Source of the DNA: Pyrinomonadaceae bacterium MAG19_C2-C3
GTDB lineage: Bacteria; Acidobacteriota; Blastocatellia; Pyrinomonadales; Pyrinomonadaceae
Reading direction: 5' to 3'
Length of the DNA: 64,000 bases
NCBI GenBank assembly: GCA_024330265.1
Contig: JANDLT010000005.1
Span: forward strand, 1-64,000
Translations under genes and position numbers: made by a program
In this document: positions 1 through 64,000 of the stretch, in pieces
Position numbering within the stretch: the stretch's first letter is position 1
Layout of the letters: each line of letters opens with the position of its first letter
Notes under the pieces: model-generated
Told to the model about the DNA's origin: nothing
The model's database searches: none
Seen by the model: the letters and a program-made list of their open reading frames with translations, nothing else

Positions 1-86
1 TAAAGTCTTGCGCTGAAAGCGCATAGTTTCAACTAGCGTGCTGGAACAATGAAAGTAAGTATATTGAAAGCGGTCATCTTGTTTTA

Positions 87-121
87 ACTGCCTACTGCCT
101 GCTGCTTACTGCCTACTTTCT
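87..121. repeat. Heptanucleotide tandem array (ACTGCCT type)
   Basis: Five consecutive 7-bp units (ACTGCCT, ACTGCCT, GCTGCTT, ACTGCCT, ACTTTCT) end at the stop codon of alr. It has no visible inverted partner inside the window. The unit sequence differs from the other arrays, but the 7-bp period and the position directly behind a stop codon are the same. Bases 1-86 hold nothing I can identify. Confidence 0.6.
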
Positions 122-1382
122 ACACATAGCGTCGCGGCACACGTCCACTAATCCCGCAGGTGATTTCATACGACAGCGTTCCGGCTTGGCGCGCGACTTC
201 GGCGGCGGTGATGCTTAGTTCGCCGTCGCCGCCGATGAACGTCACGGTGTCCCATAACTCGACCGCGAGTACATCCGTTACATCAACGAGGGTTAAATCC
301 ATCGAGACGCGCCCGATGATTGGCGCGAACTGAGCGCGCACGATGACGCGCCCGCGATTTGTGAGAGCGCGCGGAACGCCGTCGTGATACCCGATAGGGA
401 TAGTTGCAACGTGAGTCATTCGCGCAGTGCGAAACGTGCCGCCGTAACCAAGCGGCACGCCCGCCGCGACTTGCTTGAGCAGCGTCACACGCGAACGCAC
501 GCTCATCACGTTTCGCAGTTGACGCGGGTTGATGTGCGAATACGGAGTTGAGATTGAAGTTGATAAAGCCGAATCGGGCGGCAAGATGTCCTGCCACAAG
601 CCGTAAATCACGCCGCCGGGTCGTACTAGATTGCCGCGCGTTTCTGGATGCAAAAGCATCGCGGGCGAGTTCGCAAGGTCACGATACGTCGGGCGATGCC
701 CGCGCTCATCGAGCAATGCGAGTCCTTCAAAGTAACGCCGGGTTTGAAGATTGGTGAACTCGATTTGCTGCGTATCGTCGGCACTCGCAAAGTGCGTCAT
801 CACACCGTCCACGCGCAAGTTCGGGCATCGCGTGAGTGCGTCGGCAAATTCACCGAGCGCGTCATAAGGCACGCCAAGACGATTCATGCCGGTATCAATT
901 TTGATGTGAACATCGGCGACGATTCCCGCCTCGCGCGCCGTCCGGTTGAAACTCTCCGCCATGTCCGCGCGATAAATAACCGGAACGATTTTGTGCCGCA
1001 AACACGCCGCTTCCTGTCCGTGCCAGAAACCGCCGAGCGATAAAATCGGCGCAGTAATTCCCGCAAGCCGAAGTTCGATGCCCTCTTCCGGCAACGCGAC
1101 ACACAGCCACGCCGCGCCCGCACGCTCCAACGCACGCGCGCACTCAATCGCTCCATGCCCGTAAGCGTCGGCTTTGACGGCAGGCGCGATGCCGACTTCA
1201 CTGCCAACGACGCCGCGCACAAAAGAGAAATTTTCCCTTAGCGCGTCAAGGTCAATTTCCGCCCACGTCGGGCGCGTGTTGTCGTTGTCGGGTTTCAGAT
1301 TTGTTTGATTTTGAAATGTGAGATAACGAATTTCGCCCGGCGTGCGGCGCAGTTTCCGACCGCTCACCACGCGATTAACCAC
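120..1382 (-). CDS. alr: Alanine racemase
   Basis: PLP-dependent racemase making D-alanine for peptidoglycan, cytoplasmic. The product is 420 aa, normal to slightly long for the family. The PLP lysine lies in AVKADAYGHG (Lys70) at the start of the TIM-barrel domain, and the second catalytic base is the Tyr of PLGYGGTF (Tyr313) in the C-terminal beta domain. The family motifs HIKIDTGMNRLG and GRVSMD are also present. The annotated start is GTG. The first 35 residues are not typical of the family, so a later start is possible. It lies 36 bp downstream of dnaB on the same strand and its 3' end abuts a heptad repeat array. Confidence 0.95.
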   Translation of the reverse strand: MVNRVVSGRKLRRTPGEIRYLTFQNQTNLKPDNDNTRPTWAEIDLDALRENFSFVRGVVGSEVGIAPAVKADAYGHGAIECARALERAGAAWLCVALPEEGIELRLAGITAPILSLGGFWHGQEAACLRHKIVPVIYRADMAESFNRTAREAGIVADVHIKIDTGMNRLGVPYDALGEFADALTRCPNLRVDGVMTHFASADDTQQIEFTNLQTRRYFEGLALLDERGHRPTYRDLANSPAMLLHPETRGNLVRPGGVIYGLWQDILPPDSALSTSISTPYSHINPRQLRNVMSVRSRVTLLKQVAAGVPLGYGGTFRTARMTHVATIPIGYHDGVPRALTNRGRVIVRAQFAPIIGRVSMDLTLVDVTDVLAVELWDTVTFIGGDGELSITAAEVARQAGTLSYEITCGISGRVPRRYV

Positions 1383-1418
1383 AATACTCTGCTCACCAAA
1401 AACCGATGCGCGGTCAAC

Positions 1419-4046
1419 TTATTCGCGCCACATATTTTCAAAGCGCGTGAACTCTTTCAGGAACGCGAGGCTGACCGTTCCCGTCGGACCGTTGCGCTGT
1501 TTGGCGATGATAAGCTCCGCGACGCCCGCGTTTTCTTCCGTGCGATTGTATTGTTCTTCGCGGTAGATAAAGCCGACGACATCGGCGTCTTGCTCAATAC
1601 TCCCTGACTCACGAAGATCACTTAACTGTGGGCGATGGTCGGTGCGGGCTTCGGGTGCGCGCGAAAGCTGCGAGAGAGCGACGACTGGGACGTTTAATTC
1701 TTTCGCCAAGCCTTTGAGTTCGCGCGAAATCTGCGAGACTTCTTGTTGCCGCGATTCGCTGCGGCGTCCCGAACCGCTCATCAGTTGAAGGTAATCAACG
1801 ATGATTAAATCCAAACGCTTCTGCTCGGCGGCGAGGCGACGCGATTTAGCGCGCATCTCTAACACGGAAATTCCCGGCGTGTCGTCAATGAAAATCCGCG
1901 CTTCCGCCATCAGTCCAAGCGCACTCGCCAACCGCGCCCATTCCTCACGCGCGAGAAACCCGTTGCGAAAACGACTCGAATCAACGCGCCCTTCCGAACA
2001 CAACATACGAGTCACGAGCGACTCCTTCGACATCTCAAGCGAGAACACGCCGACGACCGCCCCGGCTTGCAAGGCGGCGTTCTGCGCGAGCGTGAGACAG
2101 AGGGCGGTGTTGTGAACGCAGATGTCGTTGGCGATGAAGTTATGAGATTCGGGAATCGTCAAATCATAGACTTGTTTGTCACCGACGAACTCAATCGAAA
2201 CGATTTCATCCCAGTAGACTTCGCTTGTCGCCAAGTCATTCAAACTCGGACAATCCAAAACACTTGCTAAGGCTTGCAAGCGCGGACGCGACAAAGCACG
2301 TCTTCCGACGTGGATGTTCGTGTGTCCTTTGATACAAGCGCGTCGTGCGATTGATGACCACGATTCTCCCGCTTTGGCGATGCCAAGTTGTTGCCATACT
2401 TCAACCGGAATTAAATCACGATTGGTTTGCACGCGCCGCAAACTCAACGCTTGACCGATGGTGGAAAGATTCGCTTCCTTGCCGTGAATCCCGATGTGTT
2501 CGATAAAGCTTTTAATGGAGCCTGAGTCCGTGATGTCCAACTGCCAAGCCGTGCGTCGCTCATCTTTGTATTTCACCGCGCGCTTCTTTAGTGCAGCGAT
2601 GATGCCGAAGCGTAAAAGTAGATGTTGAACTTGGCGCGCGAGTCGTTCGCTAACCGTTGCGTAACCTAATTGTGGTTGACCGCTTGTGAGCAGCGTCGCC
2701 CAACCGTCGGTCGCAAACAAACGGTTGAGAAACATGGCGACGAGTTCACGGTGAAGCTTGAAAACAAAGTCCGGTACGAATTTATGATGAGCGTCGCAAC
2801 CGTAGATTTTTAAGTCTTTAAGCCACGCGGTCAAAACATTGATTTTGATTCCCCGTTGGCGACGGACGCGCAAAGAGAACGTGCGATTAGGATTGTTTGA
2901 CTGAACGCATTCAATCCCACCGAACGCCGCGATTGCCCGCTCAAAGTCTTCACGCAACGCGGGTTTGCCGACCGTAAATTCCGGCGATGATTTGGTCAGG
3001 CATCCGTCACCGATGAGATACGCGAGAAGTTTAACTTCGCATTCGCGCGCCGCTTCATTTCCGAAAACTTCAAGCACGCGCGGCACGGCTATCTTGTCGC
3101 CGACGCGCAAGCGATGAAGCGCGTGCCAGCCGTCTATCGTCAAGAACGGATGCGACAAAGTTGATTCGACGGTGCGCCCCAAGCGCGTCGTTACCCGATA
3201 GACGGGCTTGATGCCGTCGTCAACGTAATGACTCGGATTTGTCTTTGCGAATTTGAAATCGTCTTTAAGGGTCAGTAGTTCCGCCGAACGGGATTTGAAA
3301 AGTTGTTCGATGGTTTTAAGACTTCCATCAGCGACGAGTATTTCACTATCGAACGCGAGGCATTTGCCCATCGAAGGGCGCGCGGCGATGATGATTAAGT
3401 CTTGCGGTTGTAAGCCGGAGGTCATGCGGTCAATCTCGGAGAAGCCGGTGGTGAGTCCGGTCAACATCGCGTTGCGCCCGCCCATCTCTTGAATTTTTTC
3501 AAGCAGACCGTCGGCAATCGGTTTGACGTGTAAGAAGCCTTGCCGCGTGCCTTCATCGGCGAGAGCGAAAATCATGGACTCGGCGTGGTCGAGGATGACC
3601 GCCGGTTCGTCTTCGCCTTCGAGGGCTTCGCTGATGATTTTGTTGGCGACTTTGACGAGCTTACGCATCATTGAATTGCCGCCGACGAGATCGGCATACG
3701 CGGCGAGGTTCGTAAAGTGCGGCAAGCCGTAGGTCAGTTCAGAGATGAACGTGAAGCCGCCGACGGCTTCGAGGTCGCCCGCGCGTTTGAGTTCTTCGCC
3801 AATTAAAATCGGATTGATTTCCGCTCCGCGCTCGCTTAAACCAAGCATCGCGCGAAAGACCATCGCGTGCGCGCGAACATAGAAGTCATCGGGCTTGAGC
3901 AGTTCAATCGCCTGATTGATTAAGCCGTTATCAAGGATAATCGAACCGAGAATCGCGCGCTCCGCTTCGCCGCTATGCGGCAAAGGGCGTTCAAGCATCT
4001 GTTCACGGTTGGCGGAAGAATTGGGCGGAAAGAATTGACTTGACAT
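1419..4046 (-). CDS. dnaB: Replicative DNA helicase DnaB with in-frame intein
   Basis: Hexameric replicative helicase that unwinds DNA ahead of the fork. The 875-aa precursor consists of an N-terminal DnaB domain (about 20-125), a RecA-like ATPase domain, and an intein spanning residues 229-646 that splits the Walker A motif between PSMGK and T. Removing the intein leaves 457 aa, the normal DnaB length, with intact VFSLEMSKESL, IIVDYLQLM and SGSIEQDADVV motifs. The precursor can bind ATP only after splicing. It lies downstream of rplI and rpsF-rpsR on the same strand, a common bacterial order, with a terminator-like hairpin in between. The start ATG is followed by a short unstructured leader before LERPLPHSGEAE. 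Confidence 0.97.
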   Translation of the reverse strand: MSSQFFPPNSSANREQMLERPLPHSGEAERAILGSIILDNGLINQAIELLKPDDFYVRAHAMVFRAMLGLSERGAEINPILIGEELKRAGDLEAVGGFTFISELTYGLPHFTNLAAYADLVGGNSMMRKLVKVANKIISEALEGEDEPAVILDHAESMIFALADEGTRQGFLHVKPIADGLLEKIQEMGGRNAMLTGLTTGFSEIDRMTSGLQPQDLIIIAARPSMGKCLAFDSEILVADGSLKTIEQLFKSRSAELLTLKDDFKFAKTNPSHYVDDGIKPVYRVTTRLGRTVESTLSHPFLTIDGWHALHRLRVGDKIAVPRVLEVFGNEAARECEVKLLAYLIGDGCLTKSSPEFTVGKPALREDFERAIAAFGGIECVQSNNPNRTFSLRVRRQRGIKINVLTAWLKDLKIYGCDAHHKFVPDFVFKLHRELVAMFLNRLFATDGWATLLTSGQPQLGYATVSERLARQVQHLLLRFGIIAALKKRAVKYKDERRTAWQLDITDSGSIKSFIEHIGIHGKEANLSTIGQALSLRRVQTNRDLIPVEVWQQLGIAKAGESWSSIARRACIKGHTNIHVGRRALSRPRLQALASVLDCPSLNDLATSEVYWDEIVSIEFVGDKQVYDLTIPESHNFIANDICVHNTALCLTLAQNAALQAGAVVGVFSLEMSKESLVTRMLCSEGRVDSSRFRNGFLAREEWARLASALGLMAEARIFIDDTPGISVLEMRAKSRRLAAEQKRLDLIIVDYLQLMSGSGRRSESRQQEVSQISRELKGLAKELNVPVVALSQLSRAPEARTDHRPQLSDLRESGSIEQDADVVGFIYREEQYNRTEENAGVAELIIAKQRNGPTGTVSLAFLKEFTRFENMWRE
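2109..3362 (-). other. DnaB intein with LAGLIDADG homing endonuclease
   Basis: A 418-aa intein, residues 229-646 of the precursor. It starts with Cys (CLAFDSEILVADG, block A) and ends with HN followed by extein Thr. The block B motif TLSH occurs at intein residues 68-71 and the block F motif HNFIANDICVHN at the C-terminus, so all residues needed for splicing are present. Two LAGLIDADG-type motifs, LAYLIGDG (113-120) and LFATDG (215-220), each keep the catalytic Asp, which suggests a full homing endonuclease. A helix-turn-helix-like segment (SWSSIARRACIKGHTN) follows. Insertion in the P-loop is a known DnaB intein position. Confidence 0.95.
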
Positions 4047-4089
4047 CGAATTGTTTCAAGCTTTATGCGACGTTGATTGGTTGGCAGCG

Positions 4090-4164
4090 AAAAAGGAAAA
4101 GCGGCTGTGAGTTCGGTGACGGCATTGTTTCACTCTCGAAACAAAAGTCAGGACTCACAGCCGC
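4090..4164 (-). terminator. Intrinsic terminator between rplI and dnaB
   Basis: A 12-bp perfect stem (4101-4112 with 4153-4164) encloses about 40 nt that contain a second small hairpin. On the minus strand it is followed by a U-rich run (4090-4100). It lies 3' of rplI and 5' of dnaB, so it may end or attenuate ribosomal-operon transcription before dnaB. Confidence 0.65.
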
Positions 4165-4233
4165 GAAATATACTACATGGGCGCGTGGTGAACAACGCGA
4201 AACTTCAGCCACGCTTTAGATGCCTTAAACCAT

Positions 4234-4785
4234 TTATGTTTCCGTCGTTTCTGCGGTCAGCGGCGCGTCGTCCATCGTCGCGGGTTCACTTTGCGTTGAA
4301 GTTGCCGCTTCCGGTGCGGCAGTGTTCGCTCCGCCTTCGCTCATCACGCGCACCGGAACGTCAACCGTCACGTCGCGGTGCAAACGTACCGCGACGGTAA
4401 AATCTCCGACTTCTTTAATCGGTTCACCGAGCGAGATGCGGCGGCGATCAATCTCGTAACCGCGTTCGCGTAAAGCTTCCGCGATGTCCATCGAAGTCAC
4501 AGAGCCGTAGAGTATGCCGTGTTCGCCGACGCGCCGCTCGAAATCCAAACTCAGGTTTTGAAGTTCTCCGGCTTTCCCTTGCGCGGCGGCGCGCTCGGTT
4601 TCTTCACGGCGCATAAGCGTTTCGCGTTCGCGTTCGATTTGCCGAACGTTGCTTGACGTGGCTTGCACGGCGAGTTTGCGCGGAAGCAAGTAGTTTCGCG
4701 CGTAGCCCGCTTTGACTTTCACGATGTCACCGCGCCCACCCAAATTTTCGACTTCCTCACGCAACAAAATAGTGGTCGTTGCCAT
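4234..4785 (-). CDS. rplI: 50S ribosomal protein bL9
   Basis: Large-subunit ribosomal protein binding 23S rRNA near the L1 stalk. The 183-aa product has the typical N-terminal domain (ILLREEVENLGGRGDIVKVKAGYARNYLLPR), the long connecting helix, and the C-terminal domain (GSVTSMDIAEAL, HRDVTVDVPVRV). About 30 Ala/Thr/Glu-rich residues extend beyond the usual end of about 150 aa and look disordered. The start ATG follows a weak SD (AGAGGATT). It lies 19 bp downstream of the fused S6-S18 gene, certainly in the same transcript. Confidence 0.96.
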   Translation of the reverse strand: MATTTILLREEVENLGGRGDIVKVKAGYARNYLLPRKLAVQATSSNVRQIERERETLMRREETERAAAQGKAGELQNLSLDFERRVGEHGILYGSVTSMDIAEALRERGYEIDRRRISLGEPIKEVGDFTVAVRLHRDVTVDVPVRVMSEGGANTAAPEAATSTQSEPATMDDAPLTAETTET

Positions 4786-4804
4786 AACTTGTAATCCTCT
4801 TTTC

Positions 4805-5494
4805 TTAGTCGGTCGCGTAAGGCAGCAACGCGATGTTGCGTGCGCGTTTGATGGCTTCCGCTAACATGCGTTGGTGCATGGCGGTCGTGTTGGTGATGCG
4901 GCGCGGCAAAATCTTGCCGCGTTCAGGGATGTAATCGCTCAACATATCGGCGTTCTTAAAATCAATGATGTCAACTTTGTTGATTAACAAACGGCTGACT
5001 TTACGACGACGAAAGCGACGATGGTTTCCCTGCTGCTGGCGATTGTTTCCGCCCGTCGGCGCGCTCACTCTTTCATCGTCATCATCACCGTCGGCGTCCG
5101 AATTACCGCCGCGACGGTTCGCGCCGCCCGCCGTGTTCGCCGGAGCTTTGGCGGCTTTCAGGGCGCGGCGTTCGCGCATCTTTTCGGCGCGGCGACGGTC
5201 AAGGTCAACGCGCACGGTGATGTATCGAAGCACTTGGTCATTGACGCGCATACGGCGTTCGAGTTCGGCAATCTCTTTGCCCGTCCCCGAAATCTCGAAA
5301 AGCATGTACGCGCCTTCGTTGTGACCTTCAACCGGATACGCCAACTTGCGGCGTCCCATGCTTTCGGCTTTGACGATTGTGCCGCCCTGACCCGTGACGA
5401 TTTGTTGTAGATTCTCGCTTAACCGCGTGGTTGATTCTTCGTCAACCACAGGGTCAATAATAAAAACGACTTCATAAACTCTAGGTTCTGCCAA
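4805..5494 (-). CDS. rpsF-rpsR: Ribosomal proteins bS6 and bS18 fused in one reading frame
   Basis: One uninterrupted 229-codon frame. Residues 1 to about 110 are bS6 ([40 protein letters not shown]). Residues 111-160 are a Gly/Asn/Asp/Arg-rich low-complexity linker with a DADGDDDDE stretch. Residues 161-229 are bS18 ([28 protein letters not shown]). In most bacteria these are separate adjacent genes whose products form a heterodimer on the 30S platform, so the fusion would tether natural partners. The S18 part lacks the zinc-binding cysteines of some S18 forms. A GTG codon in the linker could be an internal start, but no convincing SD precedes it. A clear SD (AAGGAGG) precedes the S6 ATG. 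Confidence 0.93.
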
Positions 5495-5548
5495 CTTGTA
5501 TCCTCCTTATGGATGTCAAGCCTCACCATGTGTGAAGCAAGAAGGAAA

Positions 5549-5611
5549 GAATTGATTCATTCAGTCATCGGTTCAGTTCATCAATGACTGAATGAACAAA
5601 TGAATCAATTC
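5549..5611. repeat. Imperfect inverted repeat between rpsF-rpsR and pth
   Basis: Left arm 5549-5570 (GAATTGATTCATT...CAGTCAT) pairs with right arm 5584-5611 (ATGACTG...AATGAATCAATTC), with a small bulge. The right end overlaps the pth stop codon. It resembles the heptad elements in size, A/T richness and placement directly behind a stop codon, though its 7-bp periodicity is weak. Confidence 0.55.
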
Positions 5612-6170
5612 AATTATGTTGCGACATGGCACGTTCGATGCCGTCGCGTATCACTGCGCGCAACGCTTCGACGCTGCGTGTGAGCGTCGCTTCCACAGTC
5701 GGAAGCTCGCTCTTTGAAAATTTATCCAACACGAAATTGCTCGCGCTCGTAATCGGATGTTCGGGTTGGATGCCGATTCGCAAACGCGGAAACTCGTTTG
5801 TGCCTAAAACACCGATGATTGATTTCAAACCGTTCTGCCCGCCGTGCGTACCGCGCGCACGCAAACGGATTGTGCCGAGTGGCAGCGCGAGGTCGTCGGA
5901 GATAACAAGCAAATCATGCGCGGCTTTTAAGTCAACGCGCTTGCGAAGCAAACACCCGACGGCTTCACCGCTCAAGTTCATAAAGGTTTGCGGTTTCACC
6001 AATTCGACAATCTTACCTTCGAGTGTCGCACGCCCGACGAGTGCCTGACATTCTTTGCGCTTGACTTCCGCATTCGCTTCACGCGCCAACTTATCAATCA
6101 ACATGAAGCCGAGATTATGTCGCGTCTGCGCGTACTCTGTACCCGGATTCCCAAGCCCAACGATAAGCAT
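5610..6170 (-). CDS. pth: Peptidyl-tRNA hydrolase
   Basis: Releases peptides from prematurely dropped peptidyl-tRNAs, cytoplasmic. The product is 186 aa, standard length. The N-terminal motif VGLGNPGTEYAQTRHN carries the catalytic His18 and Asn8. PQTFMNLSGEAV and VISDDLALPLG (catalytic Asp) follow, then RARGTHGGQNGLKSI. All active-site residues are present. It lies between rplY and the S6-S18 fusion, the order seen in many bacteria. Both flanking spacers are occupied by inverted-repeat elements. Confidence 0.97.
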   Translation of the reverse strand: MLIVGLGNPGTEYAQTRHNLGFMLIDKLAREANAEVKRKECQALVGRATLEGKIVELVKPQTFMNLSGEAVGCLLRKRVDLKAAHDLLVISDDLALPLGTIRLRARGTHGGQNGLKSIIGVLGTNEFPRLRIGIQPEHPITSASNFVLDKFSKSELPTVEATLTRSVEALRAVIRDGIERAMSQHN

Positions 6171-6180
6171 AAATTTAGTG

Positions 6181-6258
6181 AATAGTTGATAGTGGATAAC
6201 GGATAGTGAAAAGCCAATGTCTTAAACTATCCACTATCAACTATCCGTTATCCACTAC
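6181..6258. repeat. Inverted heptad array (GATAGTG type), rplY-pth spacer
   Basis: Left arm 6181-6208 consists of four 7-bp units (AATAGTT, GATAGTG, GATAACG, GATAGTG). Right arm 6224-6258 has five units in the opposite orientation (AACTATC, CACTATC, AACTATC, CGTTATC, CACTACT), with a 15-nt loop. The arms can fold into a long stem. The right end overlaps the rplY stop codon. The same unit type recurs at 36.8 and 46.7 kb. Confidence 0.85.
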
Positions 6259-6905
6259 TCACCGTCTTCTTTCTTGCCTTTGGCGATGACTTCGGGTTCG
6301 GTTGTTTCTACGACAGGTGTTTCTTCGGGCAAGTCTTCCTTAATGAAGTTGACGGAAGCGACGACCGTATCCGGTTCAACGAGAATCTCGATGTCTTCGG
6401 TCACAGGTATGTCGGAGACGTGCAGCACGTCGTTGAGTTTCAAATGCGAAACGTCAACGCTGATGGCGTCGGGGATGTTGCGCGGGCGGCAGCGAACCTG
6501 AACTTGACGCAAAACCTGCTCAAGCACACCGTCTTCTTCTTTGACTCCAAATGCCTCGCCCGTCAAATGCAAAGGAATCGAAAGCTCAATCATCTGCCCG
6601 CGCACGAGTCGTTTCAGGTCGGCGTGGATGAGGCGATTTTTAACCGGGTCGAGTTGGCGGTCTTGAAATAGAACTTCGCTCGCGCCGATGCCTTCGACAT
6701 CCAAAGTGAAGACGGTGTTCGCTCCGGCGTGTGAACGCAAGACGGCGGCAAGGTCACGGAGCGGTGCGGCGACGGCAATCGCTTCGCCTTCGCCACCGTA
6801 AATCGTGAGCGGAACCATGCCTTCGCGTCGCAAACGGCGCGAATCGTTTTTGCCGCGCCCTTCGCGGCGAATCGCGTTGATAGTTATTTCTTCGTTATCT
6901 GCCAT
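6255..6905 (-). CDS. rplY: 50S ribosomal protein bL25, CTC/TL5 long form
   Basis: 5S rRNA-binding ribosomal protein. The 216 aa correspond to the two-domain general-stress form (N-terminal L25 fold to about residue 95, C-terminal TL5 domain to about 185), ending in an acidic Glu-rich tail. Supporting features are REGRGKNDSRRLRREGMVP, VKNRLIHADLKRL and VDVSHLKLNDVLHVSDI. It lies between prs and pth, the usual position. The C-terminal 25 residues are low complexity. Confidence 0.95.
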   Translation of the reverse strand: MADNEEITINAIRREGRGKNDSRRLRREGMVPLTIYGGEGEAIAVAAPLRDLAAVLRSHAGANTVFTLDVEGIGASEVLFQDRQLDPVKNRLIHADLKRLVRGQMIELSIPLHLTGEAFGVKEEDGVLEQVLRQVQVRCRPRNIPDAISVDVSHLKLNDVLHVSDIPVTEDIEILVEPDTVVASVNFIKEDLPEETPVVETTEPEVIAKGKKEDGE

Positions 6906-6960
6906 GATTAAATTCTTCTCTCGCTTTCAAGTTTTTGCCCTTCGATTTATACAAAGCGTT

Positions 6961-7926
6961 TTACACAAAGAGCGAGGAAACACTTGTTTCCTCATGGATA
7001 GACTTAATCGCTTTCGCCAAAAGCGGGGCGATACTAAGCGTACACACGTTCGGGAGTTCCTGCGCGTGCGGGCTTAAAGGAATCGTGTTCGTCGTCACAA
7101 CTTGTTCGATGTCGGACTCCGCCAACCTCTCGACGGCTTGCCCGGAAAGCACGGGATGCGTAAAGCAAGCGTGAATCATTTCCGCTCCGGCGTTACGCAA
7201 AGCCTGCGCGACTTTGGTGAGTGAGCCGCCCGTGTCGCACAAGTCATCAACGATAATGCAGTTTCGCCCGCGCACATCACCGACGACGTTCATCACTTCC
7301 GCGACGTTCGCTTTTTCGCGCCGCTTGTCGCAAAGCGCGAGTTGCGCGGGGCTTCCGTCCGCCGACTTTAAGCGTTTGGCATAAGCCCGTGCGCGTTCCG
7401 CTCCGCCCGTGTCGGGTGCGACGACCGTTAACTTAGCCAGCGGATTCGCTTCATAATGTTGAATCATCACCGGCGCGGCGTATAAGTGGTCAACCGGAAT
7501 ATCAAAGAAACCCTGAATCTGTCCGGCGTGCAAATCCATCGTTAAGACACGTTGCGCTCCGGCTTTAGCGATAAGATTTGCGACCAACTTCGCGGCAATG
7601 GCGACACGCGGACGGTCTTTCTTATCCGAACGCGCATAACCGTAATACGGAATCACCGCCGTCACACGCTCCGCCGATGAGCGGCAAAACGCATCGAGCA
7701 TCACGAGCAATTCCATCAAATGCGAATCGGTCGGCGGGCATGTCGGCTGAACGATAAACACATCCGCGCCGCGCACGTTGTCGTTAATTTGAAAGTTAAA
7801 TTCGCCGTCGGAGAAACGCGCGGTGGTCGCATTACCGAGGTCGCAACTCAGATAGTTACAAATCTCGTCGGCAAGCGCACGATTCGCATTGCCGGTGAAA
7901 ACTTTGATGCCGCCTGTTGTACTCAT
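6961..7926 (-). CDS. prs: Ribose-phosphate pyrophosphokinase (PRPP synthetase)
   Basis: Makes PRPP from ribose 5-phosphate and ATP for nucleotide, His and Trp synthesis. With the start at the ATG of MSTTGGIKVF the product is 321 aa, the family norm. A longer frame exists upstream, but its extra 21 codons are a translated heptad repeat, so I reject it. Class I motifs are present: FSDGEFNFQINDNVRGADVF, the catalytic flexible loop around KLTVVAPDTGGAERA, and the PRPP-binding loop IVDDLCDTGGS. No good SD is visible. The heptad hairpin lies just 2 bp upstream of the start, so it probably affects the leader. tRNA-Gln lies upstream on the same strand. Confidence 0.95.
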   Translation of the reverse strand: MSTTGGIKVFTGNANRALADEICNYLSCDLGNATTARFSDGEFNFQINDNVRGADVFIVQPTCPPTDSHLMELLVMLDAFCRSSAERVTAVIPYYGYARSDKKDRPRVAIAAKLVANLIAKAGAQRVLTMDLHAGQIQGFFDIPVDHLYAAPVMIQHYEANPLAKLTVVAPDTGGAERARAYAKRLKSADGSPAQLALCDKRREKANVAEVMNVVGDVRGRNCIIVDDLCDTGGSLTKVAQALRNAGAEMIHACFTHPVLSGQAVERLAESDIEQVVTTNTIPLSPHAQELPNVCTLSIAPLLAKAIKSIHEETSVSSLFV

Positions 7927-7928
7927 AA

Positions 7929-8014
7929 GAAAGTAGAAAGTCGAAGGGCGAAAGTGGAAAGTCGAAGGGCGAAAGTTTTTACTTTCCACTTTCGCCCTTC
8001 GACTTTCTACTTTA
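7929..8014. repeat. Inverted heptad array (GAAAGTC type), prs leader
   Basis: Seven 7-bp units (GAAAGTA, GAAAGTC, GAAGGGC, GAAAGTG, GAAAGTC, GAAGGGC, GAAAGTT) at 7929-7977 are followed after 3 nt by inverted units (ACTTTCC, ACTTTCG, CCCTTCG, ACTTTCT, ACTTT). The arms form a near-perfect stem of more than 30 bp with a tiny loop. It fills the spacer between prs and tRNA-Gln. Confidence 0.9.
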
Positions 8015-8019
8015 TCTAA

Positions 8020-8091
8020 CTGGGGCGGAAGGATTCGAACCTACGAATGCCGATTCCAAAGACCGGTGCCTTACCACTTGGCGACGCCCCA
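8020..8091 (-). tRNA. tRNA-Gln(UUG)
   Basis: On the minus strand the acceptor stem TGGGGCG (8085-8091) pairs with CGCCCCA (8021-8027), with discriminator G at 8020. The D arm (GCCAAGTGGTAAGGC), anticodon loop CTTTGGA with anticodon TTG, and T arm with GTTCGAATC are all recognisable. The 3' CCA is not encoded. Confidence 0.97.
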
Positions 8092-8116
8092 AGATTTTTG
8101 TATGAACTTAGTTATT

Positions 8117-8252
8117 AAGGATTAGGAGTTACGCAGTTGAATTGGTTTTCAACACTTACAAGGCTTTTACGAAGGTAGGCTTTGCCAGTAAGTTCTTTAT
8201 TTTCAACGAAGCTATGTTCAACGATGTTTCAACTGCGTAACTCCTAAAGGAT
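8117..8252. mobile_element. MITE with 19-bp perfect TIRs and 6-bp target duplication
   Basis: The element body 8123-8246 (124 bp) is bounded by perfect 19-bp inverted repeats (TAGGAGTTACGCAGTTGAA at 8123-8141, its complement at 8228-8246). Direct repeats AAGGAT lie at 8117-8122 and 8247-8252. The interior has no reading frame. It sits between ispE and tRNA-Gln. The TIR resembles ends of full insertion sequences, but no transposase gene is present here, so a partner would have to act in trans. Confidence 0.9.
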
Positions 8253-8258
8253 GCGAAC

Positions 8259-9161
8259 TTATGCGAAACCGATGTTGAGCGCGTGATGATACGCTGAACG
8301 ATTCAGCGTGTGGCAAGCGAAACATCGCCAGCCGCGTTCACGACCCAAAGCGTTATGCGCTTCATCTAAAACTTGTGTGTCGTCGAAGATGCCGAAGACG
8401 CTCGCTCCACTGCCGGAAAGAAGCGCGTGCGTCGCTCCATGCTCATACAGCATTTGCTTGGCGTGCGCGATTGACGTGTGCATCTCGAAGACAACCGGCT
8501 CGAAGTCATTATGTAGTGCGTTATCAAAGACCTGCTTTATTGTTGACTCCGTGCGCGAACCAGAGAGGATAGCGACCGGAGTTTTCTTTGTCAAGAAAGG
8601 CATCCGAAGCCGCCCGTAAGCTTCGGCGGTCGAAACATGCGCGTCCGGCATCACGACGAGAACACTTTTTGCCGGAGCATCGGAAAGCGTGGTAATCGTC
8701 GCCCCCGTCCCCGTGCCGAGTCCCGTGCCGCCGTGAAAGAAGAACGGCACATCCGCTCCGAGCGTCGCGCCCAAGTGGTTGAGTTCCACATCGGAGACTT
8801 TCAAATTCCACAATCGCACCAATCCAAGCAACGCGACGGCGGCGTTCGATGAACCGCCGCCCAAGCCTGCTTGAATCGGGATATGCTTTTCGAGCGTGAC
8901 ACACGCGCCGCTTCGCACGTCGTATTTTTCAACCAACAATCGCGCGGCGCGTGTGATGAGGTTCGTATCGTCAAGCGGAATATCAAGCGCGTCGCTTTCT
9001 AATCTGAAGCCTTCGTCGCGGGACTCGAAAGTTAAATAATCACACAGCGAAATGGTTTGCAGAAGCGTGTGGACTTCATGCAAACCATCGGTGGGGCGGC
9101 GTCCCATGACGCGCAAAAGCAAATTTATTTTAGCGAAAGCCGGAAGGCGAAAGCCGTTCAC
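8259..9161 (-). CDS. ispE: 4-diphosphocytidyl-2-C-methyl-D-erythritol kinase
   Basis: GHMP-family kinase of the MEP isoprenoid pathway, cytoplasmic. The product is 300 aa, of normal length. The N-terminal FAKINLLLRVMGRRPDG-like substrate region (AFAKINLLLRV) has the catalytic Lys, and the ATP-binding glycine loop PIQAGLGGGSSNAAVAL lies at about residues 95-111. The C-terminal GHMP motif is GATHALLSGSGASVFGIF. It lies between the CAP-domain gene and tRNA-Gln, with a MITE immediately 3'. Confidence 0.95.
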   Translation of the reverse strand: MNGFRLPAFAKINLLLRVMGRRPTDGLHEVHTLLQTISLCDYLTFESRDEGFRLESDALDIPLDDTNLITRAARLLVEKYDVRSGACVTLEKHIPIQAGLGGGSSNAAVALLGLVRLWNLKVSDVELNHLGATLGADVPFFFHGGTGLGTGTGATITTLSDAPAKSVLVVMPDAHVSTAEAYGRLRMPFLTKKTPVAILSGSRTESTIKQVFDNALHNDFEPVVFEMHTSIAHAKQMLYEHGATHALLSGSGASVFGIFDDTQVLDEAHNALGRERGWRCFACHTLNRSAYHHALNIGFA

Positions 9162-9282
9162 AGGTTGTCACCGCACACGGCTTGCCGATTCCTAGAATGC
9201 GATGCGAAACAAACGTCCAAGCCGCGAAAGTTTTTAAGCCTTGCGTTTGTATCACAAACCCTGTGTGGCGGAGAAACTTGTC

Positions 9283-9927
9283 TTATCGTTCGAGAAAAAC
9301 TTGTGTGAAATAAACGCTGCCGTCGGCTTTGCGCGCGATGCCCAAACCCGTGTGTGTCCAAGCGGGGTTGGCGATGTTCTCGCGGTGCTTGACCGACTTC
9401 ATCCAGCGTTCAACCGCGAAGGCTACGGGGTCGTCAAAGCCTTGATTGAAGGCGATGTTTTCGCCGAGCATCTGCCAGCCGCGCACGCCGACGCGACGCG
9501 CACGCATCGCAGTGTCAGAGCCGTCTCGTCCCGCGTGATTGAGTTTTCCGGCGTCCGCCATATCGAGGGCGTGTTCGCGCGCCGCACTGCTCATCGCGCC
9601 GTCGAGTTCGACGGGCGCGAGTCCGAGTTTCGCGCGTTCACGGTTAATCAATTCAAACAAGCGATGTTCATCACCCGTCACACTGACCGCGACCAACCGC
9701 GCAGACGCGGCATAAGCGGCGTTCAACGGGCGATTCGACGCGCGCACCAAACGCGCGACTTGCGGCGAAGTCGTGACACCGATAAGGCGCGCGACGGGTC
9801 TTGATTGAACGTTTTGTTGAGCGAAAGCGGAAGTGATGCCGGGAAGTATCAGGCACAGAAGTAAGCCGGTTTTGGCGGCAGTCCGGCGCAGGGCGGACGG
9901 CGACAACGCGCAGGGGAAGGTCGTCAT
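9283..9927 (-). CDS. Secreted CAP (SCP/PR1)-domain protein
   Basis: A 214-aa exported protein. Residues 1-36 form a signal peptide (basic start, then LLLCLILPGITSAFA). A CAP domain covers about 85-213: LINRERAKLGLAPVELD, AAREHALDMADAGKLNHAG, GENIAFN, AVERWMKSVKHRENI and HTGLGIARKADGSVYFTQVF. The two His and the Glu of the CAP cavity are present. Bacterial CAP (YkwD-like) proteins have poorly defined roles, so no function beyond the fold is assigned. The mature N-terminus contains a 45-residue linker. Confidence 0.88.
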   Translation of the reverse strand: MTTFPCALSPSALRRTAAKTGLLLCLILPGITSAFAQQNVQSRPVARLIGVTTSPQVARLVRASNRPLNAAYAASARLVAVSVTGDEHRLFELINRERAKLGLAPVELDGAMSSAAREHALDMADAGKLNHAGRDGSDTAMRARRVGVRGWQMLGENIAFNQGFDDPVAFAVERWMKSVKHRENIANPAWTHTGLGIARKADGSVYFTQVFLER

Positions 9928-10089
9928 GGTAGGGTAAAACTCCGAACGTGTGATGTGGTTTGGTATCCGGTCGAGAGAGGTGAGATTGGGGAATTGCTCG
10001 ACCGTTTAACAACTTAAAACATCATGAAGTTTTAGTCAATGATTTTATTTTCGGTGGAAGAAGCAGCCACGAAAAGCGGCGATAAACGC

Positions 10090-10140
10090 CGTGAGGCGCG
10101 ATGTATGTCCGTTATCCGGGAACATACATCGCGCCTCACG
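10090..10140. repeat. Perfect 19-bp hairpin in a 263-bp spacer
   Basis: CGTGAGGCGCGATGTATGT (10090-10108) pairs perfectly with 10122-10140, leaving a 13-nt loop. Neither strand has a good U tract after it, so it is a weak terminator candidate and may be another repeat type. It lies between the TPR gene and the CAP gene. Confidence 0.6.
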
Positions 10141-10190
10141 TTAAACTTAAAGCCCTTCGCCCGTTGTGGCTAAAGCATTACTTGACGGCT

Positions 10191-12272
10191 TTATTTTGAT
10201 TCGTTGATTTTAGTTTTAAGGCGCGTCGTTTCGTCGGCTTCGACGGAAAGCGAGAGGGCTTTCTGCCACGCGGCACGCGATTCGTTTTTGCGTCCGAGAC
10301 GGTTGTACACGTCGCCCAAATGTTCTTGAACGGTCGCGGATGAAGCGTTGCGGCGGGCGGCTTCGCTCAAGTAGTGCTCCGCTTCCTGAAGGCGATTGAG
10401 TTTGAAGTACGCCCAACCGAGACTATCTAAAAAAGACGAGTTGAACGGTTCGGCACGCAGAGCGCGTTGAATCAATTCTAAGGCTTCTTCAAGGCGTTCG
10501 TTGCGTTCGACGAGAAAGTAGCCGAGATTATTGAGGGCGGTGGCGTTGTTCGGTTCGGCTTTGAGAACGGCGCGCAGGGATTCTTCCGAGCCTTTTGCAT
10601 CTCCGGCGCGTTCTTGCGCGGATGAAAGCAAAACGCGGGCTTGCGTGGCGAGGTCGGGACGGTCGGCGGGAGCGAGTTCGACGGCTTTGCGTGCCGCCTC
10701 GACGGCTTCCTTTCCGAGTCCGGCTTGCAGATAAGTGCTAGCGATATAGAGATACTCTTCGTAATCGGTCGGTGAATTATTCAGCCGCTTGCGTAGGATG
10801 GCAACGCCTTCTTCGACTTGTCCGGCATCGGCGAGGGCGGCGGCTTCGAGGCGTTGAAGCTGTTCCTGATTCGGATGTTTGATGCGCGCGGCGCGGGCGG
10901 CGGCGAGTGCTTCTTGTCGCTTCCCTTCTTCTCTCAACAGGGCGACGAACTGAATATCGGCGGTCGGGTCGTCCGCACCGAGCAGGTTACGCAGACGATT
11001 GACGGCGGCGCGGGCTTCAACGCCGCGATTTTGTCCACGTTCGAGTTCGATGATGCGCGGAAACACAAAAGCCGCGAGACGTTTATCTTCCGGCGAAGTT
11101 AAAAGAGCATTCGTGATATTGCGCTTGGCTAAAATTTCTTCATACACGAGGCGGGCGTCATTCGGACGCATCGCGTCGGCATAGATTCCGGCGAGAATGA
11201 AACGCAACTCCAAAAGTTCTTGGGCGTTCTTTGTTTCGTCCGCCGCGCGTAAGGCGATACCGTCGCGCAAAGTTTTAATCGCGGCGTCGGTTTGATTCGC
11301 GCGGGCTTGGGTGCGGGCGAGAATCGTGACGGCGGTCGTGTTGTTCGGGTCAATCGTGACGGCGCGTTGGAGTTCGGCGATAATCGGTTGCGGGTCGTTT
11401 GTGCCGGAAGCGAGAGCCGCGCCGAGCAGTTCGAGATTGCGCGCGTCGGTCGGGTCGAGTGCGAGTGCGCCGCGAATGATTTCGAGGGCTTCGTTCGTGC
11501 GTCCGGCACGCAGTAAAGCTTCGGTCAAACGCGCGACGGTGGTTTCAGCCGACACGTCGCGTCTGCCCGTGATTGCCTGAAGAAAGCGCGTATCGGTCGA
11601 AGGCGGGGCGGCGGTCGCGCGACGGAAAGCTTCAATCGCTTCGTCGTTACGGTCTGTTGCCTGATAAAACTCGCCAAGCAAAAGATACGCTTCGGCGTCG
11701 TTCGGACTAAGGCGCACGACTTCGCGCAGTTCGGCGATGGCACGCTCGGTAAGTGCCTTGTCAAGCTTGCCTTCGCGCAAGTTGGTTTGCACGGCGTAGA
11801 TGCGCGAAAGCAGTTTGTGCGCTCCGTAATTATTCGGATTTAAGCGCACGGCTTCCTTCGCGGCGCGCTCCGCACCCGCGAGGTCTTCGCTAAAGAACGC
11901 GACTTCGGCAAGCGCGGTGTGGGCTTCGTCAAGCGTCGGGTCGCTGGCAATCGCCGCTTCAAAAGCCGACTTCGCGTTACTCAACCCGCGACTGCTGCTT
12001 AGGTTTCCGGTGCGCGACGCGACTAAGTAACGCTGTCCTTCGAGGAGTTTGGCGTAAGCCGTCGCGCGTCTCTCGCGGATGCTTGGTTGGGTCTGTGCGG
12101 TTTGCGGCGCGGCGGGCGTTTGAATGGTCGCGGGCTTTTGATTCGTCGCCGGAGTTTGAAGCGATGATAAATCAACTGACGCTGATTGATGAGCGTGCGC
12201 GACGGCGACGCCTGACCATGCGACGATGCCGAACGTCAGTGCGCGGCGAGTGAAAATTTGAAACGATTTCAA
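10191..12272 (-). CDS. Exported TPR-repeat protein
   Basis: About 693 aa if started at the TTG at 12272. That codon has an SD (AAAGGA, 7 nt spacing) and opens directly into a signal peptide (KSFQIFTRRALTFGIVAWSG, then VAVAHA). Upstream codons in the same frame overlap the neighbouring gene and lack an SD. A Pro/Thr/Gln-rich linker follows. From about residue 90 to the end there are many 34-residue tetratricopeptide repeats (for example AYLLLGEFYQATDRNDEAIEAFRRA and ALNNLGYFLVERNERLEEAL). It is likely a periplasmic scaffold for protein interactions. Partners are unknown. Confidence 0.88.
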   Translation of the reverse strand: MKSFQIFTRRALTFGIVAWSGVAVAHAHQSASVDLSSLQTPATNQKPATIQTPAAPQTAQTQPSIRERRATAYAKLLEGQRYLVASRTGNLSSSRGLSNAKSAFEAAIASDPTLDEAHTALAEVAFFSEDLAGAERAAKEAVRLNPNNYGAHKLLSRIYAVQTNLREGKLDKALTERAIAELREVVRLSPNDAEAYLLLGEFYQATDRNDEAIEAFRRATAAPPSTDTRFLQAITGRRDVSAETTVARLTEALLRAGRTNEALEIIRGALALDPTDARNLELLGAALASGTNDPQPIIAELQRAVTIDPNNTTAVTILARTQARANQTDAAIKTLRDGIALRAADETKNAQELLELRFILAGIYADAMRPNDARLVYEEILAKRNITNALLTSPEDKRLAAFVFPRIIELERGQNRGVEARAAVNRLRNLLGADDPTADIQFVALLREEGKRQEALAAARAARIKHPNQEQLQRLEAAALADAGQVEEGVAILRKRLNNSPTDYEEYLYIASTYLQAGLGKEAVEAARKAVELAPADRPDLATQARVLLSSAQERAGDAKGSEESLRAVLKAEPNNATALNNLGYFLVERNERLEEALELIQRALRAEPFNSSFLDSLGWAYFKLNRLQEAEHYLSEAARRNASSATVQEHLGDVYNRLGRKNESRAAWQKALSLSVEADETTRLKTKINESK

Positions 12273-12309
12273 CGGGTATTCCTTTCGGGCGTTGGGCAGA
12301 AGAAGTGTT

Positions 12310-12801
12310 CTATGTTTGTTGCACATAACCGACAATGCGCTGCCAGACTTGACGGCGCGGATAAGCGTAAAAAGCCAGAAGCACAAGGGCGAGGGCGCAC
12401 GCAAAGCGCACGCTAAATAAATCTCTGGCGTAAAAAGCCAGCCCGAAACCCATAATTGCAATCGCTTCACACAGCGCGGCGAGAATCACCGTCGTCGCTT
12501 GCAAAGAGCCGAGCAAACCCTTCATGCCGCTGATGCCGTGTATGTCGCGCAGACGCGCGGGCTGCAAACGGACGCGACGAAAGATGATGATGCCGATGGC
12601 GAACATGGCGATGCTGATACGCAAAGCAATCGCCAGCGTCGGGTCGGGCGAAGCCGTGCCGCTAAAGAAATCGGGTTTGACGAGCGAGACGATGAGAATC
12701 GCAGCGACTAATATCATCGCGCTGATGACGATGATTTGCGTCGGGCGATAATGCGAATCGAAGTTCGCGGGGTTGGCGTGTGGCGGTGATGCTTCGTCCA
12801 T
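12310..12801 (-). CDS. Four-helix inner-membrane protein of unknown function
   Basis: A 163-aa protein with a hydrophilic first 20 residues and four hydrophobic segments (about 23-42, 57-75, 101-120 and 125-145). The loop between helices 2 and 3 is basic (RRVRLQPARLRDI). No known family or motif is recognised. It lies just upstream of the exported TPR gene on the same strand (37 bp from its chosen start), so the two may be cotranscribed. Confidence 0.75.
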   Translation of the reverse strand: MDEASPPHANPANFDSHYRPTQIIVISAMILVAAILIVSLVKPDFFSGTASPDPTLAIALRISIAMFAIGIIIFRRVRLQPARLRDIHGISGMKGLLGSLQATTVILAALCEAIAIMGFGLAFYARDLFSVRFACALALVLLAFYAYPRRQVWQRIVGYVQQT

Positions 12802-12933
12802 GATGAAATGATTCCCGACGCCTTCCCAAAGAGGCGCAATGTTGATTCAAGTTTGGCGATTGATGAAGTGAGAAAATACTACACGCGACATACATAACGG
12901 CGCAAACGGATGACAAAGACTTGATTGAACAAA

Positions 12934-12968
12934 CGCGGGAACAATGTCTTAAATTCATTGTTCCCGCG
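12934..12968. repeat. 13-bp perfect hairpin
   Basis: CGCGGGAACAATG (12934-12946) pairs with 12956-12968 around a 9-nt loop. It lies in the 352-bp spacer between the BamD-like gene and the small membrane-protein gene. The rest of that spacer, apart from the palindromic element at 13014-13149, shows nothing recognisable. Confidence 0.6.
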
Positions 12969-13013
12969 AGTAATTCTTCGGGCAAAGCCCGCGTCACGAA
13001 TTAATCAAAGTTT

Positions 13014-13149
13014 TATAGCGGTTTGCATTTGGATGTGACCGTTTAGAGGCGGGCTATGCCCGCCGTCTCGACGTTGTACTGGCGGGCATAGCCCGCCTCT
13101 AAACGGTCGTTGATTTGGTCAAGGTCACACTCGATTGCAAACCGCTATA
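13014..13149. mobile_element. Palindromic MITE-like element, TATAGCGG ends
   Basis: A 136-bp element with perfect 14-bp terminal inverted repeats (TATAGCGGTTTGCA). Inside is a second inverted pair with the core GTTTAGAGGCGGGCTATGCC, each arm being itself palindromic (GGCGGGC/GCCCGCC). Ends beginning with TA are compatible with a Tc1/IS630-type mover with a TA target, but this is inference. There is no reading frame inside. A related core occurs at 60.3 kb. Confidence 0.75.
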
Positions 13150-13153
13150 GGAG

Positions 13154-14971
13154 TTAGAAAACATTGGGCGGCGTCGCGGTTGATGAAGGTGATGTGGTCG
13201 GCGCGTCATCGTCCGTCGTCGGCGTCGTCGGCAGTTGCGGGTTGGGTGTGAGTGGCGCGGGTTGTTGTTGTCCCGGAATGTTTGAATTGCCAAGTGGCAC
13301 GCCGGGTCGCGTCGGTTGAATCGAGATAGAAGGCGAGCCTTCGACGGCGGGGGTCGCTGTGCCGTTCGTCGTGCTGCCTGAAACGGCGTTGCCCGGAATC
13401 GCGGGGCGGGGCGGGGCGGTAGTTTGAAGTGGTGCAACTGGACGTGCGGGGGCGCGACGATAAATAACCGCGTCGGGCGTTGATGAATCGCGCACTTCGC
13501 CGTTATTGCGAACCGCTTCTTCGATTAAGTCGTTGCCGTCGTTGTTCGCACTGATAAGCACACCGTCTTTTCTAACGGTGACGGGAACTGTGCCGAGAAT
13601 TTCACTAACGATAACCCCCATCATACCGGGTCGCACGGGCGCGGGTCGTTCGAGTGCTTCCGGGTCGGGTGACGGACGCGCGACACCGATTTTGTCGAGT
13701 TCTTCGCCCGCTTTTTCGGCATAGCGGCTGTTCGGAAATTCACGCATGAGGCGCGCGTAATACTTCGCGGCTTCGTCCGGTTCTTCTTCGTCAAGGTAGG
13801 TTCGTGCCAAATCGTGAAGAACTTGGTCGGTATAAGAAAAGTTCGGATATTTTTCGACGATTTCACGCAAACGCGATTGCGCGCCCTTAGGGTTGTTGGC
13901 AGTTCCGAGCGTGAATTTTTGGTAGTAAAAAGTGGCGACATCCAAATCGTGCATCGCTAAGTTTTCCTGCACTTCCGTCAAACGCTTGTTGACTTCGGGA
14001 CGCAAAGTCGTCGCCGGAAATTGTTGAAGCACGACTTTTAATTGTTGTTCGGCTTTGCGCGCGTGTTCGGTCGAACGACTCGGCAAACCCATCTGCCGCA
14101 TTTCGGCTTCCGCCATTTTTAACATCACGTCATCGGCAAGGACGTGCGTCGGGAAGAACGTCAACCAATCGCGGTACGACGCTCCGGCTTGAATCAAAGC
14201 ACTGGTCGTGCCTTCGCGGTAGAACGTATCGGCAATCGCCAATTTAGCGAGCGGCAGGAACGGAGATTCCGTGTAGGTTGTGACGATAGTTTGAAAAAGC
14301 AAGCGCGCCGTGTCGTAACTGCTTTTGCGCGTTTGTCTGACCGCTTCTTCAAACAGTTCGCGGTCGCGTCCCGGTGCGACGGTCGTGGTTAATTCTTCAT
14401 ACTTACTCGTGCCGCCGCCGCCAAACGGGTTGAGTTTGCCGAAGAAACCTTCCTTCTTTTTCTTGTTGCCACTGCCGGACGCGGCGATTTCCCTGCTGCC
14501 GCCAAGCCGCCGACGTTCTTCCGCCGTGCTTTGCAAACCGGAATCAATGCGCGTGTTCACGTCCGTGACCGCCGCTTCGAGTTTGGCAATATCGCTCACG
14601 TCAAAGCGTTCGGCGCGGTCTTGTTTGCCGCGCAAGTTCGCCGTTTCACTCAAGAACGAAGCTACTTCGCGCTCCAACCCGCGAAGCCGTGCTGCCCCGT
14701 CTTCGGTCGCGGTCATCGTCTGACTTTTCTCGTCATCCTTCTTTTTATCCTTGCCTTTGTCATTCGCGTTATAAACCGCGATGGCACTATTGAGCGTGCG
14801 GCGCAAAGTGTCGAGGCGCGCCCGCACGACTTCCAAACGCTGCGCGGGCGTGCCTTCGCCTTGCTGTTGAACAAGCGGACGGGCGGCGCGTGCCGCCGTT
14901 GTGTTGACGACGGGCATCGCCACCAAACTCGCGGAGACGATCAACAAACTCATTGAATTACGAAATAACAT
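13154..14971 (-). CDS. BamD/YfiO-like exported repeat protein with Pro/Thr-rich tail
   Basis: About 605 aa, starting at the ATG at 14971, which has a strong SD (GGAGG, 8 nt). A signal peptide (MLFRNSMSLLIVSASLVAMP...AARA) is followed by a coiled region (30-170) and TPR-like repeats from about 200 to 440 with the BamD-type signature (DLARTYLDEEEPDEAAKYYA, REFPNSRYAEKA). The remaining 160 residues are Pro/Thr/Ala-rich and disordered. The BamD part suggests outer-membrane protein assembly, but the protein is more than twice the usual BamD length and lacks a clear lipobox Cys, so this is a family-level call only. Confidence 0.82.
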   Translation of the reverse strand: MLFRNSMSLLIVSASLVAMPVVNTTAARAARPLVQQQGEGTPAQRLEVVRARLDTLRRTLNSAIAVYNANDKGKDKKKDDEKSQTMTATEDGAARLRGLEREVASFLSETANLRGKQDRAERFDVSDIAKLEAAVTDVNTRIDSGLQSTAEERRRLGGSREIAASGSGNKKKKEGFFGKLNPFGGGGTSKYEELTTTVAPGRDRELFEEAVRQTRKSSYDTARLLFQTIVTTYTESPFLPLAKLAIADTFYREGTTSALIQAGASYRDWLTFFPTHVLADDVMLKMAEAEMRQMGLPSRSTEHARKAEQQLKVVLQQFPATTLRPEVNKRLTEVQENLAMHDLDVATFYYQKFTLGTANNPKGAQSRLREIVEKYPNFSYTDQVLHDLARTYLDEEEPDEAAKYYARLMREFPNSRYAEKAGEELDKIGVARPSPDPEALERPAPVRPGMMGVIVSEILGTVPVTVRKDGVLISANNDGNDLIEEAVRNNGEVRDSSTPDAVIYRRAPARPVAPLQTTAPPRPAIPGNAVSGSTTNGTATPAVEGSPSISIQPTRPGVPLGNSNIPGQQQPAPLTPNPQLPTTPTTDDDAPTTSPSSTATPPNVF

Positions 14972-15132
14972 TGCGGAAACCTCCAAAGTATTACTACCGA
15001 AAGCGCGAACACAGATTATGCGCGAAAGAATTATTGATGACGCAAAGCGACGAAACTTTGCACGGCGGACGTTTATTTGAAATATAGAATTTCAACGCTT
15101 CGCATCCATTTCGAGATTTGAGATGTTCAATT

Positions 15133-15255
15133 TCAAATTGAAACCGCTTGTGCTGAAGCTCACCTGCCGCCCGACCACAGCGACAACCTACGACGTGCCG
15201 CGCAAGGTTGATGAAAGGCACGCTGAGGGCGGTCAGGTGCAGTGCCTTGTTCGGC
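15133..15255 (-). other. Degenerate attC-like recombination site (NKALHLTA-type repeat)
   Basis: On the minus strand it begins GCCGAACAAGGCACTGCACC, and translation of this start gives the PNKALHLTA string common in dispersed attC-type repeats. The ends fold back (CACCTGaCCGCCC with GGGCGGCAGGTG, with an extrahelical A). The middle is also self-complementary (CAGCG/CGCTG, CAACCT/AGGTTG). The R' end is degenerate (GTTTCAA). It lies directly 3' of the small membrane-protein gene, on the same strand, as an attC does in a gene cassette. The rest of the 14972-15305 spacer shows nothing recognisable. Confidence 0.5.
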
Positions 15256-15305
15256 GGCGCGTCGCATACATCATTTTGCCTTTGATACACCCCTCACTCA
15301 CAAGC

Positions 15306-15668
15306 TTACAGGCTTAACGCCGCAAAGATCGAGATCAGAATAAAGAATACCCATTGCGGCAACTGCATAGGACTTACTCTATAAGCCATGATCAGCCCGA
15401 AGCTAAGCAGCGCACAGCCGACAGAAAAGATCATCATCGTCACGACTAACGCAGCGTTGCCCGGAAAGAAGAAAGCGTAACTGAAGGCTCCAGTCATCAA
15501 CAAGAGCATCAGCGTTACTATGTGCCAGCAGTAATAAGCAGTCAGTTTAGGAACTTGGTCGAGGTCACTTTTAAGCAAGGGCGTGGCAATTTCCCGTCCA
15601 CCAACAAAGAGATGCACGGCAAACGTGACGAAGGACAGAATCGTTGCAACCAAGAGAAACCAGTTCAT
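15306..15668 (-). CDS. Small four-helix membrane protein, putative solo gene cassette
   Basis: A 120-aa protein starting at ATG 15668 (MNWFLLVATILSF). An upstream in-frame extension overlaps rpe and is rejected. Four hydrophobic segments are visible (about 1-20, 45-65, 70-90, 96-118). No family is recognised with confidence. It is bracketed by GTTCGGC (minus strand, 15678-15684) upstream and its complement GCCGAAC (15249-15255) at the start of an attC-like site downstream, the layout of an integron gene cassette. Its codon use (ATC, ATA, CTT) looks less GC-biased than its neighbours, which fits recent acquisition. Confidence 0.75.
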   Translation of the reverse strand: MNWFLLVATILSFVTFAVHLFVGGREIATPLLKSDLDQVPKLTAYYCWHIVTLMLLLMTGAFSYAFFFPGNAALVVTMMIFSVGCALLSFGLIMAYRVSPMQLPQWVFFILISIFAALSL

Positions 15669-15690
15669 AAGATAGCCGCCGAACAAGTTC

Positions 15691-16416
15691 TTAAACCCAC
15701 TGCGTTCCGGCATCAAGCATCGCGCGCACGGTTTCTTCGGGGTTAAGTTTCTCACCGAACACGGCACTGCCCGCGACGATGATATTGACTCCGGCACGCA
15801 CGACTTCGGCGGCGTTGCGCGTATCCACTCCGCCGTCAATTTCAATCGACGTGTTTAGCCCGCGCTCTTCAATCATGCCGCGCAAACGGCGCACCCGCTC
15901 AAGCGAACGCGGAATAAATGTCTGCCCACCGAAGCCGGGATTGACCGACATCAGCAACACATAATCCGCGACTTCTATAACTTCTTCGAGATGTGTGAGC
16001 GATGTTCCCGGATTGATGGCAACTCCGGCACGCGCACCTAAGTTTTTGATGTGGGCGAGCGTGCGAAGTATGTGCGGGTCGGCTTCGACGTGAATCGAAA
16101 CCATGCTTGAACCGGCTTTGATAAAGTCTTCGACGTATCTGCCCGGTTCGGTAATCATCAAGTGCGTGTCGAGCGTCAGATTCGTACACGTCTTCAACCA
16201 CTTGACCATAGGAATCCCGACCGTGATATTCGGCACGAAATGACCGTCCATCACATCAACGTGCAGAAGTTCCGCGCCGCCGCGTTCGGCGGCGGCGACA
16301 TCTTCTCCGAGCCTGACCCAGTTTGCCGATAAAATCGACGGCGCGATTTTAAGCGACGCATCCATCATTCTTACGTCTCGCTCATCGGTGCGCTCAACCT
16401 GTTTAGTGTCTTGCAT
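15691..16416 (-). CDS. rpe: Ribulose-phosphate 3-epimerase
   Basis: Interconverts ribulose 5-phosphate and xylulose 5-phosphate in the pentose phosphate pathway, cytoplasmic. It is a 241-aa TIM barrel. Metal and catalytic residues appear in KIAPSILSANW, HVDVMDGHFVPNITVG, DTHLMI and EIDGGV. The phosphate-binding end is AGSAVFG. About 17 extra N-terminal residues precede the family start, so an internal ATG (residue 17 or 18) is possible. The stop lies 6 bp before the GTTCGGC cassette boundary, so the cassette inserted immediately behind this gene. Confidence 0.95.
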   Translation of the reverse strand: MQDTKQVERTDERDVRMMDASLKIAPSILSANWVRLGEDVAAAERGGAELLHVDVMDGHFVPNITVGIPMVKWLKTCTNLTLDTHLMITEPGRYVEDFIKAGSSMVSIHVEADPHILRTLAHIKNLGARAGVAINPGTSLTHLEEVIEVADYVLLMSVNPGFGGQTFIPRSLERVRRLRGMIEERGLNTSIEIDGGVDTRNAAEVVRAGVNIIVAGSAVFGEKLNPEETVRAMLDAGTQWV

Positions 16417-16440
16417 AATCGTGCGTTTCGATTCTTGTGT

Positions 16441-17259
16441 TTAAGGGCGAGTATTACGGTTGGCGGGCGAGGCGGTGGTTCGATTGTTGGGGTTGCGAGT
16501 ATTGGTGTTGCGGTTATTTGAATTGCGATTGTTGGCGTTCCGGTTGTTCGCGTTTGAAGTCGTGTTGCGGTTCGCGTTGTTGGCGTTTGAACGGTTCGCG
16601 TTATTCGTGTTGGCGTTCGCGCGGTTCGCATTGTTCGCCGCGTTGGTATTGGCGGCGTTGTTCGTCGCGTTGCCGTTATTGGCGTTGCGATTATCGTTCG
16701 TCGTATTGCCGTTATTAGAATTGTTCGCGTTATTCGCGTTATTGGAGTTACGCTTGTTGGCGTTCGTATTACGCGCGCGGTTGTTGGCGTTCGTGCGCGC
16801 CAGCACGGAAACGGCGCGATTATCGTTCGAGTTTTGACGGTTCGAGTTGACTGCCGAATTAGCTTCTTCGGCGACTTCGGCTTCGAGTTCGGCGGCTTCG
16901 AGTTCGGCTTGCGCGATGGCTTCTTCGCCTTCTCTCGCCTGCGTGCGGCTGACGACGACGGCGATAGTTTGTCCGGCTTTGACGGTTTCTCCGGCGCGCG
17001 GATTCTGGTCAAGAACCGTGTCCGCCTTCGCGTTCGGCGAATAGCGCGAAGCCCGCACGCGCATGTTTAACCCGGCTTGCTCAAGCGCGTCTTCGGCGGA
17101 AAAGCGGTCGTTGCCGACGACCTTCGGGACGTTAACTTCGGGGCTGCGAAGACTGTAATAGACCGCCCCGGCGACGCCCGCGACGAACAACATAGCACCG
17201 AGCGCGATGACTCCAAGCCGTCCGAGAGCGCGCATAATTCCTTGCGTGAATGATGCCAA
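16441..17259 (-). CDS. Membrane-anchored PASTA-domain protein with Asn-rich tail
   Basis: A 272-aa protein. One hydrophobic segment lies near residues 15-37 (LGVIALGAMLFVAGVAGAVY), and a single PASTA domain at about 42-108 (VPKVVGNDRFSAEDALEQAGL, VLDQNPRAGETVKAGQTIAVVVS). An Ala/Glu coiled stretch (109-133) follows. The last 140 residues are dominated by Asn with Arg, Thr, Ala and Ser, with no charged or hydrophobic core. PASTA domains usually bind peptidoglycan or muropeptides. There is no kinase domain. The predicted TTG start is uncertain; an ATG 8 codons later is possible. It is cotranscribed with rpe (24-bp gap). Confidence 0.85.
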   Translation of the reverse strand: MASFTQGIMRALGRLGVIALGAMLFVAGVAGAVYYSLRSPEVNVPKVVGNDRFSAEDALEQAGLNMRVRASRYSPNAKADTVLDQNPRAGETVKAGQTIAVVVSRTQAREGEEAIAQAELEAAELEAEVAEEANSAVNSNRQNSNDNRAVSVLARTNANNRARNTNANKRNSNNANNANNSNNGNTTNDNRNANNGNATNNAANTNAANNANRANANTNNANRSNANNANRNTTSNANNRNANNRNSNNRNTNTRNPNNRTTASPANRNTRP

Positions 17260-17403
17260 AATAAATCGTACTGCCTGTTAAATAGAATGCCGAAACGCAC
17301 GGCGTTGGGATGCTTTCAATCTCGACCTTTAATCTTGATAAGCGGCGAAGTCTAACACCCGCGCCGAGACAGTCGCAAGCCGTTCAAACCGCGTTTACAA
17401 TCC

Positions 17404-18828
17404 TCACACAACCCATGCGGCGCGCCGCATGACCGCGATAAAAAAGCCTTCCGTGTCGTCACGATGCGGAAACGTGCGCGCGAAATCGTCATCCGAGATG
17501 AGCGACGATAAGACTTTCGGACGCTCAACCTGCCACTCACGATTCGCGTTCAAAAACCCTTCGATGACCCATTCGTTTTCTTCATGCTCAATCGAACACG
17601 TCGAATAAATCAAACGCCCGCCATCGCGCACAAGCGTCGCGGCGTTCGTTAAAATCCTTGCTTGTCGCTCGCTCAAATCATCAATATCGGAAGGCGCGAT
17701 GCGCCACCGGATTTCCGGGTTATGCCTGAGCGTACCCGTTCCCGAACACGGCGCGTCAACCAGCACGGCATCGAAACTACCATCACGAAACGGCAAAGCC
17801 CGCTCCGCGTCATACACGACGGGGAAGATGCGTTCGAGGCGTTGCCGCCCCGCGAGTTCACGCAACACGCGCAAACGATGCGAATGTAAATCGCCCGCCA
17901 CGACGCAAACACCATCAGACACAGCACCGTCCGGGACATTTCTATTTGCTTCACCAAGCACGCTGATATGTGTCGTCTTGCTTCCGGGCGCGGCGCACAC
18001 GTCGAGTATGTTTTCGCCCGCACGCGGCGCGACGATGTGCGCGACCAATTGCGAAGCTTCATCCTGTAAATAAATGCGTCCGTCGCGCGCCATGTTTTGA
18101 AGCGTCGCACCCGCGCCCTTCGCCCGCCACGCACGCGGCGTTATCGCGGAAGGCTCAACCGTTATTTCCGTCATTGTCTCCGCCGCATTCAACTCTGCCA
18201 AGATGCTGGTTTCGTCTTGGTCATTGATGCGAAATGCGACGGGCGGCGTGTGGTTGTTCGCTTCCGCTAAACTCGCGGCTTCGCTCGCGCCGAACCGCAC
18301 GCTCCATCTCTCAATCAACCACACCGGATGCGACGTGGCGATAGCAGTTCGTTCCGCATCCGTTTTCGCCCTCACCGTCGGGTCGTATTCGGCTTCGCGT
18401 CCGGCGCGTCTTAACACGGCGTTGACGAATCCGGCGGCAGACGCGAGATGCGCCCGACGCACAAGGGCGACAGATTCATTGACCGCCGCCGAATCCGGCA
18501 CACGCTCCAGAAACCGCATCTGATACAAACCCAAACGCAACGCCAGACTCACGCCTGCATCCAGTTTTTCAACCGCACGTCCGGCGAAATGCGCGACAAC
18601 GCAATCAAGCCAAAGCTGATGACGAAGCACGCCCATCACAAGTTCATACGCGAGCGCACGGTCAACGCCCGACAGCCTTTCACTCATCGTCGCCAACAAC
18701 GGAGCGGCAAACGCACCTTCCCCTTCGACCCGTCGCAAAACCTCAAACGCCGCGATGCGCGCCGGAGAAACACGTTCCTTAGTTTCACCCGCACGCGCAT
18801 TCGACGTTAGATTTTTCGCTTTACTCAC
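17404..18828 (-). CDS. rsmB: 16S rRNA (cytosine(967)-C5)-methyltransferase
   Basis: SAM-dependent rRNA methyltransferase. The N-terminal NusB-like domain covers about 20-150 (ARIAAFEVLRRVEGEGAF, ALAYELVMGVLRHQLWLD). The catalytic Rossmann domain has the SAM loop DVCAAPGSKTTH, the proton-donor site DAPCSGTGTLRHNPEIRW and the nucleophile in YSTCSIEHEENE. I chose the GTG at 18828, 8 bp after the fmt stop. An in-frame ATG 45 bp upstream would overlap fmt and gives residues unlike the family. fmt precedes it directly, a very common pair. Confidence 0.93.
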   Translation of the reverse strand: MSKAKNLTSNARAGETKERVSPARIAAFEVLRRVEGEGAFAAPLLATMSERLSGVDRALAYELVMGVLRHQLWLDCVVAHFAGRAVEKLDAGVSLALRLGLYQMRFLERVPDSAAVNESVALVRRAHLASAAGFVNAVLRRAGREAEYDPTVRAKTDAERTAIATSHPVWLIERWSVRFGASEAASLAEANNHTPPVAFRINDQDETSILAELNAAETMTEITVEPSAITPRAWRAKGAGATLQNMARDGRIYLQDEASQLVAHIVAPRAGENILDVCAAPGSKTTHISVLGEANRNVPDGAVSDGVCVVAGDLHSHRLRVLRELAGRQRLERIFPVVYDAERALPFRDGSFDAVLVDAPCSGTGTLRHNPEIRWRIAPSDIDDLSERQARILTNAATLVRDGGRLIYSTCSIEHEENEWVIEGFLNANREWQVERPKVLSSLISDDDFARTFPHRDDTEGFFIAVMRRAAWVV

Positions 18829-18835
18829 TCGATAT

Positions 18836-19786
18836 TCACTCAAACTTTGTACCCGCCGTGACGCGCATTCCATTCAAAGCATCGCGCACACTTATGCGCC
18901 GCTTCCCTTCCGGTTGAACTTCGATTAAACCGAGCGCGCTGCCCTGCCCGCACCGAACGATTAAATTCTCCCCACGCGCCTCAATAATTTCTCCGGCATC
19001 ATGCGCCGCATCATCGTTCATCGCTTCGCCATTTATATTTTCGTTGACGACACGCGCCCGCCACACAATCAACCGGCGACTATTGAGCGTTGTAAAAGCA
19101 AGTGGCGAAGGCTGCAAACCGCGCACGCGACGTTCAATCTCATTCGCGCTCTTAGTCCAATCTATATGCCCCATGTCGCGCGTCAACATCGGCGCGTGGC
19201 TCGCTTCGCCTTCTTGTTTGCGAGGTGTTAAGTTCGGCAATTCCCGCAACGTCTCGCTCAATAAATCCGCCCCCATCTCCGCCAACCGCGCGGTCAAATC
19301 CGTCGCTGTTTCTTCCTTCTCAATCGTCGTCCCGCGTTGCAATAAAATGTCGCCCGTATCCAACCCCTCGTCCATCTGCATCGTCGTCACGCCCGTTTCC
19401 ATATCGCCCGCCATCACCGCCCAATTTACCGGAGCCGCACCGCGCCACTTCGGAAGCAGAGAGAAATGGACATTGATGCAACCGTGCTTCGGCGTATCGA
19501 GCAAAGACACAGGCAGAATCCGCCCGTAAGCGACAACGACACACGCATCCGCTTCGTGTGAAGCGAACAACTCGCGCGCTTCATCGGTCTTGATTTTCGT
19601 TGGTTGATAAACAGGCAGGTTCAAATCCATCGCCGCTTCTTTGACAGGCGGCGCGGTCAACTTATTTCCGCGCCCCGCGATGCTGTCGGCGCGCGTCCAC
19701 ACCGCGACGACATCATGCCCATCGGCAACGATGCGCCTTAGCACCGGCACGGCGGCGGTGGGCGTTCCCATGAAAACTATTCTCAT
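18836..19786 (-). CDS. fmt: Methionyl-tRNA formyltransferase
   Basis: Formylates initiator Met-tRNA. The product is 316 aa, standard. The catalytic Asn and His lie in CINVHFSLLPKWRGAAPVNW and the Asp in MQMDEGLDTGDIL. The N-terminus MRIVFMGTPTAAVPVL starts without extension. The C-terminal tRNA-binding domain ends at RVTAGTKFE. rsmB follows at 8 bp. The usual partner def lies separately at 25.3 kb. A small coiled-coil gene module lies 33 bp upstream on the same strand. Confidence 0.97.
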   Translation of the reverse strand: MRIVFMGTPTAAVPVLRRIVADGHDVVAVWTRADSIAGRGNKLTAPPVKEAAMDLNLPVYQPTKIKTDEARELFASHEADACVVVAYGRILPVSLLDTPKHGCINVHFSLLPKWRGAAPVNWAVMAGDMETGVTTMQMDEGLDTGDILLQRGTTIEKEETATDLTARLAEMGADLLSETLRELPNLTPRKQEGEASHAPMLTRDMGHIDWTKSANEIERRVRGLQPSPLAFTTLNSRRLIVWRARVVNENINGEAMNDDAAHDAGEIIEARGENLIVRCGQGSALGLIEVQPEGKRRISVRDALNGMRVTAGTKFE

Positions 19787-19818
19787 CGAATTTTCAAAAC
19801 TTGTCTGAAGCGATAAGT

Positions 19819-20076
19819 TTAGCCATCGTCCGGTTCATCGCTTGGTTTCAAACGTCGCTCGAACTTCAACAACTGATTTTCCAAACGCAACAACATCATG
19901 CCGCGCTCATGTTCGTCCTTATCGCGCACGGTATAAATCTCGTAACGCAATTGCTCAACTGCCAGCGTCAAATCTTTCATTGACTCTTGCAACTTTGCGA
20001 TGTCATTCGCGTTATGCTCTGTTTTATCCGTGAGCAAGATGACTTGCCGCATGACTTCAAAAAATCTTTTCCACAC
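19819..20076 (-). CDS. Small coiled-coil protein, family A (copy 1)
   Basis: An 85-aa protein with a GTG start (GTG TGG AAA AGA). The N-terminal amphipathic helix MWKRFFEVMRQVILL is followed by a continuous charged heptad coiled coil to about residue 75, including the strings YEIYTVRDKDEHERG and LLRLENQLLKFE. A paralog at 27769-28035 shares MWK, LxYEI, K(D/E)EHER and LL(K/Q)FE. It starts 5 bp after the stop of the family-B gene, suggesting translational coupling. Function is unknown. The aromatic amphipathic N-terminus could be a peripheral membrane or partner anchor (inference). Confidence 0.8.
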   Translation of the reverse strand: MWKRFFEVMRQVILLTDKTEHNANDIAKLQESMKDLTLAVEQLRYEIYTVRDKDEHERGMMLLRLENQLLKFERRLKPSDEPDDG

Positions 20077-20081
20077 GATAA

Positions 20082-20261
20082 TCAGGTTCTTTTCAGACGC
20101 GCCAAAACCGATTCTGTTTCATCGCGCAAGCGAGCAGTACGCTCTTGCGTCTCTCCGATACGCATCAATTTTTGACTTACTTCTTCGATGGCTTTAATGA
20201 CTTCGGCTTTGTAGTCAATCTTTTCTTCTTTCGGCGTTTCCAAAGTTATTGTCTTACTCAT
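20082..20261 (-). CDS. Small coiled-coil protein, family B (copy 2)
   Basis: A 59-aa protein starting at ATG 20261 (MSKTITLETPKEEKIDYKAE), with GGAG 9-10 nt upstream. An earlier in-frame ATG is less likely because it falls within the SD region. A short polar N-terminus with the IDYKA motif is followed by one long charged helix (IGETQERTARLRDETESVLARL). Two relatives lie in the window: 20287-20460 just upstream and 28043-28222. Family signature: (D/N)YK, then Q...RL..ET..(I/V)L.RL. It is cotranscribed with family A downstream. Function unknown. Confidence 0.8.
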   Translation of the reverse strand: MSKTITLETPKEEKIDYKAEVIKAIEEVSQKLMRIGETQERTARLRDETESVLARLKRT

Positions 20262-20286
20262 AATTCTCAACTCCACAATTTGTAAT

Positions 20287-20460
20287 CTACTTCAATCGGT
20301 CAAGAATAACTTGCGTCTCGTCTTGCAGACGTTCTGTATTGTCCTGTGTTTCCGCAATCTCTTTATGTATCACGGTCATCTTTTCGATGTAATCGTTAAT
20401 CATCGCTTTATAATCAACCCGCTCATCTTTCGCCGAATCTATCGTGATTGTCTTACTCAT
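20287..20460 (-). CDS. Small coiled-coil protein, family B (copy 1)
   Basis: A 57-aa protein, ATG at 20460 with GAGG 8 nt upstream, stop TAG at 20287. The product begins MSKTITIDSAKDERVDYKAM and ends in the helix IAETQDNTERLQDETQ followed by VILDRLK. It is clearly paralogous to the next gene (identical MSKTIT start, YKA, ETQ..TERL.DET..(I/V)L.RLK), so the locus holds a tandem duplication, B-B-A. It lies 84 bp downstream of the P5C dehydrogenase gene. Function unknown. Confidence 0.78.
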   Translation of the reverse strand: MSKTITIDSAKDERVDYKAMINDYIEKMTVIHKEIAETQDNTERLQDETQVILDRLK

Positions 20461-20544
20461 AATTTTAACCTCATTAATTCTTTAACCGTGCGGTCAATCG
20501 CTTTCGTTATCTACGATTGACCGCACAACATAAACGCTCAACCA

Positions 20545-22158
20545 TCAAACGCCCGCGTCGCGTTGCGTTCCCTTCGTGTCGCCTTTGCGAACTTTTTCCG
20601 ACACCAGTTTCGCTTGCATAAACAAGCCCAAGTAATCGCGCCCGCCCGCTTTGGAATCCGTTCCCGACATGTTGAAGCCGCCGAACGGATGAACGCCGAC
20701 GAGTGCGCCCGTGCATTTACGATTGAGATATAGATTGCCGACGTGAAACTCGTCGCGTGCCTTCTCCAGATTCGCTTCGTCGTTCGTGTAAGCCGCGCCC
20801 GTCAAACCGAACTCGGTATCGTTGGCAATCTCAAGTGCGTGGTCAAAGTCCCGCGCTTTGATTACCGCCAACACGGGACCGAAAATCTCTTGCTGTTCAA
20901 TCGTACTTCCGGCTTCGACATCCGCGATGACCGTCGGTTGAATCACAAAGCCTTCGCTGTCATCCGCCGTTCCGCCCGCGACGACGCGCCCGCCTTCGCT
21001 CTTTCCCTTTTCGATAAACTCGGTGATTGATTTGAACGCTTTGCGGTTGATGACCGCGCTCATGTTCGTCTTCGCATCCGCCGGATTTCCGATGATGAGT
21101 TTCTGGGTTTTCTCGACGATTTTCCCAAGCAATTCATCGTAAATATCTTGGTGAATTATCGCGCGTGAACATGCCGAACACTTCTGACCGGAGAAGCCGA
21201 ACGCCGCCTGCACAATGCCCGTCGCGGCTTCTTCCAAATCGAAATCTTTATCTACGACAATCGCGTCCTTGCCGCCCATCTCCGCGACCACGCGCTTAAT
21301 CCAAATCTGACCTTCTTGTGTTTTCGCCGCGCGTTCATTCACACGAAGCCCGACTTCCTTCGACCCCGTGAAGGCGACGTAGCGTGTCAACTTGTGGTCA
21401 ACGAGAGTGTCACCGACTTCACCGCCCGCACCCGTCACGAAGTTGACGACCCCTTTAGACATTCCGGCTTCTTCCAGCAACTCGAAAAACTTTATCGCAA
21501 TCGTCGGCGCGTCGCTCGAAGGCTTCAAGACGACCGTGTTTCCGGTCACGACACCCGCGACCGTCATGCCCGCCATAATCGCCAGAGGAAAATTCCAAGG
21601 CGGCACGACGACTCCGACGCCGAGCGCGATATATTTCAGTTGATTCTCTTCGCCTTCGATTTTTGTGAGCGGTTGACCTTCCGCATAACGCAACATCTCG
21701 CGCCCGTAGAACTCAAGAAAATCAATCGCTTCCGCCGTGTCGCCGTCAGCTTCCGCCCACGTCTTGGCGACTTCATAAACCATCCATGCCGAAAACTCGT
21801 GCTTGCGTTCACGCATCAAGCCCGCCGTCTTAAACAACAATTCCGCGCGCTCATTCGCACTCGTTCTGCTCCATGTCTTGAAAGTTTCGTGCGCGGCTTC
21901 AATCGCCCGATTCGCCTGCGCCGCCGATGCTTTCTGAAAACGCCCGACAACCTGTTTATGATTCGCCGGATTAACCGACTCCATCACGCCGCTTTCGCCC
22001 CTGACGCGCTCGCCGTTAATAACTAATTCGTATTCGCGTCCCAACTCGCCTTCGACTTTTTTAAGCGCGTCTTCCATCGCACGCTTGTTTTCATCTTTAG
22101 TAAAATCCGTGAACGGTTCGTTTTTGAAGTCATCTGTTTTCTTTATTGTCGCTGACAT
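20545..22158 (-). CDS. rocA: L-glutamate gamma-semialdehyde (P5C) dehydrogenase
   Basis: Oxidises pyrroline-5-carboxylate/glutamate semialdehyde to glutamate with NAD, the second step of proline breakdown. It has 537 aa from ATG 22158, which carries a strong SD (AAGGAG, 7 nt). The longer upstream frame is rejected. ALDH features: PWNFPLAIMAGMTVAGVVTGN, VVLKPSSDAPTIA, FTGSKEVGL, catalytic Glu in AEMGGKDAIVVD and catalytic Cys in SGQKCSACSR. The C-terminus GGFNMSGTDSKAGGRDYLGLF matches the RocA/PutA-type group rather than generic ALDH. No proline dehydrogenase gene is adjacent. Confidence 0.92.
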   Translation of the reverse strand: MSATIKKTDDFKNEPFTDFTKDENKRAMEDALKKVEGELGREYELVINGERVRGESGVMESVNPANHKQVVGRFQKASAAQANRAIEAAHETFKTWSRTSANERAELLFKTAGLMRERKHEFSAWMVYEVAKTWAEADGDTAEAIDFLEFYGREMLRYAEGQPLTKIEGEENQLKYIALGVGVVVPPWNFPLAIMAGMTVAGVVTGNTVVLKPSSDAPTIAIKFFELLEEAGMSKGVVNFVTGAGGEVGDTLVDHKLTRYVAFTGSKEVGLRVNERAAKTQEGQIWIKRVVAEMGGKDAIVVDKDFDLEEAATGIVQAAFGFSGQKCSACSRAIIHQDIYDELLGKIVEKTQKLIIGNPADAKTNMSAVINRKAFKSITEFIEKGKSEGGRVVAGGTADDSEGFVIQPTVIADVEAGSTIEQQEIFGPVLAVIKARDFDHALEIANDTEFGLTGAAYTNDEANLEKARDEFHVGNLYLNRKCTGALVGVHPFGGFNMSGTDSKAGGRDYLGLFMQAKLVSEKVRKGDTKGTQRDAGV

Positions 22159-22249
22159 TTTGAAACTCCTTATGGTTAATCGCTTCGTGGTTGTAAATCG
22201 TTTTTGGTGTCTTGCCTGTCTGAATGTTGACTGCACATTTTGCCGCTTA

Positions 22250-23293
22250 TCATAAAGCTTGCAAACGCACGCATCTGTCTTCGTTGTACTTTCCCGCTTC
22301 GGTGAACAAAGGTTGGTTGTAGATGCGCGTCGCCGTAGCATTGCCCCTCATATTCGCTTCGAGCGCGGCGGCTCGTTTCGCCAGTGAATGTTCGCGCTCC
22401 AATCTCCACTTTGAAAGCAAATCGAGATACGCGACGGAATCAATCTTCAAGTTTTCCACTTCATTTATAAACTCGAAGTCATCGAGAAAATTCACCATCG
22501 CAATCGCGTTGATAATCTCCAAAATCATCTCCATCGTCCGCTCGCTGCCAGCCAGAAAATCCCACAACTCCGCCGCTAAAAGAAACTCATCCGGCGCGAT
22601 GTACTTGCGAAAGTCCACGCTGTATCGCGCGAAGCGTACCTTGTCATAACCCGTCGGCGTCACGCTCAAAGGGTCGAACGGAAACCCCAAATAGTACCGG
22701 ATTTCCTTGTTCGGATACTTGTTTCGCAAAGCGGCTTTCGCTTCCAGCATCTTGTCCTTTTCATACTTGAAAACACCTTTGTTCGGCTTCACGGTTTTCA
22801 GTTCGAGACACACGATTTGCCCCGCGTCCTGATAGAAAACATCGGCGGTGAAATCCGTCGCCGCGATTGTTTCCACATCATCACCGACAAATATCAATTC
22901 ATTTTCCGCATCAACATTCGGCTGACGCACACCGTTTGACAACTCCGTGACGATAGTTGATACCGCGCGCTTCTGGCTTGGCGAAAGTTTTAATGTCGCG
23001 GTTCTTCTGGTTGTAAATTCCTTTTTCGCTCCATCGCAAAGAATGTGCGCGACGTTCTCAAAAAAGTTTTGTCCGAGCGTCGTGCTTAATCCATGCGCCC
23101 AACTGCTCAAACTGATAAAGAACGGGATTGATAAAACTTTACCCGTGAGTTTGTCAGCGAACGCGCCGAGAAACGCTTGATGAAACGGAGCATTGCGGCT
23201 TTGTGCCAAGTCATCTGGAAAACTGTCAAAGCGCGACTTTAGAACCTTAATGACTTCGAGCGCGATTTTTTCTTGCTTTAACGTGTCAATCAC
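22250..23293 (-). CDS. Type II restriction endonuclease, TdeIII-like
   Basis: A 347-aa putative restriction enzyme. A PD-(D/E)xK-like core is visible: TDFTADVFYQDAGQIVCLEL followed by KTVKPNKG, where Asp and the ELK triad are spaced as in such nucleases. This region, the following KDKMLEAKAALRNKYP and YYLGFPFDP resemble the TdeIII family as I recall it. Recognition site unknown. The start overlaps the end of the methyltransferase gene by 8 bp, so R is translated after M, the usual safe order. Base composition is more A/T-rich than neighbouring housekeeping genes, suggesting transfer. Confidence 0.8.
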   Translation of the reverse strand: MIDTLKQEKIALEVIKVLKSRFDSFPDDLAQSRNAPFHQAFLGAFADKLTGKVLSIPFFISLSSWAHGLSTTLGQNFFENVAHILCDGAKKEFTTRRTATLKLSPSQKRAVSTIVTELSNGVRQPNVDAENELIFVGDDVETIAATDFTADVFYQDAGQIVCLELKTVKPNKGVFKYEKDKMLEAKAALRNKYPNKEIRYYLGFPFDPLSVTPTGYDKVRFARYSVDFRKYIAPDEFLLAAELWDFLAGSERTMEMILEIINAIAMVNFLDDFEFINEVENLKIDSVAYLDLLSKWRLEREHSLAKRAAALEANMRGNATATRIYNQPLFTEAGKYNEDRCVRLQAL

Positions 23294-24872
23294 TATCTTT
23301 TGCCTTGAGATGGAAAATGGTTTCCGAATACGCGCCTTTATCTTTTTCCGTTCGATTCAAGACCGGACGCTTGAATCGTTTGTGGATTTTTAACCGCGCG
23401 GCTTCGGCAATCTGTGGATAAAGATTGTATTTGTCATTTGCGACGAGAAAGATATTAAAATCATCGGCAAGATATTTACGGCAGTTGCTCAATACACGCG
23501 AAACGCCTTGTGCATATTCTTGTTGGGCTTGCTTGCCTTGCCCTTTTCGCATCGCTCCGATTTCTTGCCCGTCATGCCGCTCAAAGCCGAACAAGTCATA
23601 AGCGTAGGCGTGCTGTTCATGGTAATCAATCAAACCAACATAAGGCGGACTTGAAAAGATGCCTTTGATTTTTCGTTGCGCCACGATTTCAGCCAAGCGC
23701 GGACTGCGTTTTTCCAGTTCAGATTGTAAGTCTATTGACTCGGAATTACCGTTCAAACAAATCTGTTGGGCTTCGGTTTTCAGTCGTGCGAAGTGCGCGA
23801 GACGTTGCAAACTATCTTTGCTGTAACGCTCCCACCAAGACAAAATCGAAAACAACGGCTTGCATATTTTGCCGTGCTTCGCGCAGTAGTAAGGTTTGGT
23901 TATCGGCTCAACAAGCGTCGCTAAATCGGCGTGCGTCGTCGCCCGACAACTGCGAATCGTGCGGCTTAAAATCACCGCCAAGACTTTTTTTGTGCGCTTG
24001 TTTTGAACCTTTTTAATTTGCTCAAACGCGAAGTCAATTTCTTGTCTGACCGATTGCAAATACCACTTTGTCAAAAACCTTGCATCTCGTGGTTGCGTGA
24101 TTTGGATTTGAAACTCTTCAGCTAATCGCTCGAAAGTCGGTAAAAACTCTTGCTCTTTTTCAGCCGCATAGGTTCTTTCGTCAATCTCTTTTAGTCGCGC
24201 CTTTATCTTAAACTCCGGCGAAGGAAAAAATTGATTGTTGTAGATGTTTAGTTCTTCAACCAATTCGCGCTCGAAGCTGATGTATTTTGAATCAACGACA
24301 AACGCCCGCAGAGCTTCCGTAATTGTTTTGATTTGCGTGTGTAAATCATATAAGTCAACGCTCTGAATTTTCACGTTTGAAATCAATGCGTTGAAAGCGG
24401 AAACGTCTATGCCAACGGCGTGCAAACCCATTTCGGCGGCTTGCACTAAAGTTGTTCCGCTACCGCAAAAAGGGTCAAGCACAACATCGCCGCGCTGAAA
24501 AAAGGCTTCGGTTTTGAAATCGTCCGTGCGTCCGTCTAAGAAATACTCGACTAACTGCGGAATGAATTTTCCCTTGTATGGATGCAATCGGTGAACATGC
24601 TTCGTCGTCTCTGCTTCTTTCAAATTTTCAAACGCTAAAGCCCAATTCAGGTCATCGCCAAGCTGCCTTTTCCAGTCAATTTCGCGGCTGCCATAATATG
24701 ACTTGTAGTAGTCCGTAAGTTCTTGTTCATCAACGAAGGTTGCGCCGTTGTCACCGCGCTTGCTGATTCTCCCGTAGCTAATCAGATATGCGATGTTGGA
24801 AGCCGTGACGTTTCTATTAACGTAACGGCTCGCAAATTCGCTCGCCTCTTTTATGGTTAATAATCTTGCCAT
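23286..24872 (-). CDS. Type II DNA methyltransferase (N4-cytosine or N6-adenine)
   Basis: A 528-aa amino-methyltransferase. An N-terminal helix-turn-helix-like region (LLTIKEASEFASRY to GATFVDEQELTDYY, residues 5-55) probably reads DNA. The SAM motif DPFCGSGTTLVQA lies at about 133-145, and the catalytic motif SSPPYVGLIDY at about 410. The Ser-Pro-Pro-Tyr form favours N4-cytosine methylation. About 260 residues between the motifs likely hold the target-recognition domain. The SAM motif comes before the catalytic motif. It overlaps the restriction gene by 8 bp and follows the acidic small gene by 30 bp. Confidence 0.9.
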   Translation of the reverse strand: MARLLTIKEASEFASRYVNRNVTASNIAYLISYGRISKRGDNGATFVDEQELTDYYKSYYGSREIDWKRQLGDDLNWALAFENLKEAETTKHVHRLHPYKGKFIPQLVEYFLDGRTDDFKTEAFFQRGDVVLDPFCGSGTTLVQAAEMGLHAVGIDVSAFNALISNVKIQSVDLYDLHTQIKTITEALRAFVVDSKYISFERELVEELNIYNNQFFPSPEFKIKARLKEIDERTYAAEKEQEFLPTFERLAEEFQIQITQPRDARFLTKWYLQSVRQEIDFAFEQIKKVQNKRTKKVLAVILSRTIRSCRATTHADLATLVEPITKPYYCAKHGKICKPLFSILSWWERYSKDSLQRLAHFARLKTEAQQICLNGNSESIDLQSELEKRSPRLAEIVAQRKIKGIFSSPPYVGLIDYHEQHAYAYDLFGFERHDGQEIGAMRKGQGKQAQQEYAQGVSRVLSNCRKYLADDFNIFLVANDKYNLYPQIAEAARLKIHKRFKRPVLNRTEKDKGAYSETIFHLKAKDSD

Positions 24873-24902
24873 TAAGCTTTATTCAAACAAAGACTGAAGT
24901 TG

Positions 24903-25232
24903 TCATGAGACATTCTTGTCTTTAGTTTCCTCATCCGTTTCTTCATCCTCACCGTCTTCTACTTCCTCATCATCTTCACCGTCTTCAAAGTCGTCATCAT
25001 CGTCATCTTCGCTCTCCTCCTGTACTTCCAAGTCTAGGTGGTAGCTGATGGCAAACTCTATTGCTTCACCCCAATTGACGCCATCAGGGAATTTGTCTTC
25101 TACAATCACGATTTCTTCATCGGTAAGCTCACGCCCGAATCTTTCTATCGCAATGTTTTGAATATCTTCGACCATAATCCTATAAACTACACGTTCCCAA
25201 TCACCGATAGCTTTATCTTCCGTGTCTTCCAT
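24903..25232 (-). CDS. Small acidic protein upstream of the restriction-modification genes
   Basis: A 109-aa protein. Residues 1-70 look folded (DWERVVYRIMVEDIQNIAIE, RELTDEEIVIVEDKFPDGVNW, GEAIEFAISYHL). Residues 72-109 are almost all Asp/Glu with a Lys-rich end. No family is recognised. It lies 30 bp upstream of the methyltransferase gene, same strand, so probably same transcript. The acidic tail could mimic DNA or act as a regulator of the RM pair, but that is speculation. It could equally be an unrelated low-complexity protein. Confidence 0.75.
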   Translation of the reverse strand: MEDTEDKAIGDWERVVYRIMVEDIQNIAIERFGRELTDEEIVIVEDKFPDGVNWGEAIEFAISYHLDLEVQEESEDDDDDDFEDGEDDEEVEDGEDEETDEETKDKNVS

Positions 25233-25303
25233 CTTTCGCTCCTTGTTTGCTTGATAAATTTAATCTCCGCGTTTTCATCGGATGAACTTTTACCCGTTCA
25301 CTT

Positions 25304-25816
25304 TCACCACTCGCCCTGCTTTATCAGTTTTCTGATTCGTCGCTTTGCCATTTCGCGCTTCAAGGGCGAAGTGCGTTGTAAGAAAAGCACGCCGTCTAAG
25401 TGATCTTTTTCGTGCAGCATACAGCGCGCGGTCAACTCCAGCCCGTCAACTTCAAACTCTTTGCCGTTCACATCTTGAGCGCGCACGACGGCGCGCATAG
25501 GACGTTTGACATCGAAGAAGATGCCGGGAAATGAGAGGCATCCTTCTTCGGCGGTGTACTCGCCTTCGGTGTGCAAGACTTTCGGGTTAATCATCGCAAT
25601 CTTCTGTTGCGGGTCTTTGCCGCCGGAGCAATCCATCACGAAAACCTGCTTCGACACGCCGACTTGCGGAGCGGCTAAACCGACTCCGGGCGCGTTATAC
25701 ATCGTCTCGAACATATCGCTGACAAGCTGTTTCAAATCGTCGTCGAACTCCGTCACCGCGTCGCCCGCACGCTCTAAAACCGCTTCCGGGTATTTAACTA
25801 TTTTCAGAATCGCCAT
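25304..25816 (-). CDS. def: Peptide deformylase
   Basis: Removes the N-formyl group from new proteins, a metalloenzyme in the cytoplasm. It has 169 aa from ATG 25816 (MAILKIVKYPEAVL). The 61 extra codons upstream in the same frame are not family-like and are rejected. Metal-site motifs are intact: GVGLAAPQV, EGCLSFPG (Cys ligand) and HEKDHLDG (two His ligands and catalytic Glu). It lies away from fmt, next to the restriction-modification locus, 71 bp upstream of the acidic gene. Confidence 0.96.
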   Translation of the reverse strand: MAILKIVKYPEAVLERAGDAVTEFDDDLKQLVSDMFETMYNAPGVGLAAPQVGVSKQVFVMDCSGGKDPQQKIAMINPKVLHTEGEYTAEEGCLSFPGIFFDVKRPMRAVVRAQDVNGKEFEVDGLELTARCMLHEKDHLDGVLFLQRTSPLKREMAKRRIRKLIKQGEW

Positions 25817-26419
25817 TTTGTTTTGTCTCTCGATTGTTGTTTGTGCCGCGAGTTTAACACTTTCGTCGGGTTGGATAACTTCCGCTTTCAGCGACCTCAA
25901 ATGGCATTTGACGCGACTCATAAACTCGCTTTTGAGCATTCTCATGTCAACCGGCATTCGATGCAAATCGCTTCGGGATAAGGGCGTTTGAAATCTCACG
26001 CTTTCGTGCGGTTGAGCCGGGAAACGCGCTTGATTTCGTCGCCGTCGTCAAAGCTTTTCCGTCATATAGTGTTAATTTCGAGTGCCGTTTTTTGTCAGAA
26101 TCGCACTTGATTTGCGTGCGCCCGAAGTATTAAGGTGAGAACTTTCCAGTTGAACATAGTGTGTGCGCTCTTTAAGCGGTGTGGATATGTAGTGGACAAC
26201 CTCTTATATCCGCGCCGCTTCTTAATAACGCCGGAGCGGTGATTGAAACATCGCTTTGACAATTTTTTTATAACGGCATCTTATTTGCTTGCGAACTTAA
26301 CGACGCGCTCCTGCCATAGCAGGAACTTGCCACACGCGGCATCAAGCCCCACATCCTTTGGCAGCGATGAGCGCATCGCTTAAAGGCTTCAACTTCACAA
26401 GCAAGGACGGAAGACGCCG
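25817..26419. other. Divergent regulatory spacer, no gene seen
   Basis: About 600 bp between the divergent def and Clp-type ATPase genes. Apart from the sigma70-like promoter at 26256-26284 and a small CCTGC/GCAGG hairpin near 26311 in the presumed 5' leader, nothing is recognisable. The reading frames across it are not protein-like. Confidence 0.5.
26256..26284 (+). promoter_or_regulatory. Sigma70-type promoter for the Clp-type ATPase
   Basis: Perfect -35 TTGACA (26256-26261), a 17-bp spacer with an A/T-rich run, and -10 TCTTAT (26279-26284, 4 of 6 matches). It points at the plus-strand ATPase gene and would give a leader of roughly 130 nt. Confidence 0.55.
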
Positions 26420-27631
26420 ATGATTGCAGCCATCGAAATGAATAATCACATCGCCACTCATAAAAAGGTTTATCTCGACCCTGACCAGAAAAGCCCGCGC
26501 GCCCAAGAGTTTGAAGAAAAGCTTGGCGCGAAAATCGTCGGACAGGAGCGCGCCGTGCGTCGCGTCAGTGGTTTGTACCAAATTTTTCTCGCCGGTTTGA
26601 ATCCGCAAAATCGTCCCATCGGCACGATGCTTTTCTTAGGTCCGACGGGTTCGGGTAAAACGCGCGTCATCGAAGCGGCGGCGGAAGTTCTGCACGGCGA
26701 CCCGAACGCGATTATTAAAATAGATTGCGCCGAGTTTCAGCACTCACACGAAATCGCCAAACTCATCGGCTCACCTCCCGGCTATCTCGGACACCGCGAA
26801 ACCGCGCCTTTGCTGACGCAGGAAAACCTTGACCGCTTCCATACCGACGACGTAAAACTTTCGTTCGTGTTGTTTGACGAAATCGAAAAAGCTTCCGATG
26901 CGTTGTGGCAACTTCTGCTTGGCATTCTCGATAAAGCGACGCTCACGCTCGGTGATAATCGGCGGGTTGATTTCACGAACACGATGGTCTTTATGACATC
27001 GAATCTCGGAGCGCGTGAGATGTCGGAATTGATTACGGGCGGCATCGGCTTCGCTCCGGTCGCCGGAAATCGCAACCCGAACGATACGGAAGTTGACCAC
27101 AAGATTTACCGCACGGCGGTCGAAGCCGCGAGACGTAAATTCTCGCCGGAGTTTATGAACCGCATTGATAAAGTCGTCGTCTTCCGTTCACTGAAAGAGC
27201 ATCACTTGCGGCAGATTTTGAATCTCGAACTCGCCGCCGTACAGCAACGCATCATACACTCGAACGCGGCGAAGTTCGTTTTCCAATGTTCCGATGAAGC
27301 GAAAGATTTCCTGCTTCAAGAAGGCATTGATTTCAAATACGGAGCGCGTCACCTGCGTCGGGCGATTGAACGCTTTCTCGTTTATCCGCTCTCAAATCTG
27401 GTGGCGACCGAACAGGTCGGCTTGGGCGACCTCGTTCATGTTGATATTGATTCGAGAACCGGCAAACTGATTTTCTCGAAAGACCCGAACGGCGTGGTTA
27501 TCAGCGACGCCGCACCGGATGAAACATTCGAGGAAGAAGAAATCGGCATGTCCGGCGGCGTCGGTCTGCCCTTGCCGCAAACCAGAGTCGCCAAGCGCGG
27601 GCAAGGTCGCAGCGAAAAAGCGGAAGGCTAA
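26420..27631 (+). CDS. Stand-alone Clp/Hsp100-type AAA+ ATPase (D2-like)
   Basis: A 403-aa unfoldase-type ATPase containing only one AAA+ module of the ClpA/ClpB second-domain (AAA_2) kind. Walker A is GPTGSGKT (about 77-84), the pore loop GSPPGYLGH, Walker B VLFDEIEKAS, sensor 1 MTSNLGA, the arginine finger FMNRIDKVV, and the C-terminal D2-small domain with sensor 2 YGARHLRR. The ClpN domain and first ATPase ring are absent, as are zinc-finger cysteines of ClpX. About 45 disordered residues end the protein, with an EEEE patch. It may form a single-ring disaggregase or a protease partner. The only plus-strand gene for 15 kb in either direction, with its own promoter and terminator. Confidence 0.88.
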   Translation: MIAAIEMNNHIATHKKVYLDPDQKSPRAQEFEEKLGAKIVGQERAVRRVSGLYQIFLAGLNPQNRPIGTMLFLGPTGSGKTRVIEAAAEVLHGDPNAIIKIDCAEFQHSHEIAKLIGSPPGYLGHRETAPLLTQENLDRFHTDDVKLSFVLFDEIEKASDALWQLLLGILDKATLTLGDNRRVDFTNTMVFMTSNLGAREMSELITGGIGFAPVAGNRNPNDTEVDHKIYRTAVEAARRKFSPEFMNRIDKVVVFRSLKEHHLRQILNLELAAVQQRIIHSNAAKFVFQCSDEAKDFLLQEGIDFKYGARHLRRAIERFLVYPLSNLVATEQVGLGDLVHVDIDSRTGKLIFSKDPNGVVISDAAPDETFEEEEIGMSGGVGLPLPQTRVAKRGQGRSEKAEG

Positions 27632-27657
27632 GTTTCAGTTCCATTTTCAACTTATTC

Positions 27658-27699
27658 AAAAAGAGAGGCGATGAAATCATTCATCGCCTCTCTCTTTTT
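27658..27699. terminator. Bidirectional intrinsic terminator
   Basis: Perfect 12-bp stem (GAGAGGCGATGA, 27663-27674, with 27681-27692) flanked by an A run on the left and TCTTTTT on the right. It can terminate the plus-strand ATPase transcript and the opposing minus-strand one. Confidence 0.85.
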
Positions 27700-27768
27700 G
27701 GGGTTGTAAGCTGTCGCTGAAGTCCCGACACCGAAGCAATTTTCAAACTGCAGATGCACCATCAATGG

Positions 27769-28035
27769 TTAATTTCCGTTTGATTCTTTGTCCACATTAC
27801 GCGCCAATAAAAGTTTTTCAAACTGCAATAATCGGGTTTCCGACAGTAACCCAAGCTTTTCGCGTTCGTGTTCTTCTTTCTCGCTGATGCGGTGAATCTC
27901 GTATGCCAATCGCTCAAGTGCTGATGCTAATCTACGCACTTCCTCGCGTAGTTCTTTGTTCTCTTCACGATTACGTTTCGTGTCTTCAGCCAGCATCAAC
28001 AATCGCTTTGCCATATCAAGGATTTGTTTCCACAT
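27769..28035 (-). CDS. Small coiled-coil protein, family A (copy 2)
   Basis: An 88-aa protein, ATG start (MWKQILDMAKRLLMLAEDTK). It is a paralog of the gene at 19819-20076, with the same amphipathic N-terminus and heptad coiled coil, sharing N...ELR.E, A(L/V)ERLxYEI, EKEEHERE and LLQFEK. No catalytic motif. It starts 7 bp after the family-B gene stop, the same order and spacing as copy 1, so the B-A pair is a conserved unit. It lies 3' of a bidirectional terminator shared with the Clp-type ATPase. Function unknown. Confidence 0.82.
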   Translation of the reverse strand: MWKQILDMAKRLLMLAEDTKRNREENKELREEVRRLASALERLAYEIHRISEKEEHEREKLGLLSETRLLQFEKLLLARNVDKESNGN

Positions 28036-28042
28036 ACCATGT

Positions 28043-28222
28043 TTAAGCGGCTTCGAGCCTCTCTAAAATTTCTCTCGTCTCCGCTTTCAAACGGTCAATT
28101 TCTTTTTGGTCTTCCGCCATCTGCTGTCTGACGACATCAAATTTTTTGATGCACTCGACAACGGATGTTTTGTAATTGATACGATTTTCAGCCGTCGGTT
28201 CAAATGTTGTTACGTCGTTCAT
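28043..28222 (-). CDS. Small coiled-coil protein, family B (copy 3)
   Basis: A 59-aa protein from ATG 28222 with a strong SD (GAGGAGG, 6 nt), which decides against the ATG 27 bp upstream. The product begins MNDVTTFEPTAENRINYKTS and ends in the helix DQKEIDRLKAETREILERLE. It is related to the two family-B genes at 20.1-20.5 kb through (D/N)YK and RL..ET..(I/V)L.RL. It is translated just before family A copy 2. It lies 60 bp downstream of the HEAT-repeat gene. Confidence 0.82.
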   Translation of the reverse strand: MNDVTTFEPTAENRINYKTSVVECIKKFDVVRQQMAEDQKEIDRLKAETREILERLEAA

Positions 28223-28281
28223 GTTTTGCCTCCTCGTGCAGTTTAGCACCGTCTTTCAATCCAGCCCGTTTAATCAAAGTT

Positions 28282-29148
28282 TTAACTTCCGCCCTCGATA
28301 CGGCGCAAAGCATTGAACGCGATTTCCGCGAGATAAACATCGCGCGCCGTCAACACGGCTTGCAGTGCGGGCTTGGCAGAAACGTCACCGATTAAACCGA
28401 GTGCGCGGGCGGCTTCGCGGCGCACATCATCCGGCGTGCGTTCGCCGTTTAGCTGTGCGATTAAAACGGGTACGGCGCGGCGGTCGCCAATCAAACCGAG
28501 CGCGATGGCGGCTTCGCGGCGCACAAATTCGTTTTCCTGTATGCGTCGTCGCCGTGATGAACGTCGAAACAAACCTCTCGATTGTTGTGAGTAATTGAGG
28601 ACTTCGATTAAATCGGGAACGGACGCTTCGCTTCTCAAAACGCCGAGTGCGAAGACCACCGCACCGACTACCGCCGCGCTGTTATCGGTTCGCAAAATCT
28701 CCATTAAACGGTTGGCGATGATTTGATTGCCGTGCGCGTTTCCGGCGGCGAAGGCGGCTTGTTCGCGCACAAACTCGTTCTTATCCGCGAGGGCTTTTAA
28801 TAAGTTGGCGGTCAAATCCGATGGCGATAAGCGTTCGATGGCGTTGATTGCCGCTGCGCGCACGCGCACCGATTTGTCATCCAAGCCTATTGCCGCGATT
28901 TGTGCCGCGTCCCTGCGTCCGAGCGCGCCGAGTCGTATCACGGCGTCGAATCGCGCTTCTTCATCATCCGACATCAAGCGTGCGCGTTCGCGTGCGATGA
29001 TGGATTCCGGCGCGAGTGTTGGGGTTTGAGATTGGTTCGATTCGCCTTTTCCCGACACCACGCACGAAAAGGTGATGACGAAGATGAGCGATAAGCACAC
29101 GCCCGTTTTCGCAAAGTGGTGTGAAAGTTTTTCGATGGTGAAACCCAC
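28282..29148 (-). CDS. Exported HEAT-repeat protein
   Basis: About 288 aa from the GTG at 29148, which overlaps the end of the J-domain gene region (TGA-A-GTG), suggesting translational coupling. A signal-like segment (KTGVCLSLIFVITFSCVVSG) precedes a linker and then five or more HEAT/PBS-type repeats (for example AVIRLGALGRRDAAQIAAIGL, REQAAFAAGNAHGNQIIANR, RREAAIALGLIGDRRAVPVL, RREAARALGLIGDVSAKPAL). Cys at the end of the signal might be lipidated, but the lipobox is poor. Repeat proteins like this bind partners; none can be named here. Confidence 0.85.
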   Translation of the reverse strand: MGFTIEKLSHHFAKTGVCLSLIFVITFSCVVSGKGESNQSQTPTLAPESIIARERARLMSDDEEARFDAVIRLGALGRRDAAQIAAIGLDDKSVRVRAAAINAIERLSPSDLTANLLKALADKNEFVREQAAFAAGNAHGNQIIANRLMEILRTDNSAAVVGAVVFALGVLRSEASVPDLIEVLNYSQQSRGLFRRSSRRRRIQENEFVRREAAIALGLIGDRRAVPVLIAQLNGERTPDDVRREAARALGLIGDVSAKPALQAVLTARDVYLAEIAFNALRRIEGGS

Positions 29149-29149
29149 T

Positions 29150-29953
29150 TCAGTAAGAATCAATTTTGGTGGCGACCGTGTGCATCGTGTCAACTAACAG
29201 CACGGCGATGGGCGGATAGAAAAGCATGTCGGGACGCACGTTGTTACCAAAGAAGAATGCCATATCAACCAGCAACGTGTAATAAACATATTTGCTGGCA
29301 AGCAAACCCAAACCGAAACTCGCCGCGTAACCGAGAATCAGAAACGCGGTCGCGGTCGTGCGCGCGAAAGGCTTCGGCAATGGTTCGCCTTCTTCGGTGA
29401 TGGATGTGGTTTCCGTCGCTTTGTATGTGTACCGGCGGAAGCTGTCGCGTATGCGGAACGCGATGTGACACAGACCGACGGTGAACAGCAACAACACGAT
29501 TAAGCGTCCGGTATTGTCCGTCGTATCCCAGATGCGCGGCTTAAACACCGCCACCATGAAGGTCGAAAGAAACAGTGAAACGGTCGTAAAAACGGCTTGC
29601 GAACGATATTGATTTTCCTTTCGTTCGGCTTCCATCCAACGGTCAACCGCCGCGTCCCAACGACGCTGCACGGCGGCGCGGCGCATACGTCGCGCGTGCG
29701 GATTGTTCGAGTCCATCACCGATGACCCGGATTGCCACCCCAGATTCTGCCGTTGATTATCGTAACGCGCACGTTCTTCCGCGTTACTAAGCGTGCGATA
29801 CGCGAGCGCGATTTGCGCGAAGTCGCGGGCTGAAGCTTGGTCTTCACGGTTCACATCCGGGTGATGCTCACGCGCCAGACGACGATACGCGGTCTTTATT
29901 TCGCGTATCGTCGCCGTGCGTTTCACGCCGAGCATTTGGTAGTAGTCAATCAC
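29150..29953 (-). CDS. J-domain (DnaJ-like) membrane protein
   Basis: A 267-aa protein. An N-terminal J domain (residues 1-70: [24 protein letters not shown] at 32-35, [21 protein letters not shown]) would stimulate a DnaK-type ATPase. A basic linker follows, then four hydrophobic segments between about 125 and 255 without known family motifs. The Gly/Phe and zinc-finger parts of DnaJ are missing, so it is a membrane co-chaperone rather than DnaJ itself. It is coupled to the HEAT-repeat gene downstream. Confidence 0.9.
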
Positions 29954-29977
29954 CCTTTTTCTCTAATGCCGCTTCTT

Positions 29978-30574
29978 TTAATTGTTTGCTTTCTCCCAAT
30001 CAAAACCTTCAGACATGAGCAAACCAATCCGTAAAATCTCATACGACTTTACCGCGTACCTCAACTCCACTCTTTCATTCTTAGCGTAGCCGACAACCTT
30101 AAAAACAAATAAGCCGCGCTTGTCCCTTTCATTCAATAGAACAGCATAAGTATGATTTAGCTCGACCTTCACAGCTTGTGCAAACTTTGAAAACTCTCCA
30201 TAAGAATGAACTCGCTTGAGATTAAAGGCGCGTGATGCGGAAACTTCTTCCAGAGAAACATCTGCACCTAAATCAGCAATTAACGACATATCATCGCCAG
30301 CTGTCGAAGCCGTAAAATAATCTTCCGACCTACACGCGCCATTAAAGAGCAAATCAGGATCGCTCCGTTGCTTGGAATACGCCGACAAAAAAAGCGCAGT
30401 GTTCTGATAGCCTTGCTGAAACTCATCTGACGAGCGACAACTGTATGACGGCGACAGCATAACGGTTTTTATCGTGTGCAGTTCGGGAAGCTCATACTTT
30501 TGATTTGTGTTTTGAGCAACCGGAGAAATGCTTGCCACAAGCACAATTATGACCAACAAGCCAAATGTTTTCAT
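29978..30574 (-). CDS. Secreted protein of unknown function
   Basis: A 198-aa protein from ATG 30574 (MKTFGLLVIIVLVASISPVA), which has GGGGGAAA upstream. The longer in-frame extension overlaps pepA and is rejected. A clear signal peptide is followed by a mature part with two Cys (YSCRSSDEF, NGACRSEDYF), possibly a disulfide. No family is recognised. The gene is more A/T-rich and uses different codons (ATA, TTA, AAA) than pepA and the J-domain gene, which may indicate acquisition. It lies 51 bp downstream of pepA. Confidence 0.75.
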   Translation of the reverse strand: MKTFGLLVIIVLVASISPVAQNTNQKYELPELHTIKTVMLSPSYSCRSSDEFQQGYQNTALFLSAYSKQRSDPDLLFNGACRSEDYFTASTAGDDMSLIADLGADVSLEEVSASRAFNLKRVHSYGEFSKFAQAVKVELNHTYAVLLNERDKRGLFVFKVVGYAKNERVELRYAVKSYEILRIGLLMSEGFDWEKANN

Positions 30575-30624
30575 ATTGCTTTCCCCCAAGCTGTGAATCA
30601 TCGAAAAGCACCGAACGCTTCTAT

Positions 30625-32166
30625 CTACTTCATACCGTCGCGGGCATATCGTTCGACGAGATTGACCAACATCCGAACCGCGATGCCCGTCGGACCTTTC
30701 GCGCGGTGCGGTTTCGCGTCGTCGCTCCACGCCGTACCCGCGATGTCAAGGTGCGCCCAACTCGTATCTTCGGCAAACTCTTTTAAGAAAGCCGCCGCCG
30801 TAATCGTGCCGCCTTTGCGTCCGCCGATGTTTTTCAAGTCCGCGATGTCGGACTTGATTTGCTTTGAGTATTCTTTATCGAGCGGTAGTTGCCAGTACTT
30901 TTCACCGACTTCCGTACCCGCCGCGATAATGTCGTTGATAAGTTTTTGGTCAGTCCCCAAAACCGCGACGTTGACATCGCCCAGAGCGATGACGACCGCG
31001 CCCGTCAGCGTCGCCAAATCTATGAGATGCGTCGCGCCGAGTTTCTTGGCGTAACCTAAAGCGTCCGCTAGAATCAAACGCCCTTCGGCATCGGTGTTGA
31101 TGACTTCAATAGTTTTTCCGTTCATCGCGCGCACGATGTCGCCCGGCTTAATCGCCCGCGCGTCCGGCATGTTCTCCGACGACGGCACAACGCCCAGCAC
31201 GGGCATTGAAGGTTTGATTTGTGCAATCGCACGCATCGCGCCGAGAACCGCCGCCCCGCCGCACATGTCGTACTTCATCTGCTCCATGTTCTCGCCGGGT
31301 TTAAGCGAGATGCCGCCCGAATCGAAAGTTAACCCTTTGCCGACAAGCGCGAGAAGCGGTGCGCCTTCCTTCGCTTCATAACCTTCCGGCGTGTACTTCA
31401 AAACAATCAACTTCGCGGGTTCAACTGAACCGCGCGCAACGCCCAACAACGCCCCCATGCCTTCGGCTTCCATGCGCTCATGATCAAGCACATCAATTTC
31501 AAGTTTGTATTCGTCCGCGATTCCCTGCGCGCGTTCCGCCATCACCGTCGGCGTCATATACAGACCGGGTTCGTTCGCAAGGTCACGCGCGAAGTTGACC
31601 GCTTCACCGACGACGCGCCCGCGCTGTGCCGCTTCACGCCCCGCTTCCCCGTCGCCCGCGTCAATGATGACGAGACGTTCGATGCTTCTCTCTTCGCGGT
31701 CACTCGTCCGGTACTTATCCGTATCGAACATGCCGAGTATCACGCCTTCGACCGACGCGCTGATGTAACTTGACGCTCCGTCATCCGAAGCGTTTCCGTT
31801 GCTTCCACCACGCGGCATAAAGCCGATAGATTTGACGTTTTTACCGCGCAGGAAACGCGCCGCCGCACCCGCGAGATTTGAGGCGTGCGCCGCCTTATAT
31901 TCTTCACGTTCGCCCGCACCGATAAGCAACAGACGTTGCGGACGCGCGTCCTGACTTTCACCGTTCGCGCCGAGATAGAGATAAACCATCTCGCCTTCTT
32001 TGCCCGTCAATTCTTCCGCTTCGACGGTTGAACGAATCAAGTTTTTCGTCGTCTCATCCAGTTGATTTGTAAATTCACCATCCGCCGTTTCGCCTTTGAA
32101 AAAAGGGATAGCGAGTGCTTGCACACCAAGTTCGCCCGCGCGTTCTGTGCTGACATCAATTTCCAT
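30625..32166 (-). CDS. pepA: Leucyl aminopeptidase (M17)
   Basis: Cytosolic zinc/manganese exopeptidase, hexameric in the family. The product is 513 aa, standard. The catalytic domain shows VGKGLTFDSGGISLKPG (metal Lys and Asp), MKYDMCGGAAVLGAM, and the signature NTDAEGRLILAD (metal Asp and Glu, catalytic Arg). Following NIGGRKGGTITAAAFLKEF and HLDIAGTAW also fit M17. The N-terminal domain is divergent, as is usual. The start ATG is clean (MEIDVSTERAGEL). Confidence 0.97.
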   Translation of the reverse strand: MEIDVSTERAGELGVQALAIPFFKGETADGEFTNQLDETTKNLIRSTVEAEELTGKEGEMVYLYLGANGESQDARPQRLLLIGAGEREEYKAAHASNLAGAAARFLRGKNVKSIGFMPRGGSNGNASDDGASSYISASVEGVILGMFDTDKYRTSDREERSIERLVIIDAGDGEAGREAAQRGRVVGEAVNFARDLANEPGLYMTPTVMAERAQGIADEYKLEIDVLDHERMEAEGMGALLGVARGSVEPAKLIVLKYTPEGYEAKEGAPLLALVGKGLTFDSGGISLKPGENMEQMKYDMCGGAAVLGAMRAIAQIKPSMPVLGVVPSSENMPDARAIKPGDIVRAMNGKTIEVINTDAEGRLILADALGYAKKLGATHLIDLATLTGAVVIALGDVNVAVLGTDQKLINDIIAAGTEVGEKYWQLPLDKEYSKQIKSDIADLKNIGGRKGGTITAAAFLKEFAEDTSWAHLDIAGTAWSDDAKPHRAKGPTGIAVRMLVNLVERYARDGMK

Positions 32167-32230
32167 TAGTATTAAAAGTGTCCTTCCGTTTTCGATTTAT
32201 GCAATTCTAATTTTAGCGTGATTATCGGCG

Positions 32231-33196
32231 TTAGCCCGTTCTATGTTTATTTTCACGCCATTGACGACAAAGGTCTTTGGCGGCACTTTCCCAAGTCGGA
32301 AAGCGAAAACCAAATCCGCTTTCCAACAGCCTTTGTGGAACGACCCGACGACTTTTTAGAAGCAACTCCGTTTCGGTTCTCATAAAAACAGCACCGATTT
32401 CCAGCATCAACTTCGTCGCCGGAAGTCCGAGCGGAATGCCCCACGCTTCGCGCAATTCGCGCATAAAGTCGGCATTCGGTAACGGGTTCGGAGCGGCGAG
32501 GTTAATCGCACCTTCAATCTCTTGCTTCTCGATGAGCCAATAGACAGCGCGCACAAAATCTTCGTAATGAATCCATGAAACATATTGCCGACCATCTCCG
32601 GCGCGTCCGCCGAGTCCGCGTCGGACGATGCCGAGCAGTGTATCGAACACGCCGCCTACATCAGGACTCATAACCATCGCCGCGCGCATCTTCACACGGC
32701 GCGTGTGCGGCGAGATGGCTGCCTCATCCATTGCTTGCTCCCACGCCTTCGCCACATCAATGCTGAACCGCCAAGTGTCGGGCGCGTCCGGTTCAGCACC
32801 GCCTAAGATGCCGGTAGTCTCATCGTTCGGCGCGTCGTAACGGTGCGCGTAGATTGTCGCGGTACTCATCTGAAGCCACAAACGCGGCGGATGAGAAGCA
32901 CGACTAATTGCTTCTCCAACAACGCGCGTCGAGTTGACGCGCGACTCAAGTATCTGTCTCCGATTCTCGGCATTGTAACGGCAGTTGACGCTGCGCCCTG
33001 CGAGGTTGATAACGACATCGGCATCCTCAAATTCCTCTGCCCAGATGTCGAGCGTTTGCGCGTCCCAAACTGCGACTCGCCACGCGGCACGAACCGGCTT
33101 GCGGCTCAAGACAACTACTTGATGATTGTCCGCTTGCAACGACCGCGCGAGTATCGTTCCAACTTGACCAGTGCCACCCGGAATCACAATCTTCAT
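32231..33196 (-). CDS. NAD(P)-dependent epimerase, TIGR01777 (YfcH-like) family
   Basis: A 321-aa extended SDR-fold protein. The N-terminal nucleotide loop is GGTGQVGTILAR (residues 7-18), then DADVVINLAGRSVNCRY, a family hallmark. The C-terminal DUF1731-type segment starts about residue 255 (LPATKLMLEIGAVFMRTETELLL, KSRRVVPQRLLESGFGFRFP). Substrate is unknown for the family. The active-site Tyr/Lys pair of classical SDRs is partly replaced. It stands alone between pepA and smpB. Confidence 0.9.
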   Translation of the reverse strand: MKIVIPGGTGQVGTILARSLQADNHQVVVLSRKPVRAAWRVAVWDAQTLDIWAEEFEDADVVINLAGRSVNCRYNAENRRQILESRVNSTRVVGEAISRASHPPRLWLQMSTATIYAHRYDAPNDETTGILGGAEPDAPDTWRFSIDVAKAWEQAMDEAAISPHTRRVKMRAAMVMSPDVGGVFDTLLGIVRRGLGGRAGDGRQYVSWIHYEDFVRAVYWLIEKQEIEGAINLAAPNPLPNADFMRELREAWGIPLGLPATKLMLEIGAVFMRTETELLLKSRRVVPQRLLESGFGFRFPTWESAAKDLCRQWRENKHRTG

Positions 33197-33247
33197 AAAT
33201 TCTTTTTCAGGCTACGAGCGATGTAAAGGGCTAACTCGCGTTAAGCA

Positions 33248-33715
33248 TTAACGCGAACGTTCTTTTAATTGAGCGCGCGTTTCGCGGTCAACCGTGCGGC
33301 GCATTTCGGTTTCGCGTTTGTCATAAAGTTTCTTGCCGCGTGCGACGCCGATTTCCATTTTCACGCGCCCGCCTTTCAGATACACGCGCGTCACAACCAA
33401 TGTCATCCCTTTAACGCTCGTCGCGTCCGCCAACTTTTCTATTTCGCGGCGATGAAGCAGAAGCTTACGCGCCCGCGTCGGTTCGTGGTTCTCGTCGTGA
33501 GCGAAAATGTATGGCGAGATGTGCGCGTTCATCAACCACGCTTCGCCGTCGCGCACGGCAACGTGTGATTCCTTGAGTTGAATCTGTCCGTTCCGCACGC
33601 TCTTGACTTCCGCTCCGGCAAGCGCGATTCCGGCTTCGTACTTATCGAGAATAGAATACTCGAAAAACGCCGCGCGATTCGAGACGATTGTTTTTTCGTT
33701 TTCATCAGTCGCCAT
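33248..33715 (-). CDS. smpB: SsrA-binding protein SmpB
   Basis: Partner of tmRNA in ribosome rescue. The product is 155 aa, standard length. Motifs: SNRAAFFEYSILDKYEAGIA, LAGAEVKSVRNGQIQLKESH, YFH-type segment AWLMNAHISPYIFA, RKLLLHRREIEKL, and the basic C-terminal tail GKKLYDKRETEMRRTVDRET, which reaches the decoding centre. No tmRNA gene is visible in this window. Confidence 0.97.
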   Translation of the reverse strand: MATDENEKTIVSNRAAFFEYSILDKYEAGIALAGAEVKSVRNGQIQLKESHVAVRDGEAWLMNAHISPYIFAHDENHEPTRARKLLLHRREIEKLADATSVKGMTLVVTRVYLKGGRVKMEIGVARGKKLYDKRETEMRRTVDRETRAQLKERSR

Positions 33716-33781
33716 AAAAATTCACTTTGAATGCACGGCACTACCTTCAATCATTTCGGTGTGACCATACACCATCTTCGC

Positions 33782-34795
33782 TTATTCGGGTTCGTCAACT
33801 TCCTGTCGCAAAGGTCTTTGCATGAGACGCTTAATAGCTTCCGCGACTTTCTCATCGCGGTATAACACGGCGTCAACTTCCGTAGTTATCGGCATCTCAA
33901 TCCCTGCGCGTTCCGCCATTAACATCACGGCGCGCGTCGTCCGCACGCCTTCCGCGACTTCCTTCATGCCCGCCAGAATCGCCGCGAGCGACTTGCCGCG
34001 ACCGAGTTGTTCGCCGACATAACGATTGCGCGAACTCGCCCCCGTGCATGTTAAAACAAGGTCGCCCAAGCCCGCCAGCCCCATCAAGGTTTCCCCCTTC
34101 GCACCGTGCGCGACCGCGAAGCGCATCATCTCGGTTAAGCCGCGCGTCACGAGTCCGGCGACGCTGTTCGTGCCTAACCCCAAGCCGACGATGATTCCGG
34201 CGGCAATCGCCATCGTGTTTTTCACTGCCCCGCAAAGCTCCGTCCCGACAACATCGTCATTCGTATAAACACGAAAGTTGCCGACGCTAAACATCTCCTG
34301 AATCTCGCCGCCCGCCGCTTCCGATTGGCTCGCGGCGACCACCGCAGTCGGCTGATTAACCGCGACTTCCTTAGCGAACGACGGACCCGACAGACACACG
34401 AAACGCTGTTTGACATTATCGCTCAACGTCGCCTCAAGAATCTGCGACACGCGCATTCCGGTTTCGACTTCGATGCCTTTCGTCGCGCTGACGAGCAACG
34501 TGTGCGGTTTAATCCTATTGTCCATCGAATGCACGACCTGACGCACGGTGTGCGACGGAACGGCGATGACGATTGTTCCGGCATCATCAATCGCTTCGTT
34601 CAAGTCATTCGTCGCGCGCACATTCGCCGGAATAGCGACGCCTTCAAGAAAGGTCGGATGACGATGTTCGCGGTTAATATAATCGGCATTGTCTTTCGAG
34701 CGCGTCCACAAACGCACGTCATGCCCACCACGCGCGGCGACCAGACCGAGAGCCGTCCCCCAACTTCCCGCCCCGACAATGGTGATGCGTTTCAT
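33782..34795 (-). CDS. gpsA: Glycerol-3-phosphate dehydrogenase [NAD(P)+]
   Basis: Makes sn-glycerol 3-phosphate for phospholipids. The product is 337 aa, standard. The Rossmann loop is VGAGSWGTALGLVAARGGHDV at the N-terminus; the catalytic Lys lies in ELCGAVKNTMAIAAGI, preceded by SGPSFAKEVA; GLAGLGDLVLTCTGASSRN follows. It lies downstream of plsY, the acyltransferase that uses its product, with a repeat-filled spacer of about 160 bp. Confidence 0.97.
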   Translation of the reverse strand: MKRITIVGAGSWGTALGLVAARGGHDVRLWTRSKDNADYINREHRHPTFLEGVAIPANVRATNDLNEAIDDAGTIVIAVPSHTVRQVVHSMDNRIKPHTLLVSATKGIEVETGMRVSQILEATLSDNVKQRFVCLSGPSFAKEVAVNQPTAVVAASQSEAAGGEIQEMFSVGNFRVYTNDDVVGTELCGAVKNTMAIAAGIIVGLGLGTNSVAGLVTRGLTEMMRFAVAHGAKGETLMGLAGLGDLVLTCTGASSRNRYVGEQLGRGKSLAAILAGMKEVAEGVRTTRAVMLMAERAGIEMPITTEVDAVLYRDEKVAEAIKRLMQRPLRQEVDEPE

Positions 34796-34800
34796 AAGTA

Positions 34801-34835
34801 GTGAATCGTAAATTGTGAATCGTGAATTGTAGAAG
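34801..34835. repeat. Heptad array (GTGAATC type) before gpsA
   Basis: Five 7-bp units, GTGAATC, GTAAATT, GTGAATC, GTGAATT, GTAGAAG, lie 5 bp upstream of the gpsA start. No inverted partner is present. Same period as the other arrays, different unit. Confidence 0.75.
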
Positions 34836-34852
34836 CAATCTCATAAATGTTT

Positions 34853-34935
34853 TCTCTGCGCTCCTCTGCGTCTTCAACTCTGCGGTTCTCTGCGTTAAAA
34901 ACTTTCTTAACGCAGAGAATCGCAGGGAGCGAAAA
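34853..34935. repeat. Nested hairpin with CTCTGCG units, gpsA-plsY spacer
   Basis: CTCTGCG occurs four times in one orientation in the left part. The inner stem TTCTCTGCGTTAA (34886-34898) pairs with 34907-34919. The outer CGCTCCTCTGCG pairs with CGCAGGGAGCG (34921-34931) with one bulge. Similar CTCTGCG-rich repeats are common in several phyla. It lies immediately downstream of plsY. Confidence 0.75.
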
Positions 34936-34957
34936 AGAAACAGTTTTTATGAGAGTT

Positions 34958-35581
34958 CTACTTAAACTTACTCTCCGTGCCACCCATCAGGCGGCTGATG
35001 TTGGCGCGGTGCATCCACACAATCAAAATCGCGGACGCCGCGAGACTGACGGGCAATGCTGTTTGATTGTTTTTTATAACACCGAAGAATTGAAACATCA
35101 CCACATACATCGGCAGTGAAAGCGTTCCGATTATCGAAGCCAGCGAAACGTAATGCGTGAGTTTGAAGACGACGAAGAATGTCGCCACCGTGCAGAGCAT
35201 CGCCAGCGGAGCTAACACGAAAAAGACGCCTAACCCCGTCGCCACGCCTTTGCCGCCGCGAAACTTCAACCATACGGGAAAGACATGCCCGACGATGCAC
35301 GCGAACCCCGCCGCCGCGCTCAACCACGCGAGGTGTTCATTCGTTCCCGCGAACCACTGCGCGATGAGAACCGCCGCCATCCCTTTCATCGCATCAAGGG
35401 CGAGCGTCGTAATCCCCGCCCACTTACCCGCTTTGCGCGAAACATTCGTCGCTCCTGTCCCGCCCGAACCCGTCGCGCGCACATCCGCGCCCTCCGCAAA
35501 ACGCACGACGAGATAACCGAACGGAATCGAACCGAGCAGATAAGCGACCGCGATGATGAGGCTTGGCACAGATGCGTTCAA
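34958..35581 (-). CDS. plsY: Acyl-phosphate:glycerol-3-phosphate acyltransferase
   Basis: Integral membrane enzyme that transfers an acyl group from acyl-phosphate to glycerol 3-phosphate. The product is 207 aa with about five membrane segments. Conserved loops are present: AYLLGSIPFGYLV, GSGGTGATNVSRKAGKWAG, LDAMKGMAAV, GHVFPVWLKFRGGKGVATGLG. It lies between cinA (16 bp upstream) and gpsA downstream, so substrate-producing and substrate-using enzymes share an operon. Confidence 0.96.
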   Translation of the reverse strand: MNASVPSLIIAVAYLLGSIPFGYLVVRFAEGADVRATGSGGTGATNVSRKAGKWAGITTLALDAMKGMAAVLIAQWFAGTNEHLAWLSAAAGFACIVGHVFPVWLKFRGGKGVATGLGVFFVLAPLAMLCTVATFFVVFKLTHYVSLASIIGTLSLPMYVVMFQFFGVIKNNQTALPVSLAASAILIVWMHRANISRLMGGTESKFK

Positions 35582-35596
35582 GATGATGACCCGATA

Positions 35597-36832
35597 TTAA
35601 AGCAAGCGTCGTCTTAAAAAATCGAGAGCGGCTTGACTCGCGCGCCAGCGAATCAACTGACGGTCGCCGGGAAGAATTACGCGACGATGTTCGACTCCCG
35701 TGTCATCCGCTAACGCGATGTACACGAGTCCGACGGGTTTCTCTGCCGTACCGCCGCCGGGTCCGGCGATGCCCGTCACGCTCAAACCGTAATCCACATT
35801 TGCCCGCCGCCTGATGCCTTCCGCCATCGCTTCCGCAACCTGAAAACTGACCGCCCCGTGTGTGGCGATTAAATCTTCCGGCACACCGAGCGAGCGGATT
35901 TTCGCATCGTTCGAGTAGGTCACGACGCCTTCCATAAAATACACGGACGAACCCGCGACATCGGTCAAGCGTTCCGCGATGAGTCCGCCCGTACAACTTT
36001 CCGCCGTGGCGACGGTCAAGCCTTTGACGGCAAGGCGCATCCCGACAATCTGTTCCATCGTCTCGCCGCGAAATGCGAACACCGCTTCGCCGAGACGTTC
36101 TTCGATTTGTCCGGCAAGCCCGTCAAGCAACAATTCGGCTTCCACGTTTGTGCGCGCCGTCGCCGTCAGGTTGACTTCGATTTCGCTCCGGTTAAAAAGA
36201 ATCGTCGTCTGCGGATTCGTGTACAGCTTATAAACGGGTGCGATGCGCTCATCCACCGCCGATTCGCCCATCCCCGCGACGCGCAAAGTGCGACGCGCGA
36301 CGCGCACCTCTCCGGCGCGGGCTACAAGTTTCGGCAGCACGAAGTTATCGAACATCGGCTTCATCTCGCGCGGTGGACCCGGCAGACAAGCGACGATTCC
36401 CTTATCCGCTTCGATGTACATGCCGGGCGCGCTTCCGTGCGGGTTGTCGAGAAGTTGCGCGCCTTCGACAATCATCGCTTGCCGCGAATTGATTTCCGGC
36501 ATCTCGCGGTTTAAGCGCGTGAACTTCGCGCGAATGTTTTCAAGCACCGCGTCATTAAATTGCAAACGACGATTGAGGGCGCGCGCCGCGACTTTGCGCG
36601 TCACGTCATCTTCCGTCGGACCCAACCCGCCCGTCGTAATCACGATGCTCGAACGCTTCAAAGCATCGCGCATCGCTTCTTCCATACGCACATCATCATC
36701 GCCCACGATAGTCTTTAATTTGACTTCGATGCCGATGCTATTCAGACGCTCAGTGAGCCACAAACTGTTCGTGTCCGTGCGGTCAGGCGTAAGCAGTTCC
36801 GACCCGGTGGCGATGATTTCAGCAGTAAGCAT
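35597..36832 (-). CDS. cinA: CinA family nicotinamide-nucleotide amidohydrolase
   Basis: A 411-aa two-domain protein: N-terminal COG1058/MoCF-like domain (AEIIATGSELLTPDRTDTNS, ITTGGLGPTEDDVTRKVAAR, LPGPPREMKPMF) and C-terminal CinA deamidase domain from about residue 255 (TVATAESCTGGLIAERLTDV, GSSVYFMEGVVTYSNDAKI, GIAGPGGGTAEKPVGLVYIA). In the family this works in pyridine nucleotide salvage, also linked to competence/DNA damage. Both domains are complete. A heptad repeat fills the spacer upstream. Confidence 0.95.
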   Translation of the reverse strand: MLTAEIIATGSELLTPDRTDTNSLWLTERLNSIGIEVKLKTIVGDDDVRMEEAMRDALKRSSIVITTGGLGPTEDDVTRKVAARALNRRLQFNDAVLENIRAKFTRLNREMPEINSRQAMIVEGAQLLDNPHGSAPGMYIEADKGIVACLPGPPREMKPMFDNFVLPKLVARAGEVRVARRTLRVAGMGESAVDERIAPVYKLYTNPQTTILFNRSEIEVNLTATARTNVEAELLLDGLAGQIEERLGEAVFAFRGETMEQIVGMRLAVKGLTVATAESCTGGLIAERLTDVAGSSVYFMEGVVTYSNDAKIRSLGVPEDLIATHGAVSFQVAEAMAEGIRRRANVDYGLSVTGIAGPGGGTAEKPVGLVYIALADDTGVEHRRVILPGDRQLIRWRASQAALDFLRRRLL

Positions 36833-36838
36833 TTTTAA

Positions 36839-36923
36839 TAGTGGATAGTGGATAGTGGATAACGGATAGTGAAAGGCATTTTGTTTTTAACTATCCACTA
36901 TCCACTATCCGTTATCCACTAAT
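36839..36923. repeat. Inverted heptad array (TAGTGGA type)
   Basis: Left arm 36839-36873: TAGTGGA three times, TAACGGA, TAGTGAA. Right arm 36890-36923: ACTATCC three times, GTTATCC, ACTAATT. A 16-nt loop separates them; the arms can pair over about 30 bp. The left end is 6 bp upstream of the cinA start and the right end overlaps the stop of the next gene. Confidence 0.92.
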
Positions 36924-37807
36924 TAGGCTGTTTTCTTTTCTTCGTCATAGAGGTCGCGCAAGACTTCGGTGATAGGCGGCGGTGCGCTTGGGCGGTTATC
37001 GCTTGCTGTTTGTTCGTTAGCGGTGATGCTTGGGCGTGGATTGAAGCGCGCGGCATCGGAAGCGTCGGGTGCGTCGGAACTGTTTCTGTTGGCGTCGTCG
37101 AAGAACGAGACGTTGTTGGGCGGCAATATCGGGGTTGTCGCTGGAGTCGAGGTTTTGGTTTTCGCGTTCGCTTCGTGCGGGTTCGCTTCGTGGGCGAAAA
37201 GTTTTTGTTGCGTTGAAGCCGCGGCGATTGAAGCTTCGTTGAGTTTGGCGCGGCTTTCTTCGAGCATCTGCGCGGAGCGGGCGGAGCGGGCGCGCTCAAG
37301 ACTGCGAATCGCCGCCATGGTTTGAGGTCCGCGCGCGGGTTCGCGTTCGAGATTGCGTAGAACTTGAACGTAGCGATGAAGTTCGGGCGAGGCGGTCATA
37401 CGCCTTGTTTCATTGCCATCGTCGGTTTCGACGATGTGCGCGAGACGTTCGGCGGCAACCGCGTAATCTCCGGCGCGATAAGCGAGCGCGCCGAGTGCGA
37501 AGTGGACAAGCGGCGGCGGGTCGCGCAGTTCGTGCAAGATGCTTTCACCGTCGCGCGTGACTTTCGAGATTTCAAAACCGAACCAACGGCGTTCGTCGTC
37601 GCGCAAGATTTCACTCGCCGCGATATAGAAATCGAAAATACGTTCGACCTCTTGGCGTTCGGTGTGTTGCACCGCTTTCCACACGAAATAAATCACAAAT
37701 GCGAAAAAAACTATCACTGGCATGGGTATCCCCATCGTCATCATCATCGCAATAATCACGATGATGGCAAGCAGTCTTTGCGTCGCTTCTTTGTTCTTGC
37801 CGCTCAT
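36923..37807 (-). CDS. Membrane-anchored protein of unknown function
   Basis: A 294-aa protein. Two close hydrophobic stretches (about 12-28 and 30-45) anchor the N-terminus. A helical region of about 45-190 (RQEVERIFDFYIAASEILRD, LVHFALGALAYRAGDYAVAA, ERLAHIVETDDG) resembles degenerate TPR. The last 110 residues are Pro/Ala/Asn/Thr-rich, ending in a charged helix EVLRDLYDEEKK. No family recognised. The stop codon lies inside a heptad repeat. Confidence 0.75.
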   Translation of the reverse strand: MSGKNKEATQRLLAIIVIIAMMMTMGIPMPVIVFFAFVIYFVWKAVQHTERQEVERIFDFYIAASEILRDDERRWFGFEISKVTRDGESILHELRDPPPLVHFALGALAYRAGDYAVAAERLAHIVETDDGNETRRMTASPELHRYVQVLRNLEREPARGPQTMAAIRSLERARSARSAQMLEESRAKLNEASIAAASTQQKLFAHEANPHEANAKTKTSTPATTPILPPNNVSFFDDANRNSSDAPDASDAARFNPRPSITANEQTASDNRPSAPPPITEVLRDLYDEEKKTA

Positions 37808-37848
37808 AGCTTTTGGTATGGTGCGTCGCGTGGTTATTCAAATTTGGA

Positions 37849-38205
37849 TTATTCGACCGGCGTGACATCGCCGCGATCCGAAGGGCTGGTCGCTTCAACT
37901 ACCGTCGCTTCTTCGATGATTTCCAAAGAGTAAGGCGTGTTCGCCGGAACGCAATAACTATCGCCCGCGTGTGCCTCAAACGAATGTCTATCCATCGTGA
38001 TTCGCACCGCGCCCTTGATGACGTAGGCAACGTATTCGTAAACATTTTGATGTTCGGATTTGCCGACGCCGACTTTCTCATGCTCCCACAGGCGAAGTGC
38101 CATGCGTTGACCGTTGACCAAAAGTTTTTCGCCTTCCGCACCGCGCGTTGCGTGTTCGCCGCGCACCATCACCGTCTCGGCGTGTCGTTCGGTTTCATTG
38201 CTCAT
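37849..38205 (-). CDS. Cupin-domain protein
   Basis: A 118-aa single-domain cupin (about 30-110): GQRMALRLWEHEKVGVGKSE, HQNVYEYVAYVIKGAVRITM, HAGDSYCVPANTPYSLEIIE. Only some of the usual metal His/Glu ligands are visible, so metal binding is uncertain. Substrate unknown. It lies between the membrane-anchored unknown gene and the M28 peptidase. Confidence 0.8.
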   Translation of the reverse strand: MSNETERHAETVMVRGEHATRGAEGEKLLVNGQRMALRLWEHEKVGVGKSEHQNVYEYVAYVIKGAVRITMDRHSFEAHAGDSYCVPANTPYSLEIIEEATVVEATSPSDRGDVTPVE

Positions 38206-38264
38206 TTCATGTTCCCCTTAATGTTTTACTTGGTAAGTTTGAATATCTTGTTTGGACATTTTAC

Positions 38265-39353
38265 TTATCGCGGGCGCGTCGTCGCCAGTCGTTCTTCGAT
38301 GCGCGGGATGCTTGCCAGCATCACGTCACCGACGATTTGCAAACTGCGCTTTGAAATTTTATCAAGCGTGTCCTCCGCCGTGTGCCAGTGCGGGTAGGAA
38401 CTAAGTTGAATGATGTCCACTGCATTAACGCCCGCTTCGAGAAACGGCGTGTGGTCGTCGTCAATCGCTTCCTCCGAGTTGACGAACACATCGGCGTGTT
38501 TGAGTTCGGCGGCGGTGCGCCAAATCGTATCCACAATCCAACTCGTACTGTTCGAGTCGCGCGGAAACTCCAAATCTTTATAGCCGACTAAATCAAGCAA
38601 TATCAAAGCGCGGATGCGCCCAAGTTCGCCGCGCTCAATCGCCGCCCGAACGTAGCGACGGCTGCCGTAAGTGTTATCCGGTTGATTCGGTTTGCTGCAA
38701 TCGTCCCAGTTTTCGCAAAACGCTTCTTCACCGTCGAAGAACACGAACTTGAGCGTCAAGCGCGGCTTGCGATTCTGGGCGGCAAGAGCGCGTGCAAGTT
38801 CAATCAAGACTCCGGTTGACGAACCGCCGTCGTTCGCTCCGACGAAATTCATGTCACGGTAATACTTTGTATCGTAGTGGCTGGCGATGACGAGTTGGTC
38901 GGCGGATTCGCCGGGCAGTTCGGCGATGATATTGACGAAGGTGCGTTCACCGAGTGGCGTCGGTTGGCGAAATTCATCCGTCGTGACGTTTAAGTTCGCG
39001 GCTCTAAGTTGTTTGATGATGTAGTCGCGGGCGCGTGCGAGTGCGGGCGAACCGGCGGGACGCGCACCGATGGCGACTTGTTCGCGGACATGCGCGAAAG
39101 CCCGTTCACCATCGAAGTTTGAAGGTGCGATGACGGCGGCGGACGGATTATTTGATGAATTATTTTCCGTCGTATTCGTTTCCGATGCGGCGTTTGATGT
39201 CGGCTGTCGTGATGACATGGTATCGCCGGGACACGCGATGAAACTCAAAGGCATAAACAACACGGCACACAACAACGAAGTATGAAACACGGAAGCGGCT
39301 GATGTGTCGCGTGTCGTACCGTGTGTCGTGTCGGATGTGCGATGTCGCTTCAT
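38265..39353 (-). CDS. M28-family zinc peptidase / glutaminyl cyclase-like lipoprotein
   Basis: A 362-aa protein. The signal peptide ends at PLSFIACPG, a plausible lipobox (Cys near residue 41). After a Ser/Asn-rich linker, the M28 catalytic domain (75-355) carries the zinc ligands in ASHYDTKY (His), GANDGGSSTG (Asp), FFDGEEAF (Glu), LLDLVG (Asp) and HWHTAEDT (His). The order and the HWHTAEDTLD motif match M28 aminopeptidases and bacterial glutaminyl-peptide cyclotransferases; I cannot separate these. The start overlaps the ferredoxin stop by 4 bp. Confidence 0.9.
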   Translation of the reverse strand: MKRHRTSDTTHGTTRDTSAASVFHTSLLCAVLFMPLSFIACPGDTMSSRQPTSNAASETNTTENNSSNNPSAAVIAPSNFDGERAFAHVREQVAIGARPAGSPALARARDYIIKQLRAANLNVTTDEFRQPTPLGERTFVNIIAELPGESADQLVIASHYDTKYYRDMNFVGANDGGSSTGVLIELARALAAQNRKPRLTLKFVFFDGEEAFCENWDDCSKPNQPDNTYGSRRYVRAAIERGELGRIRALILLDLVGYKDLEFPRDSNSTSWIVDTIWRTAAELKHADVFVNSEEAIDDDHTPFLEAGVNAVDIIQLSSYPHWHTAEDTLDKISKRSLQIVGDVMLASIPRIEERLATTRPR

Positions 39354-39937
39354 TTATTGAAAGCCTCATCGGTGTTGACGTTGGCATCGGTGACATTCGC
39401 TTCATGGTCGGCGGGACGCCGCGCGTCGCGTTCGCGCGCATCGAGTGTGCGCCCGCGTCCTGCCAGCACTTCGACGATTTTACCGCCGATGTATGACGGC
39501 ACGCCCGCGATGGCATTCAAGGCTTGATATGCGGTGACGACTTCAAATTCCGCGAGGGCGCGGAATTTTTTATCAAGCGATAATTTGCGAAAGTTGCGAC
39601 GGAAATCGTCAACCGTTTCTTCCGTTGTCTCATCGCGTTCGAGTACGGGAACGGGCGTCACGGTCAAGTCGCCCGCGCGCTCGATTTTGACTTGACACGC
39701 GAGTCGTTCATTCATCGCCAACCGTTCGGCGTTGAGATGTTTTCGCTCGGCTTCGGTCAAAGGCGAAAGCAAATTCATACCTTCATTGACGACGACGGCG
39801 CATGTATCGCACTGTCCCGTGCCGCCGCATTCGGCGGGGAGACGCATACCCACGCGCCGCGCCGCATCCCACAGATAAGAACCTTCCGCCACGATTGACG
39901 GTTCACCGTCCGTACCGAATTTAAGATTAACGCTCAT
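39350..39937 (-). CDS. [2Fe-2S] ferredoxin-like protein
   Basis: A 195-aa protein. Residues 1-100 form a plant/adrenodoxin-type ferredoxin fold with cluster cysteines in ECGGTGQCDTCAVVV (C-x5-C-x2-C) and RLACQVKI about 35 residues later. The remaining 95 residues are helical and unlike known ferredoxins; they end in an Asn/Asp/Ala-rich stretch. Redox partner unknown. It is translationally coupled to the M28 peptidase downstream (ATGA overlap). Confidence 0.88.
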   Translation of the reverse strand: MSVNLKFGTDGEPSIVAEGSYLWDAARRVGMRLPAECGGTGQCDTCAVVVNEGMNLLSPLTEAERKHLNAERLAMNERLACQVKIERAGDLTVTPVPVLERDETTEETVDDFRRNFRKLSLDKKFRALAEFEVVTAYQALNAIAGVPSYIGGKIVEVLAGRGRTLDARERDARRPADHEANVTDANVNTDEAFNK

Positions 39938-40178
39938 AAAGTTTTCCGTGTTGCCCGGCGTCTGATGCGCTTTTGTTATTTATGAAAAAGCAAAATTACT
40001 ATTCGCGTGTGCGGCATCAACGCCCGACTTAATTGCACTGTTGAATTGTATAAAAGGGACACATCGAACTTAACCGCTTTCGACGCGAGAATCAAGCGAC
40101 TTAGTATGAAGGCTGTGACCGTCGCCCGCGTTGGCTGAAACTACGAAACCGACATCGCTTTCTTGAGTTTATCTTGAC

Positions 40179-40694
40179 TTACTTGGCGATACCGAAAGCA
40201 CCCGGCGCGCTGCTTTTATTTATCGCGGGCGGCGAATCGGACGCGGCGTCAACCGCACACGCCGCACACAACCCGAAGATTCTCAAAGATTGTTCGGTCG
40301 GATGAAAATTATGCGCGGCGGCGATTGATTCGAGCATCGCTTTTAGTTCCGCCGAATAAAACTCAATCGTGTGATTGCAGTTGGTACAAATCAGGTGGTC
40401 GTGATGCGGAAATTTATTGTTCGGTTCATAACGCGAACGCCCGTCACCAAACCGAACTTCGCTCGCAAGTCCGGCTTCGACGAGTAATTTCAAGGTGCGG
40501 TAAATCGTCGTCTGCCCGATAGAAGCGTCTTGCTCTTTGACGACGCGATACAAATCTTCGCTCGAAAGATGGTCTTCCGTATGCAGGAAAATATCCACGA
40601 TTAAATCGCGTTGCGCCGTGCGCTTGAGTCCCGCGCGTTGCAAGTGGCGGTAAAATTGTTGTTTCTCTTGCGACATTATTGGCGACACTGCCAC
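40179..40694 (-). CDS. Fur-family transcriptional regulator
   Basis: A 171-aa metal- or peroxide-sensing repressor. Winged helix in residues 15-90 (RAGLKRTAQRDLIVDIFLHT, HLSSEDLYRVVKEQDASIGQ, TTIYRTLKLLVEAGLASEV). Regulatory metal site PHHDHLICTNC, and two CxxC pairs (CTNC, CAAC) for the structural zinc. Fur, PerR or Zur specificity cannot be decided by eye. The start may be Met1 or Met7. The 240-bp spacer downstream (39938-40178) shows no gene. It runs opposite to tRNA-Leu. Confidence 0.92.
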   Translation of the reverse strand: MAVSPIMSQEKQQFYRHLQRAGLKRTAQRDLIVDIFLHTEDHLSSEDLYRVVKEQDASIGQTTIYRTLKLLVEAGLASEVRFGDGRSRYEPNNKFPHHDHLICTNCNHTIEFYSAELKAMLESIAAAHNFHPTEQSLRIFGLCAACAVDAASDSPPAINKSSAPGAFGIAK

Positions 40695-40826
40695 GACTCT
40701 TTAGCCACCGGACTTGAGTGATTTTTGCGACTTGAACGCCCGTATTCTACATCGCGCACAAGCCCGCGTGAAAGCACGGTTGAACAGGCTTCGGCGCGCA
40801 TGTTATCGTGCGCGCCGCAAACCCAA

Positions 40827-41147
40827 GCCGGGGTGGCGGAACTGGTAGACGCAACGGACTTAGACAATTTGAGCGCGTAAGGCGAAACCTTTATGTGGAT
40901 GGAGTTAAATTCGGTGAAACCTTAACAGGTCATGCTGATGGCAATACCGAGCTAAGTTCAAAGCACGAAACACCGCTTTGAAAAAGTGTAGAGACTAAAC
41001 AGTTCCCGCCTGACTGCTGTTGAAACGGTAAAAGGCGAAGATATAGTCCAGACCACGAACCGCATTTTATGACGGGCGGCGAAAGCCGAAGTGGTAAGAA
41101 AATCCGTTGTCCTTCGGGGCGTGCGGGTTCGAGTCCCGCCCTCGGCA
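40827..41147 (+). tRNA. tRNA-Leu(UAA) interrupted by a group I intron
   Basis: Exon 1 40827-40861 and exon 2 41099-41147. The acceptor stem GCCGGGG pairs with CCTCGGC (41140-41146), discriminator A. The D arm has GCGGAACTGGTAGACGC. The anticodon stem ACGGA/TCCGT closes a spliced loop CTTAAAA, giving anticodon UAA, and there is a long variable arm (TGTCCTTCGGGGCGT) and T arm GCGGGTTCGAGTCCCGC. CCA is not encoded. The insertion falls between U34 and A35, the same position as the classical cyanobacterial/plastid tRNA-Leu intron. Confidence 0.95.
40862..41098 (+). ncRNA. Group I self-splicing intron in the tRNA-Leu anticodon loop
   Basis: A 237-nt intron. Core elements in order: P (TTCGGTGAAACC, about 40910), Q (AATACCGAGC, 40943), R (GTGTAGAGACTA, 40986-40997), S (AAGATATAGTCC, 41038-41049). 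P pairs with Q (CGGT/ACCG) to form P4, and R with S (GACTA/TAGTC) to form P7. The exon ends in U (40861) and the intron in G (41098), as required. A GAG near the 5' end can pair with exon CUU to form P1. No homing endonuclease frame. Confidence 0.95.
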
Positions 41148-41228
41148 TGTTTAGGCAAGCGAAAGAACCGTCGTTCACATCGGCGGTTCTTTTCTTTAGC
41201 CGCGATTTCTTATAAACAATATGACGAG

Positions 41229-42032
41229 ATGAGTGGTACGCGATTCTCCATAAAAGATGTGTGGACAAGTTTGCCGTGCGGCAAGATGTACGCGATGCGC
41301 GGCGTGCCGTCGCGTGCGCTCAAGTCAAACGTGCCGCTCGTACTCGTTCATGGACTCGGCATGTCGCATCGTTATATGCGTCCGGCGATGGAAGTTTTCG
41401 CGCGGGATTTTGTGACTTACGCGGTTGATTTACCCGGCTTCGGGAGAAGCGAAAAACCCGCGTGCGTGTTTGATGTACATGAGTTAAGCGAGAGTTTGCG
41501 GGCGTGGCTTGACGCGAACGACATTGAGCGCGCTGTGCTTCTCGCCAACTCATTCGGCTGTCAAATCTGCGCGCATCTCGCGGCGAATGAAGCTTCCCGT
41601 GTCGCGCGCCTCGTTCTCATCGCCCCGACGATTGACCCGGACGCGCGCACGGTGCGGCAACAACTTTTCCGTTTGGCGATGGATGCGCCGCACGAATCAC
41701 CCGCGCTGATGTGGCTCGCTTTCCGCGAATACTTTTTCGTCACCGGCTTTCGTCGCGCCTATCGCACGCTTCGCATCGCCCTTGCCGACCACATCGAAGA
41801 CCGCTTGCCGCACATCACCGCACAAACCCTTGTGATACGCGGCGAACATGACCCGCTCGTCCCGCAAGCTTGGGCGCAAAGAGTCGCGGCGACCATGCCG
41901 CACGCGCGCCTTGTCACCATCGAAGACGCGGCACATGCCATCAATTACAGCGCACCAGAAGCACTCGCGCGCCACGTCACACCGTTTATCGAATCCGCGT
42001 TCGTCGAAACGTCTTTAAGTGATGAAGCTTGA
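41229..42032 (+). CDS. Alpha/beta-hydrolase
   Basis: A 267-aa protein from ATG 41229 (MSGTRFSIKDVW). An upstream in-frame extension runs through tRNA-Leu exon 2 and is rejected. Hydrolase fold landmarks: VLVHGLGMSHRYMRP (oxyanion region), VDLPGFGRSEKP, nucleophile elbow LLANSFGCQ (Ser, Ala in place of the first Gly), acid RGEHDPLVP, and catalytic His in EDAAHAINY. Esterase or related activity, substrate unknown. Its 3' end overlaps the converging DUF805/SRPBCC gene by 88 bp. Confidence 0.9.
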   Translation: MSGTRFSIKDVWTSLPCGKMYAMRGVPSRALKSNVPLVLVHGLGMSHRYMRPAMEVFARDFVTYAVDLPGFGRSEKPACVFDVHELSESLRAWLDANDIERAVLLANSFGCQICAHLAANEASRVARLVLIAPTIDPDARTVRQQLFRLAMDAPHESPALMWLAFREYFFVTGFRRAYRTLRIALADHIEDRLPHITAQTLVIRGEHDPLVPQAWAQRVAATMPHARLVTIEDAAHAINYSAPEALARHVTPFIESAFVETSLSDEA

Positions 42033-43369
42033 GTTTGCGCGTCCGTTTCGGCAAGTTGTTTGACGTGTTCGAGAACGCGCGTATGTATGCGGTGGATGAT
42101 GACATCCGACCACGTTTGCCAATACCTTTGCGGGAAGATACGCACTTCGTACCATGTCGTGCCTTCCAGTCGCGTGCGATTGCCGGAGAGCGACGTGAGT
42201 TGAAACTGCCCGCCGCGTGAAAGCAAATAATCGTCCAAATGCGGCGTTTCGATTGCTCCGTAAGGCGACCATTCGCGCATCGCGGGCGGCTGCGCGGTGA
42301 CGGAGAATTTTAACAATCGGGCTTCATCCCAAACTTCAATCGGTTCGACGAATGCTCCCGTCGAGAACACGCACCGCCGCACCGCACCGACACCGCGACC
42401 TTCGATTTCCGCGCGCACCGGATACGCGAAACCAAGTTTGAAAAACATTCCTTCCGGCTCCGGCAGTTCCGAAAAAGATATGACGTGTCGCCAGACTTGT
42501 TCTGGCGAAGCATCAACGATGACGCTGGTGCGGACAGGCACGATGCGCGTTTGCGGCGCGTCAAGGCTTTCCATCGTCATCAAAAACGGGACAAGTAAAA
42601 ACAGACTGAAATAAACCGTGAACGTGTTCGTGGCGGGCGGTGCGTGCGCGGTATCGCGCCTTTGAATCACATAACCGATAGCCCCGCCAAACGCCGCCAG
42701 CACCGCCCCAATCGGCGCAGCCATTACTATACAAATCAAGCCTTCGACCGCCAGCCCGATAAGCACCGCCCCGAACAATACTATCGAAAGCAGTGCGACC
42801 GCGAGACACGCACCGAAAGTTCGCGGGCGTTGATAGCCATAAATCAACACCGAAGCCAAGCCGATAAAGAACGGCAACCCGACGAACACACCCCAACCGT
42901 AGTTCTCCAGCGCGACGATGGAAAACTGTGTCGCCAAGAGCGCAAGCGGCAGCGTGATGATGATGCCCGCGAACGCGCTACCCACCTGACCTTCCGGCAC
43001 AAAGTGTGCGAACAGATTTTTAATCCGGCTTCCGCTCTGTGAGGCAGTGTTATTTTGCAGTGCTGTTTTCGACGGCAGCAAACTCAACAACAGGAAAAAG
43101 AAAAGATTGACGACCGGAACGAAGAAGATGCCGACGAGCCACAAAGGAAGCCCAGCATCGCGCAAGCGGCGCAAAGTCAACGTCGCCCCGACCCAGATAA
43201 AGATGAGAGCGATGACGAGAAGCGTAAAGTAAAAAGGCACTTGGTCAGGCGGCAACTTGGGCAAGCTAAAAACATCGCTTGGCATCCAGTAGCTGAACAG
43301 CGACCACGGACGATTGAAATAATAAACCGCCACGAAGCGGTCAATGTTGTGCTTGACGAGAAACAGCAC
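41945..43369 (-). CDS. Polytopic membrane protein, DUF805-like N-terminus and SRPBCC C-terminus
   Basis: 474 aa from the first canonical start (GTG). N-terminal region (about 1-110) resembles DUF805 (TLRRLRDAGLPLWLVGIFFV, PVVNLFFFLLL). Several more hydrophobic segments reach about 270. A soluble START/SRPBCC-like domain (280-440) follows: VRTSVIVDASPEQVWRHVIS, FVEPIEVWDEARLLKFSVTA, GNRTRLEGTTWYEVRIFP. The same frame continues 25 codons upstream with family-like sequence (KLFSTQGVIGRRGYATLGA) but without ATG, GTG or TTG, so the true start may be non-canonical. Function unknown. Confidence 0.8.
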   Translation of the reverse strand: MLFLVKHNIDRFVAVYYFNRPWSLFSYWMPSDVFSLPKLPPDQVPFYFTLLVIALIFIWVGATLTLRRLRDAGLPLWLVGIFFVPVVNLFFFLLLSLLPSKTALQNNTASQSGSRIKNLFAHFVPEGQVGSAFAGIIITLPLALLATQFSIVALENYGWGVFVGLPFFIGLASVLIYGYQRPRTFGACLAVALLSIVLFGAVLIGLAVEGLICIVMAAPIGAVLAAFGGAIGYVIQRRDTAHAPPATNTFTVYFSLFLLVPFLMTMESLDAPQTRIVPVRTSVIVDASPEQVWRHVISFSELPEPEGMFFKLGFAYPVRAEIEGRGVGAVRRCVFSTGAFVEPIEVWDEARLLKFSVTAQPPAMREWSPYGAIETPHLDDYLLSRGGQFQLTSLSGNRTRLEGTTWYEVRIFPQRYWQTWSDVIIHRIHTRVLEHVKQLAETDAQTQASSLKDVSTNADSINGVTWRASASGAL

Positions 43370-43463
43370 CGCACCGAGAGTTGCATACCCGCGCCGACCA
43401 ATAACGCCTTGCGTCGAAAACAGCTTGAATAACTTTGTGATGATGTTGCCTCACGCGAACGCT

Positions 43464-44945
43464 TCAGTATTTCGGCACGCTTGGGTCAACGTCGTTTGAC
43501 CAAGCCCCGATGCCGCCTTTGAGGTTCGAGAGGTTGCCCGTGAAGCCCGCGCTCTTTAAGGCTTCGATGGCTTTCGCGCTACGGCTGCCGCCTTTGCAGT
43601 GGACGACGGTATCGCGTGAAGCATCAATCTCATCCATACGGTTGACGACTTGCGCGAGGGGAATCAGCTTCGCGTTTTCTAAATGCGCGATGTCGTGTTC
43701 GTGCGGTTCGCGCACGTCAATGATTTGAATGTCGTCGCCTTTATCAAGACGTTGTTTGAGTTCTGTGGCGGTTATCTCTTGCATCATGTCTCCTTCGGAT
43801 TGGTTGGCTGCCGGAGATTTAAGCCCACAAAACTCCTGATAGTCAATCAATTCTTTTATCGGCGCGTGGTCGCCGCAAATCGGACACGCCGCGTCTTTCC
43901 TCAACTTCATCTCGCGGAAGCGCATACGCCACGCATCGAACAACAACAAACGATTGATGAGCGGCTCGCTTCCCGCCTCATCACCCAAAATCAGCTTCAC
44001 GGTTTCATTCGCTTGAATCGCTCCGATGATGCCGGGCAGCACACCAAGCACGCCGCCTTCCGCGCACGACGGAACAAGTCCGGGCGGCGGCGGTTCGGGA
44101 TACAGACAGCGATAACACGCTCCCTTTTGCGCCCAGAACACGCTCGCCTGTCCTTCAAAACGAAAAATCGAACCATAGACGTTCGGCTTACCCGTCAAGA
44201 CGCACGCATCGTTGACGAGGTATCGCGTCGGGAAATTATCCGTGCCGTCCACGATGATGTCATGCTCGCGGAAAAGCTCAAGCGCGTTATCGCTCGTCAA
44301 CTGCGTTTCGTGCGTTTCGATGTTGATGAGTGGGTTGATGTCCGCGAGACGCTCACGCGCCGAATCAACTTTGCGCCGCCCTATATCCTTTGTGCCGTGA
44401 ACGATTTGACGTTGAAGATTCGATTCTTCCACGACATCGAAATCAACAATTCCGAGATGCCCGACTCCGGCGGCGGCAAGGTACATCCCCAGAGGCGCAC
44501 CGAGTCCGCCCGTGCCAATCATAAGTACGCGCGCCGCTTTCAATTTGCGCTGCCCTTCCATACCGACTTCCGGCAGGATGAGATGACGACTGTAACGCGA
44601 GATTTCTTGATTCGTGAGCGAAGGCAATTCCGTGTTTGCTTCGCCCATCACCATCCCGACACTACCTACACTGCCGCCCGCGATAGACGGCACAATCGTC
44701 ACCGTATCGCCTTCTTTAACTTTCGTCGCAAGGCGTTCGAGATGCCGTATGTCGTCATCGTTAATATAAACATTGACGAAGTTTCGCAACTTATCCGCGT
44801 CCGCGTACAGGTGCTTACGCAACTCGCCGTGTTCCCGCATCACGGCGTCGAGGACTTCGCCAACCGTCGCGCCTTCCGCCGAAATCTCGCCGCTTCCGCC
44901 CGCGTACTGACGCAAAGCGGTGGGAATTAAAACCGTGATTGCCAT
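43464..44945 (-). CDS. Ubiquitin-like (MoaD/CysO) - E1 (MoeB/ThiF) - rhodanese fusion
   Basis: 493 aa from ATG 44945, strong SD (AAGGAG, 7 nt). Residues 1-92 form a MoaD/ThiS/CysO-like ubiquitin fold ending in a Gly-Gly (VTIVPSIAGG). Residues 108-375 are an E1-type adenylating domain: ATP loop IGTGGLGAPLGMYLAAAGVG, YRCLYPEPP (conserved Cys region), zinc Cys pair CPICGD. Residues 390-493 are a rhodanese domain with active Cys in VVHCKGGSRSAKA. MoeZ/MoeB-type enzymes adenylate and thiolate such carriers; here carrier, activating enzyme and sulfurtransferase are one chain. It lies 65 bp downstream of a JAMM peptidase gene. Confidence 0.93.
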   Translation of the reverse strand: MAITVLIPTALRQYAGGSGEISAEGATVGEVLDAVMREHGELRKHLYADADKLRNFVNVYINDDDIRHLERLATKVKEGDTVTIVPSIAGGSVGSVGMVMGEANTELPSLTNQEISRYSRHLILPEVGMEGQRKLKAARVLMIGTGGLGAPLGMYLAAAGVGHLGIVDFDVVEESNLQRQIVHGTKDIGRRKVDSARERLADINPLINIETHETQLTSDNALELFREHDIIVDGTDNFPTRYLVNDACVLTGKPNVYGSIFRFEGQASVFWAQKGACYRCLYPEPPPPGLVPSCAEGGVLGVLPGIIGAIQANETVKLILGDEAGSEPLINRLLLFDAWRMRFREMKLRKDAACPICGDHAPIKELIDYQEFCGLKSPAANQSEGDMMQEITATELKQRLDKGDDIQIIDVREPHEHDIAHLENAKLIPLAQVVNRMDEIDASRDTVVHCKGGSRSAKAIEALKSAGFTGNLSNLKGGIGAWSNDVDPSVPKY

Positions 44946-45009
44946 CTTCAAACTCCTTAGTTATCAATCTGAAATTTTAGATTTCAAATTACCGGACAAC
45001 TTTCTTGAT

Positions 45010-45441
45010 TTAATTTTCAGTCGTCATGATTTCTTCAGCATTGAAACGCGAACGGTCGTCTTCCATCAACCATGAAAACACATCGGTCGCTCGTCCTTCG
45101 CGCACCGAAATGATGATGTACGAATAAACCGGAAGCGCGTGGTCGAGGTCGAACTGCGAGGGTTCTGCCTTGTCGTCCGGGTGCGAATGGTAAATGCCGA
45201 TGACATCGAGTTGGCGACTTCGCGCGTGACGTTCGCCGCGCATAAATTCTTGGGGTGTGATGAGAAAGCGATGGCGTTTGTCGGCTTCAGCGCGGGCGTT
45301 AGAAATCGAGTAAATTTCTTCGACGGTTTTCGTTCCATCATCGGCGAAAGTTCCGATGAGCAAGCCGCAACATTCGTAAGGATAATCACGTTCGCCATGC
45401 GCGCCAATCGTGGCGAGGTGTTCGCGTTTGAGATTTATCAT
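45010..45441 (-). CDS. JAMM/Mov34 metallopeptidase (Mec-like)
   Basis: A 143-aa zinc peptidase of the type that cuts after the Gly-Gly of ubiquitin-like sulfur carriers. The JAMM motif is complete: upstream Glu in YPYECCGLLIG, then IYHSHPDDKAEPSQFDLDHA (His, His, Ser, Asp). Closest known role is CysO-cysteine peptidase, which releases cysteine made on the carrier. It sits between a cystathionine synthase/lyase-type gene and the ubiquitin-like/E1/rhodanese fusion. Because the carrier here is fused N-terminally to the E1, the peptidase may also free it. Confidence 0.93.
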   Translation of the reverse strand: MINLKREHLATIGAHGERDYPYECCGLLIGTFADDGTKTVEEIYSISNARAEADKRHRFLITPQEFMRGERHARSRQLDVIGIYHSHPDDKAEPSQFDLDHALPVYSYIIISVREGRATDVFSWLMEDDRSRFNAEEIMTTEN

Positions 45442-45459
45442 GCTTCGTTCCTGATAGAT

Positions 45460-46716
45460 TTATTCGCCGCCGAGAGCCTGTTCGATGTCGGCGTAAATAT
45501 CATCAACGTCTTCGATGCCGACGCTGATGCGCGTCATGCCTTCCGTGATGCCGAAGCGTGCGCGTTGGGCGGGTGAGAGTTCACGATGCGAAGCCGTCGC
45601 CGGATGCGTCACGCCCGTGAACACGTCGCCGAGACTCGTCGAGCGCACGCACAAACGCAGATTATCTAAAAAGCGAAACGCCGCATCACGCGAATCATCT
45701 GCCAGAACAAGCGTGATGAGTGCGCCGCCGAAACCTTCGCGCAATGTACCGTGTAGTGTCTCGCGTAATGTCTCGCCTTGCGTCGTGTTGTGCGGTGAAG
45801 AAAGAAGCGGGTAATAAATTCGTTTGACGCGCGGGTGCGCGGCGAGTCTCTCCGCGATGTGAGAGGCATTTGTACACTGCCTTTCCATACGCAAGCCAAG
45901 CGTTTTAATCCCACGCAAAATCTCGTGTGCTTCCCACGTTCCAAGCACGCCGCCCGTCAACCTTATCGTTCCGACAAGCGCGGGTAAATCCGTCGCGTCG
46001 CGTGCGACGACGATGCCGCCGAGCGTATCGCAATGTCCGCTCAAGTATTTCGTCGCGCTGTGCATCACGAAATCCGCACCCTGTTCAAGCGGGCGACACA
46101 GGAACGGCGACGCGAACGTGTTGTCTATGATAAGTCGCGCTCCCGCCGCGTGCGCGATGTCGGCACACGCCTTAATGTCACACACTTTCAACAGCGGATT
46201 GGAAATCGTTTCGGCAACCAGCACGCGCGGCTTGGTTTCCTCCACCACTTTTTGGAGCGCGTCAAGGTCACTGAAATCAACGACCCGCGTGCGAACATCA
46301 AACGCACCGAAGACCGTATAAAGCAACTCCAGCGTCGAGCCGTACACATCTTGCGAAGCGACAACCGCCGTCCCCGCCGCAAGGTCACACGCCATCAAAC
46401 CCGCGTGCATCGCCGCCATCCCGGAAGCGAACGCGCACGCTCCCGCCCCGCTCTCAAGTGTCGTCATCGCCGTTTCGAGCGCGGCAATCGTCGGGTTGCC
46501 GTAACGCGAATAAACGTAGCCCGGCTTGTCGCCCGCGAACACCGCATCGAACTCCGTCATTGAATCGTAAGTAAAAGTCGCCGTCGTATAAACCGGAGTC
46601 GAGACGGGTGTACCGCCGTGCGCGGGCAACCGTTCGCCCGCGTGAACGAACTGCGTCGCGCTTCGACAATCGCCGAGCGGTCGGGGAGTTTTCAATGCTT
46701 CGTTCGTATCGTCCAA
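45460..46716 (-). CDS. Cys/Met-metabolism PLP enzyme (cystathionine gamma-synthase/lyase type)
   Basis: A 418-aa trans-sulfuration family enzyme. PLP Lys in MHSATKYLSGHCDTLGG; RYGNPTIAALETAMTTLESG, DVYGSTLELLYTVFGAFD, VVEETKPRVLVAETISNPLL and IDNTFASPFLCRPLEQGADF all match. Whether it is MetB, MetC, MGL or an O-acetylhomoserine sulfhydrylase cannot be decided by eye. The stop lies 18 bp before the JAMM gene. The context suggests cysteine or methionine synthesis with the carrier system. Confidence 0.93.
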   Translation of the reverse strand: MDDTNEALKTPRPLGDCRSATQFVHAGERLPAHGGTPVSTPVYTTATFTYDSMTEFDAVFAGDKPGYVYSRYGNPTIAALETAMTTLESGAGACAFASGMAAMHAGLMACDLAAGTAVVASQDVYGSTLELLYTVFGAFDVRTRVVDFSDLDALQKVVEETKPRVLVAETISNPLLKVCDIKACADIAHAAGARLIIDNTFASPFLCRPLEQGADFVMHSATKYLSGHCDTLGGIVVARDATDLPALVGTIRLTGGVLGTWEAHEILRGIKTLGLRMERQCTNASHIAERLAAHPRVKRIYYPLLSSPHNTTQGETLRETLHGTLREGFGGALITLVLADDSRDAAFRFLDNLRLCVRSTSLGDVFTGVTHPATASHRELSPAQRARFGITEGMTRISVGIEDVDDIYADIEQALGGE

Positions 46717-46737
46717 CTTCTCTCACCTCACTTCATT

Positions 46738-46821
46738 TAGTGGATAACGGATAGTGGATAGCGGATAGTTTAAGAATCGATTTTTAACTATCCACTATCC
46801 ACTATCCGTTATCCACTAATT
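46738..46821. repeat. Inverted heptad array (TAGTGGA type)
   Basis: Left arm 46738-46772: TAGTGGA, TAACGGA, TAGTGGA, TAGCGGA, TAGTTTA. Right arm 46787-46821: ACTATCC three times, GTTATCC, ACTAATT, identical unit order to the array at 36.8 kb. The right end touches the stop codon of the XRE-cupin gene. Confidence 0.92.
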
Positions 46822-47442
46822 TCAGTGTCGCGGTTCGGCATACGTCATCACGAGGTACATTAGTGTTTCGCGCGTGCCGTGATTTTCATAAACGTGCGGC
46901 ACATCGGCGCGAAAGTACACGGCGTCACCGGCGCGCAAATTTATGGCTTCGCCGTCGCCAACCGTGAGGCGCAAACGTCCGGCGTGAACCACAAGGTTTT
47001 CGTAAGTTCCTTCGGCGTGCGCTTCGGCATGTTCGCTATGTCCGGCTTGCAAACGCAGTTCGTAAAACTCGGCTTGCCTTCGATTATCAAACGGAAACAA
47101 CGCGCGACTCTCGAAAGCACCGTCGGCGGAACGCAAAATCTTCGCGGAAGTTTGCGGCATCACTTGCACGTCAACCGGAGCGTCGTCACCGAGCAAATCC
47201 GCGAAGCGCACATCAAGCCCGCGTGCGACTTTCCACAGTAGAGCGATAGTCGGCGTGCTTTCTCCGGCTTCGATTTGACCGAGCATCGCGCGACTGACTC
47301 CGGCGAGATTCGCCAAACGCTCAAGGCTCAATCCGCGTTGCCGACGCAGGCGCACGAGATTGTCACCGACGCGACGTTTCAAATCTTGGGCTTCTTTATC
47401 CACCGCGCCGACGCTGGCAGACGGCATTATTTCTGCGGTCAT
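46822..47442 (-). CDS. XRE-family regulator with C-terminal cupin sensor
   Basis: A 206-aa transcription regulator. Helix-turn-helix at about 27-82 (VRLRRQRGLSLERLANLAGV, SRAMLGQIEAGESTPTIALL), then a cupin domain at 110-200 (YELRLQAGHSEHAEAHAEGT, YENLVVHAGRLRLTVGDGEA, GDAVYFRADVPHVYEN). This architecture often controls amino-acid or polyamine genes. It lies upstream of the cystathionine-type enzyme and may regulate it (inference). Confidence 0.93.
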   Translation of the reverse strand: MTAEIMPSASVGAVDKEAQDLKRRVGDNLVRLRRQRGLSLERLANLAGVSRAMLGQIEAGESTPTIALLWKVARGLDVRFADLLGDDAPVDVQVMPQTSAKILRSADGAFESRALFPFDNRRQAEFYELRLQAGHSEHAEAHAEGTYENLVVHAGRLRLTVGDGEAINLRAGDAVYFRADVPHVYENHGTRETLMYLVMTYAEPRH

Positions 47443-47781
47443 AATCTTTCTTTCCCCGATGTGTGTTGGCTTTGGTGTGCCAGCTTACATCAATCTTTCC
47501 GGCGGGCGCACCTTGCGCCGTCGAACAAATCGAGTGCAGCATCAGGCTTTGAGAACCTTTACACCAGAACGTGCGACACACTCACCATTCCCGCGCACAC
47601 CCAAGTCATAATGCGTCAAGCCCGCGTCACTTATTCGCCAAGATGACTTGTAAAGTCACGCAATCTTCAATGTTTTCCCCGCATTATCACCTCTCACACT
47701 TCATGGCACACCCGTTGCAAAAGACGGAAAGCGTGGAACGGTTTGACCGCTTCACCCGGTCGAAATAAAAGTTTCGACTCG
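47443..47781. other. Spacer upstream of the XRE gene, nothing recognised
   Basis: First part of a 614-bp intergenic region between the XRE-cupin gene and pyrC. No coding-like frame, tRNA or clear promoter is visible to me. It presumably contains the XRE promoter. Confidence 0.4.
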
Positions 47782-48020
47782 AACGCTCAAAGCGGTTTTG
47801 ATGTGAGCGTTAAAAGTTTTGACAAGATCGGCGGTTCTCCTTCGTGAGGGCTGTCCGTGCGAAGGGGACTCACTCGTGAAGGGGAGAGCGCGTGTGAGTC
47901 CCCAACTTAAATCGCACAATACAAGTTAATACGAGGTTCGGTTGCTCCTGAAAAATAAGTGAGCGACCGCACATGAAACCCGACGTGAAGGGGAGAGCGC
48001 GTCGGGTTTCTTTATGTTTT
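47782..48020 (+). ncRNA. Candidate structured RNA with two identical hairpin loops
   Basis: Four or more hairpins: 47782-47812 (AACGCTCA/TGAGCGTT), 47836-47868 (TCTCCTTCG/CGAAGGGGA, exclusive with the next), 47864-47903 (stem GGGGACTCAC/GTGAGTCCCC), about 47939-47967 (GGTTGCTC/GAGCGACC) and 47975-48010 (stem GAAACCCGACG/CGTCGGGTTTC). The third and last have unrelated stems but the same 14-nt loop TGAAGGGGAGAGCG. The last is followed by TTTCTTTATGTTTT, a terminator-like end on the plus strand. No promoter was pinned down, and the region could also be a leader or repeat. Confidence 0.45.
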
Positions 48021-48056
48021 GAGCGCGTAAGACGGCAACCGAAACGCCACAGAGTT

Positions 48057-49364
48057 TTACAACTCAAATTCTTGCGCGAACTGTCTTCCCCCGACAATCG
48101 TGGTGACAGGTTTGCCGCGAAGCGTGCGGTTGTGGAAGGGCGTGTTGCGGCTTTTAGATTTGAAAGTTTCGGCGTTGACCGTCCATGTTTGTTCAGGGTC
48201 GAAGATGGTCAGGTCGGCGTGTGCGCCGGGACGAAGCGTGCCGCGCCCTTCCAGATTGAAGATGCGCGCGGGATTGACGGAGCAGAGTTCGACGAGTCGG
48301 TTGAGGTCAATAACGCCCTGATGAACGAGACGGTCACAGGCTAAACCGAGCGCGGTTTCGAGTCCGATGATGCCGAACGGTGCGCCGTCAAACTCAAGTG
48401 CTTTTTCGTCGGCGTGGTGCGGGGCGTGGTCGGTGGCGATGGCGTCAATCGTGTTATCGCGCAAGGCTTCGAGGATGGCTTCAACGTCATCTTCTGTGCG
48501 AAGCGGCGGGTTCATTTTCATGTTCGTGTCATAGCCTTCGACCGCCGCGTCGGTCAAGGTGAAGTGGTGCGGTGTGACTTCGCATGTCACGCGCACGCCG
48601 CGCGCTTTTGCACGTCGCACGATGTCAATCGTGCCGCGCGTCGAGACGTGGCACAGGTGAACGTGCGCTCCGGTGAGTTCCGCGAGGTGACAATCGCGCT
48701 CCGCGTCGGCTTCTTCTGAAAGCGACGGTTGCCCGCGCAATCCGAGACGCAAAGACCACTCGCCTTCGTGCATCACGCCGCCACCGGAAAGCGAACGGTT
48801 TTCGCAATGGTCAACGACGGGCAAATCAAAACCATGCGCGTACTCCATCGCGCGGCGCATCATTCCGGCGTTTGGCACGGGATGACCGTCATCGGAAACG
48901 GCGATGATTCCGGCGTCGCGCATCTCGCCCATCTCCGCGAGTTCAGTTCCCTTCGAGCCTTTGGTAATCGCACCGATGGGGAAGACGTTCGCACACACGC
49001 CGTTTAAGCGGGCGCGTGCGGCTTGTTCGATGATGAAGCGCGTGACCGCCACGTTGTCGTTCACGGGGTCGGTGTTCGGCATCGCGCAGATGCTCGTCCA
49101 ACCTCCGGCGGCGGCGGCAATCGCCCCCGATTCAATCGTCTCTTTATATTCCTGACCGGGTTCGCGCAGATGAACGTGCATGTCTATGAAGCCGGGTGCG
49201 ACGACGCATCCGGTCGCATCGTAAATGTTTGCGTCGTCGGGCGCGGCATCGTTCGGCGCGAGTAAAGCGGTGATGCGACCGTCTTCGATGAGGACATTTT
49301 TTCCGGCGTTGATGCCTTGCGTCGAATCTATGACGTAGCCGCCTGTGATGAGAAGTTTTGTCAT
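48057..49364 (-). CDS. pyrC: Dihydroorotase
   Basis: Third step of pyrimidine synthesis. The 435 aa fit the class I (bacterial, AllB/PyrC-like) form. Zinc ligands in [15 protein letters not shown]; further metal site residues in [28 protein letters not shown] and the Asp in [10 protein letters not shown]. The C-terminus returns to the small beta domain ([15 protein letters not shown]). Cotranscribed with pyrB (9-bp gap). Confidence 0.96.
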
Positions 49365-49373
49365 ATCGGGTCG

Positions 49374-50351
49374 TTAAGTTGAGTCGCGTAGCAAGGCGTC
49401 ACCGATGTTCGCCGCGCCGTGTGGTGTGCCGCCGGAAAGTAGATAGAGCGTCGCCATGCGGACGGCAAGCCCATTGGCTACTTGGTCGAGAATCAGCGAG
49501 TGCGTGCCGTCGGCAACATCGGAACTGATTTCGATGCCGCGATTCATCGGTCCCGGATGAAGCACGATAACGTCGCGTGCGGCGCGGGCGAGACGTTTTT
49601 TATTTAAGCCGAAATGCACGGCGTATTCACGCATCGAAGGCAGGAACGCATCCGTTTGTCGCTCGCTTTGAATGCGAAGCACGATGACGACATCGGCATC
49701 GGTCAGGGCGTCTTCGATGTTCGGCGCGATTTCCAGATTGCGTTCCGCGATTGCGGCGAATTGCGGCGGAAGCAGTGTGCGCGGGGCGGCGAGACGAACG
49801 TGCGCGCCGAGTTTGGTGAGCAGGTGAATGTTCGAGCGGGCGACGCGCGAATGAAGAATGTCGCCGATGATGGCGACGCGCAGATTTTCCAGCGTGCCTT
49901 TGTGCTGGCGAATCGTGAGCGCGTCAAGTAAAGCCTGCGTCGGGTGTTCGTGCGCCCCGTCTCCGGCGTTGATGATTCCGGCTTGACAGACGCGGGCAAG
50001 GGCGTGAGCCGCGCCTGCCGAAGAATGACGAATCACGATTAAGTCGGGCGACATCGCTTGAAGATTGCGCGCCGTATCAAGCAGCGTCTCGCCCTTCGTG
50101 ACGCTCGACGACGACGCGCTGATGTTGATGGTGTCGGCGGAAAGACGCTTGGCGGCGATTTCAAAAGATGTGCGCGTGCGCGTCGAAGGCTCGAAGAAAA
50201 GATTGATGACGGTGCGCCCGCGCAAGGTCGGGACTTTCTTAATCGGGCGGTCGGCGAGATGACGAAAGTTTTCCGCCGCGTCGAGTATGTGCGTGATTTC
50301 GGCGGGTTCGAGTTCGCGTATGCCGAGAAGGTGTTGGCGTGAAAACGTCAT
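49374..50351 (-). CDS. pyrB: Aspartate carbamoyltransferase catalytic subunit
   Basis: Condenses carbamoyl phosphate with aspartate. About 325 aa from ATG 50351 ([11 protein letters not shown]). The longer in-frame region upstream crosses the pyrR terminator and is rejected. Carbamoyl-phosphate site [63 protein letters not shown]; and [11 protein letters not shown]. No pyrI is present, as is usual for pyrRBC-type operons. Confidence 0.96.
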
Positions 50352-50382
50352 CGTGATGTTTGAAAAGCGAGTCGTGTGAACA

Positions 50383-50413
50383 TTAAAAAAGCGACCGTTC
50401 GGAAGGTCGCTTT
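50383..50413 (-). terminator. Intrinsic terminator between pyrR and pyrB
   Basis: Stem AAAGCGACC/GGTCGCTTT (50405-50413 with 50388-50396), 8-nt loop, and a U6 run on the minus strand. It lies 12 nt after the pyrR stop and 30 nt before the pyrB start, the position of PyrR-controlled attenuators in Firmicutes. No antiterminator was identified. Confidence 0.75.
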
Positions 50414-50424
50414 CACTTATCATT

Positions 50425-50991
50425 TTATGCGGCGGGGTCGTCGGGACGTTCGACGATGGCGACGCCTTCTTCGCCGTCGAACTCGTTGAGCAGGACTTTG
50501 ATAATCTCGCTTTTCTTGGTCGGCACGATTTTACCGACGTAATCGGCTTGAATCGGAAGCTCGCGGTGTTCGCGTCCCCTGTCAATCAGGACGGCGAGTT
50601 GGACGCGACGCGGGCGACCGAAATCAAGCAAGGCATCGAGTGCGGCGCGAATCGTGCGTCCCGTGTAAAGCACATCGTCAACAAGTACGATGCTGCGATT
50701 TTCGACCGGATGTGTCAGTTCCGTGCGGTTCAGAACCGGACTCGCGCCGACGGTCGTTAGGTCGTCGCGGTAAAGCGTGATGTCGAGGATTCCTGTGAGC
50801 GGGCGCGAGCCTTCGAGGTCGGCGATGCGGTCGGCGAGGCGCATGGCGAGAGGCACGCCGCGCCGTTGAATCCCGACAAGGTACAAATCCTTGACGCCGT
50901 GATTTTCTTCGACGATTTCAGAGGCAAGGCGGGCGAGAGCGCGGTTGATGCGCGCTCCGTCCATGATGCGGGCTTTTTCGATAAAGTTCAT
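50425..50991 (-). CDS. pyrR: Pyrimidine operon regulator / uracil phosphoribosyltransferase
   Basis: RNA-binding attenuator protein with weak UPRTase activity. The product is 188 aa, standard. The PRPP loop is [20 protein letters not shown]; other motifs are [19 protein letters not shown] and [16 protein letters not shown]. It leads the pyrRBC cluster on the minus strand, 6 bp after the flavin oxidase. A terminator sits between it and pyrB. Confidence 0.96.
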
Positions 50992-50997
50992 TTAGCT

Positions 50998-52443
50998 TTA
51001 GGAAGGTGCGCTCATCGTTTGTTGGTGCGCGGTTTGGTGAATCGCATCGGCGGCACGCAAGCCCGATTCAATCGCACTTTGAATCCAGCGGTGCAAAATC
51101 GTCGTGTGTTCACCGGCAAAGTGGATACGTCCTTCAGGCGCAATGATGTGTTCGTGAAGGAGAGTCTGCTGACCGGGATTAAAGAGCGCGAACGCGCCGC
51201 ACGCATATTCGTCTTCGTGCCAGACCTTTGAGGCACCCACCTCAAACTCCTCGTTAATCTGCGGATGAACCTGTGCAACATCTTCCAGTGCCTGAGCGAT
51301 GCGCCGGTTGGGTGTCAGCGACCCCCAGCGATGTGCGTCGTCCGCCCATGTATAGCTCGCAACCATAATGCCGCGTCCGGTTTCGCGTCCATGCTCGGAG
51401 TAGTAGATGTTGCGGACAGCCAGATCGGTCACACTGCCGCCACCGTAGATACCGTCATCCTCTTCCCAGAAACGACGCCGACACTGAAAGAAAATCTTCG
51501 TCGAAGCATCATAGCGAAGCTGGCGAATGGCACGTTGCTTACCGCGCGAGAATGGTTTAAGCACCTCGATATGACGCAGAACGGAGAACGGTATGGTGAT
51601 GACCGCGTAATCGCCGGTCACTTGATTTCGTTCAGCCGCAGTCTGGTACTGAATCGTCACAGAGTCATCCGACTGGTCAATGGAGAGAACATCGGCACCG
51701 AAACGGATGCGGTTTTTCAGTTCAGGCAGGAAAGCGTGTGGCAGACGATCTGTGCCGCCTTCAATCTGATACATGTCTTCAAAGACGTGACCAACGCTCG
51801 CCAGAAGTGCTTCGACGAAGGAAGCTTCCATGCGCGATTCCTGATTTTCCAACAAGCCGAACATCTCAATTGCGCCTTCCGACCAGTTATTCTCTTGCAG
51901 AAACTGGCGCGTCGAGTATCTGTCATATTCCGCAAAAATCTCCGACCACGCGGCATCACCCTTAGCCTCTAATTTTGCCGTAATCGGCTGAATCGCTTCC
52001 GCCCACATTTGTCCGGGACTTTTGTGATGCTCGTTCTCATTGATTTCAAATCCGAGGCAATCGGGATCAATGTGAGCGTCCTCAATGCGGTAGCGTTGGT
52101 TACAGAGGTGGTAATAGGCGTTTCGATTACCCATCGTGAAGGGGAAAAGTTTTAACTTGAATTTGTCAATATAGCCCATCGTGAGCGTATGACTTTGGGG
52201 AACGCGCATCGCACCCGCTTCGGCATAAAGCCCCGCCGTGAACGGTTCGCGCAATGTTTGGACGCGACCGCCGACACGCTGCTGGGCTTCGAGAATAATC
52301 GGGTCATGACCGGCACGGAGCAGTTCACTGGCGGCGACTAAGCCAGCCATCCCGGCACCCACGACAATCACTTTTTGGGGCTTGGTCGCTTTAGGTTGGA
52401 GACCGTTCTCGATGATGGAGAGATACTTCGGAAGGTCGGACAT
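50998..52443 (-). CDS. Flavin monoamine / L-amino-acid oxidase
   Basis: A 481-aa FAD enzyme. The dinucleotide loop is VVGAGMAGLVAASELLRAGH; GGRVQTLREPF follows, then AEAGAMRVPQSH. The C-terminal FAD motif is GRIHFAGEHTTILHRWIQSA. The internal domain resembles L-amino-acid oxidases and polyamine oxidases. There is no signal peptide, so it is probably cytoplasmic. It lies 6 bp upstream of pyrR on the same strand, an odd partner. Its codon use seems slightly different from the pyr genes. Confidence 0.9.
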   Translation of the reverse strand: MSDLPKYLSIIENGLQPKATKPQKVIVVGAGMAGLVAASELLRAGHDPIILEAQQRVGGRVQTLREPFTAGLYAEAGAMRVPQSHTLTMGYIDKFKLKLFPFTMGNRNAYYHLCNQRYRIEDAHIDPDCLGFEINENEHHKSPGQMWAEAIQPITAKLEAKGDAAWSEIFAEYDRYSTRQFLQENNWSEGAIEMFGLLENQESRMEASFVEALLASVGHVFEDMYQIEGGTDRLPHAFLPELKNRIRFGADVLSIDQSDDSVTIQYQTAAERNQVTGDYAVITIPFSVLRHIEVLKPFSRGKQRAIRQLRYDASTKIFFQCRRRFWEEDDGIYGGGSVTDLAVRNIYYSEHGRETGRGIMVASYTWADDAHRWGSLTPNRRIAQALEDVAQVHPQINEEFEVGASKVWHEDEYACGAFALFNPGQQTLLHEHIIAPEGRIHFAGEHTTILHRWIQSAIESGLRAADAIHQTAHQQTMSAPS

Positions 52444-53127
52444 GGATGCTCCTCTCTTAACAGGGGAAGTTAATCTTAAAACCCCAATCGCCCTTTTGCC
52501 GACTGGGAGATATATCGAGGATTCTTACCGATGATTCCTTGAAATCACTAAGTGGGCGCGAACTATAACAGAGAGTGCGGAATGGTTAAAGCAAAATATA
52601 GTTGACGGACTCTGTGGTGGTGGTGTGGGGCAATCGCATTTCAATTTCCCCGCTCAATGAACCAAATCTGCTTAAATTATTCACTCCATGTTACTTGGTA
52701 AAGCTGACTTATCGTGCGTTTGCCTTGCCTCGTTGCCATGAGTTTAGAAGATGATTTCGATGCTATATGCCGCTTGTCGTTGAAGCAGATTCGAGACTTG
52801 CCTACAATGCCGCGCAAGAGTATAAATGTCACTTCACCGCTTGGTGATGGTTGTTATATCCCTCGCCTGATTCACACCGTTTAGCCGCGCTCGCAAACAA
52901 TTTCGTTGCCGCTCGCGCCCGTCAATTCCAGATTGCCGTGCGCCACCAACGACGTTCCCTTTCCAACTAAATATAACCCGCCACCTTGATGTGAGATTCC
53001 ATCATGTCAGTCCTCCGTCCTTTCACCAATCGCGCCAGAGTTTAGACACAGGCACTCAACCTCGAAGTCAACATTTTAGCCTTAATACATCGCAGAAGCC
53101 TCTCATGTTTAGATAGCGGAGAAATTG
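52444..53127. other. Divergent promoter spacer with degraded sequence
   Basis: About 680 bp between the divergent flavin oxidase and hybrid kinase genes. Apart from the possible gene remnant at 52881-53005, I recognise no gene or repeat. It should contain promoters for both neighbours, but no convincing -35/-10 pair was found. Confidence 0.4.
52881..53005 (-). pseudogene. Possible frameshifted remnant of a small gene
   Basis: A strong SD (GGAGG, 6 nt) precedes ATG ATG GAA, but that frame stops after 12 codons (MMESHIKVAGYI). The -1 frame continues as LYLVGKGTSLVAHGNLELTG with 12 more codons to TAA at 52881. The two halves joined would make a plausible short protein, so this may be a remnant or a sequencing-type frameshift. 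Family unknown. Confidence 0.25.
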
Positions 53128-56100
53128 ATGCCCATCCTAGAAAATCTCAAGCACCCCACCATCGCCATGCGTCTGCTCGGTTGGTTTCTCGTCATCGGCT
53201 TACTCCCGATTCTTGTACTGATTACGCTGGTGGACAGGGTTGCCTATAAAGCCCTCGAAGAACAGGTTTCGGACAGTCTGGAAGCCGTCGCCGTCAACCG
53301 TGTGGAACGTGTCAAGACCTACACGCGCGGGCGACAACGAACACTCGCGTCGCTGGCGCAGATGCCGACGACGGCGGATGTTTTCGTCAATCTCAATCAA
53401 GCTTTCCCGAACGGCTTCGCTTCAAACGAATATCAAACTGCACTGCGCGCAGGTGAAGACACGTTCAGATATTTGAATATCTACTCCGATACCTACGACT
53501 ACCCGAATATTTTCTTTATCGCCTTAAACGGCGACATCATTTACACGGTCGCACCTCACACTTACGGAGCGAACATCAACGAAAGCGACGCGCGCAGTAC
53601 CAAGTCGGAGTTACGAAAAACCTTTGAACAGGCACGCGACAACGGCAATAGAGACATCGCCGTTGCCGATTATGAAAAGCGCATCACGCCCGTCTCGGAT
53701 TTCGTGAAAGATGAACGGAGCGAACCCGCCGCGTTTGTCGCCGCTCCGTTGTGCCGCGCAAGTTGCGGTCAGGGCGATGCACTGTTGGGCGTCGTCGCTG
53801 TCCAACTAAACATCGCGCAACTGCGCGAGTACGCACAGAAGAACGACGCCAATGACAAGTATCTCGGTGAGACGGGCGAAGTCGTATTCGGCGTGAAGCA
53901 AGACGACGGCGTGGTGTTTATGACCGATGTCAGAGGAGACGAAAACGCCGCTTTCGGGCGTCGCATCCCGTCCGGCAGCGACCGGATGCCGCTTTTGCAG
54001 CAAGCCGTGCGCGGTCAAAACGGAAGCTCGACGATGATGCCGGATTATGCCGGAAATCAAACTATCGCCGTCGCCAAGTATTTGCCGGAACTGCGTTGGG
54101 GAATGGTCGTCAAAATTGACCGCGCCGAAGCACTCAGCGATTTTAGAAAACTTCGTTACGGCATGATTCTGACGGCACTCGTCATGCTGGGGTTGATTAT
54201 GGTTCTTTCGATGTTCGTCACGCGCTCCGTCACCGCCCCGATTACGAGATTAACGCGCGCCGTGCGTTCAATCTCCGAAGGCAATCTTGAGCAACGGGTT
54301 AAAGTCGAAACTCAAAATGAAATCGGCACGTTGAGTCGTTCGTTTAATTTAATGGCGACCAACTTGCAAAACATGTACACGACCATCGAAGACAAAGTGC
54401 GTTCGCGCACCGCGCAACTTCAACAACAAAAAGCCTCCGTCCAGTTGCTTCAAACCATCGCCGTCGCGTCGAATAAAGCGACCGGCATCGAAGAAGTTTT
54501 GCAAACCGCGCTCGATGAAGTTTGCGCTTTCACGAGTATGCCAATCGGTCATGCCTACACACCCGAAGCCGCAAACTCGACGACGCTGGTTTCGACCTCG
54601 CTGTGGCACTTGGACGACGCCGAACGCTTCAAGCCTTTTCAAGTGGCGACGGAAGAAGCCCGGATTGCGCTTGGGTCGGGCTTGCCCGGTCAAGTCTTAG
54701 CGAGTGGACAGCCGATGTGGATTACCGATGTCAACGAGAGTCCGAATTTTTCGCGCGTCCAAGCCGCGCGGCAAGTTGGCGTCAAAGCCGGTTTCGCGTT
54801 TCCGGTTCTCGTCGGCAAAGAAGTCGCCGCCGTTCTCGAATTTTTTTCCGATACCGTGCCGCCGCAAGACGAAGCGATGTCAGAGATATTAAAGAACGTC
54901 GGCACGCAACTCGGTCGCGTCATCGAACGCGACCGGGCGGAGACGCAACTGGAAAAGGCGAAGGAGAACGCCGAAGTCGCCAATCAAGCGAAAAGTGCTT
55001 TTCTCGCCAACATGAGCCACGAACTACGCACGCCGCTTAACGCCATCATCGGTTACAGCGACATGCTGCTTGAAACCGCCGAAGACACGGGGCAGGACGA
55101 GTTCGTTCCCGATTTGCAGAAAATCAACACGGCGGGCAAACACCTGTTGGCACTTATCAACGACATTCTCGATGTCTCGAAAATCGAAGCCGGAAAGATG
55201 GATTTGTATTACGAGACGTTCGGCATCGCCACGCTTATCAAAGATGTGGAAAGCACCATCACGCCGATGGTCGCCAAAAACTCGAACACGCTCGAAGTCC
55301 ACTGCGATGTCCATAGTGACCAAAGGCTTGATACGATGCGCGCCGATGTCACGAAAGTCCGTCAGTCACTGCTCAACCTTTTAAGCAACGCCAGCAAGTT
55401 CACCGAAAACGGGCGCATCGTTTTGGAAGTCAAACGCGAAACGATAAATGAAACGCCTTACATTTCGTTTCGCATCACCGACACCGGCATCGGCATGACC
55501 GAAGAACAGTTGGGCAAACTCTTTCAGGCTTTCACCCAAGCCGACGCTTCGATGACGCGCAAGTTCGGCGGCACGGGTTTGGGCTTGGCGATTAGCCGCA
55601 AGTTCTGCCAAATGATGGGCGGCGACATCTCGGTTGAAAGCGAATACGGCAAAGGTTCGACCTTCACGCTTCGTTTGCCGACGGGCATCCATGAAGAACC
55701 CGTCCAACCGCCGACTCTGTTCACCGAGCCGACTTTAGATATGTTTCCCGAAGGCACAAGCACCGTACTTGTCATTGACGACGACCCGGCGGTGCGCGAT
55801 TTGATGAAACGCTTTTTAGTCAAAGAAGGCTTTCGCGCCGAAACCGCGAGCAGTGGCGAAGAGGGTTTGCGCCTTGCCCGACAGCTTCAACCGTCCGCGA
55901 TTACGCTCGATGTGATGATGCCGCAGATGGACGGTTGGGACGTTCTCACGCAGCTTAAAGCCGACCCCGAACTGTCCGCGATTCCGGTCATCATGTTGAC
56001 GATGGTTGACGAGAAAAGCACGGGCTACACGCTCGGCGCGTCCGAATACATGACCAAGCCGGTTGACCGCGAACAACTCTCCGCCGTACTCAAAAAGTAT

Positions 56101-56505
56101 CGCACCGATGCCCAAACCTGCTCGGTTCTCGTTATCGAAGACGAGGCTTCGGTGCGCGAGATGCTGCGTATCTCGCTTGAGCGCGAAGGCTGGTCTGTGT
56201 GCAGCGCGGTGAACGGGCGCGTCGGGCTTGAACTACTGGCGAAGCAACCGCCGAATTTGATTCTGCTCGATTTATTGATGCCGGAGATGGACGGCTTCGA
56301 GTTTGTCAAAGAACTTCGCCAACACCCGGAGTGGCGTTCGATTCCCGTCATCGTCCTCACCGCGAAAGAACTTACTACCAAAGACCGTTTGCGTTTAAGC
56401 GGGCGTGTTGAAAAGATTTTGACCAAAACGGAATACAGCCGCGAAGAGTTTTTACAGGAAGTTCGCAATATCGTGGCGGCACATCCGCATCAAGAAACTG
56501 TTTGA
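53128..56505 (+). CDS. Membrane hybrid sensor histidine kinase with two receiver domains
   Basis: 1125 aa from ATG 53128, SD GGAG. TM1 at about 16-36, a periplasmic Cache-like sensor (37-343), TM2 at about 344-367, HAMP (368-420), GAF (450-600), HisKA with phospho-His in [19 protein letters not shown] (His631), HATPase with [15 protein letters not shown] and [32 protein letters not shown]. Two REC domains follow: the first with [13 protein letters not shown] and TKPVD, the second with [13 protein letters not shown] but TKTEY in place of Lys-Pro. It leads a plus-strand signalling group. Confidence 0.94.
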
Positions 56506-56520
56506 GCTATAACTAACTCA

Positions 56521-56716
56521 CCTTACGCGGTGATAAAGCTTTGCGGCTCTGCCGCCTGATGTGCGGTGAGTCTCCGACTCACCGCTAAGAATTTCTCAAA
56601 TATCTTCGAGGCTATGCCTCGCGCCGCGCGGCGTAGCCGCTAAACGTTCTATGACACAGACGGAAAGGCAAAGCCTTTCCGCACAGCGGGCGGCAGAGCC
56701 GCAACACTGCGTAAGG
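56521..56716. mobile_element. 196-bp multi-hairpin repeat element (copy 1)
   Basis: Ends CCTTACGCGGTG (56521-56532) and CACTGCGTAAGG (56705-56716) form imperfect terminal inverted repeats (11 of 12). Six small hairpins lie between: GCGGCTCTGCCGC, GCGGTGAGTC/GACTCACCGC, GAGGCTATGCCTC, GCGGCGTAGCCGC, GGAAAGGC/GCCTTTCC and GGCGGCAGAGCCGC. It sits between the hybrid kinase and the response regulator. The second copy at 62313-62508 has the same length and hairpin order. Confidence 0.88.
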
Positions 56717-56763
56717 CAAGCAACTGTACGCATAAATTTTAAGTACCAGAAGGATGAATCGTG

Positions 56764-57153
56764 ATGCCGAAAATACTTTTAGTCGAAGACAACGAAATGA
56801 ACCGCGACATGCTTTCGCGGCGATTGATACGCAAGGGTTTTGAAGTCGTCATCGCCATTGACGGAGCGGAAGGCGTGGCGATGGCACAACGCGAAAATCC
56901 CGATTTGATTTTGATGGACATGAGTCTGCCCGTGATTAACGGTTGGGAAGCGACACAACAAATCAGAGCATCGGCACAAGTTAAAAGCGTCCCTATCATC
57001 GCACTGACGGCACACGCGATGTCGGGCGACCGTGAGAAAGCACTCCAAGCCGGATGTGACGATTACGATACCAAGCCCGTCGAACTGCCGCGCTTACTTG
57101 AAAAGATTGATTCGCTTTTGAAGCGAACGACCACTGCGACAACCATGCCATGA
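56764..57153 (+). CDS. Single-domain response regulator
   Basis: A 129-aa REC-only protein (ATG 56764; the GTG 3 bp earlier also fits the SD AAGGA). Receiver residues: LLVEDNEMNRDML (acidic pocket), LILMDMSLPVINGWEA (phospho-Asp), IALTAHAMSGD (Thr), DDYDTKPVELPRLL (Lys). No output domain, so it probably relays phosphate. Likely fed by the hybrid kinase upstream. Its stop overlaps the next start (ATGA). Confidence 0.93.
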   Translation: MPKILLVEDNEMNRDMLSRRLIRKGFEVVIAIDGAEGVAMAQRENPDLILMDMSLPVINGWEATQQIRASAQVKSVPIIALTAHAMSGDREKALQAGCDDYDTKPVELPRLLEKIDSLLKRTTTATTMP

Positions 57154-58784
57154 GCGAAACCGAACATCCACTCCATAGCACCGCGCAGGGCGTTCACCTT
57201 AAAAGCGCGATGCTGACACACATTCGTCAGGAACTTCGCACGCCGATAAACGCCATCATCGGTTATAGCGAGATGCTGCTTGAAGACGCGGCTTCCCTAA
57301 AGCGCGACGAGTTCATTCCCGATTTGCAAAAGATTCACGTTTCGGGAAAGAACCTGCTCAATCTCGTCAATGAAATTCTCGACCCCGAAAAACTCAAAGC
57401 CGAAGTTCGCGCCGCCAATCTTGAAACCTTCGGGGCGCGTGTCCGCCATGATTTACGCACGCCGATAAACGCCATCGTCGGTTACAGCGAGATGCTGCTT
57501 GAAGATGCCGACGGCTTCAACGAACGCTTCATCGCCGATTTGCACAAGGTACATAAATCCGGCAACTGTCTGCTCGTCTTGATAGATGACATCGTTGATT
57601 TCTCGCAAAAAGATTTAACAAGTGGCGATGCCACGAAAGCCTTTGACCCGGAAGCCGAAATAACCAATGTCCCCGACTTGATACGCGACGTGGTGATGAC
57701 GCTTCACCCGGTAGCGGAAACCAACGTCTGCACCGCGCTTCACGGTTCGCTGCTGGTAGTTGATGACAATGAAGTCAACCGCGACATTCTCTCGCGCCGT
57801 CTTGCGCGCGAAGGGCATACGCCGAGCGTCGCGTGCGATGGCGTCGAAGCTTTGCGGATGATGCGCGAACAACAATTCGATTTGGTTCTACTCGACATCA
57901 TCATGCCGGGCATGAACGGGTATCAGGTTCTTCAACACATCAAGTCCGACCTCGCCCTGCGCGATGTTCCGGTCATCATGATTTCCGCGCTTAACGACAT
58001 CGAAAGCGTCGTCCACTGTATCGAAATGGGAGCGGAAGATTATTTGCCGAAGCCGTTTAATCCCGTGCTGTTGAAAGCCCGCATTGATGCTTCGCTTGAG
58101 AAGAAGCGTCTGCGCGATGCGGAGAAAATCTATCTCGAACAACTGCGCGTCGAACGCGAAAAATCCGAGCGGTTGTTGCTCAACGTCTTGCCGAAATCCA
58201 TTGCCGACCAACTGCGCGAAAAGCAGACCGTCATCGCGGAAAAGTTCGACGATGCGACGGTGCTGTTCGCCGATTTAGTCAACTTCACCGAATGGTCTGC
58301 GCGCATCACGCCCGTCGAACTGGTTTATACGCTCAACGAGATGTTCTCCCTGTTCGACGAACTGACCGACCATCACGGGCTGGAGAAAATCAAAACCATC
58401 GGCGACGGTTACATGGTCGCGGGCGGCATCCCGCAACGCCGCGACGACCACGCCGAAGCCGTCGCCGAATTAGCACTGGACATGCAAGACGCCATCGCGG
58501 GCTTTAACCGCGAACATGATTCCGCCATCAGCATCCGCACCGGAATCAACGTCGGACCCGTCGTCGCGGGAATCATCGGAACGAAAAAATTCATTTATGA
58601 TTTATGGGGCAACACCGTCAACACCGCGAGCCGCATGGAATCGCACAGCCTCGCCGGATGCATTCAAGTCACGGATGAAACTCACAAGCGGCTCGAACAC
58701 AAATTTCACTTTGACAAGCGCGGCGCAATTCACGTCAAAGGCGTCGGCGAAACGACCACCTACTTTCTGGTCGGACGAAGGTGA
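57150..58784 (+). CDS. Tandem HisKA-like / receiver / class III adenylate cyclase
   Basis: A 544-aa protein. Two HisKA-type helical modules at about 20-75 and 95-150: the first has RQELRTPINAIIGYSEMLLE with Gln in place of the phospho-His, the second RHDLRTPINAIVGYSEMLLE keeps His. No HATPase domain follows. A REC domain (205-320: LLVVDDNEVNRDILSRRLAR, LVLLDIIMPGMNGYQVL, LPKPFNP), a coiled signalling helix, and a class III cyclase domain (360-540: VLFADLVNFTEWSA metal Asp, KIKTIGDGYMVAGG, YDLWGNTVNTASRM). The Lys and Asp at purine-recognition sites favour ATP over GTP. Confidence 0.92.
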   Translation: MSETEHPLHSTAQGVHLKSAMLTHIRQELRTPINAIIGYSEMLLEDAASLKRDEFIPDLQKIHVSGKNLLNLVNEILDPEKLKAEVRAANLETFGARVRHDLRTPINAIVGYSEMLLEDADGFNERFIADLHKVHKSGNCLLVLIDDIVDFSQKDLTSGDATKAFDPEAEITNVPDLIRDVVMTLHPVAETNVCTALHGSLLVVDDNEVNRDILSRRLAREGHTPSVACDGVEALRMMREQQFDLVLLDIIMPGMNGYQVLQHIKSDLALRDVPVIMISALNDIESVVHCIEMGAEDYLPKPFNPVLLKARIDASLEKKRLRDAEKIYLEQLRVEREKSERLLLNVLPKSIADQLREKQTVIAEKFDDATVLFADLVNFTEWSARITPVELVYTLNEMFSLFDELTDHHGLEKIKTIGDGYMVAGGIPQRRDDHAEAVAELALDMQDAIAGFNREHDSAISIRTGINVGPVVAGIIGTKKFIYDLWGNTVNTASRMESHSLAGCIQVTDETHKRLEHKFHFDKRGAIHVKGVGETTTYFLVGRR

Positions 58785-58791
58785 TACGAAC

Positions 58792-59379
58792 TTGCCTGAT
58801 ACCAACCCGCTTCAAGGGCGTGAACTCGAACCAATCGAAATCAGCGATGCGGCGACGCTCGAACGCATCTTCCGTTTGCGCGTCGAAGCGTGGCAAACCG
58901 TTGGCATCGCACCCGAACTTTTCCCTAACGGCAGTTGGCAAGATGAATACGAAGATGAGGCGCGGCACTGGGCGGTTTTCGACGGTGAGCGATTACTGGC
59001 GGCGGCGCGTTTAACTTTTCACTCTCACCTTGCCGAAGTACCGAACGCCGGAGTTTTTCTCGATTTGAACTTCGATGCCGCTCCGCCACTGGCTTCGATT
59101 TCCCGCCTCGTCGTTCATCCGGCGGCGCGGGGTTTGGGATTAAGTTGCAAGTTCGACCGCGTGCGCTTGCAAACCGCGCGGGATGCCGGATGCCGCACGA
59201 TTCTGGCTTTCACTTCGAGTGACACGCGCTTGCGCTCGCTGGTGCGGCAAGGCTTTATGGTTCTCAGTTCACAGAAATTTTATAACGAGTACACGGAGAC
59301 GCTCGGCACTCCGCTCGCCCTCACGCTTCCGTCCGGCGCGCACATCGTCACACCAAAGATTAAAGGCGAAGATTCATGA
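58792..59379 (+). CDS. GNAT-family N-acetyltransferase
   Basis: 195 aa from the TTG at 58792, with SD (GAAGGTG) and 7 bp after the cyclase stop. The 92 codons upstream in the same frame overlap the cyclase and are rejected. The acetyl-CoA motif is ISRLVVHPAARGLGLSCKFD; the second half has AFTSSDTRLRSLVRQGFMVL. Substrate unknown. It may belong to the autoinducer-synthase-like side of the family by length and layout, but this is weak. The stop overlaps the SemiSWEET start. Confidence 0.85.
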   Translation: MPDTNPLQGRELEPIEISDAATLERIFRLRVEAWQTVGIAPELFPNGSWQDEYEDEARHWAVFDGERLLAAARLTFHSHLAEVPNAGVFLDLNFDAAPPLASISRLVVHPAARGLGLSCKFDRVRLQTARDAGCRTILAFTSSDTRLRSLVRQGFMVLSSQKFYNEYTETLGTPLALTLPSGAHIVTPKIKGEDS

Positions 59380-59657
59380 GTTATGATTTCTCACTCGTCG
59401 GTATCGTCGGCGTTTTAACCTTTACCGTTTCCGCCCTTTCAAAGATAATCGGTCATCCCGATCAAGTCAGAAAAAATCACCTTCGAGGTTCGACCGAAGG
59501 CGTCTCGACGAAGTTCTACGTTCTGGCGTTTTCATCGTATGTCTTATGGACGATGCACGGGCTGCTGATGAAAGACTGGGTTGTCGTCGCCGGACAATTC
59601 TTGGGCGTCATCACGACGGGAACGATTCTGTTTCAGATTTTCAAGTATCGTAAATGA
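59376..59657 (+). CDS. SemiSWEET-type small membrane transporter
   Basis: A 93-aa protein with three hydrophobic segments. SemiSWEET/PQ-loop motifs: VSALSKIIGHPDQVRKNHLR (Pro-Gln replaced by Pro-Asp-Gln spacing), GSTEGVSTKFYVLAFSSYVL, and a C-terminal VVAGQFLGVITTGTILFQIF helix. Such proteins work as homodimers to move sugars or other small solutes. It is coupled (ATGA) to the GNAT gene. Confidence 0.88.
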   Translation: MSYDFSLVGIVGVLTFTVSALSKIIGHPDQVRKNHLRGSTEGVSTKFYVLAFSSYVLWTMHGLLMKDWVVVAGQFLGVITTGTILFQIFKYRK

Positions 59658-59667
59658 ATAATGAGCG

Positions 59668-60240
59668 ATGACCGGGATGTTGCCTTTAATCAAACTTTCG
59701 CGCCACATCAATCCGCGTCTCGGTTTTGCACCCGAACCCGTTTTTGAATCGCGGGTGTGGACGACGATGCTTAATCACGCGGAAGAAATTTCCGATGTGC
59801 TGTTGTTTGTCAATTCGCGTTGGTCGGGTTCTTCGCGCCGCAGTTTCGAGGCGGGCGAACAGGTCAGCCCGCACATCAGTTCCATAGGGCGCATGGCGTG
59901 GCTTTCACACGGGCAGTTCGCGGAAATCTTTGAACGCAGCAACGACGGCGGACATCTTTCCGTGTTGTATAAAATCGCCCACACCAGTCTTTTAATTCCG
60001 CGCCTCATCAAACTCTGGACGCCGGAACAGCGCACAGTTTCCGATTCCGCACGCGACGATTTAGGCTTGAAGGCGGACGAAACAAACGAACTCGCCCGCT
60101 TCGTTCACGTCGCCGGAGAGCATCACATCATCGCCGGTTTCGGATTCGCCGCCGAACCGCTTTATCTTTTCGGTGAACGCCACGCGCTTGAAAAACTGCT
60201 CGCCCAATCTTTGCAACGAACTTTAGCCAACGGCGTGTAA
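59668..60240 (+). CDS. Protein of unknown function
   Basis: A 190-aa soluble protein without signal peptide or membrane segments. Mixed alpha/beta composition with RLGFAPEPVFESRVWTTMLN, DVLLFVNSRWSGSSRRSFEA and HHIIAGFGFAAEPLYLFGER. No family recognised. It lies 10 bp after the SemiSWEET gene, end of the signalling group. The palindromic element follows 9 bp later. Confidence 0.78.
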   Translation: MTGMLPLIKLSRHINPRLGFAPEPVFESRVWTTMLNHAEEISDVLLFVNSRWSGSSRRSFEAGEQVSPHISSIGRMAWLSHGQFAEIFERSNDGGHLSVLYKIAHTSLLIPRLIKLWTPEQRTVSDSARDDLGLKADETNELARFVHVAGEHHIIAGFGFAAEPLYLFGERHALEKLLAQSLQRTLANGV

Positions 60241-60248
60241 CTACAAGC

Positions 60249-60382
60249 CATTTCAAAAATAAGATTGTTTGGAGGCGGGCTTCCGCCCGCCGTGCGCGCG
60301 ACCTTGAATCTACCAAATCATCAACCAACGGCGGCGGGCGGAAGCCCGCCTCTAAACGACAGTGAAGTTATTTTCTGAGATG
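60249..60382. mobile_element. Palindromic MITE-like element with CATTTCA ends
   Basis: Ends CATTTCAAAAATAA (60249-60262) and TTATTTTCTGAGATG (60368-60382) are imperfect inverted repeats. Inside, a perfect 20-bp pair (60272-60291 with 60333-60352) carries the GGCGGGCTTCCGCCCGCC core, each arm self-complementary. Core and flanking ...TCTAAACGAC match the element at 13014-13149, while the outer ends differ. It lies between the unknown gene and pyrD. Confidence 0.75.
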
Positions 60383-60399
60383 AGTTCTAAACTTACCGG

Positions 60400-61539
60400 A
60401 TGATTCACGAAAACTTTTTGCGTCCGCTTCTCTTTCGCCTTCCCGCCGAAACCGCGCATGAATGGTCTATGCGCGCACTCTCGTTCGCGTTGCGCGGCGA
60501 AGCATCACGCGCTTTCGTTCGTCGTCAACTGATACAGGATTACCGCGAAACTTACGGCGACATTTATGGAAGTATCGAACGCTTCGGACTCAAGTTTGAC
60601 AACCCCGTCGGACTCGCCGCCGGATTCGATAAGAACGGTGAACACGCCGCCGCACTCGCCGCGCTCGGCTTCGGCTTTATCGAAACCGGAACGGTGACGC
60701 GCCTCGCGCAAGACGGCAACCCGCGCCCGCGCCTGTTTCGTTTGCCGGATGATGCGGCGTTAATCAACCGTCAGGGTTTTAACAACAAAGGCGCGCCCGC
60801 TCTCGTCGCACACTTAAAGCGCGACCGTCCGGCGTGTGTGCTTGGCGTCAATATCGGCAAAAGCCGCGTCACGCCGATTGATGAAGCCGTCGCGGATTAC
60901 GTCGCAAGTTTTGAATCCGTGCGAAGCGTCGCGGATTACGTCGCCATCAATGTCAGTTCACCGAACACGCCGAACCTGCGCGACCTGCAACGCCCCGAAG
61001 CACTCGATGAACTGCTCGCCGCGATTCAGCGAAGCAATCATCAACTCGCCGCCCGTGATGAAACGAAACCTTTGCCCGTCCTCGTCAAAGTCGCGCCCGA
61101 CCTTGACGACGCGGCACTGGAAATGATTGTTGATGTCGCCCGTCGCAACCGGCTCGCAGGCATCATTGCGACAAACACGACCGTTGCCCGTGATGATTTG
61201 AAAACTCCGCGCGCCGCCGTCGAAGCGTGCGGCGCGGGCGGCTTGAGCGGTGCGCCGCTTCGCCGTCGTTCAACGGAAATCATCCGCCGACTTTACACGC
61301 TCGCCCAAGGTTCGCTCGTCATCATCGGAGTGGGCGGCGTTTTCACCGGACGGGACGCTTGGGACAAAATCAGCGCGGGCGCATCGCTCGTTCAACTTTA
61401 CACGGGCTTCGTCTATGGCGGCGTGCGCGTCGTGCAACGCATCAACGAAGATTTATCCGGCATCTTGCGCGAACGCGGCGTGCGCTCGCTCGATGAAGCC
61501 GTCGGTTGTCAGGCTAATATCGCGCATCGCACATTATGA
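60400..61539 (+). CDS. pyrD: Dihydroorotate dehydrogenase, class 2
   Basis: Quinone-linked membrane-associated enzyme of pyrimidine synthesis. 379 aa, slightly long. N-terminal helices for quinone access (FLRPLLFRLPAETAHEWSMR). FMN barrel: NPVGLAAGFDKNGEHAAALA, TGTVTRLAQDGNPRPRLFRL, GFNNKGAPALVAHL, NVSSPNTPNLRDLQRPEALD (catalytic Ser), KVAPDLDDAAL, ATNTTVARDDL, GVGGVFTGRDAWDKISAGAS. pyrF overlaps its stop (ATGA). Confidence 0.97.
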   Translation: MIHENFLRPLLFRLPAETAHEWSMRALSFALRGEASRAFVRRQLIQDYRETYGDIYGSIERFGLKFDNPVGLAAGFDKNGEHAAALAALGFGFIETGTVTRLAQDGNPRPRLFRLPDDAALINRQGFNNKGAPALVAHLKRDRPACVLGVNIGKSRVTPIDEAVADYVASFESVRSVADYVAINVSSPNTPNLRDLQRPEALDELLAAIQRSNHQLAARDETKPLPVLVKVAPDLDDAALEMIVDVARRNRLAGIIATNTTVARDDLKTPRAAVEACGAGGLSGAPLRRRSTEIIRRLYTLAQGSLVIIGVGGVFTGRDAWDKISAGASLVQLYTGFVYGGVRVVQRINEDLSGILRERGVRSLDEAVGCQANIAHRTL

Positions 61540-62306
61540 CTCACACACAAATTTCCGAAGCCGCGAACGATTCACCGTTCACACAAGCACGCGATAAATT
61601 GATTGTCGCCCTCGACGTGGATTCAATCACGGCGGCGCGCGAGACAATCGCCGCTTTAGGCGACGTGGTGTCGTGGTTCAAAATCGGTTCGCAACTTTTC
61701 ACCCTTGCCGGAGGTGACATCGTGCGCGAAGTCACGGGCAACGGAGCGCGCGTGTTTCTCGATTTGAAATTCCACGACATCCCGAACACCGTCGCGGGAG
61801 CCAGCCGCGAAGCCGTGCGTCTCGGCGCGTCGCTCTTTAACGTCCACGCGCTTGGCGGCGCGGAGATGATGCGGCGGGCTTTGGATGCGACACGCGACGC
61901 CGCGCACGAATTCGATGTGCCGCTGCCCGCCCTTATCGCCGTCACGATTTTAACGAGTCACGACGGGGCGACGTTAAACGAACTCGGCTTCCACGACTCC
62001 ATCGAACGCCAAGCGGTAAGACTCGCCGCACTCGCACACGCAGCGGGACTCGATGGCGTCGTCGCATCGGCGCACGAAATCAAATCCATACGCGAAAACG
62101 TCACGGACAACTTTCTTATCGTCACGCCCGGCGTGCGTCCCGCGTTTGCCGCCCGTGACGACCAACGGCGCGTGATGACGCCCGGCGATGCCGTGCGCGC
62201 GGGCGCGAATTTTCTTGTCGTCGGGCGCGCGATTACGAGCGCGCCCGACCCGCCACGCGCCGCCGCGATGATTCTCGATGCGATGAACACGGCGATGCGT
62301 CACTAA
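61536..62306 (+). CDS. pyrF: Orotidine 5'-phosphate decarboxylase
   Basis: Last step of UMP synthesis. The 256 aa include about 20 extra N-terminal residues over the common group 1 form. Catalytic residues: LIVALDVDS (Asp), KIGSQLF, FLDLKFHDIPNTV (Lys-x-x-Asp pair), TPGVRP and VVGRAIT phosphate loops. Start ATG overlaps the pyrD stop (ATGA), so translation is coupled. Confidence 0.97.
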   Translation: MTHTQISEAANDSPFTQARDKLIVALDVDSITAARETIAALGDVVSWFKIGSQLFTLAGGDIVREVTGNGARVFLDLKFHDIPNTVAGASREAVRLGASLFNVHALGGAEMMRRALDATRDAAHEFDVPLPALIAVTILTSHDGATLNELGFHDSIERQAVRLAALAHAAGLDGVVASAHEIKSIRENVTDNFLIVTPGVRPAFAARDDQRRVMTPGDAVRAGANFLVVGRAITSAPDPPRAAAMILDAMNTAMRH

Positions 62307-62312
62307 ATCGAA

Positions 62313-62508
62313 ACTTACGCGGGGATGAAGTTTTGCGGCTCTGCCGCCTGATGTGCGGTGGGGCTTCGCCTCACCGTCGAGTACATGAAAAGTCTTCGAG
62401 GCTACGCCTCAGACGCGGGCGGCGTAGCCGCCATACAATCTTTGAAGCGAAACGGAAAGGCTTCGCCTTTCCGCACATCAGGCGGCACAGCCGCTCCACC
62501 GCGTAAGG
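62313..62508. mobile_element. 196-bp multi-hairpin repeat element (copy 2)
   Basis: Ends CTTACGCGG (62314-62322) and CACCGCGTAAGG (62497-62508). Hairpins in the same order as copy 1: GCGGCTCTGCCGC, GGTGGGGC/GCCTCACC, GAGGCTACGCCTC, GCGGCGTAGCCGC, GGAAAGGC/GCCTTTCC, GGCGGCACAGCCGC. Several stems keep pairing despite base changes between copies. It begins 6 bp after the pyrF stop. The remaining 150 bp to the ComEC-like gene show nothing recognisable. Confidence 0.88.
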
Positions 62509-62659
62509 TGACTGATTTAGAAAAACGAGATGGCGGCAAACAAATCCATTGTCCAAATGAAGCCTGTGTAAATTAAAGCTGCGGTGCTTTCACCGCGTGA
62601 GCTTTGATTCCATGCACACGCGATTGATGTTGATTGAGCGCGGTATTCAGGGTTGCGAG

Positions 62660-63997
62660 CTATCTCTCTATAAACGTTTCAACATTCAAGTCGCGTCCGT
62701 TCGTTATCACACTTATCGTCCCGTGCGTTCCCGTCGTCATCACGCGCCCCCCGTGACGTTGCCAACGCTCAACCACTTCGGCGGCGGGATGATTGTAGGG
62801 CGAACGCTGACCGACGGAAATCACGGCAAGGGCGGGCGCGACTTTTTCAACGAAGGCTTCGGTTGATGACGTGCGACTGCCGTGATGCGCGACCTTGATC
62901 ACATCGGAGCGCAAGTTCGCCATATCACGCACGAGACGCGCTTCGGTCGCGGCTTCGATGTCGGCGGTCAGAAGAATGCTTCGTTCGCCGTAACGCACGC
63001 GCAGGACAAGCGAATCGTTGTTGCTCGAAGCTACACGGTTAATCGTCAAGTCGGTTAATGCGCGCGGGTTTTCGACTTCAATCGTCGCTTCACCGAAACG
63101 CAAACGGTCGCCCGCATTCAAGACTTCGACGGGTACGTTTTCGCGTGCGAGCGTTTCCGCGAAAGCTCGATACTCAGCATCGCGCGACGGTGTGCGCCCG
63201 ACGAATGCGGCGCGCACATTGAAGTTGCGCGCGACATCGGACAAGCCTTCGATGTGGTCGGCGTCGGCGTGCGTGGCGACGAGGTAATCAACGCGGTCAA
63301 GCCCGCGCCACCATAGATACTCCGATACAACGGCTTCACCTATGCGCGGGGTGTCCGGCTCGAAATCCGGTGCGACATCATTATTGTCATCATCCGTGTC
63401 AGATGCTTTATCATTTGTCCTCTGCGTTCTCCGACTAAAACCAACGCGCCCGCCGCCGTCAACCAGCATCGTCGTCCCGTCTGGCAGCGTGACGAGTGCC
63501 GCATCGCCCTGTCCCACGTCGAGAAAGTCAACGCGCAACACGTCAGCTTTAATATCCGCGCTGTACGGGTGCGCGAGTATCGTCACGCCGAACAAGATAA
63601 GCATGACGCACGATGCGGCGGTGACGCGCCGCGTTTCGTACCACTTACGCGGGCGTTCATCGTCAATCGTTTGCCGCACGGCGTCCCAACTTTTCAGCCG
63701 CGCAATCAACACCACGAGCGGCACGAAGTAGAGCGGATAAACGAACCATTGCCAGCCGTGATATTCAGGCACGCGAAAGCCCGTGATGCCCAGTCGCACG
63801 AACGGGTCAACGCCGTAAGTCGCCACGCTGCTCATCGCTTCCGTCAACCACACGAACGGCGACGCAAACGGCGTACTTACTTCCGCGATGATGAGCGCGA
63901 CGATGCCCGCCGCGCTCATCACGATAAACGCGAAGCCCGTCCAGATGTTGAGTACAAAAGCTGCGAACGAGAAGCGATGAAAATATAAAACCATCAA
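62660..63997 (-). CDS. comEC: ComEC/Rec2-type DNA-uptake protein, C-terminal part (cut by window edge)
   Basis: At least 445 aa. The N-terminal third has membrane helices typical of the end of the ComEC competence domain (VLYFHRFSFAAFVLNIWTGF, VIMSAAGIVALII). The C-terminal two thirds are a metallo-beta-lactamase fold: VDFLDVGQGDAALVTLPDGT, ATHADADHIEGLSDV (HxDxDH), KVAHHGSRTSS and ISVGQRSPYNHPAAEVVERW. The gene almost certainly continues beyond the right edge, so the ATG at the edge is internal. In competent bacteria ComEC forms the inner-membrane DNA channel. Confidence 0.9.
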   Translation of the reverse strand: MMVLYFHRFSFAAFVLNIWTGFAFIVMSAAGIVALIIAEVSTPFASPFVWLTEAMSSVATYGVDPFVRLGITGFRVPEYHGWQWFVYPLYFVPLVVLIARLKSWDAVRQTIDDERPRKWYETRRVTAASCVMLILFGVTILAHPYSADIKADVLRVDFLDVGQGDAALVTLPDGTTMLVDGGGRVGFSRRTQRTNDKASDTDDDNNDVAPDFEPDTPRIGEAVVSEYLWWRGLDRVDYLVATHADADHIEGLSDVARNFNVRAAFVGRTPSRDAEYRAFAETLARENVPVEVLNAGDRLRFGEATIEVENPRALTDLTINRVASSNNDSLVLRVRYGERSILLTADIEAATEARLVRDMANLRSDVIKVAHHGSRTSSTEAFVEKVAPALAVISVGQRSPYNHPAAEVVERWQRHGGRVMTTGTHGTISVITNGRDLNVETFIER

Positions 63998-64000
63998 CGG

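Follow-up and report, generated by a model that had tools for sequence, protein, structure and literature searches.

A recurrent pair of small coiled-coil genes in Pyrinomonadaceae and other bacteria, possibly a toxin–antitoxin-like module

Two small adjacent genes, here termed B and A, occur twice in the window analysed (64,000 nucleotides of a Pyrinomonadaceae genome) and belong to a scattered family of gene pairs with constant order and tight spacing. The two genes are under selection and diverge together, the pairs have been inserted laterally, and A decays more often than B. The reading that we favour, with a probability of roughly 40%, is that of a toxin–antitoxin (TA)-like module in which B would be the antitoxin and A the toxin, a coiled-coil protein whose N-terminal helix is amphipathic. 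Membership of the TA class is not claimed, since the pair matches no known family and its defining activities, toxicity of A and neutralisation by B, are putative.

The two copies in the window

The first copy has a B-B-A arrangement (B2-B1-A1, 20460–19819, minus strand), and the second consists of B3 and A2. The features concerned are as follows.

19819–20076, minus strand: A1, 85 aa, homologue of A2, GTG start
20082–20261, minus strand: B1, 59 aa, homologous to B3 and located 5 nt ahead of A1
20287–20460, minus strand: B2, a second B gene upstream of B1
20461–20545, minus strand: strong hairpin between the stop codon of the aldehyde dehydrogenase gene and B2 (−29.5 kcal/mol, z −5.4), which may be a terminator or another element
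27655–27703, no strand assigned: inverted repeat AAAAGAGAGGCGATGAA...TTCATCGCCTCTCTTTT, read by eye, between the convergent A2 and ClpX-like genes; likely a transcription terminator common to both
27769–28035, minus strand: A2, 88 aa
28043–28222, minus strand: B3, 59 aa, upstream partner of A2 across a 7-nt gap
28223–28241, minus strand: region of the strong ribosome-binding site of B3, with GAGGAGGCAAAAC ahead of the ATG

An earlier note on this DNA had proposed both reading frames of the second copy and their kinship to the copy about 8 kb away, and both proved real. In BLASTP comparisons, A1 and A2 were 32% identical (E 1e-15), B1 and B3 likewise 32% (E 5e-9), and B1 and B2 49% (E 5e-18). 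With A2 as sole query, a search of the genome retrieved A1 (E 9e-12) as well as another, third copy (E 3e-16). The conserved blocks that had been named (YEI, EHER and LL[KQ]FE in A; RL..ET..[IV]L.RL in B) were found, as was the strong Shine-Dalgarno sequence of the B gene (GAGGAGG before B3). The 7-bp spacing given for both copies applies to B3–A2 only, B1 and A1 being 5 nt apart.

Other elements on the minus strand of the window include a type II restriction-modification (R-M) pair (22250–24872; TdeIII-like endonuclease, PF09520, and N6/N4 methylase, PF01555) that is flanked by def and the aldehyde dehydrogenase gene; B2-B1-A1 lies about 2 kb downstream of it. A small protein with a long C-terminal run of Asp/Glu and no Pfam match is encoded at 24903–25232, and a protein in which PASTA-like repeats precede a low-complexity tail very rich in asparagine at 16441–17259.

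Predicted structure and family searches

AlphaFold2 models of the single chains, each built on a 36-row alignment, predicted A2 as one unbroken helix (residues 2–86, mean pLDDT 94) and B3 as a helix spanning residues 11–58 (mean pLDDT 89). As the models are of single chains, a mixed A:B coiled coil is hypothetical. The N-terminal amphipathic segment of A2 is MWKQILDMAKRLLMLA and its C-terminal motif EHEREKLGLLSETRLLQFEKLL, while the C-terminal block of B3 is RLKAETREILERL. The first 18 residues of A were clearly more hydrophobic and amphipathic than the remaining part (mean H 0.09 vs −0.36, moment 0.51 vs 0.35); A showed this amphipathic N-terminus but no transmembrane stretch. Conserved positions were mostly coil-type hydrophobic and charged residues, none of them enzyme-like.

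Searches of Pfam and NCBIfam gave no match that passed the cut-off, and PHROGs, PADLOC and the PDB returned just weak matches of coiled-coil type, which speaks against a known protein family in these collections; in the PDB, A resembled designed and natural coiled coils only, via its repeats. No account of such a coiled-coil gene pair was found in the literature.

Distribution

A search with A2, followed by a six-sequence profile, revealed seven B-A loci in the 4.8-Mb genome (window 19.8–20.5 kb, window 28 kb, C79:100.5k, C25:8.2k, C102:21.7k, C1:128k and C22:1.5–2k). A is frameshifted in the last of these, leaving six full copies, and two further A fragments were located on C14 and C35. This genome-wide count, which the earlier note had suggested, also showed that the neighbours differ between loci and that B precedes A in all seven. 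At the C1 locus (L007, 127–129k), the pair comes after genes for a HigB toxin (PF09907) and a small HigA-like protein, and a 51-bp direct repeat flanks it.

Within the class, A was present in 30 of 162 genomes, and an even sample of the phylum gave any match in just 10 of 396, three of these being weak and probably coiled-coil noise. A scan of named-species genomes with a tight A alignment, which relied on two peptide patterns and may thus have missed further phyla, yielded 23 loci in Acidobacteriota, Armatimonadota and Verrucomicrobiota, with 5–6 matches each in several of these genomes. The pair is also encoded in L023 (genome G004, of the same family) and in the Pyrinomonadaceae record JACCRA01. 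Plasmids, phages and IMG/VR viral contigs contained no B-A match, which speaks against a phage or plasmid origin, though these collections probably hold few elements of the hosts in question.

Pairing, translation and selection

Across the three phyla, every intact A gene in the non-redundant set (56/56) had a B gene directly upstream, a constant order of two small genes as in an operon. The spacing from B to A ranged from −50 to +13 nt: 36 loci had a gap of 0–13 nt or a 1-nt overlap, 14 an overlap of exactly 20 nt, and six other overlaps. In the 20-nt class, the start of A (ATGTGGAA...) doubles as the code for the VE.. end of B. A Shine-Dalgarno match of at least 4 nt preceded B in 48 of the 56 loci compared to 29 for A (Wilcoxon p 4e-6), and the gene upstream of the pair was mostly on the same strand. 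Since A follows B at such short distances or within B itself, mostly with a weaker ribosome-binding site, its translation probably depends on that of B.

The distance matrices of A and B were correlated (Mantel r 0.66, falling to 0.48 once reduced to 21 non-redundant pairs; p 1e-4), with no significant correlation within the six copies of this genome. For closely related pairs, dN/dS was 0.07–0.32 in A and mostly 0.07–0.25 in B, with one B value of 0.64, many pairs being saturated at synonymous sites. Judged by these ratios, both proteins are under strong purifying selection, in agreement with what had been read from the conserved blocks. The lengths of A and B did not co-vary (Spearman 0.07 across 56 loci, not significant), and the idea of length-matched coils was dropped. 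The proposal that A and B form a unit is supported by their invariable pairing, co-varying distances and selection; the ground originally given for it, independent duplication of the pair, did not hold, as detailed below.

Insertion instead of duplication

This genome's six full copies were scattered over the A tree, and a constraint to a single clade was disfavoured (p-AU 0.03); for the two window copies alone the result was compatible with either arrangement (p-AU 0.35). The window sites were found empty in relatives. At the first, the aldehyde dehydrogenase gene and fmt lie about 80–230 nt apart with no B-A pair between them in six relatives (L174–L177, L181, L185), and at the second, eight relatives (L197, L199–L203, L217, L218) have only about 70–190 nt, again with no pair, between the ClpX-like gene and the HEAT-repeat gene. 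Some of these relatives hold pairs elsewhere (G004, G014). The tree and the empty sites speak against a recent duplication within this genome, and the simplest reading of both window pairs is insertion in its lineage, with repeated loss as a less simple alternative.

Direct repeats of 49–132 bp, 82–98% identical, were found on both sides of the pair in 10 of 73 loci, though not around the two window pairs. A control on random positions of the same geometry in the same sequences gave nine hits in 600 draws; hits above 40 bp fell solely in L068, which duplicates the repeat-bearing locus L023 and had not been masked, and the rest were 18–29 bp or also in L068. Background repetition was discarded as an explanation on this control, which was not matched for position relative to gene ends. 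In the most legible cases, the repeats were two slightly different versions of the 3' end of a neighbouring gene. In L023, the beta-CASP nuclease gene ahead of B ends in RYAESVELE, and another version of this end, RYGETVELD, follows A; L033 has the repeated ends LKKAGS and LKKTGSSTE; and L080 has an aspartyl-tRNA synthetase end plus a frameshifted remnant. L053 (G254 C16) is a tandem of two strongly diverged B-A pairs, with a MTA phosphorylase end (GKYAS) before the first and a decayed version of that 3' end (GKYSKK) between the two, before the second.

Most repeat-flanked loci contain little except B and A between the repeats. No recombinase was found among the scanned neighbours, and these loci do not point to an autonomous transposon or integrative element, which would carry its own recombinase or conserved terminal sequences. 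Nine-mers shared by the flanks were set aside because orthologous loci were still in the set. The neighbours are differing, mostly housekeeping genes, and no functional neighbour is constant except at the MTA phosphorylase locus, which is common to one genus. Taken together, the scattered copies, empty sites and flanking repeats indicate that pairs arrive by lateral insertion. The repeats would fit additive recombination: an incoming fragment would bring B-A along with a putatively foreign version of the gene end, and the end native to the recipient would remain as the other copy. A comparable route, homology-facilitated illegitimate recombination, has been proposed for effector–immunity pairs of the Vibrio type VI secretion system (T6SS) (PMC5361080).

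Decay asymmetry

Where both genes could be recognised, 14 loci had an A disrupted by a frameshift, an in-frame stop or truncation beside an open B (L008, L035, L039, L069, L085, L086, L107, the second copy of L151, L158, L160, L165, L168, L169 and L252). The reverse, an intact A with a truncated B, occurred once (L172, in a genome that holds other copies), and both genes were broken at two loci (L030, L156). Solo genes, which the earlier note had regarded as evidence against a joint role if widespread, were one-sided: A was never intact without any B, while eight B genes stood without A (L110, at C2:117k of this genome, and L094, L095, L227, L238, L242, L247 and L249). B is thus open without a working A at 22 loci. 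From these counts, the chance of at least 14 of 15 breaks falling in A is about 0.003, A making up about 58% of the two-gene length; the classification was made partly by eye, and some apparent breaks in A may be assembly errors.

Two loci show further rearrangements. L166 (G513 C227) is a single open reading frame that joins the beginning of B in frame to the latter half of A, apparently as the result of a deletion. L151 (G514 C1) contains two B-A loci about 1.4 kb apart, one intact and the other with an A gene that has lost its N-terminal part.

Possible functions of the pair

In the TA-like reading, B would be translated first, from its better ribosome-binding site, and A by coupling to it. 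The N-terminal amphipathic helix of the long single-helix A would probably be the harmful part, acting by binding to a target such as the inner membrane, and B would keep A harmless within a mixed coiled coil. The module would enter by recombination adjacent to housekeeping 3' ends, at times with a gene end left in duplicate, and A would seldom be retained after loss of B. The strict order and tight spacing or overlap, the stronger Shine-Dalgarno sequence of B, the patchy multi-copy presence in three phyla beside differing neighbours, the lateral insertion, the tandem extra B in the window and the N-terminus of A all agree with this, as does the decay bias of 14 broken A genes and eight solo B genes against one intact A with a truncated B. 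Moreover, two copies in the genome adjoin small TA-like genes (HigB_toxin, PF09907, at C1; DUF4258 at C102). On the other side stand the lack of similarity to known toxins or antitoxins, the intact A in L172 and the absence of length co-variation that would support length-matched coils. TA modules are usually frequent on plasmids and phages, yet the collections searched held no such copy. The decay bias also has a simpler explanation, as A is the longer target and a break in the upstream B would silence A, so that loci with a broken B and an intact A would be short-lived anyway. A hitchhiking accessory module of this kind, whose function is unrelated to toxicity and in which a dispensable A decays first while B lingers thanks to its better site, accords with the short gaps and 20-nt overlap, the mostly weaker sites of A and the usually co-directional upstream neighbour. 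It appears improbable, and an open B at 22 loci would be unexpected if B merely served A.

It is also conceivable, and only somewhat less likely than the TA-like reading, that A and B are subunits of a harmless structural or scaffolding coiled coil, for instance a membrane tether or localisation factor exchanged between strains as an accessory, with the amphipathic N-terminus bringing A to the membrane and B completing the bundle. The prediction of each protein as a single long helix, the strong purifying selection and co-divergence, the lack of enzyme-like conserved residues and the PDB resemblance to coiled coils only would suit such a scaffold. By itself, however, it does not predict solo B genes, the 14-to-1 bias in decay, or genomes with several diverged copies beside unrelated genes. 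An effector–immunity or phage-defence pair, in which A hits an invader or competitor and B shields the owner, is highly improbable: patchy, multi-copy, laterally exchanged pairs with a retained B do resemble effector–immunity arrays (PMC5361080), and one copy lies near the R-M system of the window and another adjoins a BglII-like nuclease, but no export gene or defence partner was recognised beside the pairs, PADLOC gave no convincing match, and the neighbours are mostly housekeeping genes.

Comparison with known systems and implications

Like type II TA systems, B-A consists of two small adjacent or overlapping genes, the upstream one better translated, with patchy, multi-copy occurrence, lateral spread and solo or tandem extra upstream partners. 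Unlike them, it matches no known toxin or antitoxin family, and is predicted to form single helices and no catalytic fold, its toxicity and neutralisation being putative. SpoIISA/SpoIISB comprises a membrane toxin and a small protein antitoxin, and the proposed B-A module would share with it a membrane-acting part restrained by a small protein partner; A, however, has an amphipathic N-terminus instead of a transmembrane stretch, and no sequence similarity was found. In the Vibrio T6SS, effector–immunity pairs were added stepwise at a conserved anchor gene (PMC5361080). There, as in B-A, diverged modules were added beside conserved upstream sequence and older protective genes were kept, and the proposed recombination is anchored at a homologous flank with an illegitimate second end (PMC5361080). 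B-A differs in using several unrelated housekeeping genes as anchors and in leaving the extra anchor 3' end as a 49–132 bp direct repeat.

We put forward only tentatively, as rather unlikely, that B-A is a new kind of TA system, with bare coiled-coil partners in one helical bundle and a recombinase-free spread by additive recombination at many housekeeping 3' ends that leaves a gene-end scar. If B-A is a TA pair, it would add a class that relies on nothing but coiled-coil exchange for both toxicity and its control. Its hosts belong to phyla (Acidobacteriota, Armatimonadota and Verrucomicrobiota) whose small mobile modules have hardly been studied. The gene-end scars are readable traces of how a small unit that encodes neither a transposase nor an integrase can get into chromosomes, and they make the mechanism of insertion directly testable.
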